A stretch of DNA of 64,000 nt, from contig NZ_BMKD01000001.1 in the NCBI RefSeq assembly GCF_014643835.1, positions 1,116,001 through 1,180,000 of the forward strand, given 5' to 3'. Each line of letters starts with the position of its first letter. Position 1 is the stretch's first letter. The position numbers and the translations under genes were made by a program. This DNA comes from Mucilaginibacter rubeus (GTDB lineage Bacteria > Bacteroidota > Bacteroidia > Sphingobacteriales > Sphingobacteriaceae). Below the pieces are notes generated by a model, which was not told where the DNA came from, ran no database searches, and saw only the letters and a list, made by a program, of their open reading frames with translations. This document shows positions 1-64,000 of the stretch, piece after piece.

Positions 1-2001
1 GCGCAGCTTTTCATCTACTGATTTTAATTCATCAATGACGGTGGAATAATACTGGAAATCAGTAGAATAAAAAGAACTGTGCGGTTTTTCAAAAATATTT
101 TCTTTTGATAATTCAGTTTCTTCTGATACATCATAGACCGCATTCCAATCAATTTCGTCGTCCTTCTGTTTTTTGTCGAGGATGGAAACATCTCCTTTTA
201 CAAAAGCCCTGGTTACCAGCTTTTCCTCTTTATTAGTATCATAAAGCATCCAGAGGCTTGCAGCGTCACCCAGCGTTTTATATACTTCTTCTTCTTTTTC
301 CTTTAATTTATCCAGTATCCTAAAATCGTCCTTAATTGTTGGGTTATCCGATTTTGAAATAAGATAATAGATGTAGGGCGTATTTTTTTGCCCGAACCGA
401 TCTATCCTGCCATTGCGTTGTTCCAGTGTTATAATAGACCATGGAATATCATAATTAAACATTTTGTGGCAGTGGTAATGCAAGTTAACCCCCTGGCTTC
501 CCGCATCAGAGGTGAGGAACAAACGGATAGGGCTTTCTTCCTTTGAAAACTTCTCAATGATGTCCTGCTGCTCGGTATCTGTTAAACTGCCATTAAACTG
601 AACTATTGCTGCTTCATCAATGTTAAATGCGGCTTTTAGCTTTTCTTCCAGGTAGTCAAGGGTTTTTCTTCTTTCGGTAAAAATGATGATCCGGTCGTCC
701 GTTTTCCTGCCTTTCCAACCCGACGCCTTTAATTGAGTAATAAGTTCAGCTAACTTTCCGTCTGCGTTTATTTTTAGGATGTTGTCCAGTTGAGCCTGTA
801 AGCCAAGTAAGAAACTTTTGGTTATCTCTTCATCAATTTGTTTTTCCAGCCGGTTGCTTATCGTTTCAAGACATGCAGAAGGAGAAGACATGTACGATTT
901 GAATAAGCCTATAGTAAAAAGCAGTGAACCATCGCTCATATTACCGTTTGCTTTATCAAAAGCTTCACCTTTAGCGCGTTGTATTTTTTCAATCACACTT
1001 TCCTCTTCGGGAAATAATGAAGCATGAAAGCTGGTTGTTACCCGGTCACGAAAGGAATCGCCAACCTCGCTTTCAACATCCTTTTTAAATCTTCGTACAT
1101 AAAGCGGTGTAATATCTTCTGCCGTAAATTCTCCGTTATAGGGAATAGCGGTTGGATCGAGTAATGTGATCAGATTGGCAAAGTTTTTCTTTTTACCGTT
1201 ATGTGGTGTGGCAGAGGTAAGCACCAGCGCTTCACATCTTTGAGATAAAAACTTGGCGAGTTTCCCGCGGTCGCTGCCTTCGTTTGCAACTGTGTGACAT
1301 TCATCTATTACGATAATGTCCCATTTGATCTTTTCAAGATAATGTCGGAATTTACCATTGTTTTTCAGGGTATCGACGGATACAATTACCTTATCATAAT
1401 AATCAAATGGATTTTTATTCGAAGGGATAATGGTAGTAATTCTTGCCACACCCTGGCTATCCAAGCGGACCAACGGAATCGAAAACCGGGACCATACTTC
1501 CTGCTGAAATTGGGAAAGTATAGATTTGGGAGTAACAACCAAAATTCGTTGACCCTTCCCACGGCGAATCATTTCCGTAAGGAAAATCCCTACCTCAATG
1601 GTTTTACCTAACCCGACAGCATCAGCGATCAGGATTCGTGGTTTGGGCAGCGATAGGGCTTTTATAGTTGGGATAAATTGATAATTGCTTGGCCGGATTG
1701 CGGCTTTGTTTGCTATCTCAATCCCTTCAGAAAAGAAAGACGAGTTACGCAAAACAGTTTCTATAAAAAGTTTTGATTTGCGATATCCATTGGAATTATC
1801 AGCAATGAGCTTAGTTGATTCTGGCGTAATAACATCAAAATCCTCCAAACTGAGATCAAACGTAAAACGCATCCCTTTCACCAATTCGGAAATACCTTCA
1901 ACTTCAATTATATCTTTTTCTACATGAGTTACCAAAAAGTCTTCATCCCGTAAAGAAAGACGTATTCCGGCTGCTATGTTGTGCGTTTTTGTTTCTAACA
2001 T
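1..2001 (-). CDS. SNF2/RapA-like superfamily 2 helicase, 3' end outside the window
   Basis: An open frame of 667 codons runs from the ATG at 2001 to the window edge without a stop, so the gene is partial. The first ~110 residues are an N-terminal domain. Then come a Walker A (DAVGLGKTIEVG), a Q/Ib-like VVTPKSIL segment, the DECH box (VIDECHTV), SATPHNG (motif III), and a C-terminal helicase domain with GSQGVNLHYH and QRNGRIDRFGQ (motifs V and VI). This order is that of SNF2 ATPases such as RapA and DISARM DrmD. The gene lies in an island beside a tyrosine recombinase, so a phage-defence role (DrmD-like) is plausible, but the partner genes are outside the window. The second acidic residue usually seen before VGLGKT is Ala here. 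Confidence 0.85.
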   Translation of the reverse strand, partial: MLETKTHNIAAGIRLSLRDEDFLVTHVEKDIIEVEGISELVKGMRFTFDLSLEDFDVITPESTKLIADNSNGYRKSKLFIETVLRNSSFFSEGIEIANKAAIRPSNYQFIPTIKALSLPKPRILIADAVGLGKTIEVGIFLTEMIRRGKGQRILVVTPKSILSQFQQEVWSRFSIPLVRLDSQGVARITTIIPSNKNPFDYYDKVIVSVDTLKNNGKFRHYLEKIKWDIIVIDECHTVANEGSDRGKLAKFLSQRCEALVLTSATPHNGKKKNFANLITLLDPTAIPYNGEFTAEDITPLYVRRFKKDVESEVGDSFRDRVTTSFHASLFPEEESVIEKIQRAKGEAFDKANGNMSDGSLLFTIGLFKSYMSSPSACLETISNRLEKQIDEEITKSFLLGLQAQLDNILKINADGKLAELITQLKASGWKGRKTDDRIIIFTERRKTLDYLEEKLKAAFNIDEAAIVQFNGSLTDTEQQDIIEKFSKEESPIRLFLTSDAGSQGVNLHYHCHKMFNYDIPWSIITLEQRNGRIDRFGQKNTPYIYYLISKSDNPTIKDDFRILDKLKEKEEEVYKTLGDAASLWMLYDTNKEEKLVTRAFVKGDVSILDKKQKDDEIDWNAVYDVSEETELSKENIFEKPHSSFYSTDFQYYSTVIDELKSVDEKLR

Positions 2002-2349
2002 TTATCTGTTTAGGTAATTCCCCGTAATTGGTTGTGAGATTTCCTTTAATGCATTGTGAAGTAAGAGAAATTAATCAAATTTTCACAATGCACGAAGCTA
2101 AATAAAAAGCTTAGAATTATAATAAGTAGTATTACTCGATTGTAAATACGAATTTGAAAATATTTGTAATTAATATTGATACTATAGCGCTACTCGAGCA
2201 TATTTTCAATTATGATGATGATAATTCAGGCACGAAATGATTTTTCTGTCTCCCGAACAAATCTACCCTACTTATAAATATTATAATTCGATCCCGATTT
2301 GGATTAAAATTTTTTTTTAAAGCGAACAAAAGCCGGAAGATGCTTTTAA
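2002..2349. other. AT-rich intergenic stretch
   Basis: About 350 bases of AT-rich DNA between the helicase start and the small membrane gene. I see no coding frame, RNA gene or convincing terminator. It presumably holds the helicase promoter, but no clear TAnnTTTG box was found on the minus strand. Confidence 0.5.
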
Positions 2350-2505
2350 TTATCTACTAGTCTTTCGAACAAAATACCATAGAAATAAAATCCAAACTCC
2401 AAACCCTATGATAAATAAGGGTAACTTATTTGCCGACGTTGTGGCGGCAAGAAATGCCCCTGTAGCTACAATACAGGTAAGGCAAAACAAAATGAATGTT
2501 TTCAT
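2350..2505 (-). CDS. Small membrane protein, 51 aa
   Basis: ATG at 2505, stop at 2350-2352. The peptide has two hydrophobic stretches (residues ~3-22, FILFCLTCIVATGAFLAA, and ~29-45, PLFIIGFGVWILFLWYF) and a basic tail (VRKTSR). This suggests a two-pass inner membrane peptide with a cytoplasmic C-terminus. It sits 11 bp downstream of the recombinase stop on the same strand, so it may be cotranscribed. No family is recognised; it could be a chance frame, but the membrane-protein composition is convincing. Confidence 0.5.
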   Translation of the reverse strand: MKTFILFCLTCIVATGAFLAATTSANKLPLFIIGFGVWILFLWYFVRKTSR

Positions 2506-2516
2506 ATTCAGTAATA

Positions 2517-3854
2517 TTATGCGCTTACGAGACGCATGGTTTTACGGTGTTCTATCGGGTCACTTAATTCCTTAATTTTAGTTGTTTGTGGCTTGGCTGG
2601 TTTCGGTTTATTCAATCCTCTGAAAAACTTCATTACAGCTGCCTGTACTTTATCAACGATACTCCAGTCTTTTTCGATATAAATGTCTGTGATTTTGTGA
2701 TCTCCGTCTACATGGTTTAAGGCTTCTGCAATACTATCTTTATCCATTTGGCATTTATTTCTTGCAATGGTCGCAAAGGTATGCCGCGCCCAATAAAAGG
2801 TAATATCTGGCACGCCCGTTATAGTACGCAATTGTTGCATTCCCTTGCTTAACGCTGTATCCAATCCATTATAGGTACTGTATCTGTCCTGCAATTTACC
2901 TATGTATTTTTCAAGCAATGGCCTTGCTTCCGGAACAATCTTTATACTTATAAATGCATCATCATCACGAAGACCACTTGTTTTTGATCGGTTGTATTCT
3001 AACCTTGTACTTTCCGGATCATAGCAATTAATGTTGTAGAAATCTACAGCGTTCATCCCACACATATAAAAGCTTAGCATAAATAAATCCCTGGCCAACT
3101 CTGCGCGGCTTTCAGGGTTTACCGCACACTTTTTTAGTTTATTGACCTGCTCAACTGAAATGTTTCTTTTTTTGGTTTTTGGAGGTGCGCCGATTTTATA
3201 AACCTTGAACGGATAATGTTTAATTTTAACAACGCCGATATCCTCATTATTATAAATCTTTCTGGCCTCATTGAATAGCGTTCGTAAATCGCGCATATGG
3301 GAGTAAATACCCCCGGTTTGCATGCCTTTTTCTGTTGTTGTTACTTCCCTACCTAATTGGTTAACCCGCACCATTGTACGGTCGGTTTGTAACCATTTTT
3401 CGTAGGCGAATAGCATACCGGAATTAATCTCTAAAATTGATACGCTTTGCTTTTTAAAATAATCAATAAGGCTGTTTCGGACAGCCCGATGATTATCGGC
3501 GGTTCCATCTCTTTTAGCTTTCCGTAATGAAGCAATGTGCTGGGCACAAAAGGCAATAAAATCTACCTCTTTGTCTTTGTTAATTAAATAGGCTTTTAAA
3601 TCATCACAGGTAAAAAAGTCCAATTTGGGAGCAAGGTCGCCAATGGTCTTTCGATAATCCGTTAGTGTATCGTCTAACGATTTAAGGATATGTTTATCCT
3701 TAATTTTTAAGTTCTCATCAAGTTGCCGGGCCGTTACATATTGGTTGGTTTCGATAAACCGGCGGACATCTTTGTGAAAGACTTTGATTTGTACATGGAA
3801 GGTTCCATCCTCCCTTTTAAATTGGTCATAAACCACAGCATTTACAGTTGCCAT
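2517..3854 (-). CDS. Tyrosine recombinase (island integrase), divergent active site
   Basis: 445 aa from the ATG at 3854 (MATVNAVVYD); an ATG 36 bp upstream at 3890 adds an unlikely 12-residue extension. Layout: N-terminal arm-binding region (~1-90), SAM-like core-binding domain (~100-200), catalytic domain (~230-420). The catalytic part shows RDLFMLSFYMCGMNAVDF (box I), FYWARHTFATIARN (box II), LNHVDGDHKITDIYIEKDW with the presumed nucleophile Tyr. Box I has Cys where Arg is usual, and the His of HxxR is Tyr (YWAR). Bacteroidota integrases of this group commonly diverge here, so activity is not excluded. The gene lies 220 bp from the 3' end of tRNA-Met, as expected for an integrase of an island inserted in a tRNA gene. 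Confidence 0.9.
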   Translation of the reverse strand: MATVNAVVYDQFKREDGTFHVQIKVFHKDVRRFIETNQYVTARQLDENLKIKDKHILKSLDDTLTDYRKTIGDLAPKLDFFTCDDLKAYLINKDKEVDFIAFCAQHIASLRKAKRDGTADNHRAVRNSLIDYFKKQSVSILEINSGMLFAYEKWLQTDRTMVRVNQLGREVTTTEKGMQTGGIYSHMRDLRTLFNEARKIYNNEDIGVVKIKHYPFKVYKIGAPPKTKKRNISVEQVNKLKKCAVNPESRAELARDLFMLSFYMCGMNAVDFYNINCYDPESTRLEYNRSKTSGLRDDDAFISIKIVPEARPLLEKYIGKLQDRYSTYNGLDTALSKGMQQLRTITGVPDITFYWARHTFATIARNKCQMDKDSIAEALNHVDGDHKITDIYIEKDWSIVDKVQAAVMKFFRGLNKPKPAKPQTTKIKELSDPIEHRKTMRLVSA

Positions 3855-4001
3855 AATCTTGTTTTTTTTAGGCCACGTAAAAATCGTCATGACGGAATAG
3901 TGACGGTTTTACGTGAAGTTCAACAAATAATTATGCAAGTCCTGACGTTGTGAAGTTTTTACGGTGTCAGCGCCGTGGAATAAATCCGACTCAAAGATAT
4001 T
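3855..4001. other. Probable attachment-site side of the tRNA-Met island
   Basis: Short noncoding stretch between the integrase start and the tRNA terminator. By analogy with tRNA-targeting integrases, the attachment site should be at or just beyond the tRNA 3' end. The matching direct repeat would lie left of the window, so it cannot be confirmed. Confidence 0.3.
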
Positions 4002-4033
4002 AAAAAAAGACCGTTTCCGTTACAGAAACGGCC
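4002..4033 (-). terminator. Rho-independent terminator of tRNA-Met
   Basis: Inverted repeat CCGTTTC (4011-4017) / GAAACGG (4025-4031), followed on the minus strand by a run of seven T (complement of 4002-4008). It is correctly placed to end the tRNA transcript. Confidence 0.75.
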
Positions 4034-4076
4034 TTTTACCGGAGAAAAACAGGACCATTGCTGTCTGTTTTCCTTG

Positions 4077-4150
4077 TGCGCCCACCTGGGCTCGAACCAG
4101 GGACCAAAAGATTATGAGTCTTCTACTCTAACCGACTGAGCTATAGGCGC
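4077..4150 (-). tRNA. tRNA-Met (CAU anticodon)
   Basis: A full cloverleaf folds on the minus strand: acceptor GCGCCUA/UGGGCGC, D arm GCUC/GAGU, anticodon stem GAAGA/UCUUU with loop CUCAUAA (anticodon CAU), five-base variable loop, T arm CCUGG/CCAGG with loop UUCGAGC, discriminator A. CCA is not encoded. The acceptor lacks the initiator C1:A72 mismatch, so this is elongator Met; tRNA-Ile2 with a lysidine-modified CAU cannot be excluded from sequence alone. It is the likely insertion target of the neighbouring island. Confidence 0.93.
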
Positions 4151-4215
4151 GGTTATTTTGTTTTTGTTTGCGGGTGCAATTTTACATATTTGCGGCCATA
4201 TCTCAAACTCTTTTT

Positions 4216-4851
4216 ATGGAAAATATTAAAAATATCATCTTCGATTATGGTAACGTTATTTTCAGTATCGACTTTCTCCGGGTTCAACAATCTTGGAATC
4301 AATTAGGTATAAGTAACCCCGAAGCGTTTTTTGGCCACAAAACCCAGGATGAAATTTTTGATAAATTTGATCGTGGCGAAGTTACCGCGGCACAATTCAG
4401 GGATTACGTAAGGGAAAAAACCAACAACCTTTCCCTGACGGATGATCAGATTGATGCCGCATGGAACAGTATCCTGGTCGGAATTGCCGAAGGAAATCAC
4501 GAATTACTGTTAAAGCTGAAAGACAAATACCGTACTTTTTTGCTTAGCAATATTAACGCTATCCATTATGATTATATCATGAACTATCTTAAAACCGATT
4601 TCGGTTTTGAAGGAAACGATCACCTGTTCGAAAAAACATATTACTCGCACCTTACAGGCAAGCGCAAGCCAGAGCCTGCCATTTTTGAACAGGTACTTAA
4701 GGAGAATAATTTAAAACCCGAAGAAACCTTATTTATTGACGATAGTCCGCAGCATTTGGAGGCCGCAAAAAAGTTGGGTATCCAAACCTTTCTAATGACA
4801 ACTCCAGATACCATACAGTCCTTTGCAAAAAGAGAGCAATTAATTTATTAA
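4216..4851 (+). CDS. HAD-superfamily hydrolase (subfamily IA)
   Basis: 211 aa from the ATG at 4216; a GTG frame upstream would overlap the tRNA region and adds nothing conserved. Motif I is FDYGNV (nucleophile Asp), motif II LLSNIN, motif III Lys in TGKRKPEPAIF, motif IV FIDDSPQHLEAA. These place it with the FDxGNV-type phosphatases, which act on small phosphorylated metabolites in the cytoplasm. The substrate cannot be told. It is a single gene, convergent with proline dehydrogenase. Confidence 0.88.
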   Translation: MENIKNIIFDYGNVIFSIDFLRVQQSWNQLGISNPEAFFGHKTQDEIFDKFDRGEVTAAQFRDYVREKTNNLSLTDDQIDAAWNSILVGIAEGNHELLLKLKDKYRTFLLSNINAIHYDYIMNYLKTDFGFEGNDHLFEKTYYSHLTGKRKPEPAIFEQVLKENNLKPEETLFIDDSPQHLEAAKKLGIQTFLMTTPDTIQSFAKREQLIY

Positions 4852-4880
4852 ATGCCCTCTTTGTATGGTAGTTTTATAAG

Positions 4881-6083
4881 TTAAGCGCTTCGGCGCTTTC
4901 TTTCTTTTGTAATTAGACTCAACTCGCGGCTCATTTGCCCGGCTATAGCTGTATTTTCCTGTGCACGGCGAAATAAATATGGCAGTACAGCCTTTACCGG
5001 TCCATAAGGCACGTATTTGGCTACATTATAATCGGCATGGGCCAGGTTAAAACTTAAGTTATCGCTCATGCCAAGCAATTGCGAAAAATAAACATGCGGA
5101 TGTTTATGATCAATACCTTTATTGTCCAGTAATTCGGCCAGCAAACGGCAACTTTCTTCATTATGTGTACCTGCAATAAAAGCTATTTCATTGATATGAC
5201 TTGTACAATAATCAAGCGCCGAATCATAATCAAGATCAGCAGATTTTTTATCGGGCTGAATTGGCGATGGGTAGCCCTTTTCTTCGGCACGTTTACGTTC
5301 TTTTTCCATGTAAGCACCGCGTACTATTTTTGCTCCCAATATAAAACCTTCGCTTTGAGCGATGGCATGATCATTTAACATCGAGGCCAGTTTATCATGC
5401 CTGTACATTTGATAGGTATTATAAACTATCGGCTTTTGCTTGTTAAATTGGGTCATCATGGTAAGCGCTAAAAGATCAATAGTATCCTGAATCCAGCTTT
5501 CTTCAGCATCTATCATTACAGGCACGTTGTTTTTGAACGCTTTATCACAAATAGCCAGTACACGGTTTTGTACCCTTCTCCACTCCTCTTCTTCGGTATC
5601 GTTCAATTTAACACGGGCATCCAATTTTTCAAGGAGGCCAAAACGTCCCACCCCCGTTACTTTAAATACGGTAAGAGGGATCGCTTTGTCTTTGGCAGCG
5701 CGGTCAATGGTACGGATAATCTCATCGCGGGTATTATCAAATACGGTTTCTTCCTCTTCACCTTCTACCGAGTAGTCCAAAATGGTACCCACCCTGCCGC
5801 TATAAAGGTTTTTGATGGTATAATCACATTCGGCAATAGTTTCGCCGCCGCAAAAATGTTTAAATATGGTAGCTTTGATAATATTCCTTATCGGCAAACC
5901 TATCTTCATGGCAAAATTGGTAACCGGTGGGCCTATCTTTACCAAAAAGTTAATATTGATCATCCTGAACAACCAGTAGGCACGGTTCAGATCGGTATTG
6001 GATGAATGGCGAAAAGCTATTTCTGTATTTTCGAACGAGGGCGTATTTCGTCCTTGATTATTGTTAGTTTCAAAAGAGGTCAT
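4881..6083 (-). CDS. Proline dehydrogenase
   Basis: 400 aa from the ATG at 6083 (MTSFETNN); a start 27 bp upstream is less likely. Oxidises L-proline to delta-1-pyrroline-5-carboxylate with FAD and passes electrons to the respiratory chain. The C-terminal signature YVPYGPVKAVLPYLFRRAQEN carries the paired Arg that bind the proline carboxylate. The barrel strands MIDAEESW, YNTYQMYR and GAKIVRGAYMEKER, and the HNEESC segment, are typical. It is a stand-alone PRODH of usual length without a P5C dehydrogenase domain. It is convergent with the HAD gene and divergent from the S4/aroB operon. Confidence 0.93.
   Translation of the reverse strand: MTSFETNNNQGRNTPSFENTEIAFRHSSNTDLNRAYWLFRMININFLVKIGPPVTNFAMKIGLPIRNIIKATIFKHFCGGETIAECDYTIKNLYSGRVGTILDYSVEGEEEETVFDNTRDEIIRTIDRAAKDKAIPLTVFKVTGVGRFGLLEKLDARVKLNDTEEEEWRRVQNRVLAICDKAFKNNVPVMIDAEESWIQDTIDLLALTMMTQFNKQKPIVYNTYQMYRHDKLASMLNDHAIAQSEGFILGAKIVRGAYMEKERKRAEEKGYPSPIQPDKKSADLDYDSALDYCTSHINEIAFIAGTHNEESCRLLAELLDNKGIDHKHPHVYFSQLLGMSDNLSFNLAHADYNVAKYVPYGPVKAVLPYLFRRAQENTAIAGQMSRELSLITKERKRRSA
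4884..4908 (+). terminator. Probable terminator after the HAD gene
   Basis: Stem AGCGC (4884-4888), tetraloop TTCG, GCGCT (4893-4897), followed by a T-rich run on the plus strand. It lies inside the 3' end of the convergent proline dehydrogenase gene. Confidence 0.55.
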
Positions 6084-6141
6084 CTGCAAAATTATAAAAT
6101 GATAACTCATAATTGCATGAATAGTTTATTTTTGCCATCCC

Positions 6142-6348
6142 ATGATCGAATTTAAGTTAGAAGGGGACTTTATCCCCATGATCCAGCTACTCAAGGCTGC
6201 GAACTTAGTGCAAACCGGCGGCGAGGCGCAAATAGTTGTAACTGAAGGCCTCGTGAAGTACAATGGTGTAGTTGACTACAGAAAACGCCTCAAAGTAAAA
6301 AGAGGTGACACGGTTGAGTTCGATGGAAATAAAATTATAGTCATATAA
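6142..6348 (+). CDS. S4-like RNA-binding protein (YbcJ-type)
   Basis: 68 aa. The short S4 fold is visible: LLKAANLVQTGGEAQIVVTEG, then VKYNGVVDYRKRLKVKRGDTVEFDG, ending in a strand. Such stand-alone S4 peptides bind structured RNA and are linked to ribosome or rRNA functions. The stop is two bases from the aroB ATG, so it leads an operon with aroB and the hydroxylase. The reason for pairing with a shikimate gene is unknown. Confidence 0.85.
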   Translation: MIEFKLEGDFIPMIQLLKAANLVQTGGEAQIVVTEGLVKYNGVVDYRKRLKVKRGDTVEFDGNKIIVI

Positions 6349-6350
6349 TA

Positions 6351-7409
6351 ATGAACACTATTTTAAGCGATAATTACTCGGTTTATTTTGATAATAGCCT
6401 TGATAAATTAGTTGATTTTGTTAAAAAAGGCAACTATTCAAAATTCTTTATTTTAACCGACGAAAATACAGGCGAACACTGCCTGCCCTTACTTACCAGC
6501 AAACTTAAAGATTTTAATAATTACGACCTAATCGAGATTTCGTCGGGAGAGGAAAGCAAAAACATTGATTTTTGTGTGGGCGTTTGGAAAATGCTGATTG
6601 ACTTTGGTGCCGATCGTAAAAGCCTCATGATTAACTTAGGTGGCGGTGTTATTACAGACATGGGTGGCTTTGCCGCTTCTACCTATAAAAGAGGGATAGA
6701 TTTTGTACAGGTGCCAACTACCCTCCTTTCACAGGTTGATGCCTCTGTGGGCGGCAAAACAGGTATCGATGTTGACGGCATAAAAAATATTATCGGGACA
6801 TTTACTATGCCTAAAGCTGTGTTTATAGCGCACGAGTTTTTACAAAGCCTTCCGCCTCGCCAGATCCTTTCGGGTTTGGCCGAAATGCTGAAACATGGTT
6901 TAATTGTTGATGCCAGTTATTGGAATCAACTTAAAAATAGCGACCTGAAAAACCCGTCGGTTGAACTTGTTCACCGCTCAGTAGAAATCAAGAATGAAAT
7001 CACCATTGAGGACCCGCATGAGAAAGGTATCCGCAAGGCGTTAAACTTTGGGCATACTATCGGGCACGCGGTTGAAACATACTCTTTATTACATGACGAA
7101 GACAGCCTTTCGCACGGTGAAGCAGTAGCTATCGGCATGATCTGCGAATCATACCTCGCCCACAAAAAAACAGGGTTGCCTTCAGAAGAACTTCATGAAA
7201 TTGTAAAGGTATTGACCGATCTTTATCCGAGGTATACCATCAACGAAGACAGTTTTGACGAACTGCTGTTGAATATGAAAAAGGACAAAAAGAACATTGG
7301 AGACGAAATTAATTGCACCCTGTTAACACATATAGGTGAGTTTAGTATTGATAATGTGTGCACCGCCCACGAACTTTGTGAAAGTTTAAGATATTACATT
7401 AACTTGTAA
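6351..7409 (+). CDS. aroB: 3-dehydroquinate synthase
   Basis: 352 aa. Second step of the shikimate pathway: converts DAHP to 3-dehydroquinate, using NAD and a divalent metal. Visible signatures are the NAD-binding GGGVITDMGGFAAS, PTTLLSQVDASVGGKTGID, the metal ligand region LAEMLKHG, and NFGHTIGHAVE. Length is normal. It is translationally packed between the S4 gene (2 bp) and the hydroxylase (1 bp). Its product feeds the aroA/aroC cluster 4 kb downstream. Confidence 0.96.
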   Translation: MNTILSDNYSVYFDNSLDKLVDFVKKGNYSKFFILTDENTGEHCLPLLTSKLKDFNNYDLIEISSGEESKNIDFCVGVWKMLIDFGADRKSLMINLGGGVITDMGGFAASTYKRGIDFVQVPTTLLSQVDASVGGKTGIDVDGIKNIIGTFTMPKAVFIAHEFLQSLPPRQILSGLAEMLKHGLIVDASYWNQLKNSDLKNPSVELVHRSVEIKNEITIEDPHEKGIRKALNFGHTIGHAVETYSLLHDEDSLSHGEAVAIGMICESYLAHKKTGLPSEELHEIVKVLTDLYPRYTINEDSFDELLLNMKKDKKNIGDEINCTLLTHIGEFSIDNVCTAHELCESLRYYINL

Positions 7410-7410
7410 C

Positions 7411-8337
7411 ATGCTTCAGCATTTAGATCCGCGAAATCAGGCGGCCCTTGTTTTAATGGGCTTATTGGTTGTTTTAACGCTTGTTGAAATGGCTCTAAGC
7501 TATTGGGAAGATCGCAAGTACTATCAAACCCGCGATACGTTAACCAATATTTATCTTACTTCGCTGGCCGTTATTACTAATCTCTGCGTTAAGGTATTTA
7601 CCTTTTTTATACTTGATTATACCTACCAGCATTACAGGCTTTTTCAAATTCAGAATGTTTTTTGGTACTGGTTTGTGTTGGTTGTTGTACAGGACTTTTT
7701 ATACTGGGTACTGCATTATACGGGGCATTACTGCCGTATGTTTTGGGCAATGCATGTTACCCATCATTCGTCCGAGCATTTTAACTTCACCACGGGCTTT
7801 CGGTCAACAGTATTTGAACCGCTTTACCGGGTATTCTTTTACCTCCCGCTTGCTTTAATGGGCTTTACCGCTTTAGATATCCTGTACGCATACCTTATTA
7901 CCCAGCTTTATGGCAATCTGGTGCATACGCAGTACAAAATTCCCTTGCCAAAATGGTATGGGTGGATTTTTGTAACGCCCGCGCATCACCGCGTTCACCA
8001 TGCTTCAAACATCCCTTATCTTGACAAAAATATGGGAATGGTGCTTATCATCTGGGATAGGCTATTCGGCACTTTCCGTGATGAAGATTTGCCCGAGCCT
8101 GTTAAATATGGCCTGACCAAACAACCGGAAGATATGGGACCGGTAAACGTTTTGTTCCATGAATGGAAAGCCCTGCTGCATGATGTAAAAAATGCCCCCG
8201 ATCTTAAATCAAAAATCGGCTATTTCCTAAATCCACCGGGCTGGAGCCATGACGGCAGTACACAAACTGCGCGTGTGCTGCAACGTGAATATAAGGCAAT
8301 GGAAGAGGCTCATAGAAAACACGAAACTGCCGCATAA
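7411..8337 (+). CDS. Sterol desaturase / fatty acid hydroxylase family membrane protein
   Basis: 308 aa. Di-iron integral membrane oxygenase. The histidine boxes are present: HYTGH, HVTHHSSEH, and HRVHHASN near residue ~195. About four transmembrane helices surround them (for example residues ~10-28, 45-72, 85-105, 145-165). In Bacteroidota these enzymes hydroxylate or desaturate lipids; the substrate is not predictable. It is the last gene of the S4-aroB operon, starting 1 bp after aroB. Confidence 0.9.
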   Translation: MLQHLDPRNQAALVLMGLLVVLTLVEMALSYWEDRKYYQTRDTLTNIYLTSLAVITNLCVKVFTFFILDYTYQHYRLFQIQNVFWYWFVLVVVQDFLYWVLHYTGHYCRMFWAMHVTHHSSEHFNFTTGFRSTVFEPLYRVFFYLPLALMGFTALDILYAYLITQLYGNLVHTQYKIPLPKWYGWIFVTPAHHRVHHASNIPYLDKNMGMVLIIWDRLFGTFRDEDLPEPVKYGLTKQPEDMGPVNVLFHEWKALLHDVKNAPDLKSKIGYFLNPPGWSHDGSTQTARVLQREYKAMEEAHRKHETAA

Positions 8338-8343
8338 CAATAT

Positions 8344-8373
8344 TATATTTGGCGTGACACTTTTGTGTCGCGC
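8344..8373 (+). promoter_or_regulatory. -7 box TATATTTG followed by a hairpin
   Basis: TATATTTG (8344-8351) matches the Bacteroidota -7 consensus TAnnTTTG. It is followed by an imperfect inverted repeat GCGTGACAC (8352-8360) / GTGTCGCGC (8365-8373) that ends 6 bases before the next ATG. It could be a promoter with an operator, or the end of the preceding operon. No -33 TTG is clear. Confidence 0.4.
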
Positions 8374-8379
8374 TAAACC

Positions 8380-9252
8380 ATGTTACAATTAATATCCAAA
8401 CTCCAGCACAACACTTACGAAAAAAGCGAATATTCTGACGAGCAACTTCGTAATGTTGATGAGACTATCCAAGTCATTAAAGATTTCCCGTGGGACGCAG
8501 AGCGGGCATTAACTGATATCCAGTTAACCGGGCCATCGGTAGTTATTCAAGATAATAACCTGAACTACCTCAAGCTTGGCCTTTACTTTAATAGTAAATT
8601 CTGCGTTTATTATCTTGATAACGGCGATCATCTATATGAATATCATGCCTCCACCATTGATAAGGCTTGCGATCTGGTAAAAGACTTTTTTGAGCAGACA
8701 CTCAATCTGAGTTCATTTGAAAAACACTTCTTTAATATCGGGAATCAACCACATTTCATAACCAGTGACTTTATCTATAGAGTTAACCCGGCGAGAATAT
8801 TTGTTCTTGCAGCTTTTTTCTCAATATATCTATTATTTGCCATTTCAGTATTTTGTGCAAGCGTACTTCATATTGGCGGCGGTTCGTATCCGATAGTGCT
8901 TCTTTTAATAATTCTTGGACTGGGGATATTTATTGGCAGTATATCCTCTGTAGCCATAAAAGGCCGTAATCAGTATTTGCGAATATCACGTGGCAACCAC
9001 ATATTCTATTACGGGATTGACGAAAAACACATTAAGGAGTACAATAAAGCCGATGTAGCAGAACTTGCTCATAGAACAGCGACGAGCGACCGGAATATGG
9101 GTAACGTACAAATCAGGTTCAAAAACGGAGAATTTATACAACCTAAAATGTTAATCCATGATATGGATCTTATTCAGAAGTTTCCGGAAAATTTGGGAAT
9201 AAAGATAATCTATCCCCAAAATTCTCTCTTCAAACGCTCCCAAAGCGCCTAA
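8380..9252 (+). CDS. Hypothetical protein with two central membrane helices
   Basis: 290 aa, not recognised. Residues 1-125 look soluble. Two hydrophobic helices follow (IFVLAAFFSIYLLFAISVFC around 138-160 and IVLLLIILGLGIFIGSISSV around 170-195). The last ~90 residues are polar. A cytoplasmic N-terminal and C-terminal domain joined by a helical hairpin is the simplest topology. It is alone between the aroB operon and the pheA leader, and no function is suggested by the context. Confidence 0.75.
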   Translation: MLQLISKLQHNTYEKSEYSDEQLRNVDETIQVIKDFPWDAERALTDIQLTGPSVVIQDNNLNYLKLGLYFNSKFCVYYLDNGDHLYEYHASTIDKACDLVKDFFEQTLNLSSFEKHFFNIGNQPHFITSDFIYRVNPARIFVLAAFFSIYLLFAISVFCASVLHIGGGSYPIVLLLIILGLGIFIGSISSVAIKGRNQYLRISRGNHIFYYGIDEKHIKEYNKADVAELAHRTATSDRNMGNVQIRFKNGEFIQPKMLIHDMDLIQKFPENLGIKIIYPQNSLFKRSQSA

Positions 9253-9306
9253 CACAGAATTTAATTTGGTTGATCTATTATTTTTTACAAAAAATAAAAT
9301 TTTCTA

Positions 9307-9336
9307 TTGACAAACTCTTTTTTTACCGTACATTTA
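9307..9336 (+). promoter_or_regulatory. Promoter of the pheA operon
   Basis: TTG (9307-9309), 19-bp spacer, TACATTTA (9329-9336). This fits the Bacteroidota sigma-ABfr pattern TTTG-N19-21-TAnnTTTG with one mismatch. It would start transcription a few bases later, just before the leader peptide. Confidence 0.65.
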
Positions 9337-9357
9337 CGTCGTAATAAAAAACAGCAA

Positions 9358-9423
9358 ATGAAATTAACAGGTGCATACTTCTTTGGCTACTACTTTTACT
9401 TTACCAGTGAGAGCCGGGACTAA
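9358..9423 (+). CDS. Phe/Tyr-rich attenuator leader peptide, 21 aa
   Basis: A 21-codon frame starts at the ATG 9358 and stops at TAA 9421. Its middle reads YFFGYYFYF, so 8 of 9 consecutive codons are Phe or Tyr (4 each). It is followed by overlapping terminator and antiterminator elements and then pheA. This is the classic arrangement of amino-acid leader peptides (pheL, trpL): ribosome stalling at Phe/Tyr codons under starvation should favour the antiterminator. The response to both Phe and Tyr is inferred from codon content. Confidence 0.85.
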   Translation: MKLTGAYFFGYYFYFTSESRD

Positions 9424-9484
9424 TATGTACAAAACAAACATATAAAGAAACTAAAAAGTCCCGGCCTACCAGCCGGGACTTTTT
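9413..9484 (+). promoter_or_regulatory. Transcription attenuator of the pheA operon
   Basis: Terminator: GTCCCGGC (9458-9465), loop CTACCA, GCCGGGAC (9472-9479), flanked by A5 (9453-9457) and T5 (9480-9484). Antiterminator: the last leader codons contain the same GCCGGGACT (9413-9421), which can pair with AGTCCCGGC (9457-9465) and so disrupt the terminator. A ribosome finishing the leader covers 9413-9421 and lets the terminator form. A ribosome stalled at the Phe/Tyr run leaves it free. Confidence 0.85.
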
Positions 9485-9499
9485 GCTTTAAGCAGGTTT

Positions 9500-10408
9500 A
9501 TGAAAATAGAACAACCAAAAGTCGCAATTCAGGGTATCCGGGCCTCTTTTCACGAAGAAGCTGCATTGAAATACTTCGGCGAAAACACCGAGACCATTGA
9601 ATGCAACTCTTTCAAACAAACATTTGAGAGTTTAAAGAACCGTGAGGCCGATTATGTGGTAATGGCTATCGAAAACAGCATCGCCGGCAGCATCCTGCCA
9701 AATTATACCTTGCTGCTTGATTATGGCTTCCCAGTAGTTGGTGAAATTTACCTGCCCATCCAGCTGCACCTGATGGCTTTACCGGGAGTAAAATTCGAGG
9801 ATATTAAATACGTAACCTCCCACCCTATTGCCTTACGCCAGTGTGTTGATTTTTTTGACGAATATCCGCACCTTAAAATTGTGGAGAGCAGTGATACCGC
9901 GGCCTGTGCTAAACGCATCAGGGATGAGCAGCTAACAGATACGGTTGCTATTGCAAACTCTTTAGCCGCTAAGCTTTACGGCCTGGATGTTTTGGAACGT
10001 CGCATCGAATCGAACAAAAGAAACTTTACCCGTTTTTTGATCCTAACCCATCATGATAATATTGAAAAGAAACCGGCTAACAAGGCTTCTTTGTGCTTCC
10101 AGGTAAGTAACAAAGTTGGTGCATTAGCTAAAGTGCTTAATATTTTCGCCGAAGAAGGCGTAAATATGAGCAAAATTCAGTCGATGCCGATTTTAGGCAA
10201 GCGCAACGAATACAATTTTTATGTAGATATAGAATGGGAGGAACAAAAACAATATGACGCTTCCATAAGGCAGATCCTTAAGTATACCCATAACTTCAAT
10301 ATCCTTGGCGAGTACGAAAGGCACGATGATGAGCATGCGGTGAGCCCAAAACCTCGCCGGGCCGAACGGAGTATCCGCAAGTATATCAATATCAGGCGTA
10401 ATGCATAA
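9500..10408 (+). CDS. pheA: Prephenate dehydratase with ACT domain
   Basis: 302 aa. Converts prephenate to phenylpyruvate, committing flux to phenylalanine. The catalytic domain (~7-185) has the family signatures IQGIRASFHEEAA, AIENSIAGSI, TSHPIALRQC, and NFTRFLIL with the conserved TRF. An ACT domain follows (~195-275; KVGALAKVLNIFAEEGVNMSKIQS), the usual site of Phe feedback inhibition, then a short basic tail. There is no fused chorismate mutase; that activity is in the next gene. Expression is probably set by the upstream attenuator. Confidence 0.95.
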   Translation: MKIEQPKVAIQGIRASFHEEAALKYFGENTETIECNSFKQTFESLKNREADYVVMAIENSIAGSILPNYTLLLDYGFPVVGEIYLPIQLHLMALPGVKFEDIKYVTSHPIALRQCVDFFDEYPHLKIVESSDTAACAKRIRDEQLTDTVAIANSLAAKLYGLDVLERRIESNKRNFTRFLILTHHDNIEKKPANKASLCFQVSNKVGALAKVLNIFAEEGVNMSKIQSMPILGKRNEYNFYVDIEWEEQKQYDASIRQILKYTHNFNILGEYERHDDEHAVSPKPRRAERSIRKYINIRRNA

Positions 10409-10498
10409 TAAAGACAATTGGCAACAGAACCCAAAAAACTAACATAATTTAAATTATCAACTAACATTCCCGGCTACCACCGGACAAACAAAAAAACG

Positions 10499-11629
10499 AT
10501 GAAACTAAATTTAAACATACAGCCGCTTAACACCTGGATTAAAACAGGTAAGGAACCTCTGGTTATTTCAGGCCCTTGCAGCGCTGAAACAGAAGAACAA
10601 TTAGTAGCCACAGCTCATTTATTAGCCCAAACAGGTAAAATCTCAGCTTTGCGTGCAGGTATTTGGAAACCACGTACCCGTCCGGGTGAGTTTGAAGGTA
10701 TTGGCAGCATTGGTTTGGAGTGGTTAAAACGTGCCAAAGAAGAAACAGGCTTACCAACAGCTGTTGAGGTTGCTACTGCAAAACACGTTGAAGAAGCTTT
10801 AAAAGCGGGTGTTGATATCCTTTGGGTAGGCGCACGTTCAACCGCTAACCCTTTCACCGTTCAGGAAATTGCTGATGCTTTAAAAGGTGTTGATGTGCCT
10901 GTAATGGTTAAAAACCCGGTAAACCCTGATCTTTCATTATGGGTTGGCGCTTTAGAGCGGATCAACAACGCAGGTATTACCAAATTAGCTGCAATTCACC
11001 GTGGTTTCTCATCTTACGAAAAATCAGCTTTCCGTAACGAACCAATGTGGGATGTTGCTATCGCCTTAAAAACCCTGGCTCCTGAGTTACCTCTTATTAA
11101 TGACCCAAGCCATATTTCGGGTAACCGCGATCTGATCGGTTATGTTTCACAAAAAGCTTTGGATCTTGATATGCAAGGCTTAATGATCGAATCACATATC
11201 GATCCAAGCGTAGCCTGGACAGATGCTAAACAACAGGTTACCCCTGCTGCTCTTGCCGATATCATTGACCACTTAACTTTGCGTAAAGCGGAAGTTAGAA
11301 ATTCTGAAGTAAATGATAAGCTGGCCGAGCTACGTAACCAAATCGACAAGATTGATGACCTGGTGATCCAGAAAATTGCTGAGCGTATGCAGATTGCTGA
11401 GAAAATCGGTCAGTACAAAAAAGATAATAACATTACCATTTTACAAGTTGGCCGTTGGGATGAAATCCTTCAAAAACGTACAACTTACGGTAAAGCATTA
11501 AAATTAAGCGCCGAGTTTACTGAAAAATTGCTTGAACTGGTTCACAACGAATCTATTCGCAGGCAAACAGAAGTAATGAACGCCGACGCCGCTCAGGGCC
11601 AGGCAGCAGAAAAACTTACACACGCCTAA
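10499..11629 (+). CDS. Bifunctional DAHP synthase / chorismate mutase
   Basis: 376 aa. Residues ~1-265 are a DAHP synthase of the KDO8PS-like type (SGPCSAETEEQL, RAGIWKPRTRPGEFEG, GARSTANPF, AIHRGFSSY, NDPSHISG), catalysing the first shikimate step from PEP and erythrose-4-phosphate. Residues ~275-360 are an AroQ-class chorismate mutase (LAELRNQIDKIDDLVIQKIAERMQIAEKIGQYK) that converts chorismate to prephenate. The fusion is common in Bacteroidota; the mutase domain can act as the allosteric sensor. It lies 90 bp after pheA, likely in the same transcript. Confidence 0.95.
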   Translation: MKLNLNIQPLNTWIKTGKEPLVISGPCSAETEEQLVATAHLLAQTGKISALRAGIWKPRTRPGEFEGIGSIGLEWLKRAKEETGLPTAVEVATAKHVEEALKAGVDILWVGARSTANPFTVQEIADALKGVDVPVMVKNPVNPDLSLWVGALERINNAGITKLAAIHRGFSSYEKSAFRNEPMWDVAIALKTLAPELPLINDPSHISGNRDLIGYVSQKALDLDMQGLMIESHIDPSVAWTDAKQQVTPAALADIIDHLTLRKAEVRNSEVNDKLAELRNQIDKIDDLVIQKIAERMQIAEKIGQYKKDNNITILQVGRWDEILQKRTTYGKALKLSAEFTEKLLELVHNESIRRQTEVMNADAAQGQAAEKLTHA

Positions 11630-11637
11630 TATTTTAA

Positions 11638-12954
11638 ATGATGCATAACATCATTCTGAAAAGAAACAACAAGTTCATTAACGGCACGGTTAACCTCACC
11701 GGTTCAAAAAGTGAGTGTAACCGCGCCCTGATCATCGAAGCGTTAAGCAAAGGTAAAGTAAGGGTTGAAAACGTATCTGACGCCGCTGACGCTGTTTTAC
11801 TGGCAGGTATTTTAAGGGAGAACCAGGACTCAAGAACTAAGAGCCAGGAGGTTCCGGCAGGAAACGCTTCTCCCGATAATTACGAAATTGAAAATTGCAG
11901 ATCCGAAATCGTAGACATCGGTCCGGCGGGTACGGCTATGCGCTTTTTGACGGCTTACTACGCCATACAGGAAGATGAAGTGATCTTAACTGGTAGTAAA
12001 CGCATGAAGGAACGGCCAATAGGTATCTTAGTTGATGCATTGAGGACCTTGGGTGCCAATATTGATTATGAAGAGAATGATGGCTATCCTCCTGTCAAAT
12101 TAAAAGGAGGTTTTAAGCAGCAAACCAATAAGATCAGTATAAAGGGGAATATCAGTAGCCAATATATTACAGCATTGCTACTCATAGCAGCTCAGTTGCC
12201 TTTAGGCTTGGACTTGCATATAGAAGGCGAATTAACGTCGCGCCCGTATGTTGAAATGACTTTGACTATGCTTGAAACTTCTGGCATCAAGCACGCATGG
12301 AAAGATAATGTTATCACAATTGCAAACCAGGAATTTACAACGACATCACTGTACGTTGAACCGGACTGGAGCGCTGCTTCCTACTGGTACGCTATTGCTG
12401 CTCTTGCAGATGAGGCTGAACTGTTTTTAACAGGACTTACCCCTTACAGTTTGCAGGGTGATAGTGTGATCACCGAGATCATGGCTAACTTTGGTATTAC
12501 TTCGCAGTTCAGGGATGGTGGCGTTCATTTGAAGAAAGAGAACAAACCTATCTCCCGCCGCGAATTTGACCTGAAAGAATGCCCCGATCTGGCACAAACA
12601 GTAATTGTTGTTTGCGCCGCGCTTAATCATGAAGCATCTTTTACCGGCCTTGAAACTTTAAAGATCAAAGAAACCGACCGCATCCTGGCCCTGCAAACAG
12701 AGCTTGGCAAAATGGGTGTTAAGCTGATTGAAAAAGATGAAGTTTACACGCTTGATTGCAGCGACAAATTTATCCCTGATAGTATCTTCATCAATACTTA
12801 TCATGACCACAGAATGGCAATGGCCTTCACGCCGCTGGCCCTCATTCTTCCGCAAATGGAATTTGAGAACGGTCCGGTGGTTGATAAATCATATCCCGCT
12901 TTCTGGAATGACCTGGAAAAGCAAGGGTTTGAAGTGGTAGAGAAGGAAGCTTAA
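11638..12954 (+). CDS. aroA: 3-phosphoshikimate 1-carboxyvinyltransferase (EPSP synthase)
   Basis: 438 aa. Joins shikimate-3-phosphate and PEP. Signatures: TGSKSECNRALII (substrate binding), GPAGTAMRFLTAYY, SKRMKERPIGILVDALRTLG, KETDRILALQTELGKMG and DHRMAMAF. Residues ~61-90 hold a polar insertion (ENQDSRTKSQE onward) absent from typical enzymes and encoded by imperfect short repeats; it lies just before the GPAGTAMR loop. Two Met codons in tandem make either start possible. It follows the DAHP synthase by 8 bp, so it belongs to the pheA operon. Confidence 0.94.
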   Translation: MMHNIILKRNNKFINGTVNLTGSKSECNRALIIEALSKGKVRVENVSDAADAVLLAGILRENQDSRTKSQEVPAGNASPDNYEIENCRSEIVDIGPAGTAMRFLTAYYAIQEDEVILTGSKRMKERPIGILVDALRTLGANIDYEENDGYPPVKLKGGFKQQTNKISIKGNISSQYITALLLIAAQLPLGLDLHIEGELTSRPYVEMTLTMLETSGIKHAWKDNVITIANQEFTTTSLYVEPDWSAASYWYAIAALADEAELFLTGLTPYSLQGDSVITEIMANFGITSQFRDGGVHLKKENKPISRREFDLKECPDLAQTVIVVCAALNHEASFTGLETLKIKETDRILALQTELGKMGVKLIEKDEVYTLDCSDKFIPDSIFINTYHDHRMAMAFTPLALILPQMEFENGPVVDKSYPAFWNDLEKQGFEVVEKEA

Positions 12955-12993
12955 AGCTGAAGGCAAAAAGCCTAAAGCAAAAAACATACAAAA

Positions 12994-13068
12994 AATGCGT
13001 CACTACGGGGTACGAAGTAATCCCAGGCGAGGTTAAGACTTACGAAGTTTTGAAAACTTCGTAAGTCT
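12994..13068. repeat. Intergenic repeats: degenerate chromosomal repeat plus 33-bp palindrome
   Basis: The stretch TGCGTCACTACGGGGTACGA and following bases resembles the widespread sphingobacterial repeat of the GCGTCATTGCGAG...ACGAAGCAATC type. It is fused to a perfect palindrome: AGACTTACGAAGTTTT (13036-13051), one central G, and its exact reverse complement (13053-13068). Both are typical small dispersed repeats of these genomes (from memory, unverified). The remaining 12955-13160 DNA has purine-rich AAGC/AAGGC runs and pyrimidine-rich CTCCTATCT runs, with no gene. Confidence 0.65.
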
Positions 13069-13160
13069 CGATTTTACAATTACAGTTATAAAACAACCAA
13101 TTAAAGATATTCAGATAGGATTTTCTCCTGTCTCCTATCTAACATCTCATATCTAAAACT

Positions 13161-14255
13161 ATGGCAGGCAATTCATTCGGGCAATTATTCAGGATAACCA
13201 CTTTTGGCGAATCACATGGCGAAGCCATAGGCGTAATTATTGACGGATGCCCGGCCGGCTTACAAGTTGATCTTGATTATATCCAGGGCGAACTGGATAA
13301 ACGTAAGCCTGGCCAGTCAAAGATCACTACCCAACGTAAAGAAAGCGACACGGTAAAAATCCTTTCGGGTGTATTTGAAGATAAAACTACGGGCACCCCT
13401 ATTGCTATGCTGATCCCCAATGAAGACCAGCGTTCAAAAGATTACAGCCACAACGTGGATGTATATCGTCCGTCGCATGCCGATTATACTTATCAAACTA
13501 AATATGGTATCCGTGACCATCGCGGCGGCGGCCGCTCATCTGCCCGCGAAACCGCAGCCCGCGTTGCTGCAGGCGCTTTGGCCAAACTGTTGCTTAAAAC
13601 ACAGGGCATTGAAATTGTTGCCCATGTGAGCAGCGTAGGTAAAATCAATGCACCAAATGTATTTATTAACGATCCGCTTGAGTTTATTGAGGAGCGCGAA
13701 AAAAATATTGTACGCTGCGCCGACCCGGCCACTGCGGAAGAGATGATCGAATTTATTGACAGCGTACGTAAGGATGGCGATACCGTTGGCGGCAAGATCA
13801 GCTGCTATGTAAAAAACTGCCCGGTTGGCCTTGGCGACCCTGTGTTTGATAAACTGCATGCCGATTTAGGCAAAGCGATGCTAAGCATCAACGCTGTTCA
13901 TGGCTTTGAGTTTGGCTCGGGCTTTGAAGGCAGCGAAATGCGTGGGTCTGAGCATAACGATATCTTTGTAAAATCGCACCTGGGTGATATACAAACCATT
14001 ACCAATTTCTCGGGCGGGATCCAGGGAGGCATCAGCAATGGTATGCCTATCGAATTTAAGATAGCCTTTAAACCCGTAGCCACCATCATGAAAAACCAGG
14101 CAACCATCGACAGCCAGGGCAATGCTGCTGAAATATCGGGCAAAGGCCGTCACGATCCTTGTGTGGTTCCGCGCGCCGTACCTATTGTTGAAGCCATGGC
14201 TGCTCTCGTATTGGCTGATCATTGGCTCAGGAACAGAAACGCTAAGTTAAGCTGA
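13161..14255 (+). CDS. aroC: Chorismate synthase
   Basis: 364 aa. Last shikimate step: EPSP to chorismate, with reduced FMN. Signatures: [23 protein letters not shown] at the start, [20 protein letters not shown], and [12 protein letters not shown] and [25 protein letters not shown] near the end. Length is normal. It is separated from aroA by 206 bp of repeats, which may weaken cotranscription. Confidence 0.97.
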
Positions 14256-14400
14256 AAGCATTTTTTTAGCTCAAAGCAAAAGGCCGAAAGCTTAAAGCGT
14301 TCTACTGAAAAGCTTTGAGTTTTCGGCTTATTATTTATCATATTTTCTTTGCTTTGGGCTTTCTGCTTTAAGCTTTCCGCTCAATAACCTACCTTTATAA
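14256..14400. repeat. Imperfect AAAGC/GCTTT repeats forming a large hairpin
   Basis: Repeated words GAAAGC, AAAGC and CTTAAAGC on one side meet GCTTTGAG, GCTTTGGGC and GCTTTAAGC on the other. GCCGAAAGC and TTTTCGGC can pair to a long stem around 14291-14335. It probably ends aroC transcription. Similar words follow aroA, so these are dispersed short repeats rather than a unique site. Confidence 0.5.
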
Positions 14401-14404
14401 AGTC

Positions 14405-15637
14405 ATGCTTATCTCAATTATCCAATTATACAAACAAGCCTATAGCGGACTTTCAAAAAACAGCTGGTACCTGAGCATCGTAATGCTCATTAACCGTAGC
14501 GGTACCATGGTTGTACCTTTCATGACCATTTATACCATCAGGCAGCTGCATTTTACCATTGAGCAATCAGGATACATCATGGCCATTTTTGGTGTGGGCG
14601 CAGTGTCCGGCGGTTTTATTGGCGGTAAGCTGATTAATAAGATAGGGTTTTATGATTTGCAGGTTGGCGCATTGCTTACGGGCGGTTTGCTATTCCTGGT
14701 ACTGGGCTATCAAACAAGTTTCATCAGCATGGCTATTTTTACATTGGTTTTGAGCATTTGCAATGAATCATTCCGACCCGCAAACTCAACTGCTATAGCG
14801 CACTACAGTACTGGAGAAAACAAAACGCGCTCCTACTCGCTTAACCGGTTAGCTACAAACTTAGGCTGGGCCTTTGGCGGCGGTTTAGGGGGATTATTGG
14901 CGTCTATAAATTATCATTTACTTTTTTGGGTAGATGGTTGTACCAATATCGCAGCAGGTATACTATTGCTCACTTTGATGCCCCGTTCAAAAGTGGCAAA
15001 AACAATCAAAGAAGCAGTGGCCGGTTTTGATGAAGTGGTTTCATCGGCTTATAAAGATGGTGTTTACCTGCTGTTTATCTTATTGGCAACCCTGTTCGCA
15101 ACTTGCTTTTTCCAGTTCTTTATTATGCAGCCTGTATTTTATAAAATACAATGGCATTTTAACGAGCGTTTTATCGGTTTCCTGCTGGCGCTAAACGGGA
15201 TACTTATCGTTTTGATTGAAATGATATTGATTAACTGGCTTGAAGGCAAACGCCATGCGCTAACTTATATTATCTCGGGTATCCTGGTTACCGGGGCTGG
15301 TTTTGTTTTGCTTAATCTGATGCCGCATGTGCCTTTGGTAGCCATATTAATTGTCTGCATGATAACTTTGGGTGAAATGCTTTCCATGCCATTTATGAAC
15401 ACGTTTTGGATAAGCCGTTCAAATGTACGCAACCGAGGTGAGTATGCTGCATTATACAGCATGTCATGGGCCGGCGCACAAATCATTGCTCCATTTTTGG
15501 GCAGCCAGGTTATCGCCTACGGAGGGTTTGAGCTTTTGTGGTGGCTACTTGGCGGTGTCTGCCTGATTGTGGCCTGCGGCTATTTGATCATGAAACGTTC
15601 AATACATACCACTAAACGTGTGCCTGTTTTACCTTAA
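14405..15637 (+). CDS. Major facilitator superfamily transporter
   Basis: 410 aa with about 12 hydrophobic helices. The N-half loop 2-3 motif is degenerate (GGFIGGKLINKIGFYDLQ), close to the MFS signature GxLaDrxGrr. Substrate cannot be assigned; drug or metabolite efflux are both possible. It starts after the repeat region and is followed at 9 bp by a HAD gene, suggesting a two-gene operon. Confidence 0.85.
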   Translation: MLISIIQLYKQAYSGLSKNSWYLSIVMLINRSGTMVVPFMTIYTIRQLHFTIEQSGYIMAIFGVGAVSGGFIGGKLINKIGFYDLQVGALLTGGLLFLVLGYQTSFISMAIFTLVLSICNESFRPANSTAIAHYSTGENKTRSYSLNRLATNLGWAFGGGLGGLLASINYHLLFWVDGCTNIAAGILLLTLMPRSKVAKTIKEAVAGFDEVVSSAYKDGVYLLFILLATLFATCFFQFFIMQPVFYKIQWHFNERFIGFLLALNGILIVLIEMILINWLEGKRHALTYIISGILVTGAGFVLLNLMPHVPLVAILIVCMITLGEMLSMPFMNTFWISRSNVRNRGEYAALYSMSWAGAQIIAPFLGSQVIAYGGFELLWWLLGGVCLIVACGYLIMKRSIHTTKRVPVLP

Positions 15638-15646
15638 TTTGCTATC

Positions 15647-16273
15647 ATGAAAAAAGCCATCATATTGGATCTTGATAATACCATATACCCTGTAAGTTCC
15701 ATTGCCGATCATTTGTTTAATGAACTGTTCAACTTTCTTGATCAGCATATTACCGGCGAGGGTATCGAGCATATCAATAAAGCAAAGGAGGATTTAAAGA
15801 AGGTTCCCTATCAGAAGGTGGCAGACAAATACCAATTCAGCGATCTCATTAAAAACAAAGGGCTCGAACTATTAAATAATATTGAGTACAACCGGCCGAT
15901 GCAGCCTTTTGATGATTATAAGCATATCCGCGAAACTAAGATCACCAAGTTTTTGGTTACCACGGGCTTTACCAAACTGCAATGGAGCAAAGTTAAAATG
16001 CTGAACATTGAAGCAGATTTTGAAGCCATCCACATTGTTGACCCTGAACTTTCGCCCCTTACCAAGAAAGATATTTTCGCGTTGATCTTGGAGAAATATG
16101 ATTACAAACCCGAAGATGTACTCGTTATTGGTGACGATCCCGAATCTGAAATAAAAGCAGCAAGCGATTTGGGTATCGATACTTTTCTATACGATCCCGA
16201 AAATAAACATCCAAACGCCCGGGTAACCTATCGCTCACAAAATCTTAAGGATGCGGCCGCTATTGTTGCTTAA
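15647..16273 (+). CDS. HAD hydrolase, pyrimidine 5'-nucleotidase-like
   Basis: 208 aa. Motif I DLDNTIYP (nucleophile Asp and acid/base Asp both present), motif II VTTGFTK, motif III Lys around LTKKD, motif IV VIGDDPESEIKAASDLG. The DLDNTIYP variant is shared with SDT1/YjjG-like nucleotidases that clear noncanonical nucleotides; substrate is inferred only. Its 3' end overlaps the convergent DinB gene by 14 bp. Confidence 0.85.
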   Translation: MKKAIILDLDNTIYPVSSIADHLFNELFNFLDQHITGEGIEHINKAKEDLKKVPYQKVADKYQFSDLIKNKGLELLNNIEYNRPMQPFDDYKHIRETKITKFLVTTGFTKLQWSKVKMLNIEADFEAIHIVDPELSPLTKKDIFALILEKYDYKPEDVLVIGDDPESEIKAASDLGIDTFLYDPENKHPNARVTYRSQNLKDAAAIVA

Positions 16274-16775
16274 GCACCTTTACAGTAACCAAAAGCTGCC
16301 CAAGATGGCGCATGGTATGTTCGGCAGAATGCGTATACAAGCCGATAACTGTTGATGGTAATTGCCCCCGGCCTACTCCTCGCCATTCGGTTAATATGGT
16401 CTCGTCGGTAGCTTTGAGTTTATCGATAGCGTTATCAACCTCGGTATTAAACGCTTTTATTAAATCAACAACGGTAATTTCATATTCACCAGGTTCACCT
16501 TCGGCTGCAAGATAATTTAGTTGTGCCGCACTAAGCCCTTCACCTTTTGCATAGGTAAAAAGCCGATTGAGTACCCCGGTGAGGTGTTGCAAATGAAAAG
16601 CCGGCGATGCCACGCCGGCAAGCTTTTCCCACAGCAGCTTTTCCGGAAAATCGGCCATCAATTCATTAAGTTCTTCCCTTGCCTGTAAAAGCGCGTGTGC
16701 AACAGGTTGAAGCAAGGCCGGCACATCATCCAGCGGGCCGCGGAGCCAAACTTCAGGTAGTTTTTGAGTAGACAT
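16260..16775 (-). CDS. DinB-like family protein
   Basis: 171 aa. Four-helix DinB/YfiT fold: first helix with LLQAREELNEL, a His in AFHLQHLTGVLNRLF, and the C-terminal HSAEHTMRHLGQLL. These His positions correspond to the usual metal triad. Family members are thiol transferases or metal-binding proteins of unclear role. The ATG overlaps the stop of the upstream mannanase gene by one base, so the two are coupled. Confidence 0.85.
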   Translation of the reverse strand: MSTQKLPEVWLRGPLDDVPALLQPVAHALLQAREELNELMADFPEKLLWEKLAGVASPAFHLQHLTGVLNRLFTYAKGEGLSAAQLNYLAAEGEPGEYEITVVDLIKAFNTEVDNAIDKLKATDETILTEWRGVGRGQLPSTVIGLYTHSAEHTMRHLGQLLVTVKVLKQQ

Positions 16776-17785
16776 TAGTTTTTATTTAGCATTGTTTTCA
16801 CCTGTTCGTGATTCAACGTTTGGGGTAAGCCATATATGGTTCTTACCCGTTCATGTGTATTATCAGTCCACAGCCAGCTTGTCCATACCATAAACCAGGC
16901 CCATTCGGGTTGGGCTGCCAGAATTTCGGGTTTTGGCAGTTCGCCGGTTTCCGTCAGCGCAATGATCTTGCCATTGGCAACCTTAAGCAAATCGCTATAA
17001 TCCCGTTGTTCATAATCGAAATGATAGATATCAGCACCTAAAATATCCACATAATCAGCACCGGGATAAAAGTCTTTATAGTCATACGCTTCATCTAATG
17101 GCAGGTCGCGCAAACCGTTAGGCCCCCATACCCAAATCAGGTTATTTAAATGATGATAATTGGTATAATGATCATACATCATTTTCCAAAGTTTAATGAT
17201 GCCGTCATTACCTTTTTTGTTTCCCCACCAAAACCATACGCCGTTCATTTCATGGTAAGGCCGCCATAAAACAGGCACATGGGCATCTCTTAGCTGTTTC
17301 AGGTAACCGGCTACCACATCAATCTGGGCAAGCCATTTCTTATTTAAATCTGTATTAGGGGTTGTCAGTTCTTTCCATTGCGCATCAGTCAACTTTCCCT
17401 GGATACTTTGTTTCCAATCGTAGGGAGGATTATCAATCGGCCGGCCCTGGTGCCACATGAGTGTTACGAGGTAACCATCCTGCCATTTTTGTTTTGCTTC
17501 ATTAACCAAATCCTGCCCCAGGTCCTTATCGCCCCAAAGCATAAAATCCGAACCCCACACAGCGGGATAATGTCCTGTAATGGCTTTAGCACTGTCTGAA
17601 AAAACGTCACGGTCACTGTTATAATTTTGTTGCCCCGACAAAATATGTTTGCCTTTTATACTATAAAGGAAAGCAAGCAATTTATTTACCTCAGGCGATG
17701 CTTCTTTATTTACTGGTTTAAAACTTTGTGCTAATGCCATGAAAGGCAATGATATGATTAAAGTAAGCGGGAGTAGTTTTTTCAT
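16775..17785 (-). CDS. Glycoside hydrolase family 26, probable beta-mannanase
   Basis: 336 aa with an N-terminal signal peptide (MKKLLPLTLIISLPFMALAQ) for export to the periplasm. The GH26 (beta/alpha)8 barrel shows KHILSGQQNY at the first strand, WRPYHEMNGVWFWWG with the acid/base Glu, and ALTETGELP with the nucleophile Glu. Known members cut beta-1,4-mannans; some act on xylan or beta-1,3-xylan. No SusC/D pair is adjacent, so it is not in a classic polysaccharide locus. Confidence 0.92.
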   Translation of the reverse strand: MKKLLPLTLIISLPFMALAQSFKPVNKEASPEVNKLLAFLYSIKGKHILSGQQNYNSDRDVFSDSAKAITGHYPAVWGSDFMLWGDKDLGQDLVNEAKQKWQDGYLVTLMWHQGRPIDNPPYDWKQSIQGKLTDAQWKELTTPNTDLNKKWLAQIDVVAGYLKQLRDAHVPVLWRPYHEMNGVWFWWGNKKGNDGIIKLWKMMYDHYTNYHHLNNLIWVWGPNGLRDLPLDEAYDYKDFYPGADYVDILGADIYHFDYEQRDYSDLLKVANGKIIALTETGELPKPEILAAQPEWAWFMVWTSWLWTDNTHERVRTIYGLPQTLNHEQVKTMLNKN

Positions 17786-17911
17786 TTTAATTAAACAGGC
17801 TATTCGGCTTAAAGGCGATAACGGGCTTTGTTCAAAAATAAATAAAAAGTACGGCCGTTTATGGTATGGCTATTGCTATTCATAAGCAATATTTAACTAT
17901 CTTTCGTCTAT

Positions 17912-19453
17912 ATGATACCTATTCCCTTTAGGAAACACTTTATCCCGATTATACTTTCCACGTGTTTGGTTTTGCCTGCTGTATTACAAAGCTGCAAGAA
18001 AAAGCATGAAATGATTGCTGAAGATATGTTCAGGATCACACAAAATGAAATTTTCAAAAAGGCCGATACTGAAGGATACATCCCCGTTTTTAAAAGAGTA
18101 TTCACAAAATACCGGTCTAAGACTGCCAATCCGCTGGTTATCGAATCATTTTTCAAAAAGAATGAATACCAGCCACTTTTAGTTATAAACCATTTAAACA
18201 ATGGCGATCTCGAAGCTTTACCAGAGTATCTTGATAAGATCAATGAACACGGCCTCGATCCAACTGTGTATCCATCGGCAGAGATCAAAGCACTTGTAGC
18301 CAAACTCAAAGACAAAAAGGCTATAAAAACAATTGATGAAGCCTATGAAACTGTTGCCAAGCTTGAGGTGTTAACAGCGGGCGCTTTGATAAAATACTCC
18401 AATGCGCTGCAGTACGGGGTGATCAATCCTAAAAAGATCTACTCAAGATATTTTATGGCCACCCGTCGACCTGATAGCACAACGATGCTTGCCACTTTAA
18501 ACCGGGCAGATTTTAAAGCATTCCTTGACAGTATCCAACCCAAAAGCCCTCAATATTTAGCGTTACAAAAAGCATACAGGGACAGTGCAACTATAGAAGG
18601 CCTTTCCCGCGAGGAGAGCAAACGCTACTTATTGGTGAGCCTGGAGCGGCTGCGTTGGAGAAATAAACCTTTCGAACCCAAATATGTGATTGTAAATATC
18701 CCCGATTTCAGGCTCGACGTTATCGAAGATGGCAAATCGGTTTTAAATATGAAAGTTTGTGTAGGCCAGGGACGAAACATGAAAAACCAAAACACGCTTG
18801 AACATTTTGATGATACAGCGAGGGCCGATAAACCTTTTCCCCGGGAAACGCCGATACTGAACAGCCTGATCCATAGCGTTGAGGTAAATCCTATTTGGAA
18901 TATTCCCCGCAGTATTGCAACAAAAGAGATCATTGTTGAGGCTGCCGACGACCGTTACTACCTCTCCAATAAAAACATAGATGTTTTTAAGGACGGTAAA
19001 AAGATTGAAGATCCGGAAACTATCGACTGGTCGCAGGTTACGCCCGACAATCTGGAATACGAGTTTAAACAACGCCCCGGAGAAGACAACTCGCTGGGTA
19101 AAATAAAGTTTCTGTTTAAAAACCGCAGCAGTGTTTACCTTCACGATACACCTAATAAAGAAGCATTCAGGCATACTATGCGTGCAGTAAGTCACGGCTG
19201 TGTACGATTAGGTGATCCGCTTGGCCTGGCACAAAACCTGTTTGGAGAAGGCGCCGCCCTCGACACCATTTCGAAAGATATGGTTGAAGATAAACCGAAC
19301 CCAACCAATATAGGCTTGCCAAAGAAAACGCCTATTTACATCACGTATGTAACCTGCTGGGCAGATGACAATGGCATCATCCAATACCGCCCGGATGTTT
19401 ATGGCTTAGATATAGTGCTTTATTCACACCTGCAAAGCTTTTTGGCCAAATAA
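17912..19453 (+). CDS. L,D-transpeptidase, YcbB-like lipoprotein
   Basis: 513 aa. The N-terminus is a lipoprotein signal ending in LQSC. Residues ~30-240 form the scaffold region seen in YcbB-type enzymes. The YkuD catalytic domain lies at ~245-470 and carries HDTPNKEAFRHTMRAVSHGCVRLGD (catalytic Cys in SHGCVR). It should form 3-3 crosslinks in peptidoglycan or attach proteins to it. Convergent with a second L,D-transpeptidase gene. Confidence 0.92.
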   Translation: MIPIPFRKHFIPIILSTCLVLPAVLQSCKKKHEMIAEDMFRITQNEIFKKADTEGYIPVFKRVFTKYRSKTANPLVIESFFKKNEYQPLLVINHLNNGDLEALPEYLDKINEHGLDPTVYPSAEIKALVAKLKDKKAIKTIDEAYETVAKLEVLTAGALIKYSNALQYGVINPKKIYSRYFMATRRPDSTTMLATLNRADFKAFLDSIQPKSPQYLALQKAYRDSATIEGLSREESKRYLLVSLERLRWRNKPFEPKYVIVNIPDFRLDVIEDGKSVLNMKVCVGQGRNMKNQNTLEHFDDTARADKPFPRETPILNSLIHSVEVNPIWNIPRSIATKEIIVEAADDRYYLSNKNIDVFKDGKKIEDPETIDWSQVTPDNLEYEFKQRPGEDNSLGKIKFLFKNRSSVYLHDTPNKEAFRHTMRAVSHGCVRLGDPLGLAQNLFGEGAALDTISKDMVEDKPNPTNIGLPKKTPIYITYVTCWADDNGIIQYRPDVYGLDIVLYSHLQSFLAK

Positions 19454-19459
19454 AAAAAG

Positions 19460-19489
19460 AGCCCGGCAAACTTTTGAGTAAGCCGGGCT
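19460..19489. terminator. Bidirectional terminator between the L,D-transpeptidase genes
   Basis: AGCCCGGC (19460-19467) / GCCGGGCT (19482-19489), preceded by a run of A and followed by a T-containing stretch. It suits both convergent genes. Confidence 0.7.
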
Positions 19490-19518
19490 TCATGATTTGG
19501 TTTATAGTTGGGTTGGAT

Positions 19519-20310
19519 TTAAAACTTTGTAAAATTGAATGACGTATCAGCGCTTGCCATTAAGTTAAGCGGCCCCGTTTCATCCAGGTATTTTGAATAG
19601 TACGACTCATCGTTTCCATTAATAAATAAAACGGTTTTGCCGGCAATAGTATTGATAACTTTATTAACCACTTTTGGCGATACCGCGGGGCAGCCAAAGC
19701 TTCTGCCGATATATCCCTGCTCATTAATAGCAGCCGGTCCAACATAATTAGCGCCATGTACAACAATGCTGCGCATACGGGCATTGCCGTTAAACCCTTC
19801 GTCCATACCGTCAAGGTATAACGAGCGACCATGTTTACCATTATACACTTTATCGGTTACATAAAAGCCGAGACTGCTTTCATGTGAATCGTTCGCATCC
19901 GAAAAATGACTTGCCATTTCCTGCCCGCTGCCTGATCCATGTGCAACCCATGTATTGAGCACCAACTGTTTGTTCAACAAATTTATAATCCACATACGCT
20001 TTTCACGGCTTGATTTGCTAAAATCAACCACCGTGAGCACGTCGCTGCTTTGAGGTACCTGGTGCGAAAGCTTCAGATTGGTATAGCCTGTTACAGCTTT
20101 TTCAAACACATTAAAAGCTAAACCGGCCTCTTTAAGGCGCGCTGCCTCATATAAATTATTAACGTATTGCTCAAATAGTTCTTTAGTTGTAAACGTTGCA
20201 TTTTCTTTCCTTACGCTCACTGATCTGTTTGCACCATCCGATTTCCAGCTTAAAATTGTTGCTGAAAGGAAAAAAATCGACATAGTGACCCACAAAAAAT
20301 GTTTCCTCAT
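19519..20310 (-). CDS. Murein L,D-transpeptidase catalytic domain protein (YkuD_2 type)
   Basis: 263 aa. An N-terminal hydrophobic segment (FLWVTMSIFFLSATILSW) is a signal or anchor. The second half has the variant YkuD signature: VVHGANYV, then GRSFGCPAVSP with the catalytic Cys. This family is shorter than the YcbB type and lacks the scaffold. It acts on peptidoglycan in the periplasm; the exact reaction is not fixed by sequence. Confidence 0.88.
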   Translation of the reverse strand: MRKHFLWVTMSIFFLSATILSWKSDGANRSVSVRKENATFTTKELFEQYVNNLYEAARLKEAGLAFNVFEKAVTGYTNLKLSHQVPQSSDVLTVVDFSKSSREKRMWIINLLNKQLVLNTWVAHGSGSGQEMASHFSDANDSHESSLGFYVTDKVYNGKHGRSLYLDGMDEGFNGNARMRSIVVHGANYVGPAAINEQGYIGRSFGCPAVSPKVVNKVINTIAGKTVLFINGNDESYYSKYLDETGPLNLMASADTSFNFTKF

Positions 20311-20534
20311 ACGCTTTCCTGAGTTTAATTTAATTTAAAATAATTAGGGTATAGTAACAGGTTTTGGACGGTTTGTTAACCTGGTATTAACAGGTAAACA
20401 CAAAAATATACTTTAAAACCTAAAATCCAAATTAGTAAACCAATATTTTTTTTACTTAAATGAAAATAAGTTTAAAGATAAGCAATATTTTAGACTGTTA
20501 TACGGAGCAAAAAAAGGAAAGGTTATGGTTAATT
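20311..20534. other. AT-rich intergenic stretch
   Basis: No gene or structured element seen. It should hold the promoter of the preceding minus-strand transpeptidase gene, but no clear consensus box stands out. Confidence 0.4.
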
Positions 20535-21113
20535 TTACTTAACCCATTTAATTTTATTTTCAAGCGGAATAGTACGTTTACCTTCGGGATACAGGTCGGC
20601 ATAACCAAGATATAATACGCCCATTACATTATCTTCATCCCGCAAATTCAAAAATTCTTTAAAAGCGGGCTTCAGGATAGCACCGCCGGTACTCCAGAAG
20701 GAGGCCATATTTAAGGCGGTTGCACCTAAAAGGATATTCTGAATAGCGCTCGACACAGCTGCAACTTCCTCGAATGGCGGTATTTTAGGCAAATCGCCGC
20801 GCTGCATTACCGTAATGATTACATGCGAAACTTTGCTGCCGAGGGTTTTCAGGTTATTGTATGCAGCCTCATTAAATTCTTCGGCAGATACACTCTGTTT
20901 ATAAACTTCGGCATGTTCGGCACAAAACTGATCGGGATTTTCATAAACAATAAAGCGCCAGGGTTCGGTAAAACCATGGGTTGGTGCCCAATCGGCAAGC
21001 TCCAGCAGGGCGGCTATATGACCGTTTGGTGCCTTATGACCATTCATCATGGCTGGTTTTACGGTACGGCGGGTTTTGATATTCTCGGCAACGGTTAAAA
21101 AAGTATTGTCCAT
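20535..21113 (-). CDS. Nitroreductase family protein
   Basis: 192 aa. FMN-dependent NAD(P)H oxidoreductase fold: the N-terminal RTVKPAMM corresponds to the RRS/RRTxR FMN-binding stretch. APTHGFTEPWRFIVYE and the C-terminal GVLYLGYAD are typical. It is close to the YdjA-like short nitroreductases. Natural substrate unknown. It lies 68 bp downstream of the E1 gene stop on the same strand. Confidence 0.87.
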   Translation of the reverse strand: MDNTFLTVAENIKTRRTVKPAMMNGHKAPNGHIAALLELADWAPTHGFTEPWRFIVYENPDQFCAEHAEVYKQSVSAEEFNEAAYNNLKTLGSKVSHVIITVMQRGDLPKIPPFEEVAAVSSAIQNILLGATALNMASFWSTGGAILKPAFKEFLNLRDEDNVMGVLYLGYADLYPEGKRTIPLENKIKWVK

Positions 21114-21181
21114 TTCAGATAAAAAGGGTTGTTGAAATCAGGATTATGAATCACTGATCTCAACAACCTGTAATTATGTTA

Positions 21182-23617
21182 TTAATAAATAGCAGGATAT
21201 TTCGATGGATTAGCCTCGTTCATCATAGCGTAAACAATTTCAACAACATCATCAACAGAAGGCTTGCTGAAGTAGTCTCCGTCCGAACCATAAGGTGGCC
21301 TATGTTCTTTTGCGGTAAGCGTTTTTGGCTGGGCATCAAGCGCATAATAGCCATTTTGGCCTTCCATTATTTTTTGCAGAATATAAGCTGAGCCAGCACC
21401 CGGTAAGTCCTCGTCAACAACAAGCAACTTGCTGGTTTTCTTTAACGAAACACCACAAACACCCTCTGTATCAAAAGGGTATAAAGTTTGCGGATCGATA
21501 ATTTCAATATTGATACCCATTTCTGCGAGCTCTTCCGACGCTTCCTGTACAATGCGTAGCGTTGAACCATAAGATACAACGGTAATATCGCTGCCTTCGC
21601 GCAAAACTTCGGCTTTACCAAGCGGTACAGTAAATTCGCCGACATTGGCGGGTAATTTTTCTTTTAAGCGATAGCCGTTCAGGCATTCTATTACCAGCGC
21701 AGGTTCGTCGCCCCTTAACAGCGTATTATACATACCTGCTGCCTGGGTCATGTTACGGGGCACACAAATATGAAAGCCGCGCATCGACCCTAAAATAACA
21801 CTCATTGGCGAACCTGAATGCCAGATCCCTTCTAAACGATGGCCCCGGGTACGGATAATAAGCGGAGCTTTTTGCCCGCCCATAGTACGGTAACTTAAAC
21901 TTGCTATATCATCACTGATGATGGTTATGGCATAGATCAGGTAGTCAAGGTACTGGATTTCTGCTATTGGCCTTAGGCCGCGCATAGCAAGGCCCATACC
22001 CTGCCCTATGATACTTGTTTCGCGAATGCCCGTATCTGTAATGCGGATTTCGCCATATTTTGCCTGTAAACCAGCAAAGCCCTGGTTAACATCGCCTATC
22101 GCACCCAAATCTTCACCAAATGCAACGATGCTTTTATCGCGTGCAAAATTGGCGTCGAAAGCTGCATTCAATACTTCCCTTCCATCCATTAACCTGGCAT
22201 CATCGCTATAAACAGCGGGCACAACAGGCACATACAGAGGCGATTCAGGAGTTCCGGTAAAAAGCTTTGAATTGTAACGTTCGGTATTTTTTGCTTTCTC
22301 AGCTTTTAACCATTCTGTTAAAAGCTGGCGTTCAACATTATTTTCGGTGGTAGTTAACCGTAATGTTTTGCGGATGGCCGAAAAAATTTCGCGACGCCCG
22401 GCATCAATACTGGAGCGCAAACCAGCTGATAATGCTGATATTACTTCTTTTTTACCCGGCACTGTTTCGGCAAAGGCATCGATCAATGCTGCAGCTTCTT
22501 CTATTTCGCTTTTTATTACGACAGCCAATTCATTAGCCGCCTCACGTTGACATTCGCGTACATACCTTTTTGCTTCAGCTTCAAGCTCTTCCAGTTCTAT
22601 TTCGGTCGAGATTGCCGATGTGATCATCCATTCGCGCATTTTTAACAAACAATCGTGCTCATCTTCCCAGGTAAGGCGTTCCCTGCTTTTATAGCGTTCA
22701 TGTGAGCCCGAAGTTGAGTGTCCCTGTGGTTGGGTCATTTCGGTAACATGGATCAGCACAGGCACATGTTCCTCACGGCAAATATTAATGGCGCGCTCGT
22801 AAGTTTCACAAAGGGCAATATAATCCCAACCACGCACTTTAAAGATCTCGTAACCGTTGCTTCCGTTTTCGCGCTGAAAGCCTTTTAATATTTCAGAAAT
22901 ATCTTCTTTGGTAGTTTGCAGGTTCGCTGGCACAGAAATAGCATACGCGTCATCCCAAATAGAGATGGCCATAGGCACCTGTAGTACCCCCCCGGCATTG
23001 AAAGTTTCAAAAAACGAACCTTCGGATGTGGCGCCGTTACCAACGCTGCCAAAAGCAACTTCATTACCATTAACCGAAAATTGTTTCAGATAATCCAGCT
23101 CTTTATTTTGGCGATATAGCTTTGACGCGTAAGCTAAACCTAATAAGCGGGGAATTTGTCCGGCGGTGGTTGATATATCCGACGAACTGTTCATCGTTTC
23201 AGCCTGGTTAACCCAACTGCCATCAGTATTTACAAAACGTGTAGCGTAGTGGCAGTTCATTTGCCTGCCGCCAGAGGCCGGATCTTTTTCAATATCGGGG
23301 TTAGCATATAACTGGGCAAAAAACTCTTTCATATTGCTCATGCCCGTAGCAAACATAAAAGTTTGATCGCGGTAATAGCCCGCGCGCCAGTCGCCGGCGC
23401 GGAAAGCCTTGGCCATTGCCAATTGCGCAACCTCTTTACCGTCGCCGAAAATACCGAACTTTGCCTTGCCCGTTAGCACTTCCCTGCGGCCTATTAAACT
23501 GGCCTGACGGCTCTCATAACCAATGCGGTAATCATCAATAACAATCTTCTTGAAATCATCAAAACTGAGCTCGGCAGTATTAAATTTACTGGTAGCGCGT
23601 GTTGTAGTTTCAGGCAT
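21182..23617 (-). CDS. Fused E1 alpha/beta 2-oxoacid dehydrogenase
   Basis: 811 aa. Residues ~1-400 are the E1 alpha (TPP-binding) part with GSVGNGATSEGSFFETFN and WDDAYAIS. Residues ~470-811 are the beta part (AFGEDLGAIGDVNQGFAGL, TDTGIRETSIIGQGMGLAMRG, GSPMSVILGSMRG, VVDEDLPGAG). It decarboxylates a 2-oxoacid and transfers the acyl group to lipoyl-E2. By similarity the substrate is branched-chain 2-oxoacids or 2-oxoglutarate-like; the E2 and E3 genes are not in the window. The fusion is common in Bacteroidota. Confidence 0.92.
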   Translation of the reverse strand: MPETTTRATSKFNTAELSFDDFKKIVIDDYRIGYESRQASLIGRREVLTGKAKFGIFGDGKEVAQLAMAKAFRAGDWRAGYYRDQTFMFATGMSNMKEFFAQLYANPDIEKDPASGGRQMNCHYATRFVNTDGSWVNQAETMNSSSDISTTAGQIPRLLGLAYASKLYRQNKELDYLKQFSVNGNEVAFGSVGNGATSEGSFFETFNAGGVLQVPMAISIWDDAYAISVPANLQTTKEDISEILKGFQRENGSNGYEIFKVRGWDYIALCETYERAINICREEHVPVLIHVTEMTQPQGHSTSGSHERYKSRERLTWEDEHDCLLKMREWMITSAISTEIELEELEAEAKRYVRECQREAANELAVVIKSEIEEAAALIDAFAETVPGKKEVISALSAGLRSSIDAGRREIFSAIRKTLRLTTTENNVERQLLTEWLKAEKAKNTERYNSKLFTGTPESPLYVPVVPAVYSDDARLMDGREVLNAAFDANFARDKSIVAFGEDLGAIGDVNQGFAGLQAKYGEIRITDTGIRETSIIGQGMGLAMRGLRPIAEIQYLDYLIYAITIISDDIASLSYRTMGGQKAPLIIRTRGHRLEGIWHSGSPMSVILGSMRGFHICVPRNMTQAAGMYNTLLRGDEPALVIECLNGYRLKEKLPANVGEFTVPLGKAEVLREGSDITVVSYGSTLRIVQEASEELAEMGINIEIIDPQTLYPFDTEGVCGVSLKKTSKLLVVDEDLPGAGSAYILQKIMEGQNGYYALDAQPKTLTAKEHRPPYGSDGDYFSKPSVDDVVEIVYAMMNEANPSKYPAIY

Positions 23618-23704
23618 ATAAAATTTTGTTTAGACGGTAAAAGTATAAAATTCTATTCTGTATTAGGCAAACTAACAGATAAAACCCCGAGTTTGAGTAA
23701 TAGT

Positions 23705-23734
23705 TTTGTAATTACATTAAACCTTTTATATTTG
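23705..23734 (+). promoter_or_regulatory. Bacteroidota promoter
   Basis: TTTG (23705-23708), 18-bp spacer, TATATTTG (23727-23734), a near-perfect match to the TTTG/TAnnTTTG promoter. It lies 19 bp before the DUF1573 start codon. Confidence 0.8.
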
Positions 23735-23753
23735 TAATAATCAAATATAACGT

Positions 23754-24152
23754 ATGAAAAAGATATTAATGATTTGCGCGGTAATATTAGGCTTTGCCTT
23801 CACCGCATCAGCACAAGATAGCGGAAAAGCTGAGTTTAAATTTAACGAAGAAAAGCATGATTTTGGTAAAATACCACAAGGCACTCCTGTTACTACCGTG
23901 TTTGAGTTTACCAATATTGGTAAAGAGCCTCTTATTTTAACAGAAGTAAGACCAACCTGCGGCTGTACCATTGCCGACTATACAAAAACCCCTGTAAAAA
24001 GCGGCGATAAAGGCACCATCAAAATCACTTACAATGCTGCCGCTGCTGCTCCGTTTAATAAAACTATCGTAGTTAAATCAAACGCAGTAACTCCCGAAAA
24101 ATATTTGAACATTGTTGGTGAAGTAGTAGCTAAACCCGCGGCGAGCAAATAA
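23754..24152 (+). CDS. DUF1573 periplasmic protein
   Basis: 132 aa. Signal peptide MKKILMICAVILGFAFTASAQ. The mature part is one Ig-like beta-sandwich: FNEEKHDFGKIPQGTPV, TTVFEFTNIGKEPL, VRPTCGCTIADY with a CxC pair, and VKSNAVTPEKYLNIVGEV. DUF1573 proteins are common small exported proteins in Bacteroidota; their function is not established. The CGC pair could hold a metal or a disulfide (inference). Confidence 0.88.
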   Translation: MKKILMICAVILGFAFTASAQDSGKAEFKFNEEKHDFGKIPQGTPVTTVFEFTNIGKEPLILTEVRPTCGCTIADYTKTPVKSGDKGTIKITYNAAAAAPFNKTIVVKSNAVTPEKYLNIVGEVVAKPAASK

Positions 24153-24169
24153 CTGATTACATGCTTGAT

Positions 24170-24233
24170 ATATCCCGTATATCAATCGGGATATTTAAAA
24201 ATATATTTAAAAGATCCGGTTTGGGTCTTTTTT
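24170..24233 (+). terminator. Two hairpins ending the DUF1573 transcript
   Basis: First hairpin ATATCCCG (24170-24177) / CGGGATAT (24187-24194). Second hairpin AAGATCC (24211-24217) / GGGTCTT (24223-24229), followed by T4, a typical Rho-independent terminator. Confidence 0.7.
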
Positions 24234-24285
24234 CGTTTACAAAGGTTTTACAAAACAGTATTTTGATTTTTAGTAATTTTGCAGG

Positions 24286-25515
24286 ATGCCAAAAATATCT
24301 GAAAAAGGGCAACGGATGCCCGCATCACCGATAAGAAAGTTAACACCTTACGCCGATAAAGCTAAGCAGGATGGAAAAAAGGTGTATCATCTCAACATCG
24401 GCCAACCCGATATTGCTACACCCGATGGCATGCTGAATGCCGTTAAAAATATTGATTTTAAGGTTTGGGCTTATACCCCGAGCGAAGGCACATTAAGCTA
24501 TCGCAAAAAGCTTACTGAATATTATAACAAGCTGGATTATAATATTACCCCCGAGGATATTATTGTTACCACTGGAGGCTCGGAAGCGATTACTATTGCT
24601 ATGATGGCCTGTCTTGATTCGGGCGATGAAGTGATCATCCCCGAGCCTTTTTATGCCAATTATAATGGATTTGCAAGCCAGGGCGATGTTGTGGTTAAGC
24701 CTATATTGTCATACATTGATAATGGTTTCGCGCTCCCTCCTATCAGCGAATTTGAAAAGCTGATAACGGATAAAACCAGGGCCATCATTATATGCAATCC
24801 TAACAATCCTACCGGGTATTTATACTCAAAAGAAGAGATGGAAGCATTGAAGCAACTGGTTTTAAAGCATGACCTTTACCTTTTTTCGGACGAAGCTTAC
24901 CGCGAGTTTTGCTATGATGGCCGTTCATTTATATCACCGGTGCACATGGATGGACTTGAAGAAAACGTTGTAATACTGGATACAGTAAGCAAACGCTATA
25001 GCGCGTGCGGTGCCCGGTTAGGCTGCCTGATCACTAAAAATAAAGAGTTGCGTGCCACGGCTTTAAAATTTGCCCAGGCCCGTTTAAGCGCAGGCATGGT
25101 TGAACAAATTGCCGGCGAAGCTGCAGTTGATACTCCGGATAGCTATTTTGAAGCCGTAAATAAAGAATACACCAGCAGGCGCAACACGCTTGTTAGTGCA
25201 CTGAACAAAATGGATGGCGTTTATTGTCCTAATCCGGGCGGGGCTTTTTATGTGGTTGCCAAACTACCTATTGACAATGCCGACAAGTTTTGCCAATGGA
25301 TGCTTGAATGCTTCAGCCTCAACAACGAAACTGTGATGATGGCCCCTGCCACAGGCTTTTACAGCACACCCGGCGCAGGATTAAATGAAGTGCGTATGGC
25401 ATACGTTTTAAATAACAGCGACCTTAAAAAAGCAATGATTTGTTTGGAGGAAGCATTGAAAGTTTATCCGGGCAGAACGGTTAGCAGTGAGCAGTTATCA
25501 GTTGGCAGTTTGTAA
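24286..25515 (+). CDS. Class I PLP-dependent aminotransferase (aspartate-type)
   Basis: 409 aa. Fold type I: NIGQPDIATPDG at the N-terminus, GGSEAITIAMMACLD, NPNNPTGYLYS, the DEAYREF box, and DTVSKRYSACGARLGCL with the PLP Lys. Likely transfers the amino group between an amino acid and 2-oxoglutarate; the exact substrate is unknown. It may serve Phe/Tyr synthesis, since no aminotransferase lies in the pheA cluster. The last ~10 residues (SSEQLSVGSL) appear to be encoded by an intergenic repeat that has run into the gene. A -7 box TAATTTTG lies at 24274-24281. Confidence 0.9.
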   Translation: MPKISEKGQRMPASPIRKLTPYADKAKQDGKKVYHLNIGQPDIATPDGMLNAVKNIDFKVWAYTPSEGTLSYRKKLTEYYNKLDYNITPEDIIVTTGGSEAITIAMMACLDSGDEVIIPEPFYANYNGFASQGDVVVKPILSYIDNGFALPPISEFEKLITDKTRAIIICNPNNPTGYLYSKEEMEALKQLVLKHDLYLFSDEAYREFCYDGRSFISPVHMDGLEENVVILDTVSKRYSACGARLGCLITKNKELRATALKFAQARLSAGMVEQIAGEAAVDTPDSYFEAVNKEYTSRRNTLVSALNKMDGVYCPNPGGAFYVVAKLPIDNADKFCQWMLECFSLNNETVMMAPATGFYSTPGAGLNEVRMAYVLNNSDLKKAMICLEEALKVYPGRTVSSEQLSVGSL

Positions 25516-25568
25516 CAGGCTGCTGCGCCAGGCAGTTTCTTAATTTATTAATACGGCAAACTGCCTGC
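25479..25568. repeat. Short repeat GCAGTTATCAGTTGGCAGTTTG and inverted copy
   Basis: Words AGTGAGCAGTTATCAGTTGG and GGCAGTTTG repeat within and after the 3' end of the aminotransferase gene. An inverted partner (CAAACTGCC, 25558-25566) can pair with GGCAGTTTG (25504-25512). It supplies the C-terminal codons of the aminotransferase. Confidence 0.5.
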
Positions 25569-25590
25569 TTAAAACTGCAAACTATTTCCG

Positions 25591-25598
25591 TATATTTG
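25591..25598 (+). promoter_or_regulatory. -7 box upstream of tmRNA
   Basis: TATATTTG, an exact TAnnTTTG match, 49 bp before the mature tmRNA 5' end. No clear -33 element is seen. Transcripts would need 5' processing by RNase P. Confidence 0.55.
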
Positions 25599-25647
25599 TA
25601 ACCGCTTTACTGCAACTGCCTATTCGGCTAATACAAACTCAAAAAAT

Positions 25648-26016
25648 GGGGTCGACCGGAATTGACAGGATGGAGATAAGTAGGTAAGCATGCAGCGCGT
25701 TGGGTGAATTAGCGCTTTAATCTGAACGCTCAAACTTACAAATGGCGAAAATAACTACGCCTTAGCTGCCTAATTTAGAATTAGCATAGCTTTTGTCCCG
25801 CCGGTTTTCCGTTTCATCGGATCGGCAATCGGGGCATCGAAAGATGAAACTGGCCTGCTTAGGGTGTGATAAGCGGGTAAGATAAAGCACCTAAGGAAGA
25901 CGGTACAGGTAAGCGACTGACCTTCCCCTTCCCTACAATTAAACAGAAGCTAAGCATGTAGAAAGCTTACCTTATACCATGTTTGGACGAGGGTTCGAAT
26001 CCCTCCGGCTCCACCC
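25648..26016 (+). ncRNA. ssrA: tmRNA
   Basis: Starts GGGGUCG and ends CGGCUCC-A, which pair as the tRNA-like acceptor stem. The T arm GAGGGUUCGAAUCCCUC is present just upstream (~25989-26005). The tag frame reads GENNYALAA then TAA (25744-25773), the usual Bacteroidota degradation tag. It rescues stalled ribosomes with SmpB. Only CC of the CCA tail matches: the third base is C. The 3' end is also the presumed insertion site of the element to the right. Confidence 0.95.
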
Positions 26017-27527
26017 GAAGGGATTTTCTCAGGAAAATCCCTTTTTTTGTCTATTATCAACAACTCTTTATCTCTCATTATCAGCTCGTTATGTGCAAGA
26101 ACAGGTAACAGTGTAGGTGTTCGATAGATACCGTTTTTGTAGTACAAATTGCTGTCGAACACCTTAGAAACCAAAACTCTTTTCTCAATGGTATCAGACT
26201 GATTATAAATCGATTTCAGGTCTCCTAATTGATGTAGATGCTTCTTCAGAATTTTATAACCCTGATCCTGGTTCCGGGCATACCGCTCTATGTAAGCCTT
26301 AATTGTAAATATCTCGGTATTATAAGTTGACGACCAACGTTCATACGTGTCACGACCGATTTGATTACTAATCCATTTTTCTTCCACTGAATGTAGTTTT
26401 TCTTCGAGTGTTGCCAGCTCTGATTTCTTATGGTCAATGGTTTCCCGTTGTTCTTTGAGCCTGTTTTCTAACGATTCATCAGCAGTGTTTTTGATCCTGT
26501 TAATTTGCTCGCTGGACAGGCTGATATACTCAAGGATTTGTTGAAACTTATCGTGGGCCTTAATCGCACTTATATTATTATGCTTCGAATGTTTGCATTT
26601 ATAGTAATAGTACCAGTTGCCGGCTTTTCCCCTGGACGGAGCACCGCTGAGTGGTTGACCGCAGTGGCATTTAAGAATACCCCTTAATGGCATTTCATCG
26701 CTTAATGTTTTTTTACTTCTATCCGGCTTTTCCAATTTCTGCTGAACGATCTGCCAGGTCATTTTGTCAATTAGCGGCTCATGCCGGGCAGGAAATAAGC
26801 CTCCGGGATGTTCTTTGAACGGTTTCGCGCGCACCATTCCTGCGTATACAGGGTTGGCCAAAAGTTTCTCGACCGCAGAATTTCCTCTTCTGTTGAAACC
26901 CATCGTTTTCGATTGCTCTTTGATGATTACCAAAGGAACATCTCTCAAAAAGGATTGATATATAAAGTGTACCACTTTGGCTTGCTCCTCATCTATTTCG
27001 AGCGTTCGATCTTTTCCTTCTCCAACTTTTCGATATCCAAAAGGAGGCAGGTTACTAAGGAAGCGCCCTTCCTTAGCTCTGGCAGTATAGTTTCCGCCCC
27101 GGATTTTAATACTTCGGTTGATATTATCTTCCTCCGCAAGTAACAGTTGTAAACCTGTTCTGAAATAGCTGCCCGGAGTGTCGTAGTCGAAGATTATGCC
27201 CTCAGTAACGCTCACTATCTGAATACGATATTGCCGCTGATAATTTTTAACGAGCGTCATTGCCTCTCCCGCATCCCGGCTGAAGCGATCTAACTGATCT
27301 ACGATCAAGTAATCAACGTGCCCCTGATGCTTTTTAATAAATTCCTGAAGCTTTTTAAAGTCAGGCCGGTCGAAAGTCTTGGCACTATGTCCCCTATCTA
27401 TGAAAGTATCCACGAGTAGAACATTGTTATTATTGACCCACTGATCGGTATACAGCTCCTGACGTTCGATTGAGCCATTGCTTTGTCCTAAATGACTAAA
27501 TCGTAAATATCTAATTGCCCGTTTCAT
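25950..27527 (-). CDS. Large serine recombinase, 3' end inside tmRNA
   Basis: 525 aa. Resolvase domain ~1-150 (YLRFSHLGQSNGSIERQ with presumed nucleophile Ser11; LIVDQLDRFSRD), recombinase domain ~165-270 (FGYRKVGEG...), zinc ribbon ~285-325 (LKCHCGQPLSG...YYYYKCKH), then a coiled coil (~340-400). Such enzymes integrate and excise mobile elements. The last ~22 codons (from GGAGGIRTLVQTWYK on) are the antisense of the tmRNA 3' end, so the reading frame crosses the attachment junction and would change on excision. It is divergent in type from the tyrosine integrases that usually target tmRNA. Confidence 0.93.
   Translation of the reverse strand: MKRAIRYLRFSHLGQSNGSIERQELYTDQWVNNNNVLLVDTFIDRGHSAKTFDRPDFKKLQEFIKKHQGHVDYLIVDQLDRFSRDAGEAMTLVKNYQRQYRIQIVSVTEGIIFDYDTPGSYFRTGLQLLLAEEDNINRSIKIRGGNYTARAKEGRFLSNLPPFGYRKVGEGKDRTLEIDEEQAKVVHFIYQSFLRDVPLVIIKEQSKTMGFNRRGNSAVEKLLANPVYAGMVRAKPFKEHPGGLFPARHEPLIDKMTWQIVQQKLEKPDRSKKTLSDEMPLRGILKCHCGQPLSGAPSRGKAGNWYYYYKCKHSKHNNISAIKAHDKFQQILEYISLSSEQINRIKNTADESLENRLKEQRETIDHKKSELATLEEKLHSVEEKWISNQIGRDTYERWSSTYNTEIFTIKAYIERYARNQDQGYKILKKHLHQLGDLKSIYNQSDTIEKRVLVSKVFDSNLYYKNGIYRTPTLLPVLAHNELIMRDKELLIIDKKRDFPEKIPSGGAGGIRTLVQTWYKVSFLHA
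26019..26048 (+). terminator. tmRNA terminator
   Basis: AGGGATTTTC (26019-26028), loop TCAG, GAAAATCCCT (26033-26042), then a run of T. Strong Rho-independent terminator. It is placed within the 3' part of the recombinase gene on the other strand. Confidence 0.8.
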
Positions 27528-27711
27528 ATAATTCTCTTAAAGTCGCATTTACAATTATTTCTGCTATTAAATTTAGCAATTCTGTCTCTTTTTCCAACTC
27601 ATTTTCTGTAAAATGTGTTGCAATTTGTTCGTCAAGATCCAGGCGGACCTTTTTTCGATAAATGCGTTTGTTCTCGCCCGAAGACGGAGTGATTTTTCTT
27701 TTTCCACCCAT
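27511..27711 (-). CDS. Small protein upstream of the recombinase, 66 aa
   Basis: Start taken as ATG 27711 (MGGKRK); a longer frame to 27804 has an atypical N-terminus. It overlaps the recombinase start by 17 bp, so the two are translationally coupled. The N-terminus is basic (KRKITPSSGENKRIYRKKVRL) and the rest is acidic and helical (LDEQIATHFTENELEKETELLNLIAE). It could be a DNA-binding recombination directionality factor or a regulator, judged only by position and charge. Confidence 0.55.
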   Translation of the reverse strand: MGGKRKITPSSGENKRIYRKKVRLDLDEQIATHFTENELEKETELLNLIAEIIVNATLRELYETGN

Positions 27712-27934
27712 TTTGATAAAATAAAGAATTGGCCAGCTGTCAACAGCACGGATAAGAACCATCCGGATTAACTGGAGACGGATGAGGATAAGTTTGTCGC
27801 ACATGCAGTGAATAAGCCACCACCACCCGAAATCCGGGGACGCATAAAAGCGAAATCACCAGAAACAGAGCCTTAAGCTCAGGCCTGGACATTGGTGAGT
27901 ACAAGTGAGTAGTTATTAAAGTTCTATTTACAGG

Positions 27935-28495
27935 TTAAGCTGCAATAAATTTTGCTGGCTGAAAACGGTAAATATCCTGCGTAGGATCAAAAAAGTTATG
28001 GTAGCTAAAGCCGGAACGTTTCAAGACTTTTTGAGCGGCAATGTTCATCCTGTTTACAACAGCCGCTATATCGCCAACTTGCTGGCTGATAAGCGAATCC
28101 AGGAACAACGGCAAAAGTGATGACATCAGTTTTTTGCTGGCGTATTCAGTTTTAAGACAAAATTCAATAAAATGTGGATACTGCTTTAAATCGTAATGTT
28201 CCCTGGCCAGGTCAGGCGAAATGACATCAATAATTCCAATGATGCGGCCGTCTTCCTTTTTACGAATAAAATGTAGGTAATTTCTTCCGCAATGAAAGCT
28301 TATTAAAGCATTTTTCAATAGCGTATCCGCGTCATCGATAGAGTTTAGTCTCTTAAACGGCAGGTATTTCAAAGACTGGTTATCGGAAAGGATCGCATAA
28401 ATATCGCTTACCATACCAGGCCATCGTTGAAAATCGAGAGCGTTAAAAGATTGTATAAGTAATGTGTCGTTTTCGAGGTGAACAGGCTCCAGCAT
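27935..28495 (-). CDS. GNAT-type acetyltransferase-like protein
   Basis: 186 aa from ATG 28495 (MLEPVHLEN); in-frame ATGs at 28522 and 28546 are possible. The order is that of RimJ/RimL-like GNAT proteins: a start with NDTLLIQSF, a central strand DGRIIGIIDVIS, and the C-terminal NRMNIAAQKVLKRSGFSYHNFF matching the usual N-x-x-A-x-x-V-L-x-x-x-G-F. The acetyl-CoA loop (Q/RxxGxG/A) is weak, so activity is uncertain. Cargo gene at the left of the element. Confidence 0.6.
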   Translation of the reverse strand: MLEPVHLENDTLLIQSFNALDFQRWPGMVSDIYAILSDNQSLKYLPFKRLNSIDDADTLLKNALISFHCGRNYLHFIRKKEDGRIIGIIDVISPDLAREHYDLKQYPHFIEFCLKTEYASKKLMSSLLPLFLDSLISQQVGDIAAVVNRMNIAAQKVLKRSGFSYHNFFDPTQDIYRFQPAKFIAA

Positions 28496-28662
28496 AGTTT
28501 GCGAATATATAAGGAAATGCATTTTAATCGCAATGACATTAAGCATGGAAAAGAGAAATTGTTTTAAAAAAACAACTTGGTTTACTGGAAAGATTTTCGT
28601 CTGTAAGGTAATCTTAAATGGCTTCGACCGAAAAATACGCTAAACCACCGAAAAACATGGAT

Positions 28663-28968
28663 TTAAAACTGGCGGTAAAATGCGGAGTTGCGCATGTAGT
28701 CATTGAATCTGCGCTGATATTCCCTCTCTATGGCAAGCCTGCGGTTAATGGCAGCACATCGCCAGAAGCAGAATACCCAGGCAAGAATCGCAACTGAAAG
28801 ACAGGTCAATGTTTCCTTTCTTCTTTCAGACATAAACGGCTCATGATGTTTTGCAATAACAGTTTGTTTACTATGAACGCGGGTGTGCTGACTATTCCCA
28901 AGCGCGCCAAATAACGCAAAAGTAGAAATCAGGCAGGCCAATAAAACATTTCTGATAATCGCTTTCAT
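28663..28968 (-). CDS. Small membrane protein, 101 aa
   Basis: Not recognised. N-terminal hydrophobic stretch (VLLACLISTFALFGALG, ~8-24) and a second helix (LSVAILAWVFCFWRCAAI, ~57-74), followed by a charged tail (REYQRRFNDYMRNS). Two-pass topology is likely. Its place in the minus-strand block of the element suggests a role in transfer or host interaction, with no direct evidence. Confidence 0.55.
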   Translation of the reverse strand: MKAIIRNVLLACLISTFALFGALGNSQHTRVHSKQTVIAKHHEPFMSERRKETLTCLSVAILAWVFCFWRCAAINRRLAIEREYQRRFNDYMRNSAFYRQF

Positions 28969-29014
28969 AAATCAATGTGATAAATTTACTAAATAACTTA
29001 GTAACAACCAAGTT

Positions 29015-29473
29015 TTAATCTACTATTTCCCAAATGGCATTATTCTTTCTGGCATCCTGAACCCGCATTCTTATGGTATCTAAAAGATCAGATGCTGGTA
29101 TACCGGTCAACCGGCAAATTTTGCTGGTGGCATCAGTTGTTATTAAAGTCAGGTCCATAAGTTTAAAGATCTGGAACAGCAAAGATTGTGTAACAATAAA
29201 ATCTTTAATCCTGAACATCTCCAGCTGATCGGTGCGTTTAAAAAGAATTCCTGTTGTTACCCGGATGAATTCACCGGAGATCAGGAAACGGCGGCAGCGG
29301 ATCAGGCAGAGTTTGTAAAGGGCTACAACGCAGGCTGCGAGGCTCAACCAAATTAAACAGGGGGAGAATCGCCATGCCGAAAACAACAATGCTATCGCGG
29401 TAAGCAAATATGGAAGTGCTTTCATAAATGCGAAAATCTTCGCCGGCCTAATATGTATATCTTCTATCTGCAT
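29015..29473 (-). CDS. Membrane PH-domain protein (bPH2-like)
   Basis: 152 aa. Two hydrophobic helices (~15-55, FMKALPYLLTAIALLFSAW and LIWLSLAACVVALYKL) followed by a beta-rich region: RRFLISGEFIRVTTGILFKRTDQLEMFRIKDFIVTQSLLFQIF, which matches the bPH2/YdbT-type pattern. Family function unknown. It overlaps the upstream gene by 26 bp, so coupling is likely. Confidence 0.65.
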   Translation of the reverse strand: MQIEDIHIRPAKIFAFMKALPYLLTAIALLFSAWRFSPCLIWLSLAACVVALYKLCLIRCRRFLISGEFIRVTTGILFKRTDQLEMFRIKDFIVTQSLLFQIFKLMDLTLITTDATSKICRLTGIPASDLLDTIRMRVQDARKNNAIWEIVD

Positions 29474-30056
29474 GATCTTTGAGTTGTTCTAAAAATGTAT
29501 TGAAGAGTTTCGGTTTCATTGTCCGGTAATTATTCCTGATACCGAACATGCGCTTATAAGCTGCCAGGCTCAGTGATTCCGTATCAAAAAAACGAATGTG
29601 TTCATTCCTTGAAATGGTGATCAGCTGATCACGGCAGCTTATGCGCACTTGACCTTGCTGAAGCCAGGCGGAAACTTTGATATCTGTTATCCGGGCAGCC
29701 AGGTCATTACCGAAGGCCAGGACGATTTTTCGCCGCGGAAAAGCCTGCCTGATCCAATCGATTTGTTCTCTACACACCCGCGTTCCCAGGGAGATCACTG
29801 CTAAATCGCTAAGATTGCCGAAGCGTTGAAAGTTAATGGTCAGCATTGCGATAGCTTCCACAACCGAATGAACGACGATCAAAGTCGGCGCAAACCGGCT
29901 TCCGCCTATCCATGCATTTCGTGTGGTAGGAACCCGATGACCTTTTTCGTCGAAAGATTCCCTGTCATCGCCATAGTCAAAAACGGCCTCGGCTGTCAAA
30001 GCAAAAAAGCAGCGGACTTCCGTGGGAATTTCGAAGCCCGAAAGGGAGAGTGACAT
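29448..30056 (-). CDS. Hypothetical protein of the conjugative element, 202 aa
   Basis: No family assigned with confidence. A central alpha/beta part (APTLIVVHSVVEAIAMLTI, LSDLAVISLG, RKIVLAFGNDLAARI) resembles a Toprim-like fold, with Glu in VEA and Asp in GNDLAA at plausible places. This is weak. The ATG overlaps the stop of the DUF4099-like gene (ATGA), so it is part of the same operon. Confidence 0.6.
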   Translation of the reverse strand: MSLSLSGFEIPTEVRCFFALTAEAVFDYGDDRESFDEKGHRVPTTRNAWIGGSRFAPTLIVVHSVVEAIAMLTINFQRFGNLSDLAVISLGTRVCREQIDWIRQAFPRRKIVLAFGNDLAARITDIKVSAWLQQGQVRISCRDQLITISRNEHIRFFDTESLSLAAYKRMFGIRNNYRTMKPKLFNTFLEQLKDHADRRYTY

Positions 30057-30832
30057 CAGCGCGAAAATCCGTTGCGGGAATAAGAGCGTTCCACCTGGTT
30101 TGGAGGACCGGGCCTTTGATCTTCCACATCCCTTATTGCAGCGTAATATCCGGGGCTCAGCCTTCCGGCTGTCTTCTCATCCCGTTTTTTGTTGAACAAG
30201 GCATTGAGGCCTTTGTAGATCATATATGAAAGTCCCCCATCCATCAGGATAGAGGCTACAAGCGAAAGCCTGTCTGAACGAATGCCCTGGCGATCGGTTC
30301 CAGAATAGTTAAACCTCGTGCCGTCGGCGATCTGCACTTCTTTTCCTTTCCTGTAATTTTCTTTTTGGGCGGGTGTCAGGAATTCATTGTTTACCATATC
30401 CGGAACAAGGATCTTTTCCGTATCCGAGACAATGAACTCCCTGGTCTCTGCATCATACTCGACCAGCAATTCCGTTTTATTCCCTTTATCGTCCTGCAAT
30501 ATCCGCAGGAGGTTTTGCACCTCCCCCTTCTCTAAAAGCTGCGCTTCATTCCCTGTCAGGAAATCAGGTATTAAAGGCGTGTGGTATATCGGGTGTATCA
30601 TCAGGTCGGTCTTTCCGTTCTCGTTCATCTTCAGGGACACCTTGGCATGCAGGGACTTGATCTTAAGATTTTCAGCCTGGAGGTCATGCAATTCAAGTAG
30701 TTCCGTACGGCGGCCGGAAAGTAATGCTTTCAGGTCGTCAACATTTAACAGTAGCTGGCCATCTGATGCGAGGCCAATGGTTTCCAGGTCTTTGACCGGA
30801 AGATCCTTTTCTTTGAAATTTAAGAGGTTCAT
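30056..30832 (-). CDS. DUF4099/DUF3945-like protein of conjugative elements
   Basis: 258 aa. Residues ~8-90 match the DUF4099 pattern (KDLPVKDLETIGLASDGQLLLNVDDLKALLSGRRTELLEL). Residues ~140-225 match DUF3945 (GKEVQIADGTRFNYSGTDRQGIRSDRLSLVASILMDGGLSYMIYKGLNALF). Proteins with these domains are common in Bacteroidota conjugative transposons; role unknown. The C-terminal tail is basic (RSYSRNGFSR). It is packed with ArdC-like upstream: the stop of that gene adjoins this start. Confidence 0.8.
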   Translation of the reverse strand: MNLLNFKEKDLPVKDLETIGLASDGQLLLNVDDLKALLSGRRTELLELHDLQAENLKIKSLHAKVSLKMNENGKTDLMIHPIYHTPLIPDFLTGNEAQLLEKGEVQNLLRILQDDKGNKTELLVEYDAETREFIVSDTEKILVPDMVNNEFLTPAQKENYRKGKEVQIADGTRFNYSGTDRQGIRSDRLSLVASILMDGGLSYMIYKGLNALFNKKRDEKTAGRLSPGYYAAIRDVEDQRPGPPNQVERSYSRNGFSR

Positions 30833-32008
30833 CTATCTTTCCAGTTGAAATTCTTGTTCAGTAGTTGTTGATTGTGCTTTTGTCTGATCAATGGCCTGAC
30901 CGTTACCCTGAGGATCCCGTTTAGCTTCCAGGAGCGCTTTATAAAGGCCATAGTCGGGTTTCAGCGTTTTACGTGCACCATCGCTATCCTCCACGCGAAT
31001 GCTTTTATTTTTATAGGTTTCCAGTACTTTATAGGTAGTGTCCATATAATCGATCCGGTCCCCCTGTTTAAAAGTGACATCTGCCTGCTGTCTCTGTTCG
31101 CGTTTCAGGTTGGTTCCCAAGAGCAGGTTAGCGGTTTTCTGCGCATCGCGTGCAGCTTTGGCAATTTCGAATGGCTCCTCCCTGAGGATCTTAGTAAAAT
31201 TGTTCATGTAAGCAGCCTGATGGCCGAAGTTATGACCGACTTTGAGTTCTCCCCCGATGATAATAGCTGCGATGGCCGCCCGCATTTCCTCCTTGGCGTA
31301 TTCCATTGAACCGAATTTACCCTCCATTGGCCTGTTAAGGCGGCTTTCATGCCCGGCCCAATGTCCGAGCTGGTGGATCACCGCCTGGGCATATTTGGTC
31401 TCATTTTCAAAATGGCTTTTTTCCGGCACGAATATGGCATCCCTTATTTTGTCATAATAAGCTTCCTGTCCGCCCTCGATGATTACAGCTTTGCTGTCCG
31501 CTATCAATTTTTCCGCTTTCTGCAAAGGTGTAAGTGTATCGCCCTGCTCTTGCCTGTCCAAAAAGTCCTTCAGAGGTGTAACGTCCTTCATTTGTTCTGC
31601 ATTGAAGAGAAAGGATTTGGTGGACTGAGGTTTGTCGAATTCCACGGTTTTCGTTTGTGTAACTCCTGCGCCATCCTTGATCTTTTGTCCTTCGGCTGTC
31701 CGTATTGCTTGTATATCACTGGTTTTCTGGAACTCAATCATCGTACCCTTCTCTCCTTCCCTGACCCAGCTTCCGGCAAATCTTGCAGCATCGGCAGTTA
31801 GCCATCGTGGATCATCGTACCGTTTCATGCCCAGGATTAGCGCATTCATGGCGCTGTAGCCCTTACCGGTTGAGGGATTAAACGGTTTTACAAAGGCTGG
31901 CATGCCATTTTCCTTTACCGGTTTCTGAAAAAGGGAGTTACCCTCTTTAATTTCCGTGATCAGCTTTTCTGAAAGCTGAACAGGAAGTGCTTTGAAGTTT
32001 TTGCTCAT
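30833..32008 (-). CDS. ArdC-like antirestriction protein with altered zincin motif
   Basis: 391 aa. The N-terminal ArdC domain (~10-105; GNSLFQKPVKENGMPAFVKPFNPSTGKGYSAMNALILGM) binds ssDNA in known members. The C-terminal part is zincin-like. Where family members have HExxH, this one has HQLGH (residues 212-216), and the downstream third-ligand Glu region reads EEMRAAIAA. The peptidase site therefore looks inactive, though DNA binding could remain. ArdC-type proteins protect incoming single-stranded DNA from restriction. It overlaps the M23 gene by 62 bp. Confidence 0.82.
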   Translation of the reverse strand: MSKNFKALPVQLSEKLITEIKEGNSLFQKPVKENGMPAFVKPFNPSTGKGYSAMNALILGMKRYDDPRWLTADAARFAGSWVREGEKGTMIEFQKTSDIQAIRTAEGQKIKDGAGVTQTKTVEFDKPQSTKSFLFNAEQMKDVTPLKDFLDRQEQGDTLTPLQKAEKLIADSKAVIIEGGQEAYYDKIRDAIFVPEKSHFENETKYAQAVIHQLGHWAGHESRLNRPMEGKFGSMEYAKEEMRAAIAAIIIGGELKVGHNFGHQAAYMNNFTKILREEPFEIAKAARDAQKTANLLLGTNLKREQRQQADVTFKQGDRIDYMDTTYKVLETYKNKSIRVEDSDGARKTLKPDYGLYKALLEAKRDPQGNGQAIDQTKAQSTTTEQEFQLER

Positions 32009-32429
32009 TTTCGTTTTTGATTAGCAATTCATATAAAAAATTGATGGGATCGATCAGTCTTCCTTTATATTTCAGGCTGAAGTGCAGGTGTTCACCGGTA
32101 ACCCGTCCTGAGTAACCGGTAATGCCGATGGGTTGTCCCGCCCTGACGCTATCCGAAGTACCGACCATGATCTCCCTGAGATGACCGTAGGTAGATTGAA
32201 TATTTCCGTGTTGCAGGCAAACGTTAAATCCCAGGCCATTATTAAAGCCGGCGGACCGCACAGTGCCGTTAAGGATCGCGAACACCGTATCCTGGCGGGC
32301 GTGAAGGTCAACTCCTCCATGTAGCTGATACTTTCCGGTCACCGGGTTTAAGCGATAGCCAAAGGCAGAATTGATATGCAGATGTCTTAGCGGAAGGCAA
32401 AGCATTAAAATGCATACATAAGGTTTCAT
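31947..32429 (-). CDS. M23-family metallopeptidase
   Basis: 160 aa. LytM fold: FGYRLNPVTGKYQLHGGVDLHA with the zinc His and Asp, then GHLREIM, and GEHLHFSLKYKGRLIDP with HLHF. The N-terminus (MKPYVCILMLCLPL) is a short hydrophobic signal. It would cut peptide crosslinks to let the transfer channel through the wall. The 3' end overlaps the ArdC-like start; the 5' end overlaps the next gene by 4 bp. Confidence 0.85.
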   Translation of the reverse strand: MKPYVCILMLCLPLRHLHINSAFGYRLNPVTGKYQLHGGVDLHARQDTVFAILNGTVRSAGFNNGLGFNVCLQHGNIQSTYGHLREIMVGTSDSVRAGQPIGITGYSGRVTGEHLHFSLKYKGRLIDPINFLYELLIKNENEQKLQSTSCSAFRKADHGN

Positions 32430-32833
32430 CGGTCAACGGCGGTGCCTATTTCCTGCTTTTGTTGAGGTATCAGCGGTTCAAGGACCCGGCCCTGCATTCC
32501 AGGGTTATCACGGGCGATGGCAAGTGCGGCAAATAAGGCCTGAGAAGTTCCCCTGTCCTGGAGGAGCATCACCTTATACATCGCTTTGAAATCGGCGACT
32601 TCCATTGATGAACCGTTCTTATTCAGATCATTGAATACCTCTTGCTTATCTTTTAGTTTAGATATTTCGTCCGTCTGGTAGTAAGCTTCACCTCCGCCCG
32701 GAAAACGAACATAGTTTTCAGAGGCGGACCTGATATAGGTCAACACGCCGATGAGCGCAGTTGATTGTCCAGCATCATTTTCCGGTGCTGGCCTTACCAG
32801 TACGGGAGTGCCGTTCAGAATTTCGTTCTTCAT
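32426..32833 (-). CDS. Hypothetical element protein, paralogue A
   Basis: 135 aa, family not recognised. Likely soluble with a beta-rich first half (VLVRPAPENDAG...YVRFPGGGEAYYQTDEIS) and helical second half. It aligns by eye with the adjacent upstream gene: FNDLNKNGSSMEVADFKAMYK against YDLLRDKPHTLSVNDFKDLKN, then an Ile/Leu-rich helix and a QQKQEIG-type end. The pair looks like a tandem duplication. Confidence 0.65.
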   Translation of the reverse strand: MKNEILNGTPVLVRPAPENDAGQSTALIGVLTYIRSASENYVRFPGGGEAYYQTDEISKLKDKQEVFNDLNKNGSSMEVADFKAMYKVMLLQDRGTSQALFAALAIARDNPGMQGRVLEPLIPQQKQEIGTAVDR

Positions 32834-32888
32834 TACTTTGTGTTTTTAATTTGTCGATGAGAGGTGGCGATCAGGTGCTGCGGGGTGT

Positions 32889-33302
32889 TCAACGTTCCAT
32901 ACCCGGCTGACGGTCAATCCCAAGCAACAAGTCCAGCCTGATAGTGGCAGCATCACGGATATGCTCATTTTTGAGTACCAGTTCCATCGCTGTGCGATGA
33001 TGCTTTTTTGTTCCATAGTCTAGGAGGAGCGCTATATTTTTAAGGTCTTTGAAGTCATTTACGGATAGCGTATGCGGCTTATCCCGGAGCAGATCATAGA
33101 TCTCCGTAGATTTTCTTAATGCAAGGAGGGCATTCGCACCATGCCAATGTTCGCTCGCCCCGCCGTAATCCACGAAGAAATCGTCACGGAAGGCATCCGC
33201 TTTGGTTATTTGACCGATAACGCCGGCTTCATCCGCGTGTTGCGCCCACATCTTTGGGTTCATCATCACTATCTTTCCATTCAATTCAGGATCTGGTATC
33301 AT
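32889..33302 (-). CDS. Hypothetical element protein, paralogue B
   Basis: 137 aa, unrecognised. It starts 2 bp downstream of the coupling-protein gene. First half contains GVIGQITKADAFRDDFFVDYGG, a possible SH3-like beta fold; the second half is helical and similar to paralogue A. Function unknown; conservation near the coupling protein hints at a transfer role (inference). Confidence 0.65.
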   Translation of the reverse strand: MIPDPELNGKIVMMNPKMWAQHADEAGVIGQITKADAFRDDFFVDYGGASEHWHGANALLALRKSTEIYDLLRDKPHTLSVNDFKDLKNIALLLDYGTKKHHRTAMELVLKNEHIRDAATIRLDLLLGIDRQPGMER

Positions 33303-33303
33303 T

Positions 33304-35301
33304 TTAATTCAGTGTAGTTTTTACCATTCCCGAAGTAGCCGGGGGCTTGAAGGACACGACCATTTCCTGGATTTCACGGCTGATCCTGTCGAAATTGCGA
33401 CGCAGCTTTTCATCTGTTTTTCCGTTGAAATCGTAGAACGATGGCAACGGCCGGTAAGCCTGCTCCTCTTTTCGGATTTCTTTGAGATTGAGATTAACCC
33501 GGCAGTTTATCGCCGAAGTCTCAAATTTCCCGGTATATGCTTCTTTGACGTCGGCTGCGACCATACCAACCAGTTCACCCGCATTAAGAGATGCAATCTT
33601 TCCTGCCGGAATCAGCGCTTCAAGTTTTTCGTTAAGGGAGGTTGATGTTTTATTGCGATCGATAGAAAGCCCCTCCCCGATCTGTTTGGATTTCCCGAGC
33701 AGGCGTTCGAGCCAGTCCAGCGTCTCCTTGTTCCTGACAGAACCGGAAAGTACCGTGCCGACCACGGCAGTTATCGTAGCAGCCGTATCTTTCCCATATT
33801 GCTGTTGAAATTGGGGCAGTTCCTGCAGGCCCATCAATACGGCAACCTTATTGCTTCTCGCTGTAGCGATGAGGTTTTCAACCCGGTGTACAAACAGCGT
33901 AGGCATTTCGTCAACGATCAGGGCTGAGGGGTTATTTCCTTTCGTGTTGATCAGCTTGGTGAGGCGGTTGATGACAATGGAATAACAGGCCGAATTTATA
34001 TTTTGCGTATTGGGGTCATTTGCCAATACGAGGATACCCGGACTTTTTTTATCAGATATTTTCAGGTTAAAATCGTCCCCGGAGAATACCCAGTAAGTTT
34101 CCTTGGTTGCCAGGCGGCTGATAAAGATCTTGAGCGTGCCGATTTGTCCTTCCAGTTGATTAAATGCCTTGGCATCATAGGCCGTCATGAACGGTGAAAG
34201 CAACGATTTGAGTTCCGGTTCAGAAACCAGGGCATTGAATATCTCCTCGTAAGATCGATTCAGCAATGCCAGTACATGAGGAAAGCTTGAGTAGATACCT
34301 CCTCTGTACTTACTCATAAAATAGATGCAAGAAGCCAGGAAATTAATCGCCGACTGGGTGAAAAACTGATCACTTCCTCCCGAGCGGTCACCTTTTTTTA
34401 GGGCTTCCACCAGTGCCTCGGCCGTTTCAGCGGCGTCGGCCAGTGACCGGATATAGTCCGACCGCCAGGGATTAATGCGGCGGCTTTTCTCCATGTCGTT
34501 AAGATTGATCACATGAAAAGTAAAGCCTTTCAGCCTGCCGTTTTGTTTACCAAGGAGGTAGTGGTAATAAGCGATCTGGCCGAGATCAGGAAACTTCACA
34601 TCGTACAGGCATATAGAGAACTGTTTGAAAATCAGCTGCCTGATAAAGGGGTTGACGATACTAAATGATTTTCCGCTTCCCGGCGTCCCGATAAGCATCA
34701 CAGATCTATAGACATTGCAGATATTGATCCAGCCTTTTCGGACCCTTCCCCCGTAGTAAAAGAGCATCGGAATATTAACCGAATAGGGTGTTTCGATTTT
34801 CTTGACCGGCTGCATGAAGCTTTCCGCTTCCGAGTTCCATTTGTCCTTACCAAGTCCCGATCTGATCAGCTTTGAAACATTGTCCATCGCTGTGCTCATC
34901 ATTATTGCCCCGATAAAAGAACAACACAGGTACAGCAAATCATACCTTGATGTATAGGCAAATACAAGAGGCGAAGCGCGCCCAAGAAATACCATGCTCC
35001 CAAAAAACAATAACAAGCCTGTCGTTAGGGGATAAATGATATAAGTTTTGGGATCGAAATCTATTTTCTTTTTTGCCAGCGTCCCCACACTGACCAGGCA
35101 AATGAGTCCCATGGTTGCCAATTTGCTGTAGAGGAGCGTTGAGTAAAAAACAAGGTGGCTAAGCTTATTTAATGGCGTATGAAAAATTCCCCAGAAAGGT
35201 GCATCCGGGTATATAAAAACAGCTGCTTCCAGCAAAATAGAGACATAAATGCCGCATTGAAAAAAACCATGCAGTTTTTGTTGTTCACGCGTTTCCTCCA
35301 T
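33304..35301 (-). CDS. VirD4-type coupling protein (T4CP; MobC/TraG family)
   Basis: 665 aa. Four predicted N-terminal helices (~15-140) anchor it. Walker A is LIGTPGSGKSFSIVNPF, Walker B SALIVDEMPTLFV, then a conserved ATARSNKVAVLMGLQELPQFQQQYG segment for TraM-like recognition. It docks the relaxosome to the secretion channel and powers DNA transfer. Length is usual. It is located away from mobA/mobB, at the far end of the tra operon. Confidence 0.9.
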   Translation of the reverse strand: MEETREQQKLHGFFQCGIYVSILLEAAVFIYPDAPFWGIFHTPLNKLSHLVFYSTLLYSKLATMGLICLVSVGTLAKKKIDFDPKTYIIYPLTTGLLLFFGSMVFLGRASPLVFAYTSRYDLLYLCCSFIGAIMMSTAMDNVSKLIRSGLGKDKWNSEAESFMQPVKKIETPYSVNIPMLFYYGGRVRKGWINICNVYRSVMLIGTPGSGKSFSIVNPFIRQLIFKQFSICLYDVKFPDLGQIAYYHYLLGKQNGRLKGFTFHVINLNDMEKSRRINPWRSDYIRSLADAAETAEALVEALKKGDRSGGSDQFFTQSAINFLASCIYFMSKYRGGIYSSFPHVLALLNRSYEEIFNALVSEPELKSLLSPFMTAYDAKAFNQLEGQIGTLKIFISRLATKETYWVFSGDDFNLKISDKKSPGILVLANDPNTQNINSACYSIVINRLTKLINTKGNNPSALIVDEMPTLFVHRVENLIATARSNKVAVLMGLQELPQFQQQYGKDTAATITAVVGTVLSGSVRNKETLDWLERLLGKSKQIGEGLSIDRNKTSTSLNEKLEALIPAGKIASLNAGELVGMVAADVKEAYTGKFETSAINCRVNLNLKEIRKEEQAYRPLPSFYDFNGKTDEKLRRNFDRISREIQEMVVSFKPPATSGMVKTTLN

Positions 35302-35377
35302 GAAATAAGAGGTTGGAGATATAACGGACCACCGGCAACTGCGGGTGGCCGATCGAGCAGAAGCTAAAGCGCGGGAT

Positions 35378-35605
35378 CTAGTTATCCGGCTCCAGTTCCT
35401 GCAGGTAGACCGCTATGATACCGATCAGTTCGTATCTGAGGAAAGGGTCGTCCTCTTCAAGTCCGATTAGCAGCGGCGCGCATAATTCTATCATACTGGT
35501 GAGTTCGTAATGCAGATTGTGCCCGTTTATTAAGCCAAGATATCTGACCGGAAATTCCTGTTCAAGCACCAGTTTTACATAAGTATAAGCTAAAAGATCA
35601 GTCAT
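35378..35605 (-). CDS. Hypothetical small protein, 75 aa
   Basis: Not recognised. Acidic and helical (PLLIGLEEDDPFLRYELIGIIAVYLQELEPDN). It starts 13 bp after the stop of traN and precedes the coupling-protein gene, so it is in the same operon. A chaperone-like or regulatory role would be a guess. Confidence 0.5.
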   Translation of the reverse strand: MTDLLAYTYVKLVLEQEFPVRYLGLINGHNLHYELTSMIELCAPLLIGLEEDDPFLRYELIGIIAVYLQELEPDN

Positions 35606-35618
35606 AAGCTAAGATCAA

Positions 35619-36413
35619 TTAATTGGGCAGGGCATCTGCATCAAGGATATCCTGGTAAGGTATGGACAGCGTCAAAACACGGCCGGAGACTTGTTTTTCA
35701 CTGAGCTCGACCTTTAGGACTTTATTTCCTGGGATGGACAGTTTCCTGAGCACGAAAACATTCCTGTAATTCCTGGAAAAAGCGGGAATGTTATACAACT
35801 CCAGCTCCGGAACGATGGGGATCGACTGGCTATTGGCCGCTTTGGCGATTTTCTTATCTTCTATGCTGAAGTGAAAATCGGCGATATCGTACTTGATTCG
35901 GGTTTTATTACGATAAGCAATGTCCAGGAACAGGTAATCCCCGACACTGTAAATATGGTTGACCAGCCCATGGATCCCATAAGCAGTTGCGCTTTCCCTG
36001 GGTTTTCCAGCCTTGGCGGAAATCAGGTTGGTTGCCATTGACCTAAGCTGATTTTGCGAAAAGCCGATTCCCGAAATATCCAGCGGATGTGTGTCAGGCG
36101 GAAGAATTTCAATTTCGGTGGGCACTCCGGCGTAACCGGGAACTAAACGGTACTGTGCAATAAACTTTTCACCTGCCACGGTCAGGATCGCGCTATCGAA
36201 AAATTTTGACGTGTCCCGGAGCTTCAGGCGGAGTACATTTTTTAGGGGGAGATCCCCGGCGAGCTGTTTGCTGGAAATATCCACATACTGGATCGGCTCT
36301 GGAGAGATAAAATGGATCGTGGCCTTTACAGGCAAGTATACGAGCGGGAGCTTGTCCTGCGCAAGGCATACCGATGCAAACAACGTCAAAACGAAGAAAA
36401 TTATATTTTTCAT
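35619..36413 (-). CDS. traN: Conjugative transposon protein TraN (DUF4138)
   Basis: 264 aa. Signal peptide MKNIIFFVLTLFASVCLAQ. The rest is beta-rich and fits the DUF4138/TraN pattern (GYAGVPTEIEILPP, HIYSVGDYLFLDIAYRNKTRIKYDIADFHFSIED, RNYRNVFVLRKLSIPGNKVLKVELSE). In Bacteroidota T4SS it is the VirB9-like outer-membrane-core component. It follows traM by 45 bp. Confidence 0.85.
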   Translation of the reverse strand: MKNIIFFVLTLFASVCLAQDKLPLVYLPVKATIHFISPEPIQYVDISSKQLAGDLPLKNVLRLKLRDTSKFFDSAILTVAGEKFIAQYRLVPGYAGVPTEIEILPPDTHPLDISGIGFSQNQLRSMATNLISAKAGKPRESATAYGIHGLVNHIYSVGDYLFLDIAYRNKTRIKYDIADFHFSIEDKKIAKAANSQSIPIVPELELYNIPAFSRNYRNVFVLRKLSIPGNKVLKVELSEKQVSGRVLTLSIPYQDILDADALPN

Positions 36414-36458
36414 AAAAAAACAGTATTAAATGTTCGGATAAATAAGGGGCATTCCCGA

Positions 36459-37649
36459 TTAAAACTTTTGGGGCATTTTCCTGCCGGACAGGACCTCTTC
36501 GTTTTTCTGAGCGCTAAGCAAAGTATCCGGGTCAACAATAAACAAGTACGAGTTGTATTTCAGTTTAGCCTTGTTTTTACGGATCACTTCAGCAATGGCA
36601 GAAGATGTGGACTGGAACATTTTACTGACAGAGCTCATCAGGAATTGGTTGTTTCCTGTGCTGCCGTCAATGGAGAAGCCCTGTACCGTATTACCGCCGA
36701 GATCTTTAGTAAAATCGCGAAATGCGGAGGATGGTATATAAAGGCCGGGCATGCCGTCCATGTCGTAGACGTCCAGTTTTACCGGCAGTATCTTACCATG
36801 ATATAAGATAGAAGTGATGGACAGCGTAACCCGTTGTTCCGAAAAACCGCTGATGAGGGCATAAAGGTAAGTTCCCTTAGCCACCAGGTTATTCCCTGCC
36901 CGGATATCTTCCAGTAGCCTGATCCTTATCCGGGAGCCGGCATATCCGGTCAGATTTTCATCTATAACGGCACTGATCAGCGATGGTGTTTTTTCAGGGA
37001 GTATGGTATTAAAATCCTCCGATAAAGAATCTGCCTTGCTGACCGGGAGTCTGACCTGCTCGTCCTGCCGCCTGGCTATGGCTTCCGCTGCCTGTTTTTT
37101 CTTCACCTCATCTTTGTAACCGGGATCATTTTGCCTGGAAATGCTATCCATAATTGCCATTTGCTGACGAAAGATTTCCATTGGGTCCTGTTCATGTGCG
37201 GGGCGCGAAGCAGGCACACCTGATCGTGCCCTGCCCATGTCCTCTAATGCCGTGGCCATAACCTGATCATTGCGAGGCCAGCCAGTCTTATCCGGTAAAA
37301 CATGAGTTTTTTTGAGGGCAAGCTGCATCGAATCAAGCAGTTGCTTGCTGCGATCTGCAGTATTGTTGTCGAATGCAGGGTCAGATGAATTTTCTTTGGG
37401 GATTATCCCCACGGCGGTAACACCATTAGCTTCCTTATAGGCATTACGGTAAGCGTCCAACTTATCGGAAAGCTGCTTCCTGCTAATATCAGCGGACACA
37501 TTGCCCACCGTACCATTAAAGCCTGTTGGCTCCTTAACTACCTTTTCAGGGCTTGGTGAACTGCTCTGCCAGATATAAAAGAAAAAGCAGAGAAAGGGCA
37601 GCAATATAGCAGGCAACACATATTTGGGCTGTTTAAAGTTGATTTTCAT
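36459..37649 (-). CDS. traM: Conjugative transposon protein TraM (VirB10-like)
   Basis: 396 aa. An N-terminal helix (YVLPAILLPFLCFFFYIW) spans the inner membrane. A long, low-complexity periplasmic linker follows. The C-terminal domain (~225-385; DENLTGYAGSRIRIRLLEDIRAGNNLVAKGTYLYALISGFSEQRVTLSI) matches the TraM/VirB10 beta-barrel. It joins inner and outer membrane parts of the transfer channel. Confidence 0.87.
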   Translation of the reverse strand: MKINFKQPKYVLPAILLPFLCFFFYIWQSSSPSPEKVVKEPTGFNGTVGNVSADISRKQLSDKLDAYRNAYKEANGVTAVGIIPKENSSDPAFDNNTADRSKQLLDSMQLALKKTHVLPDKTGWPRNDQVMATALEDMGRARSGVPASRPAHEQDPMEIFRQQMAIMDSISRQNDPGYKDEVKKKQAAEAIARRQDEQVRLPVSKADSLSEDFNTILPEKTPSLISAVIDENLTGYAGSRIRIRLLEDIRAGNNLVAKGTYLYALISGFSEQRVTLSITSILYHGKILPVKLDVYDMDGMPGLYIPSSAFRDFTKDLGGNTVQGFSIDGSTGNNQFLMSSVSKMFQSTSSAIAEVIRKNKAKLKYNSYLFIVDPDTLLSAQKNEEVLSGRKMPQKF

Positions 37650-37655
37650 AAATTT

Positions 37656-38066
37656 TCATTTTAAAGATTGTTTTAACCTGGAGAGACGGTCAAGTGTACT
37701 GTCCAGCAAAACACTGTCTGTTGGGGTCAGCTGTTTTTTTGCCGAGAGGCTATCGACCACCCGCCTGAGTTCCAGGGCCTGCCGTATCGATGTAGCTATG
37801 CCCGTGATCCGATCGAAGCCCTGCTGCACTCCCCTTGTCACCGGCTGGTGTACTTTTTTTTCTGAAGAGTGGCGAAAAAGGGTAAAGGACAACAGGAATG
37901 ACAGGATGATCAAAACAATCATACAGCTGAACAAAAACTTCGGATATGCTACTGATAATCGCTTAACAGCCACTTCCCCAGCCTGGAAATAAGTACCGAA
38001 CTCCCTTCTGAGTTCGCTGTACAGGGTGTCCCTGGGATCCCTGTTAGAACGAATTCTTCTCAACAT
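37656..38066 (-). CDS. TraL-like membrane protein (DUF3989 type)
   Basis: 136 aa. One helix (~45-67, FLFSCMIVLIILSFLLSFTLF) with a cytoplasmic N-terminus and a periplasmic coiled-coil tail (RRVVDSLSAKKQLTPTDSVLLDSTLDRLSRLKQSLK). Its place between traK and traM is where traL lies in CTnDOT-type operons; the name is by position. It overlaps traK by 23 bp. Confidence 0.65.
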   Translation of the reverse strand: MLRRIRSNRDPRDTLYSELRREFGTYFQAGEVAVKRLSVAYPKFLFSCMIVLIILSFLLSFTLFRHSSEKKVHQPVTRGVQQGFDRITGIATSIRQALELRRVVDSLSAKKQLTPTDSVLLDSTLDRLSRLKQSLK

Positions 38067-38658
38067 CCTGTAAATCTTTATTTTCGAGCGTTTTCCAGTT
38101 GGTAATTAAAACACCGTGCGGGTTATGATCACTTCTTGGTATATCCTTTAGGTTACCTTCTGTAATGAGGGACCGTACCACGGTAGAACTACGGCGATCG
38201 ATTTTCAGCTTTCCATAGAAGCGGAAATATTGTTTAGGCATATTGACAACAATAGAATCCGTCTGCAGGGTAAGAACCGAGCTGGAGGAAAGGATAGAAT
38301 TAAAGAAGCCGTTCTCTTTCAGGTTATTGTACTGTAGCATCCCGGACTCATCCACCAGGTACATCGCTTTTTTCATCTGGTATTCCATGTAATTATCATC
38401 CGGTGTCAGTGAAAAAAACAAGGAATGAAAGAGATCGACGTCAGCCCTGTACTCTGCGGGCCGGTTCATCTGTACATCAGTCTGCCTCGCCAGTATGGGA
38501 ATATTGTTATCCAGTATGTAAATGGTTTTCTGAGCGTTGGATACAAGCCTGAATGCGTAAAAGAAGTTCATACCGACAATCATAAGAGAAGTAAACAGGC
38601 TTCCCGCGGCAATGAATGTCGCAAGCCGGATTTTGGCCTCGATATTTTTGATGATCAT
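38044..38658 (-). CDS. traK: Conjugative transposon protein TraK (VirB8-like)
   Basis: 204 aa. N-terminal helix (~12-36, LATFIAAGSLFTSLMIVGMNFFYAF) and a periplasmic NTF2-like domain (PAEYRADVDLFHSLFFSLTPDDNYMEYQMKKAMYLVD...). This is the TraK pattern of Bacteroidota. It nucleates assembly of the T4SS. A strong terminator-like hairpin lies between traJ and this start. Confidence 0.87.
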   Translation of the reverse strand: MIIKNIEAKIRLATFIAAGSLFTSLMIVGMNFFYAFRLVSNAQKTIYILDNNIPILARQTDVQMNRPAEYRADVDLFHSLFFSLTPDDNYMEYQMKKAMYLVDESGMLQYNNLKENGFFNSILSSSSVLTLQTDSIVVNMPKQYFRFYGKLKIDRRSSTVVRSLITEGNLKDIPRSDHNPHGVLITNWKTLENKDLQDVEKNSF

Positions 38659-38673
38659 AATTTAATTTTATGT

Positions 38674-38701
38674 AAAAAAGGGCCTGAAAAGAAGCGGCCC
38701 T
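38674..38701 (-). terminator. Terminator-like hairpin between traJ and traK
   Basis: On the minus strand: AGGGCC (38701-38696), 11-base loop, GGCCCT (38684-38679), followed by a T run (complement of 38674-38679). It would end or attenuate transcription coming from traJ, so traK-L-M-N may be produced at lower level or by regulated read-through. Confidence 0.6.
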
Positions 38702-38762
38702 GGAAGTGGATGAAATGGCATACGATGCAAGAAAAATCAGGATTCGGCGAAGGAAGCCTGAC

Positions 38763-39920
38763 TCAAAAGAAGCTACCTGCGGCTTTTCTGGCGGCTCCGG
38801 TAACTGTACCTGCACTTCGGGCAAAAGTCGACGTGGCGGAGCTGATCCCGGACGTTGAGATGATCCAAGTGGAGATACTTGGTACGGTAAACATGCAAAT
38901 CGCTCCGATCAGGAAAACAATGATGACAGTACCAAAGGAAAGTACCCCGTTGCCTGCAAACCAGGCCATTTTTTCGAGATTTGCATTGAGCCCGTTCTCT
39001 CCTACCAGTTCCGTGTATTTGCTGATCTCCGATTTCAATGCATACTCCTGCATTAAGCCACAGATGTACATGATCAGGTAAGCAATACCGCTGTACAAGT
39101 TGACCGATATAAACCGGGCGATCCATGTGCTGAAGCTATCACGGAAGGCCGGAAGGATACTTGCGGCGACAGCAAAAGGTCCGAGCATGATCAGGATCGA
39201 AGAATAAATGATCTGGATCATGAAGATCACATAAACCGCGAGCCGGAGTATCCATATTCCAAGTAGTTCCAGCAATTGCGTGAACAAGAGCTGCATACCT
39301 ACCGTAAGCCGGTTCTTCAGTTCAAGCAAAGGAGAAACAACATTGCTGATCCCTTCCTTAACCGTGCTGGTAACGGAATCCCATGCCTCCCCATACCAGG
39401 TATCACTCTCTTTCTCCGCAACCTCGGTTTGCGCCTGGAAGGTGTACAAGGAGTTAGCTACGGCCAGCATTAGTGCTGACCTGTTAACGCGCAGGTTGTC
39501 GACAATCGCCTGCTCACTATTGAACATTTCTTCGGTCTGGTTCGCTACCAGTTCTGTTGGAAAAGCGATCATTTGGGTAAACGGTCCCCACCAGAGGATT
39601 ACCATAGACAAACCAAATGGCCTCAGCAAGGGCATTATTTCCAATTGTTTATCCCCTGCCATCATTTCATAAGACCGAATAGCGAAAAAGATGATCATAA
39701 ATATCGCGGCGAGCGCCTTGGCATCATTAATAAAGAGATCGAAATGGCTCCATATGCTGCCTTTGAAGCCTTTCAAAAACGTCATGATACCGGATTCATA
39801 TACACCATCGCCCTGAAGATATTGTAACGTCTTCGTTTTATCGGATGTACTTGGTGTCTGCCCGAAAACTTGAACCATGGCAAGGCAGAAAAGGATTAAA
39901 AGGGTTACTTTCTTTTTCAT
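38763..39920 (-). CDS. traJ: Conjugative transposon protein TraJ (VirB6-like)
   Basis: 385 aa. Signal peptide MKKKVTLLILFCLAMVQVFGQ, then several transmembrane helices (around 60-80, 95-115, 215-245, 255-275, 330-350). The pattern IRSYEMMAGDKQLEIMPLLRPFGLSMVILWWGPF is characteristic of TraJ. It is the polytopic inner membrane part of the T4SS. Its ATG overlaps the stop of the preceding TraI-like gene by 4 bp. Confidence 0.85.
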   Translation of the reverse strand: MKKKVTLLILFCLAMVQVFGQTPSTSDKTKTLQYLQGDGVYESGIMTFLKGFKGSIWSHFDLFINDAKALAAIFMIIFFAIRSYEMMAGDKQLEIMPLLRPFGLSMVILWWGPFTQMIAFPTELVANQTEEMFNSEQAIVDNLRVNRSALMLAVANSLYTFQAQTEVAEKESDTWYGEAWDSVTSTVKEGISNVVSPLLELKNRLTVGMQLLFTQLLELLGIWILRLAVYVIFMIQIIYSSILIMLGPFAVAASILPAFRDSFSTWIARFISVNLYSGIAYLIMYICGLMQEYALKSEISKYTELVGENGLNANLEKMAWFAGNGVLSFGTVIIVFLIGAICMFTVPSISTWIISTSGISSATSTFARSAGTVTGAARKAAGSFF

Positions 39921-40693
39921 TGAAGATGCTGTAAAACTTGTTTAGCGATCCGGACGTCGGTATCAGGAGTCCAGTTGCTGACCGTCACCCGGCCAGCCTG
40001 AATGTGCTGCTGCTGATTAGTCATGCTGATCGCAGCGCGGGCCGAGGATGTCCGGATCGCCCACACCCCTGCAAGCCGCCGGTATTCCAAGAGGTATCTG
40101 TGGTACGCGAGGATACGGGCTCCCCGGTCGATGGTGGCCGAACGCGCTCCTTCGATCCGTTCTTTCAACATATCGAGTTCATTTTTATACCAATCAAAGA
40201 GGCCTTCAGCTACCACCCTTTCGCTTACTTCGGAAGAGAGCCCCGCAAGAATGGATGCGCTGGTATAATTCAGCACCGGTTTAAGTTCGTTGCTATAGTA
40301 CAATTGCCATAACAGATCGACGTCAGAAAGTAAACCTGACTGGTTGGTGATTTCCGCCAGCGCGGTGTTGCGGATGGTATCGGACTGTATCTTGTATTTA
40401 CCGTCTGTGCTGTTCATGGCAGCAACCAGCGCCAGTCGCTGGGTCTGCGGACCGTTGACGCTCAGCGGGCGCAGGTCTGTCTTATGATAGTCAGGATGGA
40501 AAAGGCCCCATGTTAGCCAGTAGAGCGGATTTAGGCTGAGAAAACCTGCTTTTGGCGTAAATTTATTCTGGTCCCACTGGAGGTAAACCATGCGCTGTTG
40601 CTGGTAGCGAACACTTTCATCATTGACTTTTTTCTGCGCCAGGCAGTGCTTATTCGTCAAGAAAGCGATCAGGATAAGTATGATATACTTCAT
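39917..40693 (-). CDS. TraI-like secreted protein, member 4 of the tandem family
   Basis: 258 aa. Signal peptide MKYIILILIAFLTNKHCLAQ. Helix-rich mature part, end TDVRIAKQVLQHLQ, which recalls the NAKYL(K/H)(Q/P) ends of the three genes upstream. It is the most divergent of four consecutive genes of similar size and layout. In Bacteroidota operons this is the place of TraI/DUF4141-type VirB5-like proteins; the assignment is by position and layout. Confidence 0.65.
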   Translation of the reverse strand: MKYIILILIAFLTNKHCLAQKKVNDESVRYQQQRMVYLQWDQNKFTPKAGFLSLNPLYWLTWGLFHPDYHKTDLRPLSVNGPQTQRLALVAAMNSTDGKYKIQSDTIRNTALAEITNQSGLLSDVDLLWQLYYSNELKPVLNYTSASILAGLSSEVSERVVAEGLFDWYKNELDMLKERIEGARSATIDRGARILAYHRYLLEYRRLAGVWAIRTSSARAAISMTNQQQHIQAGRVTVSNWTPDTDVRIAKQVLQHLQ

Positions 40694-41367
40694 TGGTGTA
40701 AATATTTAGCGTTTTGAATGATCTGACTGACATATAATTTATCCTGACTGATCCAGCCGGGAAATGGGGTTGCAGCCGCGATGATACCACGTTGTTTTGC
40801 CCAATACATCGATTTCCATGTCCCATAAGCCAGTCCGTCCAGAATCTGAAGTTGGGCAATTACCTTCCGGAGCAGTTGGTCACGGGAGTTATAGTCAGCG
40901 AGGATGTTATCCCCTTCTTTTAAGATATAGCCGGACACTTCGGATGCCAAGACAAGCGCTCTCGATCGCATCTCGGCGGTCATATTGCCTGCAAAGGCCA
41001 ACAGGTAGGGCTCGCCCTTCGCCAGGTTAAGTGCCTGCTCAATGTATCCGGACATATCGGCTATAATAGAAGCGATATTGCGGACGGCGAGACCATTTTT
41101 GAGGGCAGAGTTAACATTTGACAAACCTTCATAGATCATAGTTTGGGCGATGATCACCGAACCAACATTGGTATTAAGGTCAGTGATATGTTCATTGATG
41201 GCGCTCAGATATTGTTCATGGGCGGCTTCCGCGCTACTCCGGGCGAGACCATTCTGATTAACCGCAGCTAAATGCTGCTTGTCAAAAACTGCTTTTTGGC
41301 CTTGTACCGAAATCACTGAACTTGTTACTAGGAACAAGGCCATAATTAAAGTGACTTTTAATCTCAT
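40690..41367 (-). CDS. TraI-like secreted protein, member 3
   Basis: 225 aa. Signal peptide ending around VISVQGQ. Similar to member 1 (42056-42736): YEGLSNVNSALKNGLAVRNIASIIADMSGYIEQALNLAKGEPYLLAFAG, then LASEVSGYILKEGD, and a C-terminus WISQDKLYVSQIIQNAKYLHQ. Helical and exported, so a pilus-tip or VirB5-like role is plausible (inference). Overlaps both neighbours by 4 bp. Confidence 0.7.
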   Translation of the reverse strand: MRLKVTLIMALFLVTSSVISVQGQKAVFDKQHLAAVNQNGLARSSAEAAHEQYLSAINEHITDLNTNVGSVIIAQTMIYEGLSNVNSALKNGLAVRNIASIIADMSGYIEQALNLAKGEPYLLAFAGNMTAEMRSRALVLASEVSGYILKEGDNILADYNSRDQLLRKVIAQLQILDGLAYGTWKSMYWAKQRGIIAAATPFPGWISQDKLYVSQIIQNAKYLHQ

Positions 41368-42059
41368 GGGTGTAAGTATTTGGCATTCTGTATAATATCG
41401 CGGGCAACACTTTCGTCCGCATCGATGAAATCCTGAAAAGGGTTTGCAGCTCTTAAAAACGAGGCAAGACTGGAATACTGCATCATATTCAGCATGTTCT
41501 CTGACAGGTCCTGGATCTTGCTTAATTCGGATAGTACATAGTCAAATAGAATTTTGCGATCGGATATTTTCATCTGGTTTACATCACCTATAGAGAGCGA
41601 AAGGCCTGTTAGGTATGCTATAAGGCTCCTGGCCTGGGAGGCAAATTGTAAGGCGGATTGATAGCCTACCGCGATCAGTGCCGGGTTTTGATCCACCAAA
41701 TGCAGGATCATTGCCTGGTTACTGATGATCCGGTTGACCATCGGTGTGGCATAGATGCCGATATCCGCTACATTGATCGCTGTGCCGAGGACGTTATAAC
41801 GTTGCTGCAAAGTGCGGTACATAACCTTCGTTTTGTCCAGGAGCGTGAGGTTAGCCTGTTCATTCGCTGATAACAGGGCCTGTTCATTTTTAGCTTTGAC
41901 CTGAAGCTTATTCTCCGATTCCGACTGCCCTACAAGCTGATGAAGCGCCGGGATATCCAGTACTTTTTTCTGGGCGAAAACATCTATCCTGTCAACGGCT
42001 AAAGCCATCAGCATTAACGAGAGCATTTTTATGACCGGTATTCCATTAATTTCTTTCAT
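41364..42059 (-). CDS. TraI-like secreted protein, member 2
   Basis: 231 aa. Probable signal peptide (PVIKMLSLMLMALAVDRIDVFAQ). Helical, divergent middle; the end, SVARDIIQNAKYLHP, is nearly that of member 3. It lacks the LSEV/LSNV motif after the coiled region seen in members 1 and 3. Start and stop codons overlap neighbours (ATGA), implying coupled translation. Confidence 0.7.
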   Translation of the reverse strand: MKEINGIPVIKMLSLMLMALAVDRIDVFAQKKVLDIPALHQLVGQSESENKLQVKAKNEQALLSANEQANLTLLDKTKVMYRTLQQRYNVLGTAINVADIGIYATPMVNRIISNQAMILHLVDQNPALIAVGYQSALQFASQARSLIAYLTGLSLSIGDVNQMKISDRKILFDYVLSELSKIQDLSENMLNMMQYSSLASFLRAANPFQDFIDADESVARDIIQNAKYLHP

Positions 42060-42736
42060 TGTTTTAAATATTTGGCGTTGCTTAATACCTCGTTAGCGAT
42101 CCGTACATCCTGGTTCTGCCATTCAGCCCAGGGATTCAATGAGTGTAATACGCCGTTGATCTTTGCCCAATACATGGCCCGGTTCATACCATAGGCGATC
42201 CCGCGAAGAATACGCAGGTGATCGGCGATATGATTAAGCAGCTTCCCGCGTTCGCCGGAATCCATCAGGTTCCCTTTTCCTCCTTTGAGTACAAAGGCAC
42301 TGACCTCGGCGGCGAGCATTGATGCGCGTTCTTCAAAGTCCCTGGCCCCCTGTTCTGCAAAAAGCAACAGGACAGGGTCTGATTTGGCAAGTTTCACTGC
42401 TGACTCAACATCTCCGACAATATCAACCCCGCATTGCGCAATGTCCCTGATAGCGGACAGGTTATTAATTACCGCGGACACTTCGCTAAGGCCTTGATAG
42501 ATCTTGTTTTGAAGGTTATTCACCACAGTCAGCTGGCCGCTTACGGCAAGCTGGCCTTTTTGAATAAGGTCCAGCTTATCATTGGTATTGTTCAGTTGCC
42601 CGTTAATTGTGGATGAGTTGATCAGGATCGCGGAGGAAACTGCAGGGTCAACCACGAGTTCCTGCCCCCAGGTTTTGCGGGGAGCTAAAACGATTACCAG
42701 CAGGATCAGGCCCGTTATGTGTTTAAGAAAATCCAT
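42056..42736 (-). CDS. TraI-like secreted protein, member 1
   Basis: 226 aa. Signal peptide ending around KTWGQ. Contains SSTINGQLNNTNDKLDLIQKGQL, QNKIYQGLSEVSAVINNLSAIRDIAQ, AAEVSAFVLKGGKGNLMDSGERGKLLNHIADHLRILRGIAYGMNRAMYWAKINGV, and the end NAKYLKQ. This is the member most like proteins named TraI in related elements (from memory). Its start overlaps the traG stop by 14 bp. Confidence 0.75.
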   Translation of the reverse strand: MDFLKHITGLILLVIVLAPRKTWGQELVVDPAVSSAILINSSTINGQLNNTNDKLDLIQKGQLAVSGQLTVVNNLQNKIYQGLSEVSAVINNLSAIRDIAQCGVDIVGDVESAVKLAKSDPVLLLFAEQGARDFEERASMLAAEVSAFVLKGGKGNLMDSGERGKLLNHIADHLRILRGIAYGMNRAMYWAKINGVLHSLNPWAEWQNQDVRIANEVLSNAKYLKQ

Positions 42737-45194
42737 CTTTTATACTATTAGTTTGTGTAATGAAAGCAGACAGGGACTTCCCGCTGCTTTTGAAGTCTGC
42801 GATAAAGGCGTCAAGTCCGTCCGGGTAAGATCCATATTGCCTCACATAGCGTTCAACGGCAGACTTCTCAGGTTTCTCCGTGGTGTAAGTCAGGTATTGT
42901 TGCAGTGAAACTTCAACGCCGTATACTTCACCGACAGCACCACGACGGATGTACACTTCCTTAAAGCGTCCCCGGTTTCCCGTGTTATCAAGTTGATTGA
43001 TCGTAAATATTTTCCGCCTTTCCGTTTCATTGATAGAGAGCAGGGCGGCGATCTCGTTATAATTGTCTTTAAATTTTGTCTGGTCCAGCAGGCAAACTGT
43101 ATCCGAATTATTGATGATGCTGTCTTTTACTACGGCATTTCCAATGATATCCCCTAGCTCCTGTGTGACGACTATAGCTTCGCCCCAGAATTTACGAACG
43201 GTTTTATAGAGGTAAAGTAAGTATCCAGCCATTAACGGACTTGCAATTGCCTTCCATGCCTCCTCGACAACCAGCGTTTTTCGCCTGTCCGAGCGGTAAC
43301 GCATCTTTTGGATAAAGACGTCCATAATGATCAGGGTCACAATCGGAAAAAGGATCTTATGTTCTTTGATACTATCGATCTCAAATACAATAAAGCGCTC
43401 GTTAAACAATGAACGGTCAGCTTCCTTATTCAGGATAGTGGCGAATTCTCCGCCCCGGTAAAACTTCTTCAGCACATAACGAAATTCATCGAAATCAAAC
43501 ACAATCTTTTCTTCTGTCCTGATCCGGGGAATATGTTCCAGTGCGAACTCGTAGAAAGTATTAAAGCTTAATTCACCGTCCCTGGCGAAGAACTCACTGT
43601 AATAGGCGGCGACCACACTCGCGACGACATCCCTTTCAACCGGACTGAAGGCCCCGTCCGCTCCTTTCCATGCTACCCCGATCAGCGTACACAGAAAATC
43701 CTTTTTTTCAATATTATATTCCGTTTGATCGATACGGAAAGGGTTCATGGTTATAGGCTTCTGATCGGTATAGGTGATGTACTTTCCGTTATAATAGGAA
43801 CAAAGACCGCTATAGGAATGGCCTGTATCAACGATAACCATATCCATGTTGTACAGCATATACTGTTCGATCAGGCTTGACATAAAAAAGGACTTACCCG
43901 AGCCTGAAGGCCCTAAACAGAACCGGTTCCTGTTATTGATGCGCCCAGTTCGCATAGGCAGATCAGAAAGATCTATCCCGATAGGCACACCCTGCCTGTC
44001 GGTAAAACGCAGAAGAAAATCAGAGGGCTCATCTTTAGGAAGGGATTCCTTGAAAAAGAAACAAAGGGCCGCATCACAAGTGGTCAGGAACCAGTCATAA
44101 TCCTTCAATTCCACGCCATTCCCAGGCAGGGCTGTCCTGAAAAGTTCCAGTTGATTGTAAGCATTCCTGCTGGGAATGATACCGAGCTGAAACAAAGACG
44201 CTTCAATAAAATTAATCGCCTTTTGGACGGCTGAATTCCCCGCTGTGACAACAATATTAAAATGGCAGTTGACCAGCATCTGGTTCTCGCGGGCTACATC
44301 GTTCAGCAAATGATCGATATCTTCCACGCAAAGCAGGTTTGCGGGATCAGGAATCCCTGAATGGCGCTTCTTTTTCTGCTCCAGCTTTCTAAGGGTCGCC
44401 ACCTGGTTTGGAATTTCGATAAGCTGGTTAAACAGGATGGCATCCGCCCCGGGAACCTTAAACAGGAAAGAAAGCAAATCCACCGGAAAGCCGCGCATAC
44501 TTTCCTTTTCATTCAGTTCGGTGTGTGCAGTTACCTCGATGGGGAGATCAATATGATCGATATTGACAAGACTGATACAGCGCACTGACCTTTCCCCTAT
44601 TTTCAACTCGGTTTCCGAGGGCTGAATATTGTCGAGCGCCAGGGAACCTTTACTGAAATTCATGTTGAGCACCTGCAGGACAAATTGGTTAAGCTCAGCC
44701 TCACGCATCGCATGGGCTGATGGGAGGATGCCGATGACTTTCCCGACCGCATGCCGAAAGTCCGCGAGCATATGCGCATTATAGGCATAAAAAGCCCCCC
44801 TTTTTACCATTCTGGTTATGGTAAGATAAGTGCTTACTTCCAGGCATTCGCGGCCTTCGAAATGTGCATTGTAGCGTTTCTGCAGGTATTCGTTTGCGGG
44901 CGGACTTCGATATGGATACCTGCTGATCACATCTTGCTTCTGCAGGATATAGCCATCGCCCAGGATTTTAACAACATTGATCAGCTGACGATGAAATTCC
45001 TCGTAGCCGGCCGGGTAGGCGGAAAACCGAACAACCGGATTTTCCATACGGATGACCACAGAACATTCCCCGTTGAGGCCGATCAGGAGATCGTAATCAT
45101 CACTTTGATCAACGCCGGCATAGGGTATATTAAACAGGTTTTTGACGCCCATAACGATTGAGGATAAAAATTTTTGAAGTGCGGTTTTTTGCAT
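42723..45194 (-). CDS. traG: Conjugation ATPase TraG (VirB4-like)
   Basis: 823 aa from the ATG at 45194; an upstream TTG at 45245 is less likely. Walker A FCLGPSGSGKSFFMSSLIEQY, Walker B RKTLVVEEAWKAI, and a downstream TQELGDIIGNAVVKDSIINNSD segment. It powers assembly of the conjugative pilus and channel. Length is usual for Bacteroidota TraG. It overlaps traF by 65 bp. Confidence 0.9.
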   Translation of the reverse strand: MQKTALQKFLSSIVMGVKNLFNIPYAGVDQSDDYDLLIGLNGECSVVIRMENPVVRFSAYPAGYEEFHRQLINVVKILGDGYILQKQDVISRYPYRSPPANEYLQKRYNAHFEGRECLEVSTYLTITRMVKRGAFYAYNAHMLADFRHAVGKVIGILPSAHAMREAELNQFVLQVLNMNFSKGSLALDNIQPSETELKIGERSVRCISLVNIDHIDLPIEVTAHTELNEKESMRGFPVDLLSFLFKVPGADAILFNQLIEIPNQVATLRKLEQKKKRHSGIPDPANLLCVEDIDHLLNDVARENQMLVNCHFNIVVTAGNSAVQKAINFIEASLFQLGIIPSRNAYNQLELFRTALPGNGVELKDYDWFLTTCDAALCFFFKESLPKDEPSDFLLRFTDRQGVPIGIDLSDLPMRTGRINNRNRFCLGPSGSGKSFFMSSLIEQYMLYNMDMVIVDTGHSYSGLCSYYNGKYITYTDQKPITMNPFRIDQTEYNIEKKDFLCTLIGVAWKGADGAFSPVERDVVASVVAAYYSEFFARDGELSFNTFYEFALEHIPRIRTEEKIVFDFDEFRYVLKKFYRGGEFATILNKEADRSLFNERFIVFEIDSIKEHKILFPIVTLIIMDVFIQKMRYRSDRRKTLVVEEAWKAIASPLMAGYLLYLYKTVRKFWGEAIVVTQELGDIIGNAVVKDSIINNSDTVCLLDQTKFKDNYNEIAALLSINETERRKIFTINQLDNTGNRGRFKEVYIRRGAVGEVYGVEVSLQQYLTYTTEKPEKSAVERYVRQYGSYPDGLDAFIADFKSSGKSLSAFITQTNSIKDGFS

Positions 45195-45417
45195 GAAGCC
45201 CGCCTTTTTGTCTGGCAGCAGTGTAAAGGAGCCCTCCTGCGACAAAGCCGATTAGGACAAGTGCGCCTAACCACATATTGATCATGGTCATCGTAAGGGC
45301 ACCGAATACAAGCCCTGCCAGCAGGGAAGCAATACCCCAGTAAATAAACTTACCTCTGAAGCCTTTGAAAATAAGGGGCTGCTGGAGCCCCTTATAAACC
45401 GGATATTTCCTGGCCAT
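45130..45417 (-). CDS. traF: Conjugative transposon protein TraF (DUF4133)
   Basis: 95 aa from ATG 45417 (MARKYPVYKGLQQPLIFKGFRG). Two hydrophobic helices (YWGIASLLAGLVFGALTM, and NMWLGALVLIGFVAGGLLY), VirB3-like. The start overlaps the traE stop (TAATG). The basic C-terminus (FILNRYGRQKPV) is cytoplasmic. Confidence 0.85.
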   Translation of the reverse strand: MARKYPVYKGLQQPLIFKGFRGKFIYWGIASLLAGLVFGALTMTMINMWLGALVLIGFVAGGLLYTAARQKGGLHAKNRTSKIFILNRYGRQKPV

Positions 45418-45722
45418 TACAATCCAAAGAAAGCTTTGATGATCAATGCGGAAACTACCAGGAAGACTGCTGATCCTCCCCATCCCATCAACTCTTTGTT
45501 GATGTCCTGATCACCCGAGTTCCACTTCGAATAAACACGGATGGCACCCACTATGCCAACTATACCGCCAATAACGAGCGTGATGTTGGTGACCGGGGCA
45601 ATGTAGGTTTTAAGTGTTGTTGTTGCGGTGTTCAACCCGTTCACACCATTTTGCGCGAACGCAGGAGCAGTAAGGGCCAGCAACAAGGCCAGTACCCATA
45701 ACTTTTTTGTTTTTGTAAACAT
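45417..45722 (-). CDS. traE: Conjugative transposon protein TraE (DUF4134, VirB2-like)
   Basis: 101 aa. Signal peptide (MFTKTKKLWVLALLLALTAPAFAQ). Two hydrophobic helices (PVTNITLVIGGIVGIVGAIRVYSKW and ELMGWGGSAVFLVVSALIIKAFFGL) with GDQDINKEL between them, the DUF4134 layout. Probable pilin-type or membrane subunit of the T4SS. First gene of the traE-F-G-I-J block. Confidence 0.87.
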   Translation of the reverse strand: MFTKTKKLWVLALLLALTAPAFAQNGVNGLNTATTTLKTYIAPVTNITLVIGGIVGIVGAIRVYSKWNSGDQDINKELMGWGGSAVFLVVSALIIKAFFGL

Positions 45723-46125
45723 TAAAGAGGAGAAAAAATGAAGGCGGAGATCTTTTAGGCCAGCCGGGAGACGGCAGGCTATGGTAAAGGGCCGTTCAGA
45801 TCACGAACAACGCCCCTGCGGGATTACCCGAAAGAAAAAGGCTTGAGGCGCCATATGAGCCGGATTTCGGCTATGAGAAGAAAATATTCCAGGAATCTTT
45901 TACAGGCGAAAGCGACACGCCAAAGAAAGCAGGGCATTCAGATTCCGAATGATGCCGGCAAAATAGATGGCGTTTAAGCGGTAGTCCGCTCCAAATTGGA
46001 TTAATGGCCATTTATCGAAAATTCCGGCATACATATAAATTATAAAAGCAACCGCCTGGTCGGCTCAATCAGAGCAAGCAGCAGGCTGGTTAGTGCAAGC
46101 GGGTCAATAAGCTAACACGCGTGGT
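45723..46125 (-). promoter_or_regulatory. 400-bp noncoding region upstream of traE
   Basis: No credible gene on either strand. It must contain the leader of the main tra operon, since the next gene upstream ends at 46126. Short GC-rich inverted words (GGCCAGCCGGGAGAC...CGGCAGGCT, GGGCGTTGTTCG) could form RNA hairpins. No TAnnTTTG box was found on the minus strand. RteC-like control of tra transcription in CTnDOT suggests a regulated leader (inference). Confidence 0.4.
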
Positions 46126-46410
46126 TCAGAAACTGACCGCCTTGATATATTCAACAGATTCATCCCTGGCAAGGTTAAACAGGTCTTTAAGGGACACACC
46201 ACCAGAAGCTATTACGGGAGATTCTGTTCTTAAGGCAGCCGGTTCATCTTGCACCATGTGTACCGGCTCATCATCAGGAATAAAAGTAAGTTCCTGTTTA
46301 TCATCGGGATGTCCGGTGTGTTTGGCCCGGAAAAGGTCCCATAAAATCAGGATTGCATAATAGCAGGTATAGATACCTAATAACCAAACGGTAAATTTTA
46401 TCCAGTTCAT
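46126..46410 (-). CDS. Single-pass membrane protein, 94 aa
   Basis: Not recognised. One N-terminal helix (WIKFTVWLLGIYTCYYAILILWDLF), then an acidic, disordered linker and a short amphipathic helix (SLKDLFNLARDESVEYIKA). Positioned where traD lies in related elements. The ATG overlaps the stop of the next gene upstream by 4 bp. Confidence 0.6.
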   Translation of the reverse strand: MNWIKFTVWLLGIYTCYYAILILWDLFRAKHTGHPDDKQELTFIPDDEPVHMVQDEPAALRTESPVIASGGVSLKDLFNLARDESVEYIKAVSF

Positions 46411-46802
46411 AACATTGTATTTTGCATGTAATTCCGGATCACTGTGATCAGTTCCGGTTGGGTTTCAAAAAGATGATCAACAGCGAATGCGATCAGTTTG
46501 CTCATATCTACTTTGGTGGCCAGCTTGAATTTATTAAGCCTTTCGACGGTCAGTTTATCAAACCTGACGTGGACAAGATTCCTGTTTTTGCTGTTGTCGT
46601 ATCGATATAGGGTGCGAAGGATACTGCCATCATCAGGTATTATCAAGTCGTCCGGCAGGATGCGGGGCGCCTTCTTGTCATATTCCCCGGTTGATGCTCC
46701 GGGATCAGGAGCTGGTTTGGATTTCATATTTTTTTCTATCAGGGCGCTTCGAACAGCAATCCAGCTACCCAATAGGATTAACCCTGTTTTAACATATTTC
46801 AT
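46407..46802 (-). CDS. DUF3408-like RHH protein, copy 2
   Basis: 131 aa. The N-terminus is hydrophobic (VKTGLILLGSWIAVRSALI), unusual for the family. The C-terminal ~75 residues read as a ribbon-helix-helix: strand NLVHVRFDKL, helix TVERLNKFKLA, turn, helix DMSKLIAFAVDHLF. It is a paralogue of the next gene upstream (LMEYDNS/LYRYDNS; NKFKIATGVDV/NKFKLATKVDM; FVAFAVRHLI/LIAFAVDHLF). With the membrane segment it could tether DNA to the membrane (inference). Confidence 0.7.
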   Translation of the reverse strand: MKYVKTGLILLGSWIAVRSALIEKNMKSKPAPDPGASTGEYDKKAPRILPDDLIIPDDGSILRTLYRYDNSKNRNLVHVRFDKLTVERLNKFKLATKVDMSKLIAFAVDHLFETQPELITVIRNYMQNTML

Positions 46803-47158
46803 AAACTTGAATTTTGAATAAACTGTTTAATTACTGTTTTTAGCTCAGGATTATTGCTGATCAAATGCCTGACAGCGAAAGCCACAAACCTGGTGACGTC
46901 AACGCCTGTAGCTATTTTGAATTTATTGATAAAGTCGGCAGACTCCTTATCCAGCCTGAAATGAACCATTGTTTTATGATCGCTGTTATCATACTCCATT
47001 AGTTCGGTTAATATTGGGCTGCGAATTGTTCTTTCCCTCTTGGCAGTGGCCTTTTTTGATGGCTCAGTTTCAGTTTTTTTTGCCTCGGCCGTGGCTTTCT
47101 CCGCAGTTTTTGCCATTTGCTCGCGGAGTTGGCTGGCTAAAGATTTCATTTTTTCCAT
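46799..47158 (-). CDS. DUF3408-like RHH protein, copy 1
   Basis: 119 aa. N-terminal basic coiled region (KMKSLASQLREQMAKTAEKATAEAKKTE), then RHH region: KTMVHFRLDKESADFINKFKIATGVDVTRFVAFAVRHLI. Next to a ParA-like ATPase, an RHH protein is the usual partner (ParB-like centromere binder) in type Ib and delta/omega partition. This is the TraB/TraC place in CTnDOT-like operons, where function is unknown. It overlaps the ParA-like gene by 13 bp. Confidence 0.75.
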   Translation of the reverse strand: MEKMKSLASQLREQMAKTAEKATAEAKKTETEPSKKATAKRERTIRSPILTELMEYDNSDHKTMVHFRLDKESADFINKFKIATGVDVTRFVAFAVRHLISNNPELKTVIKQFIQNSSL

Positions 47159-47772
47159 AGGCGGTCTGCAAATATTTCTTCGAGAACCGGAGCTATAACC
47201 GGGTACAGGGACAATGGCATCTGAAAAGTTGTAATGCGCTGGAAATCGATCTTGTCGGGCAAGGGCCGCGTGATCCTGCCAAATTTCGAGAGCTGTTCAT
47301 TAACCTCCGACATGATCTCAAATTTGACGTTGGCCTTGATACGGTTCGGAATAAAAACCACATCGATTTTAGGGTTCACTTTTTTTATAACTACGGTAAA
47401 CAGCACTGTAGATTCAAAAGTAAATTCTTCATATGCGAATGGGCAAATCACCATATCCGCGGATTTGAACACCGGAAGGAGACCATCATCATCCAGTTTG
47501 CCGGGCAGGTCGATCAATATTGCGTCATTCTTGCTTTTCGTAAGCACGGGGCTCAGCATGGGAAAAGTCTCCAGCGTCGAAGGGATTACTTCATATGGTT
47601 CCGCATTCTCAAGGACTTTCGCCTTTTCGTATTTCTGTGAAACTGACTGCTGATAATCCATGTCAATTATAGTGACCGGCCATTGTTTAGCCAGGCTCAG
47701 GTAATTTCCTGACAGAACGGTAAGCGTACTTTTTCCAACGCCTCCTTTTTGGTTTCCGAATAAACATATCAT
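47146..47772 (-). CDS. traA: ParA/MinD-family ATPase TraA
   Basis: 208 aa. Deviant Walker A near the N-terminus: FGNQKGGVGKSTLTVLSG with both Lys; Walker A' IDMDYQQS; switch II ILIDLPGKLDDDG. It lacks the N-terminal DNA-binding extension of type Ia ParA. Length and short form match partition ATPases such as delta. It lies just after mobB and just before the RHH genes. Confidence 0.87.
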   Translation of the reverse strand: MICLFGNQKGGVGKSTLTVLSGNYLSLAKQWPVTIIDMDYQQSVSQKYEKAKVLENAEPYEVIPSTLETFPMLSPVLTKSKNDAILIDLPGKLDDDGLLPVFKSADMVICPFAYEEFTFESTVLFTVVIKKVNPKIDVVFIPNRIKANVKFEIMSEVNEQLSKFGRITRPLPDKIDFQRITTFQMPLSLYPVIAPVLEEIFADRLWKK

Positions 47773-47807
47773 AATTTTTGAATAGTGAAGTTTAACAATA
47801 CGGTTCG

Positions 47808-48803
47808 TCAGCGCGTATTTACCCTCGCCTTTTTCATCCTCCTGCGTTTCATTCCCAGTACCTGTTGATCATCAACATCGTCAGCGATTATAATGGGGCC
47901 GATCAGGCCCTCAACAGAAGTATATTCGCTGTAATAGCCAGGCTCTCCATCATATGGATGACTATCTTCCCTGAAATCCGGGGCAATTAACGGGGGTGTG
48001 TGATTCGCGCAACTTTCCAGCAGCAACTTAAGACTGAGGATCTCGCTGCCCTTAAAAACCTGTTTGGTGCGGTGGTCAATGACTGTATATCCATAAGGCT
48101 TTTTGCCTTCCGACGAATGAAAGATAAGATCAACATTATATGTCTCCTTCATGACCCGGATAAAATCCCCTTTGTATTTTTCCGAATTAAAAAGTGTTTT
48201 GAGTGCTTCGATCCGTTCTCTATCAGGGACGTACTTATCGATCTTTCGTTGCAGCTTATCTTTATCGCGGTAGTCACGGCCAAGCAATCCGCTATTCTCC
48301 AGGATCATGTAAAACTGGGCTATTGTACTAAAACGATATTGTAAAGCGAAGGTATAACCGAGCACCTTGTCGATACTTTTTAACGCCCTGTCACGTTCAA
48401 AATCGCGATTGATCTGTATGCCGTTTTTATCAATCCTGGAGCTGACCATATGTACATGATTATTGTTGGTGTCCTTATGAAAAACGACGAGATAGGGCTG
48501 ATTGCCGTAGCCCATCTCCTTCAGCCACATTTCTGCCGTCTTTGTGAGCTCATGTTTATCATAATTTCGCCCTGACGCGGAAATCACGGCGTGAAACTGC
48601 GTGTTCTTCTTTACCCTGGTGTTTTGGGAGGAAATCATCAATAGGTAATTGATCAAATCCTGTGGGCGCGGATGGTTCAATCCCTGTAATGCACCAAAGT
48701 TGGCTTTCAACATCAGTTCTCCCCTGTTCAGGTCCATTTTATCTGTGTTATACCGGACTCCTGCAAAAGTCATCGAAGGTTTCTCAAGAATATGTGCGAT
48801 CAT
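47808..48803 (-). CDS. mobB: Relaxase MobB (MOBP-type)
   Basis: 331 aa from ATG 48803 (MIAHILEKPS); a frame 36 bp longer is less likely. Relaxase signatures: Tyr in FAGVRYNTDKM, NTQFHAVISASGRNYD, and the metal-binding NNNHVHMVSSRID (HxH). It nicks oriT and pilots the strand. Usual length for Bacteroidota MobB. It is separated from mobA by a 418-bp repeat array, whereas the two genes are normally tightly coupled. Confidence 0.88.
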   Translation of the reverse strand: MIAHILEKPSMTFAGVRYNTDKMDLNRGELMLKANFGALQGLNHPRPQDLINYLLMISSQNTRVKKNTQFHAVISASGRNYDKHELTKTAEMWLKEMGYGNQPYLVVFHKDTNNNHVHMVSSRIDKNGIQINRDFERDRALKSIDKVLGYTFALQYRFSTIAQFYMILENSGLLGRDYRDKDKLQRKIDKYVPDRERIEALKTLFNSEKYKGDFIRVMKETYNVDLIFHSSEGKKPYGYTVIDHRTKQVFKGSEILSLKLLLESCANHTPPLIAPDFREDSHPYDGEPGYYSEYTSVEGLIGPIIIADDVDDQQVLGMKRRRMKKARVNTR

Positions 48804-48833
48804 GAGTATAGAAAATAGATTGGTAAACCGCAG

Positions 48834-49182
48834 GATCAAAAGAACAGCCGATCACTTCGTCACTTTAACAGGAGATCATGCTATCAGCTCTGCCTAACTG
48901 ATGATCACGGGATCAACCGATCATGATATTAAATGACCAGCTTAACGGAAAATCATGCTATTAGTGGCTCTGCCTAACGTACGATCAACAGATCATTCGA
49001 TCTTGATAACAAATGTGCTCACGATCATCATAACTGGCGATCAATCCATCAAAAGATCGGCTGATCTGCTGCGTATGCGATCTTCCGATCAGCTTATCTT
49101 CGGAACATGTGAACCAAAGAACCGGATATCACCATATCTTTGGAGCAGCATATCAACCAATCATCAGATCGTGATATCTGAT
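48834..49182. repeat. Tandem octamer array, consensus GATCANNN
   Basis: Units of exactly 8 bp fill the mobA-mobB intergenic gap. GATC occurs at 48834, 48850, 48874, 48903, 48911, 48919, 48983, 48991, 48999, 49023, 49039, 49055, 49063, 49079, 49087 and 49167. Of 15 intervals, all but one (29) are multiples of 8. In-between units keep the same phase with TATC, AATC, CATC, GAAC or TAAC at their start, so position 4 is nearly always C. A 5-base slip at 48898-48902 splits the array into ~8 and ~35 units. It has no coding potential (8 is not a multiple of 3). It looks like a cooperative binding array for a protein such as an RHH factor. Confidence 0.9.
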
Positions 49183-49220
49183 AGCCTTACCGCGGCATTT
49201 TTTTTAAAAATTGATGGAAT

Positions 49221-49631
49221 CTAACGTCCCATAGCCCTGATGATTTTTCGGAAGGTAGCCTCCAGCACCTGCTGAACTTTAATATAATCATTAAACAGGT
49301 AGTTAAACCGGTCGACAATCAAGGGATCCAGCTGGCCTTTCAGGTTGAGGACATTGGCATGCTTTGCCAGTTGATTAATATTATTGCCAATACGTCCCAT
49401 TTCGGCCCCCACATCATCAAGGTATTTGATAAGCACCCTGGAATTGACGACTATTTTCTGAGTATCAGCCAGGACGCGCATTCTGATAAGCTCCGTTCTT
49501 GATAAGCCCAATTGCTGCTCCAGTTCGACAATTTCCTTAAACTCATCCTCTGTAAACCTGACGTTGATAAACTTAGTCCGCTTCCCCTCTTTCACAGTTG
49601 GGCGCCCCATCAGTTTCTTTAACTCAACCAT
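49221..49631 (-). CDS. mobA: Relaxosome accessory protein MobA (RHH)
   Basis: 136 aa. N-terminal ribbon-helix-helix: TKFINVRFTEDEFKEIVELEQQLGLSRTELIRMRVLA, then an antiparallel helical pair (GAEMGRIGNNINQLAKHAN...). It is a Bacteroidota MobA/MobC-like protein that binds oriT and loads the relaxase. It starts about 28 bp downstream of the candidate oriT hairpins and sits directly next to the octamer array. Confidence 0.87.
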   Translation of the reverse strand: MVELKKLMGRPTVKEGKRTKFINVRFTEDEFKEIVELEQQLGLSRTELIRMRVLADTQKIVVNSRVLIKYLDDVGAEMGRIGNNINQLAKHANVLNLKGQLDPLIVDRFNYLFNDYIKVQQVLEATFRKIIRAMGR

Positions 49632-49659
49632 AGAAAAAACGAGTTGCGAGTTTTTTTTA

Positions 49660-49725
49660 ATCCTCCCGGGAGGGCAAGAGACTTTTTGTGTAACAAAAAG
49701 ACATCTTGCCGTTGAAAAAACAACG
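49660..49725 (+). other. Candidate origin of transfer (oriT)
   Basis: An inverted repeat with outer arms GCAAG/CTTGC and inner arms CTTTTTGT/ACAAAAAG (49674-49689 and 49693-49709). It contains CATCTTG|CC (49702-49710), which fits the MOBP nic consensus YATCYTG|C (RP4 TATCCTG|CC). A 12-bp palindrome CCTCCCGGGAGG lies at 49662-49673 and GTTG/CAAC arms follow at 49711-49724. Position upstream of mobA is where oriT is found in related elements. The nick would be near 49708/49709. Confidence 0.6.
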
Positions 49726-49838
49726 AAATTTTAGCTTATGAATCAGCGATCAGATCGCTGAAATGGAAGTTTCATTTACGGTATTGAGTTCGTTAGCCAG
49801 GGATGTGTTGGCGATTTGAACAAAGTCGCCGGAATGAA

Positions 49839-50786
49839 TTACCCGCCGTAGCTAAATCCATTACCTTCCGGTAAACTGTTGCTGCGTTTTATTTCAGGAT
49901 CAGTTCCTGCAATTTTCAATTGGGCCTTAATTTTATCATTGTAGTCGTTAAATCCGTCATAAACTTTCGAACGGTCTGCCGCGTATGGTAAGGCCTTGAG
50001 AAACTCCCGGGTTGCCAGGATGCCGGCTTTGTCCCTGTCAAAATATACATCAAGGGAAGAAAAGGCCTTAGCCTTATTGATCCCCTGCTGTAAAAGGGAC
50101 AGCGTATTCAAAACGATTATAGAATGCGTGGCGTCAGGATTTTCAAATCGCCAACTCAGAAAGTCGATGAAGCCTTCGAAAACGGCCGCATTTTTCTCAT
50201 GAGCCGGAATAAATGTTATGGCTTTATGTCCCATACAACCTTTGAAATACCTGTTGCGGACCTCCCAGGATTGTTGCTCATTGAGCCAGCCGGCAGCGAA
50301 ATAGTGTTTCCTGACGTTCTTTTCATCTTCCATATAGTAATATACCTCGCTGAGGTAAAATTTGGCGACTTCGTAAACACCGCGGCTTTTGAGGTAATCG
50401 TTAATCGCCGGGTGGTTGCCGATTGGTTTGACCCGTTCAACCACATGGTAGGTTTTCGTCTGTTTTCTCGGGCGTTTCTCCCTTGGAGGGGCGGCATCCA
50501 ATGTACAAAGGTTCTGAATCTTGTTAACCACTCCATTAAAATCCAGGTTCTTCCAGAACATAAGCCCGAAATCGATAATATTCCCTCCCTTACCAATACC
50601 ATGATCGAACCATACGCCGAGGTCATCATTTACAGCAAACGAAGGATTAACGTCGTTATCCCGGATCATGCTGACATACATCTTTTCCTTTCCTCTTTTA
50701 GGTACAGGATGAAATCCTAAACGGGCTAAAAGATCAACAAGCGAGACCTGTTCTTTTATTTCCTTTGCAGTTAGTGAATTTGACAT
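49839..50786 (-). CDS. DNA primase-like protein, degenerate zinc site, Toprim
   Basis: 315 aa. The first ~95 residues follow the CHC2 primase layout (VDLLARLGFHPVPKRGKEKMYVSMIRDNDVNPSFAVNDDLGVWFDHGIGKGGNIIDF), but the zinc Cys/His are replaced. Toprim part: AAVFEGFIDFLSW (Glu) and DVYFDRDKAGILA (DxD). It probably primes replacement-strand synthesis after transfer. Last structural gene of this block, 200 bp upstream of oriT/mobA. Confidence 0.82.
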   Translation of the reverse strand: MSNSLTAKEIKEQVSLVDLLARLGFHPVPKRGKEKMYVSMIRDNDVNPSFAVNDDLGVWFDHGIGKGGNIIDFGLMFWKNLDFNGVVNKIQNLCTLDAAPPREKRPRKQTKTYHVVERVKPIGNHPAINDYLKSRGVYEVAKFYLSEVYYYMEDEKNVRKHYFAAGWLNEQQSWEVRNRYFKGCMGHKAITFIPAHEKNAAVFEGFIDFLSWRFENPDATHSIIVLNTLSLLQQGINKAKAFSSLDVYFDRDKAGILATREFLKALPYAADRSKVYDGFNDYNDKIKAQLKIAGTDPEIKRSNSLPEGNGFSYGG

Positions 50787-50809
50787 AAATAATTATTAAG
50801 CGTTGATGT

Positions 50810-51170
50810 TACCAGACTATTAGATGGTACCGGCAGCGGGCAACGAGCCCGTGATTGCTGTTCTGCCGGTATATATAATTCGGGACTACTCACGTCGGCT
50901 CCTACGAACCGGGCTTGCGCCTGCCTATGCGTTTTCAGTTTGATTGCTCTCCCCTTCGCAATATTTCCCGCGGCTAAGCGGGGTAATGCTTCGTCCCCCA
51001 ATGTCAAAGAACCCTGTTCGACCTGTAAAACCAGATCGGTCTTCCCACCGACGTGGAAAAGGTATCCGGCAAACTTTTGTCAGCAACTCAGGCCTCCCGG
51101 TAACTCACTATCGGTATAATCATCGGGCGAATTAGTGCCGGTCTGGCGCTCAGTCTTTGTAACTTATTTT
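50810..51170 (-). ncRNA. Candidate structured RNA upstream of the primase
   Basis: No credible CDS (only a TTG-start frame). Four hairpins fold: TACCGGCAG/CTGCCGGTA (50828-50836 with 50863-50871) enclosing CGGGC/GCCCG (50837-50851); CCCGC/GCGGG (50967-50982); CGATCTG/CAGGTCG (51038-51019, with a G-U pair that only works on the minus-strand transcript); CCAC/GTGG (51045-51056). GC content is higher than flanks. It might be a regulatory leader of the primase operon or an sRNA that controls excision or transfer. Sequence alone does not prove it. Confidence 0.4.
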
Positions 51171-51240
51171 CTGCCCTTGAAGCAACTTTCAGTTCGTTGA
51201 GACCAAAATTGAAGCTATTGCGGAAGCATTTTTCAGGAGC

Positions 51241-51259
51241 TTTTCGGTAGTACCGAAAA
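51241..51259. repeat. 19-bp palindrome
   Basis: TTTTCGGTA, G, TACCGAAAA: perfect 9-bp arms. It overlaps a TATATTTG box (51260-51267) on the plus strand. A possible operator in the rteC-to-primase gap. Confidence 0.5.
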
Positions 51260-51456
51260 ATATATTTGAAAAATTACTGAGCTGGAGGTGCAAATAATAG
51301 CCTGGTAAAGCGAACCTGAAAGGCAAGCGAAAGGTAAATCGCAGCTAAAAAGTAAGAAAGGGAAATTTTTTATGAAGTTATCTGTCAGTTAAATTCAGTG
51401 TAACTGAGGAATTTGAAACTATTCCGACCGCGCTGCAATGGTATCAAAATAAAAAA

Positions 51457-51480
51457 TGACGCCGGAGGCGCCATTCTGTT
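51457..51480 (-). terminator. Terminator after rteC
   Basis: TGACGCC (51457-51463), GGA, GGCGCCA (51467-51473), followed on the minus strand by a T-rich run. It lies ~70 bp past the rteC stop codon. Confidence 0.6.
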
Positions 51481-51543
51481 ATCATGAGTTAAAAAGATAT
51501 GATCAGAGATTAAACTGGGAACTCCTGGCTAAAAAGAAAAAAA

Positions 51544-52389
51544 TCACGCCCTTCCCAAGTCGATCTTGCGGAGAATAGATTCTTTCATCTGATCGATATA
51601 CTTTGTATTGCTAACGCGTTTACGGGATTCAATTTCTGCGAATCTTCGCTGGATAACGCCAATTTTCACCTGTAGGTGAAATTCCATCCACCTGACAATC
51701 TCCGCAAGATTTGCGTTGCCGTCATTCAATTGCCCGGTAAGCCACAGTCCATAAATTAGTTCAACAAGATTCACAACATCTCCGGTCCATCTTAACACCG
51801 GGCTTTTCGACCCCGAGTGTTGAAACTTCAGGCATTCGGGATTGGTGAGTTCAAAGATCCTTTCCCGCAGTAGGTTTTGCACATTTTCATAAGCTATAAA
51901 TTTGGCGAACAAATAACTCATAGGAGTTGTGTAATGATTATCAGCTATCTGAATTTCCGTGGACGGAACCGGTAAGGGTCCGGATTCCCGTAGAAAAAAC
52001 AGCTCATCGAATGCGGTTGCTTTAGTACGGTAATACTGATAATGAAACGCATTCAGGCGGAAAAAACTTTGAAGAGATTCAATTTCCCTTTTATAATAAT
52101 CCACCTCGACATCTAATGGACCAATAGGTTTGTTGACCACGATGTTATAATTAATAATCTCTTCGATTTTCAAGGCGATGATCTGTGGTTTGATCTTTTT
52201 AAAAAAATAAATTTCTTCATCAGGACCATCAAAATCCTCAATTTCCATTAATTCATTCAGACCGGCTATTGCCCTTTCTACCAGTTCCAGTACTGCTGTA
52301 AGTTTTTCAAATGGATTTTCAATTTGGTTACTTTCGTCGAGAGCGATGGTAAGCTCACCCCTTAATTTTTCTATTCGCGCGTTTATCAT
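51544..52389 (-). CDS. rteC: RteC-like regulator of the conjugative element
   Basis: 281 aa from ATG 52389 (MINARIEKL); the 33-bp longer frame is less likely. Helical protein with the RteC pattern: NYNIVVNKPIGPLDVEVDYYKREIESLQSFFRLNAFHYQYYRTKATAFDELFFLR, then KSPVLRWTGDVVNLVELIYGLWLTGQLNDGNANLAEIVRWMEFHLQVKIG. In CTnDOT RteC activates excision genes. Here no rteA/rteB two-component pair or tetracycline gene is seen, so its inducer is unknown. Confidence 0.82.
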   Translation of the reverse strand: MINARIEKLRGELTIALDESNQIENPFEKLTAVLELVERAIAGLNELMEIEDFDGPDEEIYFFKKIKPQIIALKIEEIINYNIVVNKPIGPLDVEVDYYKREIESLQSFFRLNAFHYQYYRTKATAFDELFFLRESGPLPVPSTEIQIADNHYTTPMSYLFAKFIAYENVQNLLRERIFELTNPECLKFQHSGSKSPVLRWTGDVVNLVELIYGLWLTGQLNDGNANLAEIVRWMEFHLQVKIGVIQRRFAEIESRKRVSNTKYIDQMKESILRKIDLGRA

Positions 52390-52528
52390 ATGAGGTTTAG
52401 ATAGATGTTTAAGAAAAAGCACTGATATAGGATACAGGAGAACATGGGCATAGCGTCACCCGTATATAGCAACTAAATATCTTTCATAGAAAGAGATGTT
52501 TGAAGTATAGCGACACTATGAAATAGCG

Positions 52529-53923
52529 TCACGGGAAGTTGATGCTGTGTTGCAGCGCAGAATCTACCGCTTCTGCAACAATGAAATACGATGCAGATAA
52601 TCGCGGCAGGATCGAATTGACAAGGTATGCCAATACGACTGATATCATAAACGTAGTATAATCCATACTTTTCTCCAATCTGAGCAAGCCGATTGTAAAA
52701 ACAGCAATGACCATACAATTGCCAATGCATTCGAGCAGGAGATTTTGTCGTACAGTAACCATCCCTATTTTACTTTCAGAATAAATATAACATTCGTGCA
52801 AATTTTGATGCGCGATTATTTTTTCGCTTTTCGTTGCGCTATCCGATTTGTTCAAAAGCGGAATTTCAGCGATTATCTTTTGCCGGGCATTAGCAAAAGC
52901 GTCATGGCGTTCTGCATATAAATATGAAGCTTTAGGGTAGTCTTTTATTATAAGAAATACAGAAACTAAAATATATAAGACGACAAAGAAACAGCCGAGT
53001 GGGAAAAAATACGCCAATAGAACTAGTGCTGAAAACAGAAAGGAACCTTCAGTAAACATGCAGGACACAAATGTGGCTAGTCCGGTTTGTATTTTATGTG
53101 TATCGTTCAGACCTTGCTTTAAATTTGTAAAGTTCGAATCAATTATCCCGCAACCAGGTTGCCCTAATATATTCTCGATGAAACGGGAGGTGAACTCAAG
53201 GCTGATTCTGGTGTTGATCTTTAGCAAAATTAGCTGCCTGACAAAGCCTAATAAACTTTTGAACATGCTGATAATTAACAAGAGAATAGGTAAGGCAATA
53301 AGATAGGACATGGATTTATTCATAGGAGAATCTTTTAGCCCCTGTTGCAGTGTCCAGGTGATCGCAATCCCGCAGAACAACGCCCCAATATTAATCAAAG
53401 GAATACTACACCATAGCGCAGTTGGTACCAGGTTTCTAAAAGACTTCCAAATCCATTTTAATTTAAAATTATTAGCGGGCTGATGAGGTAAATTATCGAA
53501 ATACAATGCCGCCTTGCTTTCCCACATGGCATCGAGCTGATTCTCGTCGCAATAAAAAACTTGTCTCGCAGGATCAGACAACAGGAATTCAACTTTTCCT
53601 TTTTTGGTCCGGGAACCAAAGCATACCAGGTAATGGTATTCTTTATGTTGATTCAGCACATGCAGAATAATAGGTTTACGAAGGTTTTTTAAGTAGTTAA
53701 GAGACATTTCAACGCAACGGCATTCAAACCCAAGGAATTTTGCCTGATTGGCCATTTCAAACAACGACATTCCGAAATCAGAGACAACGACTCTGTTACG
53801 GAACGCTGCAATTTCCGATCCACGTCCCGCATAATTCAGGATCATGGACAGGCAGGCCGGTCCACAATCAAAGGTTGACAACTGTCTCACGAAGGCCTTT
53901 CGTACGGTAGAAATTTTAAACAT
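52529..53923 (-). CDS. C39 peptidase-transporter without the ATPase domain
   Basis: 464 aa. Residues 1-150 are a C39 peptidase with Gln14, Cys20 (FDCGPACLS), His97 (EYHYLV) and Asp117 (LSDPAR), so the protease looks intact. Residues ~160-455 are the ABC transmembrane domain (six helices). There is no nucleotide-binding domain; the frame ends just after the sixth helix (ALQHSINFP) and no ATPase remnant is seen before rteC. Family members of ~700 aa cut double-glycine leaders and export the peptide. A double-glycine peptide is encoded 1.5 kb away. An ATPase supplied in trans, or degradation of the gene, are both possible. Confidence 0.88.
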   Translation of the reverse strand: MFKISTVRKAFVRQLSTFDCGPACLSMILNYAGRGSEIAAFRNRVVVSDFGMSLFEMANQAKFLGFECRCVEMSLNYLKNLRKPIILHVLNQHKEYHYLVCFGSRTKKGKVEFLLSDPARQVFYCDENQLDAMWESKAALYFDNLPHQPANNFKLKWIWKSFRNLVPTALWCSIPLINIGALFCGIAITWTLQQGLKDSPMNKSMSYLIALPILLLIISMFKSLLGFVRQLILLKINTRISLEFTSRFIENILGQPGCGIIDSNFTNLKQGLNDTHKIQTGLATFVSCMFTEGSFLFSALVLLAYFFPLGCFFVVLYILVSVFLIIKDYPKASYLYAERHDAFANARQKIIAEIPLLNKSDSATKSEKIIAHQNLHECYIYSESKIGMVTVRQNLLLECIGNCMVIAVFTIGLLRLEKSMDYTTFMISVVLAYLVNSILPRLSASYFIVAEAVDSALQHSINFP

Positions 53924-53964
53924 ATTTAAAACTATAGAGTGTAGTGGTAAGATAAATTAAGGGC

Positions 53965-54606
53965 TCAGGCTGTCCCTGGAAAAAACATGAGGCTTACGAA
54001 TGTTACAAGACAAACCCAAATGAAAAGAGCAGGCAAATAAGAGCTGACGACAATTTTTAGAGAAGCATCGTAGGATAAGCCTGTTATTGACGAGATCCCA
54101 AAGCCAAGGATAAACCAATATGTGACCTCAAAAACATTTAAGGTCTGTAAAACATAATACCAGTCTCCCGGTACAGTGTCAAACATTGACAACGCAGAGA
54201 GCACATAAGTTTTGTGCCAGTCAGCTAACGTCGGTTCCGGGTAATAAAAATGAAACCAAATGATCTTAATTAATGCAGGGACCAGGAATATATACTCCGA
54301 CAATAAGGTCACTTTAAAAATAGCTGCCAGGGACACTGTTTTACCCGAAAGAAACAGCGCTGTGTAAAAAATTAACGCAATGGTGAATAATTTAACTAAT
54401 AGATATATTGCTTCTGAAAAATATATCCATTTTTTCATATTTTCATAAACATTGATTTCTCCCCCGGGTATTCCGGACAAAGCACTTCCGCTCTTCTGAT
54501 AAAATTCGGGCGTTAAGATGTAATAATTTGTCAGAGCGATTAAAACGTATGTCAGCGCCAGCAACGCGGAAAAATAAAAAATGTTGGATTTCGCGATCGA
54601 ATTCAT
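53965..54606 (-). CDS. Polytopic membrane protein (YIP1-like topology)
   Basis: 213 aa from ATG 54606; a TTG frame begins 54 bp upstream. About five to six helices (e.g. IFYFSALLALTYVLIALTNYY, EAIYLLVKLFTIALIFYTALFL, FILGFGISSITGLSYD, LPALFIWVCLVTFVSLMFF). No catalytic motif. It lies 42 bp upstream of the C39 gene, between it and the double-glycine peptide. Immunity or export accessory roles are possible (inference). Confidence 0.65.
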   Translation of the reverse strand: MNSIAKSNIFYFSALLALTYVLIALTNYYILTPEFYQKSGSALSGIPGGEINVYENMKKWIYFSEAIYLLVKLFTIALIFYTALFLSGKTVSLAAIFKVTLLSEYIFLVPALIKIIWFHFYYPEPTLADWHKTYVLSALSMFDTVPGDWYYVLQTLNVFEVTYWFILGFGISSITGLSYDASLKIVVSSYLPALFIWVCLVTFVSLMFFPGTA

Positions 54607-54710
54607 ACCTAAAACTTTTAGGTAAATTTCTGTTTGCTGCGGGCCAAAGACAATTACCAAACACAGTAAAATATTAGTAAAAGTAATTGCATGATTTTAA
54701 AATAATACTT

Positions 54711-55316
54711 ATGACAGAATACCTTATACCTGATTCCTTTTCGCTGGCTCCTGTTGCCTACACTTTAATGATCTCCATTCTTTTGAGCAGCTTAATAGGA
54801 CTTTATCATCAAGTTTTTTTCGGCAAACTGATTCTTCATCCATACACAATCATTAACAAACGGGAATACTACCGCGTCTTAACGTCTGATTTTGTACACG
54901 TAGATTTCGTTCACCTCATATTTAATCAGATAGCATTTTATGTTATCTGCTCCGATCTCGAGGAGCTGCTTAATAGAAAATCCCGTCACGGAAGCCTTCA
55001 TTTCTTGGTTATTTACCTGATAAGCATGTTAACCGCCAATATAACTGCGACAGTAAGAAACAGCGATAATTTTAATTATTCAAGTGCGGGAGCATCGGGA
55101 AGTATAATGGGTTGTCTTTTCGCTTTTATGCTATTGGATCCGTTTGGTCATGCGGTCAATGTCGCAGTTATTGGACCGATTGAGAATATTTACACCGCTC
55201 CTTTATACATCGCGATGCTAACATATTATAAGTGGAAGAAGAAAAATGAAGCTATTAATCACGACCTGCATTTGTATGGCGCGATTGGTGGGATTGCTGT
55301 CAGCTTATTTTTTTAA
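54711..55316 (+). CDS. Rhomboid-family intramembrane protease
   Basis: 201 aa from ATG 54711. Six-helix rhomboid fold: HVDFVHLIFNQIAFYV (the usual HxxxN), SAGASGSIMGCLFAFML with the GASG catalytic Ser, and the His in HDLHLYGAIGGIAV. Cleaves transmembrane substrates. It is divergent from the membrane-protein gene and convergent with the double-glycine peptide. Natural substrate unknown; the neighbours suggest processing of a peptide or membrane partner (inference). Confidence 0.85.
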   Translation: MTEYLIPDSFSLAPVAYTLMISILLSSLIGLYHQVFFGKLILHPYTIINKREYYRVLTSDFVHVDFVHLIFNQIAFYVICSDLEELLNRKSRHGSLHFLVIYLISMLTANITATVRNSDNFNYSSAGASGSIMGCLFAFMLLDPFGHAVNVAVIGPIENIYTAPLYIAMLTYYKWKKKNEAINHDLHLYGAIGGIAVSLFF

Positions 55317-55320
55317 AAGG

Positions 55321-55345
55321 TATAGCCGGAAATATTCCGGCTATA
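55321..55345. terminator. Bidirectional terminator
   Basis: TATAGCCGGA (55321-55330) / TCCGGCTATA (55336-55345), perfect 10-bp arms, between the convergent rhomboid and double-glycine peptide genes. Confidence 0.65.
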
Positions 55346-55352
55346 CTTAGGA

Positions 55353-55520
55353 TTAGAGGATGCCCAAACAGGCAGGTCCAACTGCAGCTGCTATTCCGCC
55401 CACTACGGCACCAACGCCGCCAAATAAGCCGCCGATGGATGCCGATAGAACAATACTTGTCGCACAGGCGCTCGCGCCTCCTGACAATTTCTTAGATTTT
55501 ACCGCTGAAAGGTCGTTCAT
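55353..55520 (-). CDS. Double-glycine leader peptide, bacteriocin-like, 55 aa
   Basis: ATG 55520, stop 55353-55355. The first 15 residues form a leader ending KKLSGG, with LSAVKSKKLSGG matching the usual double-glycine pattern. The 40-residue core is small and hydrophobic, rich in Gly, Ala and Val (GGLFGGVGAVVGGIAAAVG, with repeated GxxxG spacing), and has two Cys (~19 and ~51). This fits class II bacteriocins of the cerein/lactobin type. A C39 peptidase is encoded nearby. An XRE gene is divergent from it. Activity not shown. Confidence 0.78.
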   Translation of the reverse strand: MNDLSAVKSKKLSGGASACATSIVLSASIGGLFGGVGAVVGGIAAAVGPACLGIL

Positions 55521-55565
55521 TTTACATTTTTTTTAAGTTTCTTCCCCTTATTAGGAATTATTGTA

Positions 55566-55582
55566 AAAATGACAGTCATTTT
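55566..55582. promoter_or_regulatory. Operator-like inverted repeat AAAATGAC/GTCATTTT
   Basis: AAAATGAC (55566-55573), A, GTCATTTT (55575-55582): perfect arms between the divergent peptide gene (minus) and XRE gene (plus). It may bind the XRE protein and control both. A related repeat lies at 56290. Confidence 0.55.
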
Positions 55583-55615
55583 CCGCGGCGGGTACAACTC
55601 AAAGTATTAATATAT

Positions 55616-55623
55616 TATATTTG
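55616..55623 (+). promoter_or_regulatory. -7 box of the XRE gene
   Basis: TATATTTG, exact consensus, 28 bp before the start codon at 55651. A -33 element is not obvious. Confidence 0.6.
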
Positions 55624-55650
55624 TTTATTGTTAATTTAATATTAATTATT

Positions 55651-55959
55651 ATGACACTACCTATTGGAGAGAAGATTCGGTTGGAAAGATTAGCGAAGCA
55701 GTACAGTCAGGAATACATGGCCTGGTCACTCGATATATCTCAGGCGGCATATTCCAAAGTAGAAAGAGATGAAACAGAATTAACAATAAGAAGAATCTAT
55801 CAAATTGCTGAAATACTCGAAATATCACCTTTCAGGCTCATGCCAAAACCCAAGTACGGAACGGCTATCGTTGGGGAGTATCTTTGGAAGATGGTTGCCA
55901 AAATCCGCGGGCTTTTTCGAAAACAACCGCAGAATAGAACTCCTAGTCAGGTCTTGTAA
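55651..55959 (+). CDS. XRE-family transcriptional regulator
   Basis: 102 aa from ATG 55651 (MTLPIGEKIRLERL); the upstream in-frame start lies in the promoter. HTH at residues ~5-60: RLERLAKQYSQEYMAWSLDISQAAYSKVERDETELTIRRIYQIAEIL. The C-terminal 35 residues are basic. Likely represses or activates the divergent double-glycine peptide gene; the palindrome at 55566 is a candidate site. Confidence 0.85.
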   Translation: MTLPIGEKIRLERLAKQYSQEYMAWSLDISQAAYSKVERDETELTIRRIYQIAEILEISPFRLMPKPKYGTAIVGEYLWKMVAKIRGLFRKQPQNRTPSQVL

Positions 55960-56085
55960 AAGACCTGATCTATCTTAAAGGGACATTTAGAATACCTTTT
56001 TTAAATAAATTAAAACTACTGGTTGTAATTTATATCATCGCCATTCTTCAATTTCACGACACACAATGAACTGAAATTGAACGCA

Positions 56086-56292
56086 ATGGACTACAGATCA
56101 TATGAAAAGCGCCTGGATTACGTTTTGGAGTTAATAACCAAAAATCGATTCCGCTCCATTGAAACCGTCGCCCAGAATTTTAGCTGTAGTACGCGAACCA
56201 TCAAAAGAATGATCAACCACCTTCGCGACCGCGGTCACGACATCATCTATGACAAGCGATTAAAAAAATATCTGATCAAAGAAAAAGAGTGA
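56086..56292 (+). CDS. Small HTH protein (DeoR/WYL-type winged helix), 68 aa
   Basis: ATG 56086; the longer frame begins with TTG. Winged HTH: RLDYVLELITKNRFRSIETVAQNFSCSTRTIKRMINHLRDRGHDIIYDKRLKKYLI, as at the N-terminus of DeoR/WYL regulators, with no sensor domain. A truncated or stand-alone DNA-binding protein. It precedes the MauE gene by 36 bp. Confidence 0.75.
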   Translation: MDYRSYEKRLDYVLELITKNRFRSIETVAQNFSCSTRTIKRMINHLRDRGHDIIYDKRLKKYLIKEKE

Positions 56293-56304
56293 CATTTTCT
56301 GTCA
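56290..56304. promoter_or_regulatory. Inverted repeat TGACA/TGTCA
   Basis: TGACA (56290-56294), TTTTC, TGTCA (56300-56304). It shares the TGAC/GTCA half-sites and the GTCATTT word with the operator at 55566. It lies ~25 bp before the MauE start. Confidence 0.4.
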
Positions 56305-56328
56305 TTTCCTTGCCCCTACCTTTAATTC

Positions 56329-56772
56329 ATGCTGTCGAACATGAATCACAAGGAAAAAATAGGCCGGGAGATAATCAACATATTACTGATCTTCTTATGG
56401 GTTTACGCTGCTTTTAGTAAAGCACTGAACCATCATGCCTTTGTCTGGCAAATCAGGAACCAGGAGCTTTGGCCGGTACTGAAGGAACTGGTTATAAGAC
56501 TTCTTATCCCTGCTGAACTGACCACGGCTTTTTTTCTGTTGTTTCCTCGGACGAGGAGAATAGGCCTTATGATCTCGGCATTCCTGCTAATTATATTCAC
56601 CATTTACATTGCGCTCGTCATACTTCATTTCTTTCCAAGGGTGCCGTGCTCATGCGGGGGTATATTGGAAAAGATGGGCTGGAAGGTGCATTTTTTCTTC
56701 AACGTCGGCTGCCTAATACTCAATATCACATCGTTGTTGACCGAGAAAGAAAGGAGGTGCGCGGCAAAGTAA
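56329..56772 (+). CDS. MauE/DoxX-like membrane protein
   Basis: 147 aa. Four helices (REIINILLIFLWVYAAFS, ELVIRLLIPAELTTAFFLLF, GLMISAFLLIIFTIYIALVIL, VHFFFNVGCLILNITSLL). PCSCGGILEKMGW places a CxC on one side. MauE relatives work with TlpA-like thiol proteins in periplasmic disulfide formation. A TlpA protein is encoded 5 kb away. Start could be ATG 56341. Confidence 0.8.
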   Translation: MLSNMNHKEKIGREIINILLIFLWVYAAFSKALNHHAFVWQIRNQELWPVLKELVIRLLIPAELTTAFFLLFPRTRRIGLMISAFLLIIFTIYIALVILHFFPRVPCSCGGILEKMGWKVHFFFNVGCLILNITSLLTEKERRCAAK

Positions 56773-56895
56773 AAAATACGACAGCGGATCCTGGCCATGC
56801 CATATCTGCAGGCGATCACGCCTACGAAACATAATCAATTTAATTATTCACAAAAGTTTTTGTTGCTTTTTGATTTAATAAAGCAAAACATCGAA

Positions 56896-57186
56896 ATGAA
56901 AAAGTTAAATATTAAGCTTTCCGTACTGGCAATTGTTTTAGGGATCAGCGCAGCGTATGCGTCAAAACCGGAATTAAAAAAAGACACTCATTTATGGGGT
57001 AAACAATCTTCCGGCGTTTGGCTGAACATCGACGGCCGCACAGAAGATGATACGTCGCCGTACGTAAGTAACAGCTACCGTTGTGACGAGAGCACAAGCA
57101 GCTGTACTGTACAAGCCGCGACTCAACCAGCCACTGGCAGTAACCCTGTTGGGGCTACACTCGGAACATTTGCAATCAACAATTAA
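56896..57186 (+). CDS. Small secreted Cys-containing protein (DUF6520-like)
   Basis: 96 aa from ATG 56896; the longer frame starts in noncoding DNA. Signal peptide MKKLNIKLSVLAIVLGISAAYAS. The mature part is polar, with two Cys (YRCDESTSSC). Layout matches small proteins found next to MauE and SusC/D genes in Sphingobacteriaceae. Role unknown; a disulfide-bonded secreted peptide is likely. Confidence 0.65.
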   Translation: MKKLNIKLSVLAIVLGISAAYASKPELKKDTHLWGKQSSGVWLNIDGRTEDDTSPYVSNSYRCDESTSSCTVQAATQPATGSNPVGATLGTFAINN

Positions 57187-57190
57187 TTGA

Positions 57191-57214
57191 AAAGGGCGGC
57201 AAAAGCCGCCCTTT
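57191..57214. terminator. Bidirectional terminator
   Basis: AAAGGGCGGC (57191-57200), AAAA, GCCGCCCTTT (57205-57214). It separates the plus-strand small peptide gene and the minus-strand susD. Confidence 0.8.
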
Positions 57215-57215
57215 C

Positions 57216-58553
57216 TTACCTTGGGTTCTGCTGGATTCCGCTTCTTTGAATCTCATCTGGAGGGATTGGAAAAACGTACTTTTTGTCATTAGGAGGCAGC
57301 ACATAGGTCACGCCATCCACTATCCGCTTCAGCGTGGTTGCCGTAGCTTCTTCATTGTTTAACCTTCTAAGGTCTGTCCACCTTAAGTCCCTTCCAACCA
57401 ATTCCTTTCTACGCTCTTCCAAAATCAGTTTTAGCGCAGCGTCGCGCTCATTGGCTACAATCGCTTTGTAAGTACCCTTTTCATATCTTGTTTGAAGCAG
57501 TGTATTCAAGGTGTTGATACCTGTTACTACATCTCCGCTCCTTACAGATACCTCAGCTTTTATCAGATATTGTTCATCGATACCAATTCCTGTAAAACCG
57601 GAATAAATTACACCAGTATTTCCTACTTCGTAAAAGAACATAGGCTTTCTCAAATCGGTCGAGGTATAAGAACGGTATAGAGTTGAGTCAACGAGCGTCC
57701 TTCCCCTTGTAAAAAATGAATACGATACAAAACCCTGATAAAAGAGAACCTCTTTATTATCATTAGGTAAAGGTTCAGGAAATGGAAAGTCTGCAGTTGG
57801 GTCAAGATCGCTCAAATTATATAATTCATCAGTGATTGACAGGCATTTACCGGCCAATATCCCCGCATCTTTATAATCCCCCATACAAAGGTAAGTTCGC
57901 GCCAGTAACGCCGCACAGGCCGCCTTTGACGGCCGGTTTTTGAAAGCGGCTTTAGTTGGCAGCAGATCCATTGCAGTAATCAAATCACCCACAATTTGCT
58001 GGTAAGTCCCCTTTAATGTTCCCCTGCCAACCTTTACATTAACATCTGAACTCAGCCGAATGGGTATGCCTGGCAGATTCACTGCAGTAGTTTCGACATA
58101 AGGGGCAGCAAAGATCTGTGACAAATTGTAGAAGGCCAGCGAACGATAAAACAGCGCGCTGCCTTTAAGGTTATTGATGGAATTATCATTGCTGCCGTCA
58201 CTTCCCTTGCCGGCCAGGCCGTCCAAAACTACATTCGCATAAAAAACCTGTTTGTACGGCGTATTCCAGTCTGTGGCAGTCTGCCCTTCAAAAATATCAT
58301 CTTTCCACAGGTAACTATTTTGCTGTACAGGCAGCAGGCTTTTAACTACATTTCCGGGAAGATAATAATGATCACTTGCTATGGTACCTAAGCCGGGCAT
58401 GACGTTCATTATGTTATAGTTGTCAAGGATTGCCTGAAAATCAGCGGCATCGGTCGGCACCAGCAGTGATTTATCTGGTTTCTTATCCAGGAAATCCTTC
58501 GTACAGGATGACAGGAGGAATAGTGCTGCAATATATAGGAATGTTTTTTTCAT
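57216..58553 (-). CDS. RagB/SusD-family outer membrane lipoprotein
   Basis: 445 aa. Lipoprotein signal ending LFLLSSC. SusD fold with TPR-like helices (FYRSLAFYNLSQIFAAPYV, KAACAALLARTYLCMGDYKDAG, LILEERRKELVGRDLRWTDLRRLN, FPIPPDEI at the end). It forms the lid on the SusC transporter. No glycosidase or anti-sigma gene is adjacent, so the substrate may be a peptide or other ligand. It follows SusC by 10 bp. Confidence 0.92.
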   Translation of the reverse strand: MKKTFLYIAALFLLSSCTKDFLDKKPDKSLLVPTDAADFQAILDNYNIMNVMPGLGTIASDHYYLPGNVVKSLLPVQQNSYLWKDDIFEGQTATDWNTPYKQVFYANVVLDGLAGKGSDGSNDNSINNLKGSALFYRSLAFYNLSQIFAAPYVETTAVNLPGIPIRLSSDVNVKVGRGTLKGTYQQIVGDLITAMDLLPTKAAFKNRPSKAACAALLARTYLCMGDYKDAGILAGKCLSITDELYNLSDLDPTADFPFPEPLPNDNKEVLFYQGFVSYSFFTRGRTLVDSTLYRSYTSTDLRKPMFFYEVGNTGVIYSGFTGIGIDEQYLIKAEVSVRSGDVVTGINTLNTLLQTRYEKGTYKAIVANERDAALKLILEERRKELVGRDLRWTDLRRLNNEEATATTLKRIVDGVTYVLPPNDKKYVFPIPPDEIQRSGIQQNPR

Positions 58554-58563
58554 TTTCTTATTA

Positions 58564-61500
58564 TTAAAATCTGCTTCTTAAACCAAGGGATATCGTACGA
58601 GGGGGAAGGTAACCGCTAACCACATAATCAGGGTCATAGCTACTTTTTGTCGCTTTCCAGATCATTGCGACATTGTCGGCATAGGCATAGAAAAATAATT
58701 TACCCCATTGATAGCCCAATTGAATGTCCTGAAGCCTGATGTGATCGCCTTTTTCAACCAGTGCGGACGAATACGTATAAAAATGCTCCCTGTAATAATC
58801 AATCTGGTCTGGCATAGATGGAACACTAGTGATCAACTCATCTCCGGGTTGTTGCCAACGTTTGCTGTAATCGCCGTTGCCTCCAATTCCGGAAAGAACG
58901 GTTGTGTAATCGACAGAAGGTCTCCTGAAATAATAATGTAGTTTATAATTGATACTAACTGAGAGCGAGAAATTTTTGTAAGTAAAATTGTTACGCACCG
59001 CACCAAAGAATACCGGCCTTGCGGAACCGTTATAAATCATGTTGTCCTTCGTGGTCGCATTGACAATTGATCCGTAATCCTGGCTCAATTTGCCGTCGAG
59101 GTATCCTTGCGGATTGCCGCTATCGTGATCAAGGCCGCCCCATTTATAACTATAAATAGCGTAGAGCGGCCTCCCTTGTACCGGAATGCCTTCAGTCTGA
59201 ATATATTGCTGTCCGCTGTAAAAAGTCTGGTAGTTGCTAACCGCATCGTGGACGAAACTAAAAAGCGTCGAGGTATTCCATTTGAATTGCCCAGTTAGGT
59301 TTTGTGTTACGAGATTTAGGTCAATACCTGTAGTCTTGGTGTTCGCAGTATTTCCACGAAAACTTAAAATGCCAGTGGAAGGCGCAAAAGGCATATCCCC
59401 GATCAGGTTGATGCCATTTTTTTGATAAACATCGACCGAGCCGCTAAAACGACGTCCTTTTGATGCAAAATCAATTCCGGCATTGATGATCTTAACCTTT
59501 TCCCAGCTTAACTCAGGATTTGGGGGATTGATGATCTGCGCATAGGGTTGCCCTATCTGGGAAACCGAACTTCCATAGTACTGCGCCGTGGTATATGCTG
59601 ATAACGTTTTATCGATGTTGCCGTTATAACCAAAGCTCAGCCTGAGCTTCAGATCGGGCAGAAATGAAACGTTATAGAATTTTTCCTTAGAAATACGCCA
59701 GGCCAGACCGGCAGAATAAAGCGGCACGCCTTTTTGATTAGTTTTGACGCCGAATAAGTTGCTTTTGTCTACGCGTCCGCTTGCCGTTGCAATATACTTG
59801 TCATTAAATGTATATGTCGCGTTTGCAAAATAAGAAACATAGTGATCGGTAAGGTCCCCGTTGGTTATGTAATTAGGGACATTAGCCTTCGAACCCGGGT
59901 TATAATATAGAGGATATAGATTAACGTAATCGACATTCGAATTCAGCGCATGTTCTTCGTCATAACCGTATTTACGATTGTTACCACTTTGCACATTAAC
60001 GCTTTTAAGCTCTGCTCCTCCCATGAATTCGAGATGGTGCACATTATTCCAATTCTTATCAGCATTGAGCAACAACCGCACATTATTACTTTCGAGGATG
60101 CTGTTGTAGGAATCAAGAATGCTTCCCCTGGGAATAACATAGGAAAGACTGCCATCTGCCGTGACCTGGGTAAAGCGGTTGATCAGGTTCCTGGTGAAGT
60201 ATGATTGCTCACTATGGAGATTTTCGTTGTCATTTTGAGAACGTTCATATAAGTATTGCAGGTTGCTATTCAACCACGGCAATATATTATATTTCAATCC
60301 ACCCTGTAGCCGCAGATCGCGTGAATAGGAATAGTTCTGTTGCTGATGAAGATCATCCAGCGGACGATAATTCCAGTCTAGTAATTTCTGTTGTGCAGGA
60401 TCGCTTATAAAAGATAATGCATAATCACGAACTACAGGCAGGGCGTTTCCATTAACATCTGCAAGGCTTGCATAAGGATATAAGGATACGCCATTGTTCC
60501 AGGTCAGGTCATTGATGTTACTGTTGATGGCGGCCTTGTTGTAAACGAAATTGAATGCGGTATTCACCGACAACTTGTGATTGAGAAAATCAAAGGTATT
60601 TGAAGCGTTTACGGTCACTCTTGAGAAATCATTCCGAACCTCGTTTTCAATATTACGATCAAACCCTCCTGACAAATAGTAGACCTGATTTTCTCCGCCT
60701 CCTGAAATATTTAGGGCATATTGCTGCTTCACACTATTCCTGTAAAAATATTTATCCAGGTCATTCCTGATATCGTTACTTTTCATGGCTGTGATACTTT
60801 GATTGGCAGATTGTTCGGAAACCGCTCCATTTCGCACCTTAAAAAGCAGGTCGACAACCGGTGAAACTGGCGATTGGTCGCTTGTATTTTCCAGTCCATC
60901 ATAATAGCCTTGCGAAAACAATCGCTTTTCGACATCAATAAAATCAGAAGAAGACATCTTCGGTTGATAGAACAACCCGGGTTTTGCCCCCACAGTCAGG
61001 TTGGAATTAAACGAAACCTGTGTCGGCGAACTCAGGCGTCCCTTCTTCGTGGTTATTACGATAACTCCATTACCGGCGCGGGCACCCCATATAGAAGCCG
61101 ATGCCGCATCTTTCAACACAGAAACACTTTCCACATCATTAGGATTGATGTTGGAGATATCGCCGTCATACGGAAAATTATCGACTACGATCAGAGGTTG
61201 CGCATTACCATAAATAGTGCTGGTACCACGGATACTAATACTGTTTTGTCCCGCGGTGAGATCATGATTAAATATCAGGCCGGGAACAACATCCTGCAAT
61301 GTACGCAGGACATCGGTACTTACCTCCCGTTCGATCATGTTCCTGCTCACTGTGGATACAGCGCCGGTCAAGCGTTCCGGGTTTATCTTTTGATAGCCGG
61401 TGTTTACTATGACCTCATTGATATTAATGACCATTGGCCTCAATACGAAAACGACAGACCTCTCAGTCATGATCAGTAGCGTGTCGATGTTATGAAACCC

Positions 61501-61746
61501 CGCACAGCTGACGTGAACATTCACTTGTTGACCTCTTCCGGTGGATCTGTTCAATAGGAAATTTCCGTCTTCGTCTGACAACGTAGATCTCTGCCACTCT
61601 TTGACGCTTATGAATGCCTTTGATACAGGGGATTTATCAGTCGAGCTTATAATCCTACCTGTTAAACCACTGCTAGCCTGGGAAAAACAGGGCATAATGA
61701 AAAGCTGAAAAATACAATATATTAATAACGATCTTTTAAACATCAT
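58564..61746 (-). CDS. SusC/RagA-family TonB-linked outer membrane protein
   Basis: 1060 aa, two Met codons at the start. Signal peptide, N-terminal CarboxypepD_reg-like domain (GLTGRIISSTDKSPVSKAFISV...), plug (VNTGYQKINPERLTGAVSTV, IRGTSTIYGNAQPLIVVDNFP, VESVSVLKDAASASIWGARAGNGVIVITTKKG), and a C-terminal barrel ending PRTISLGLRSRF. TonB-dependent uptake with SusD. Its start overlaps the tlpA stop (ATGATGA), so the operon is tlpA-susC-susD. Confidence 0.95.
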   Translation of the reverse strand: MMFKRSLLIYCIFQLFIMPCFSQASSGLTGRIISSTDKSPVSKAFISVKEWQRSTLSDEDGNFLLNRSTGRGQQVNVHVSCAGFHNIDTLLIMTERSVVFVLRPMVININEVIVNTGYQKINPERLTGAVSTVSRNMIEREVSTDVLRTLQDVVPGLIFNHDLTAGQNSISIRGTSTIYGNAQPLIVVDNFPYDGDISNINPNDVESVSVLKDAASASIWGARAGNGVIVITTKKGRLSSPTQVSFNSNLTVGAKPGLFYQPKMSSSDFIDVEKRLFSQGYYDGLENTSDQSPVSPVVDLLFKVRNGAVSEQSANQSITAMKSNDIRNDLDKYFYRNSVKQQYALNISGGGENQVYYLSGGFDRNIENEVRNDFSRVTVNASNTFDFLNHKLSVNTAFNFVYNKAAINSNINDLTWNNGVSLYPYASLADVNGNALPVVRDYALSFISDPAQQKLLDWNYRPLDDLHQQQNYSYSRDLRLQGGLKYNILPWLNSNLQYLYERSQNDNENLHSEQSYFTRNLINRFTQVTADGSLSYVIPRGSILDSYNSILESNNVRLLLNADKNWNNVHHLEFMGGAELKSVNVQSGNNRKYGYDEEHALNSNVDYVNLYPLYYNPGSKANVPNYITNGDLTDHYVSYFANATYTFNDKYIATASGRVDKSNLFGVKTNQKGVPLYSAGLAWRISKEKFYNVSFLPDLKLRLSFGYNGNIDKTLSAYTTAQYYGSSVSQIGQPYAQIINPPNPELSWEKVKIINAGIDFASKGRRFSGSVDVYQKNGINLIGDMPFAPSTGILSFRGNTANTKTTGIDLNLVTQNLTGQFKWNTSTLFSFVHDAVSNYQTFYSGQQYIQTEGIPVQGRPLYAIYSYKWGGLDHDSGNPQGYLDGKLSQDYGSIVNATTKDNMIYNGSARPVFFGAVRNNFTYKNFSLSVSINYKLHYYFRRPSVDYTTVLSGIGGNGDYSKRWQQPGDELITSVPSMPDQIDYYREHFYTYSSALVEKGDHIRLQDIQLGYQWGKLFFYAYADNVAMIWKATKSSYDPDYVVSGYLPPRTISLGLRSRF

Positions 61747-63134
61747 GGTAATTGTTTAGGGTTGTCAGTAATGGTTAGCATGGGAACATCCAGTTTCTTT
61801 TCGATTAGTTTTAGGTCATAAGCCTTTAGCGCCTCGTTGAGTGATTCGACACTGGACATATTGGCTTCAAGATCAATATCTACGGCCTCTTTGAAACCCG
61901 TGGCATCCACAACTGGCACCGGGTTCATTTGCAGGTACGATGCGTTGAGATAATTGACAAGCTTCGCCAATGGCTGATTCAGGATCGAGCAACCTGAGGG
62001 TGTCCATCTGAAAAGGAACTCTCCATGCGCGGAGCCGATCAAGTCAGTTGAAGAGGTTCGAACCAGGGCGAGGCATTTAGCACTGGTCGGCTTTACAGCT
62101 GCCGCATACTGTGGAAAACGTTGCCGCAGGTCCTTGCGCATCAGTTCAAAAAAAGAAGAGTTTAAAGATGCTGGAACAGAAAACTCATAACAATAGGAGT
62201 TTTTCTTTGCCCAGTCATGGTATTCCGCCCCGCTCTTTTTTGAAACAAAATGCAACGAATCACCGGTTTTATAAATAACACGATTGGGAGCAAGATAAAT
62301 ACTATCCGTTCCGTATGCGATCCTGTAAATCCAGTCCAGGTTGACATTTATGAAAGTGATACGACGTCCCTTCACGCTATCAATAGGGCTTACACGATAT
62401 TCAGCAAAAAAGCCTTCTGTGAACGGAGTCAAAACCGACAAAGGCTGCTCTGGTTGACTCTCTTCTAAATTTTTGAAGTTTGCCAATGATCGATCAAAAT
62501 TGAACGAAACTGCTTTGGAATCTTTTTTTTCACGAAACGTGAACTTCTCCCCTTTCAACATCAACGCGATGTTCTCGGCCGTGACATCTTTATGTTCAGT
62601 TATCGCTCTTACAAAGCCATCCCTATCGATCCATACGAAATGCGGGAGCGTATTATGCGGAAATAGCATAGTCAGCTTTTTATCAGCAACGACGTCTGGC
62701 AGTGAAAAATGCTTCTTTTGCTGCTTTTCGAATCGTAATAAAAAAGTCCGTACTTCGGCAGCTGACTGATAGGCTACGGGCAGGATCTGTACTTTGCCTG
62801 CAAACTCTCTTTGCAGCGAGTCGAGTTTAGGGATCATGGCGATACAGGGAGAACACCAGGTCGCCCAGAAATCCAGGATAAGTATTTTGCCTTTGAAATC
62901 GGCAATAGATACCTGATGTTCTTGATGGTTTAAGACATTTGAAAGTACTATTTCGGGTACTTTGTTCCCTATTTCCAGCGCTTTAAATATGGTATCCGTC
63001 TTCCTGGTAAAATTGAGAACCGCGGTAGCCGGGTTTATAAACAAGTATAGTAAGAATGAGAAGGACAAAAGTAATTGCTTGCGAAAGGAAAATTTAGGCA
63101 ATAGTTGTCCTGTAAAGCGAATTTTCAGCTTCAT
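61743..63134 (-). CDS. TlpA-family thiol-disulfide protein with long C-terminal region
   Basis: 463 aa. Membrane anchor ~20-40. Thioredoxin domain ~55-190: LDFWATWCSPCIAMIPKLDSL (CxxC at residues 94-97), then LPHFVWIDRDGFV. The C-terminal ~260 residues (from about residue 200) are unrecognised, beta-rich and rich in Arg/Lys. It may oxidise or reduce secreted proteins before assembly or uptake. First gene of the susC/D operon; MauE is encoded on the other strand. Confidence 0.85.
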   Translation of the reverse strand: MKLKIRFTGQLLPKFSFRKQLLLSFSFLLYLFINPATAVLNFTRKTDTIFKALEIGNKVPEIVLSNVLNHQEHQVSIADFKGKILILDFWATWCSPCIAMIPKLDSLQREFAGKVQILPVAYQSAAEVRTFLLRFEKQQKKHFSLPDVVADKKLTMLFPHNTLPHFVWIDRDGFVRAITEHKDVTAENIALMLKGEKFTFREKKDSKAVSFNFDRSLANFKNLEESQPEQPLSVLTPFTEGFFAEYRVSPIDSVKGRRITFINVNLDWIYRIAYGTDSIYLAPNRVIYKTGDSLHFVSKKSGAEYHDWAKKNSYCYEFSVPASLNSSFFELMRKDLRQRFPQYAAAVKPTSAKCLALVRTSSTDLIGSAHGEFLFRWTPSGCSILNQPLAKLVNYLNASYLQMNPVPVVDATGFKEAVDIDLEANMSSVESLNEALKAYDLKLIEKKLDVPMLTITDNPKQLP

Positions 63135-63272
63135 AAGATATTAGATTAGGTAAAGAAATAGTTGGACAGGACTATACAATCCTGCAATTTGAGCATCTCT
63201 AAATACTCGGGGGATCTGAATCCCGGAACCCCTGAAGTTTAACCGTGCTAATGAATCAATAATTTATGAATA
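63135..63272. other. Intergenic region upstream of tlpA
   Basis: AT-rich and noncoding. It should hold the promoter of the tlpA-susC-susD operon. No clear box seen. Confidence 0.4.
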
Positions 63273-63377
63273 CTACTGTCTCCTGTAGTTAACCCAGAGA
63301 AAAACCAATATCCATAAGATGAAAAGGGCAACCAGGTAATGTAACTGACCGGTTTTATCTTTTTTTTGATTTTTCAT
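63273..63377 (-). CDS. Small membrane protein, 34 aa
   Basis: ATG 63377, stop 63273-63275. Basic N-terminus (MKNQKKDKTG), one transmembrane helix (LVALFILWILVFLWV), short tail NYRRQ. A single-pass peptide with the N-terminus inside is likely. No family; upstream of tlpA, possibly in its operon. Confidence 0.4.
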   Translation of the reverse strand: MKNQKKDKTGQLHYLVALFILWILVFLWVNYRRQ

Positions 63378-63468
63378 TTTTTCGATTTTAATGCTTCATT
63401 AAAGGCAATAGAATTCCCGGAAGCTTATTAGCCTCAATTTTTGGATAGAGAAATCGGATATAAAAGAA

Positions 63469-63513
63469 TAGCGGCAGTTAGAGTTTAACTATTAACTGAC
63501 CAAACTGCCGCTA
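63469..63513. terminator. Inverted repeat, possible terminator
   Basis: TAGCGGCAGTT (63469-63479) / AACTGCCGCTA (63503-63513), perfect 11-bp arms with a 23-base loop. T runs are weak on both strands. Confidence 0.4.
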
Positions 63514-63859
63514 TCCCTATTTTCATTCAGGGGGGCAGATAACTACAGAAAGGATGTTTTTACCAACTGTCATTCTCCGCTTTTTTGATGGTTACAAAAT
63601 TCGTAAGATGAGCCGGCCAGAAAAAAATAAGGCATGGAACTCAGCTTACCGCCTTAGTGGCCCTGAGAAGCCTTGACACGAGTAAGTGAGCCCATACCTA
63701 TGGCATGAGCATATCACTTATCGTCTTGCGTCAATGAAATTTCTCAGGTTTCTAAGACAAGACATTAAGCGAATGCTTCTAATTTCTTGAAGTAAACGCG
63801 AAAGTATTTATAAAATGATCTTGTTACAAATCTTAAATCCAAGATACGAATAAAAACGG
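63514..63859. other. Noncoding stretch before the XRE gene
   Basis: About 350 bases with no gene or repeat of note. The right end of the element may lie nearby, but I found no copy of the tmRNA 3' end in it. Confidence 0.35.
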
Positions 63860-63885
63860 AATAACATAGCTATAGCTATGTTATT
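63860..63885. promoter_or_regulatory. 26-bp perfect palindrome, candidate operator
   Basis: Each half reads AATAACATAGCTA and its reverse complement. It lies 31 bp upstream of the XRE start, where a repressor site would act. Autoregulation is an inference. Confidence 0.6.
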
Positions 63886-63916
63886 TTTATGATTTTTTGC
63901 TATTTTTTCGTATCTA

Positions 63917-64000
63917 ATGAAAGATATTTCGGAATTAGATAAGTATGTGATTGAGAAAGTGAAGATTCTACGTCAAGAACAGAATATTTCACAACAAAAA
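63917..64000 (+). CDS. XRE-family regulator, 5' end only
   Basis: ATG 63917, open to the window end (28 codons). MKDISELDKYVIEKVKILRQ followed by EQNISQQK is the start of an XRE-type HTH (first helix and the turn before helix 2). The rest is beyond the window. Confidence 0.75.
   Translation, partial: MKDISELDKYVIEKVKILRQEQNISQQK

Follow-up and report, generated by a model that had tools for sequence, protein, structure and literature searches.

In this work, we identified a long array of 8-bp boxes between the mobilization genes mobA and mobB of a Mucilaginibacter rubeus genome, within an apparent integrative conjugative element. We consider it probable that this array is a centromere-like site of type Ib, similar to those of the ParF-ParG-parH and delta-omega-parS systems, for the products of the nearby traA and traB genes. 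This reading is based on the phasing of the array, its recurrence with changing words in related loci, its association with traA-traB, the covariation between array word and TraB, and the ribbon-helix-helix (RHH) fold predicted for TraB. All positions refer to the window, that is, the whole 64-kb stretch of DNA that was analyzed (Table 1).

Table 1. Features of the array region and the adjacent transfer genes (positions in the window)
Feature	Position	Strand	Remarks
mobA, NikA/MobC-like relaxosome accessory protein	49221..49631	-	PF21983, E 7.9e-14; PF05713, E 2.9e-07
mobB, relaxase, 331 aa	47808..48803	-	Start assigned by alignment, not TTG 48839
traA, ParA-like ATPase (KGGVGKST)	47146..47772	-	Proposed partner of the array-binding protein; NF041546, E 9.5e-17, below curated cutoff
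traB1, RHH-like, conserved N-terminal helix and variable linker	46799..47158	-	Proposed array reader (prediction, covariation)
traB2, second protein of the traB1 kind	46407..46802	-	
Small protein with N-terminal hydrophobic stretch	46126..46410	-	Third in the traA-traB module of relatives
oriT-like inverted repeat, GCAAGATGTCTTTTTGT..ACAAAAAGTCTCTTGC	49674..49709	-	Immediately upstream of mobA; conserved in relatives
Main array, 35 consecutive 8-bp units	48896..49175		K-A-W-C plus four looser bases; box given for the + strand, GWTM on the mob strand
Second, shorter array block in another phase	48834..48877		GATC at 48834, 48850, and 48874; GAAC and TAAC units between
Duplicated array segment, copy 1	48874..48907	+	3 bp shorter than copy 2
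Duplicated array segment, copy 2	48951..48987	+	Phase kept

The genes on the minus strand follow each other in the order rteC, primase, mobA, array, mobB, traA, a pair of small RHH-like genes, a small gene whose product begins with a hydrophobic stretch, and tra genes. As judged by alignment, the relaxase most likely starts at the ATG at 48803, and the array thus sits between mobA and mobB. MobB of the window lacks much of the C-terminal part found in its plasmid relatives of about 500 amino acids, and its closest relatives among the matches listed come from Mucilaginibacter. A large serine recombinase gene on the minus strand (region 25648 to 27527) extends over the final 67 bases of the tmRNA gene at about 25.9 kb, which suggests ssrA as the integration site; with up to 3 mismatches allowed, the final 27 tmRNA bases had no second copy in the 64-kb window. 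At Rfam gathering scores, the window contains this tmRNA, one tRNA, and nothing else. No MobB relatives were found among viral contigs, a megablast search of traG against phages gave no match, and 8 of 395 genomes of the phylum matched in a search with A1 at E 1e-30.

Sixteen GATC sites start at positions 48834, 48850, 48874, 48903, 48911, 48919, 48983, 48991, 48999, 49023, 49039, 49055, 49063, 49079, 49087, and 49167. As a preliminary description of this DNA had correctly stated, 14 of the 15 intervals are multiples of 8, and the remaining one is 29. The window-wide composition predicts between 1.2 (Markov) and 2.0 (observed rate) such sites per 349 bp, and simulations with the stretch's own dinucleotides gave a mean of 5.0 but a maximum of 17 sites (5000 simulations), so that the count is less striking than the phase. 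In 5000 dinucleotide simulations, no more than 6 GATC sites shared a phase, compared with 13 in the array; with 35 consecutive units in phase, the phasing is stronger than had been described. Consistent with this, the autocorrelation is high at each lag of 8, 16, and so on to 56 (z 6.4 to 9.2), the period-8 column score has a z of 31.8, all of the top-scoring 350-bp stretches in the window fall within this region, and the same array scored at period 7 has a z of only 0.29. Within the main array, the A is conserved in 32 of the 35 units, as are the C two bases on (32/35) and a G or T preceding the A (32/35). The unit of the array is K-A-W-C with four looser bases, not GATCANNN. It is the position of the boxes rather than the identity of a repeat that is kept; Tandem Repeats Finder reports nothing at the array, and an ordinary tandem repeat was rejected on this ground. 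The 29-bp interval, and with it the break in phase, arises because the two copies of a segment duplicated within the array differ by a 3-bp gap (32 bp minus 3).

Recurrence was assessed in a first set of 86 fetched loci plus the window, in which loci L007 to L086 are the best 80 of 198 confirmed relatives. Removal of L015, L061, L063 to L067, and L073 left 79 of the 87 loci as a nonredundant set at <95% MobB identity. The period score is a chi-square value used for ranking and calibrated on control stretches located downstream in the same loci (n = 76), with thresholds set after the first scans. A period-8 score of at least 6 was found upstream of mobB in 43 of the 79 nonredundant loci (including those from the best 80 of 198) versus 0 of the 76 controls. 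The 8-bp phasing, whose absence from homologous elements would have counted against the preliminary description, thus does recur in related elements. Period 7 is a less clean measure, with 8/79 versus 2/76 and a score of 6.3 in the array-free locus L160, while period 9 rides on codon structure and was seen in 8/79 upstream stretches versus 15/76 controls. The corresponding counts among the 79 and 76 stretches were 1 versus 0 for period 11 and 0 versus 0 for period 13.

The word carried by the array changes from element to element. In Bacteroides fragilis pBFY46, the units between mobA and mobB read TATTRTNN; in Mucilaginibacter and Pedobacter plasmids (L001 and L004), phased units of the ATAG and TATA types are found upstream of mobA; and the words of other relatives include GATC/GATA, GTTAT, GCTGTC, GCTAATAG, and ATAGCT. 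GATC itself is incidental and not the conserved feature; relatives keep the same rhythm with GATA, GTTA, GCTGT, GCTAA, ATAGCT, and others. Nor is an array-bearing gap between mobA and mobB unusual, as had been supposed, and in other loci the array is found elsewhere, upstream of mobA or beside traA. Its position is variable, and in some loci it lies about 1.8 kb upstream of mobB. A few relatives (L002, L056, L076, and L083) carry 7-bp arrays beside mobA or mobB, a spacing like that of pSM19035 parS. In L025, L026, L030, L032, and L073, there are 15-bp arrays in the same setting, apparently made of paired facing boxes, such as GAAC..GTTC in L026. Because coding DNA raises the period-15 score (control maximum, 9.9), these were counted only at scores of at least 11; four further loci (L027, L028, L029, and L039) look 15-bp-like by eye and do not exceed the control maximum. 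We also noticed period-7 signals about 2.2 to 4.1 kb upstream of mobB, away from mobA and mobB, in L025, L028, L029, L048, and L050. Furthermore, the plasmids L001 (4960-5080) and L004 (5170-5290) share a block upstream of mobA that contains GGCAGCCAGTTTTGGC and the repeats CAGGCAG/CTGCCTG facing each other.

A ParA gene followed by an RHH gene is present in 82 of the 84 loci whose DNA reaches that far (a set that includes the best 80 of 198 relatives). Both were detected with hidden Markov models built from the first set, so diverged ones may be missed. TraB is encoded in tandem duplicate in the window (46407-47158), L007, L009 to L012, and L026 and as a single copy in most others. A small protein with a hydrophobic N terminus follows TraB in most loci (81 of 87 match its model, in a set including the best 80 of 198) and could be a membrane tether for TraA-TraB. 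Among the 74 nonredundant loci with ParA and the RHH gene, 45 pass at period 7 or 8. This number includes L025 and L029, which pass on a far-upstream period-7 signal, L025 having a 15-bp array beside mobB as well. The number rises to 51 of 74 when the 15-bp arrays of L026, L030, and L032 and the short 8-bp arrays of L055, L060, and L070, which score above every control, are added. By the thresholds used, the other 23 of the 74 have no array; these are mostly from Algoriphagus and Cyclobacterium, and short period-8 stretches are partly visible in them by eye. L006 has a ParA gene followed by a protein that the RHH model does not match, and no array.

A second set was drawn from the MobB family NF041325 (L126 to L165, 40 of 56 places listed). 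The classical-type loci, L126 to L141 above the family cutoff and L142 below it, have a period-8 array in 17 of 17 cases (scores, 6.6 to 25.5), and ParA was detected in 15 of them. The array is located beside the start of a divergent traA in 14 (L126 to L131 and L133 to L140). In the mobA-mobB loci below the cutoff in which ParA was not detected (L143 to L149 and L151 to L164), no array was found in any of the 21 (maximum score, 4.4), L155 being weak evidence with only 0.5 kb of DNA upstream of mobB. The two remaining loci, L150 and L165, also below the cutoff, have a lone ParA gene and the highest scores of these 23 (5.0 and 5.5), located beside that gene; their short 8-bp arrays, at about 5100-5200 on the reverse complement of L150 and about 4560-4610 in L165, lie where no tra genes were detected. 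ParA was thus detected in 15/17 array loci versus 2/23 others (Fisher P = 4e-7), a test that is confounded by relaxase subfamily and made on related loci: all 16 loci above the NF041325 cutoff have arrays, including two without ParA, while 22 of the 23 array-poor or array-free loci, L142 excepted, lie below it. Subject to this confounding and to some exceptions, the array tracks the ParA module more closely than it does the mobilization genes. Exceptions are L132, which has by eye a transposase-like gene in the place of traA, and L141, both with an array and no detected ParA, and L048, in which an array lies about 1.2 kb upstream of mobB, other genes follow mobB, and no ParA was detected in the next 6.9 kb. 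The array of L141 (7400-7640) is of the 8-bp kind and lies next to the relaxase gene. Such arrays without ParA, in L141 and L048, are possibly hitchhikers on the TraA-TraB of another element, or remnants.

With regard to the protein that reads the array, divergence of the array word correlates with divergence of TraB (Mantel, 0.505), and the correlation survives control for MobA, MobB, or ParA. The 37 loci used are the 42 array loci minus L031, L036, L048, and L077, which have no ParA/TraB in the fetched DNA, and one near duplicate. Among the 15 loci that do not belong to the window's group, the highest correlation is that of ParA (0.711), which holds under control for TraB (0.502), whereas TraB fails under control for ParA (-0.211). 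TraB is predicted to be an RHH protein: Arc, CopG, omega, and other RHH chains match its AlphaFold model over residues 59 to 115, preceded by a low-confidence stretch, in a model of moderate confidence overall (mean pLDDT, 74). A TraB profile gave three hits among PDB sequences, including ParG at E 0.11; the sequence and fold scores are individually weak. In Pfam, the TraB proteins of the window had no hit at E 0.001, and this includes DUF3408 (PF11888), the family to which the protein next to ParA in classical loci belongs (E 3.6e-38 in L126 and 2.8e-35 in L135). The corresponding protein of pBFY46 matches DUF3408 below the cutoff (E 6.4e-4), and hhalign of TraB against the L126 DUF3408 protein gave a weak match (E 0.034; probability, 1.5%). 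TraA has the KGGVGKST motif and matches AAA_31, CbiA, MipZ, ParA, and ParA_partition. Taken together, tandem sites for an RHH protein, as originally proposed, are still the best reading of the array, and among the binders then put forward, the DUF3408-like proteins and TraA are those favored by the evidence, while word covariation and the oriT-like repeat speak against MobA.

As a reader of the array, MobA is disfavored, and we find it very improbable that this NikA/MobC-like protein, encoded next to the array in the window, uses it as an extended oriT. Outside the window's group (15 loci), the word tracks MobA (0.631) as well as it does TraB (0.607), and the two are inseparable there, but across all 37 loci the correlation with MobA falls to -0.252 when TraB is controlled, and within the window's group it is 0.034 (P = 0.35). 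The lack of an array in the 21 MobA-MobB loci without detected ParA points the same way. Furthermore, the conserved oriT-like repeat beside mobA, a candidate oriT by sequence, would fit MobA better than the array does; its motif occurs in 57 of 86 loci (including the best 80 of 198), probably by chance in L078, and in the window it lies about 0.5 kb from the array. The signal could also be GATC itself, through Dam methylation or restriction, or an RNA structure of the mobA-mobB transcript, and the 16 GATC sites and a mob-strand RNA that surpasses 99 of its 100 shuffled versions in folding (z -2.73) would fit this. We consider it hardly credible, since relatives hold the rhythm without GATC, which largely refutes GATC as the functional unit, and arrays are also found in divergent gaps, for which reason RNA structure was set aside; moreover, the self-complementary GATC by itself favors pairing.

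Operators usually need far fewer than about 40 boxes, and the number present here is one reason why we regard as improbable a role of the array mainly as an operator, at which bound TraB or another RHH protein would repress or activate transcription of mobB or traA. The array also takes no constant position with respect to start codons and can lie as far from mobB as noted above, even if in classical loci it occupies the gap before the divergent traA. Such a role would have precedents, as omega parS arrays overlap promoters (PMC9499535) and NAH7 ParB activates transfer genes from parS (PMC12421886). A further possibility, which we judge rather unlikely and nevertheless take seriously, is that the three components act purely in partition and keep an excised replicating circle or a plasmid in daughter cells with no part in transfer. 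The anatomy resembles type Ib partition, and phased boxes directly precede the parA start in L142 and L165. In addition, the only annotated ParA of pBFY46 is the TraA one, and although its gene table is incomplete, this keeps partition a serious rival. On the other side are the location of the genes within the tra region, both in integrated elements and in plasmids, the nearness to oriT-like DNA, and the presence of a further ParA gene in L001, L002, and L004.

Our comparison with partition and transfer systems draws on published work (PMC5016525, PMC8716806, PMC7308502, PMC4949242, PMC12857230, PMC9499535, and PMC12421886). As in TP228 parFGH as described there (ParF ATPase, ParG RHH protein, parH centromere), a ParA-like gene is here adjacent to one whose small product is predicted to have an RHH fold and a flexible N-terminal tail. 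Unlike in TP228, the genes belong to a conjugation region, mob genes flank the array, and its words vary by element, with the match to ParG as weak as given above. The pSM19035 delta-omega-parS system has one RHH dimer per short tandem box and a need for at least 4 contiguous boxes for full ATPase activation (PMC9499535). Its parS sites consist of 7-bp WATCACW heptads in 7 to 10 copies per site, whereas there are about 40 copies of 8-bp GWTM boxes here, and with a period of 8 and the word KAWC, the array of the window does not belong to the omega/parS heptads. Agrobacterium VirC1 and VirC2, acting at overdrive next to the relaxase cleavage site, promote relaxosome assembly and docking to the type IV secretion system (PMC8716806 and PMC4949242). 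The window likewise has genes for a ParA-like ATPase and a putative partner, and its array lies about 0.5 kb from a candidate oriT; in contrast to VirC1, TraA has no match to the VirC1 family (PF07015) at E 0.001. VirC2 has an RHH fold, and overdrive is a short sequence, not an array of about 40 boxes. The 8-bp met boxes of MetJ operators also have the tandem spacing for an RHH dimer; word and gene context differ, and nothing here points to MetJ. The type I partition proteins ParB/ParR of NAH7 have been shown to raise conjugation, their sites lie near transfer genes (PMC12421886), and gonococcal ParA/ParB and R1 ParM/ParR are likewise tied to conjugation or DNA secretion. The NAH7 parS sites are described as single 18-bp inverted repeats, as opposed to the phased array found here.

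In the centromere reading that we favor, RHH dimers of TraB (TraB1 and perhaps TraB2) would occupy neighboring 8-bp boxes, each box taking one dimer, and so coat the approximately 40 boxes close to the oriT-like repeat, while their N-terminal tails would engage the ATPase TraA. Binding, ATPase stimulation, and movement are inferred here by analogy with ParF-ParG-parH and delta-omega-parS. The location of the three components in the tra region near oriT-like DNA suggests a role in transfer, and there is perhaps an even chance that they position the oriT region or the relaxosome, as VirC1/VirC2 do at overdrive. Segregation of an excised circle or a plasmid is the less probable of these purposes, and both may be true. 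More tentatively, and with some doubt on our part, Bacteroidota conjugative elements in general may carry a dedicated ParA-RHH-centromere triad as a functional component of their conjugation apparatus, in which a fast-evolving array with a 7-, 8-, or 15-bp beat and a code matched to its own TraB marks the DNA beside oriT for delivery by TraA to the transfer machine.

In summary, the parts described here are of known kinds, and what appears to be new is their arrangement, a rapidly diverging RHH-type centromere array that would be common in Bacteroidota conjugation modules. The preliminary description knew of no such array in Bacteroidota conjugative elements, and in agreement with this, we found no description of a dedicated one in the open-access literature searched, many subscription papers lying outside it. 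Bacteroidota conjugative elements move genes among members of the phylum, and how their DNA finds the transfer channel has, to our knowledge, been little studied. If the triad is real, traA and traB, annotated as ParA family, DUF3408, or hypothetical in the records examined, would acquire both a function and a target on the DNA, and the recognition of DNA by RHH proteins could be studied with some forty natural pairs of word and TraB. The array may also be of help in separating self-transferable from mobilizable elements by sequence, and since the codes differ, it could serve as an identity tag by which the element to be carried is chosen.
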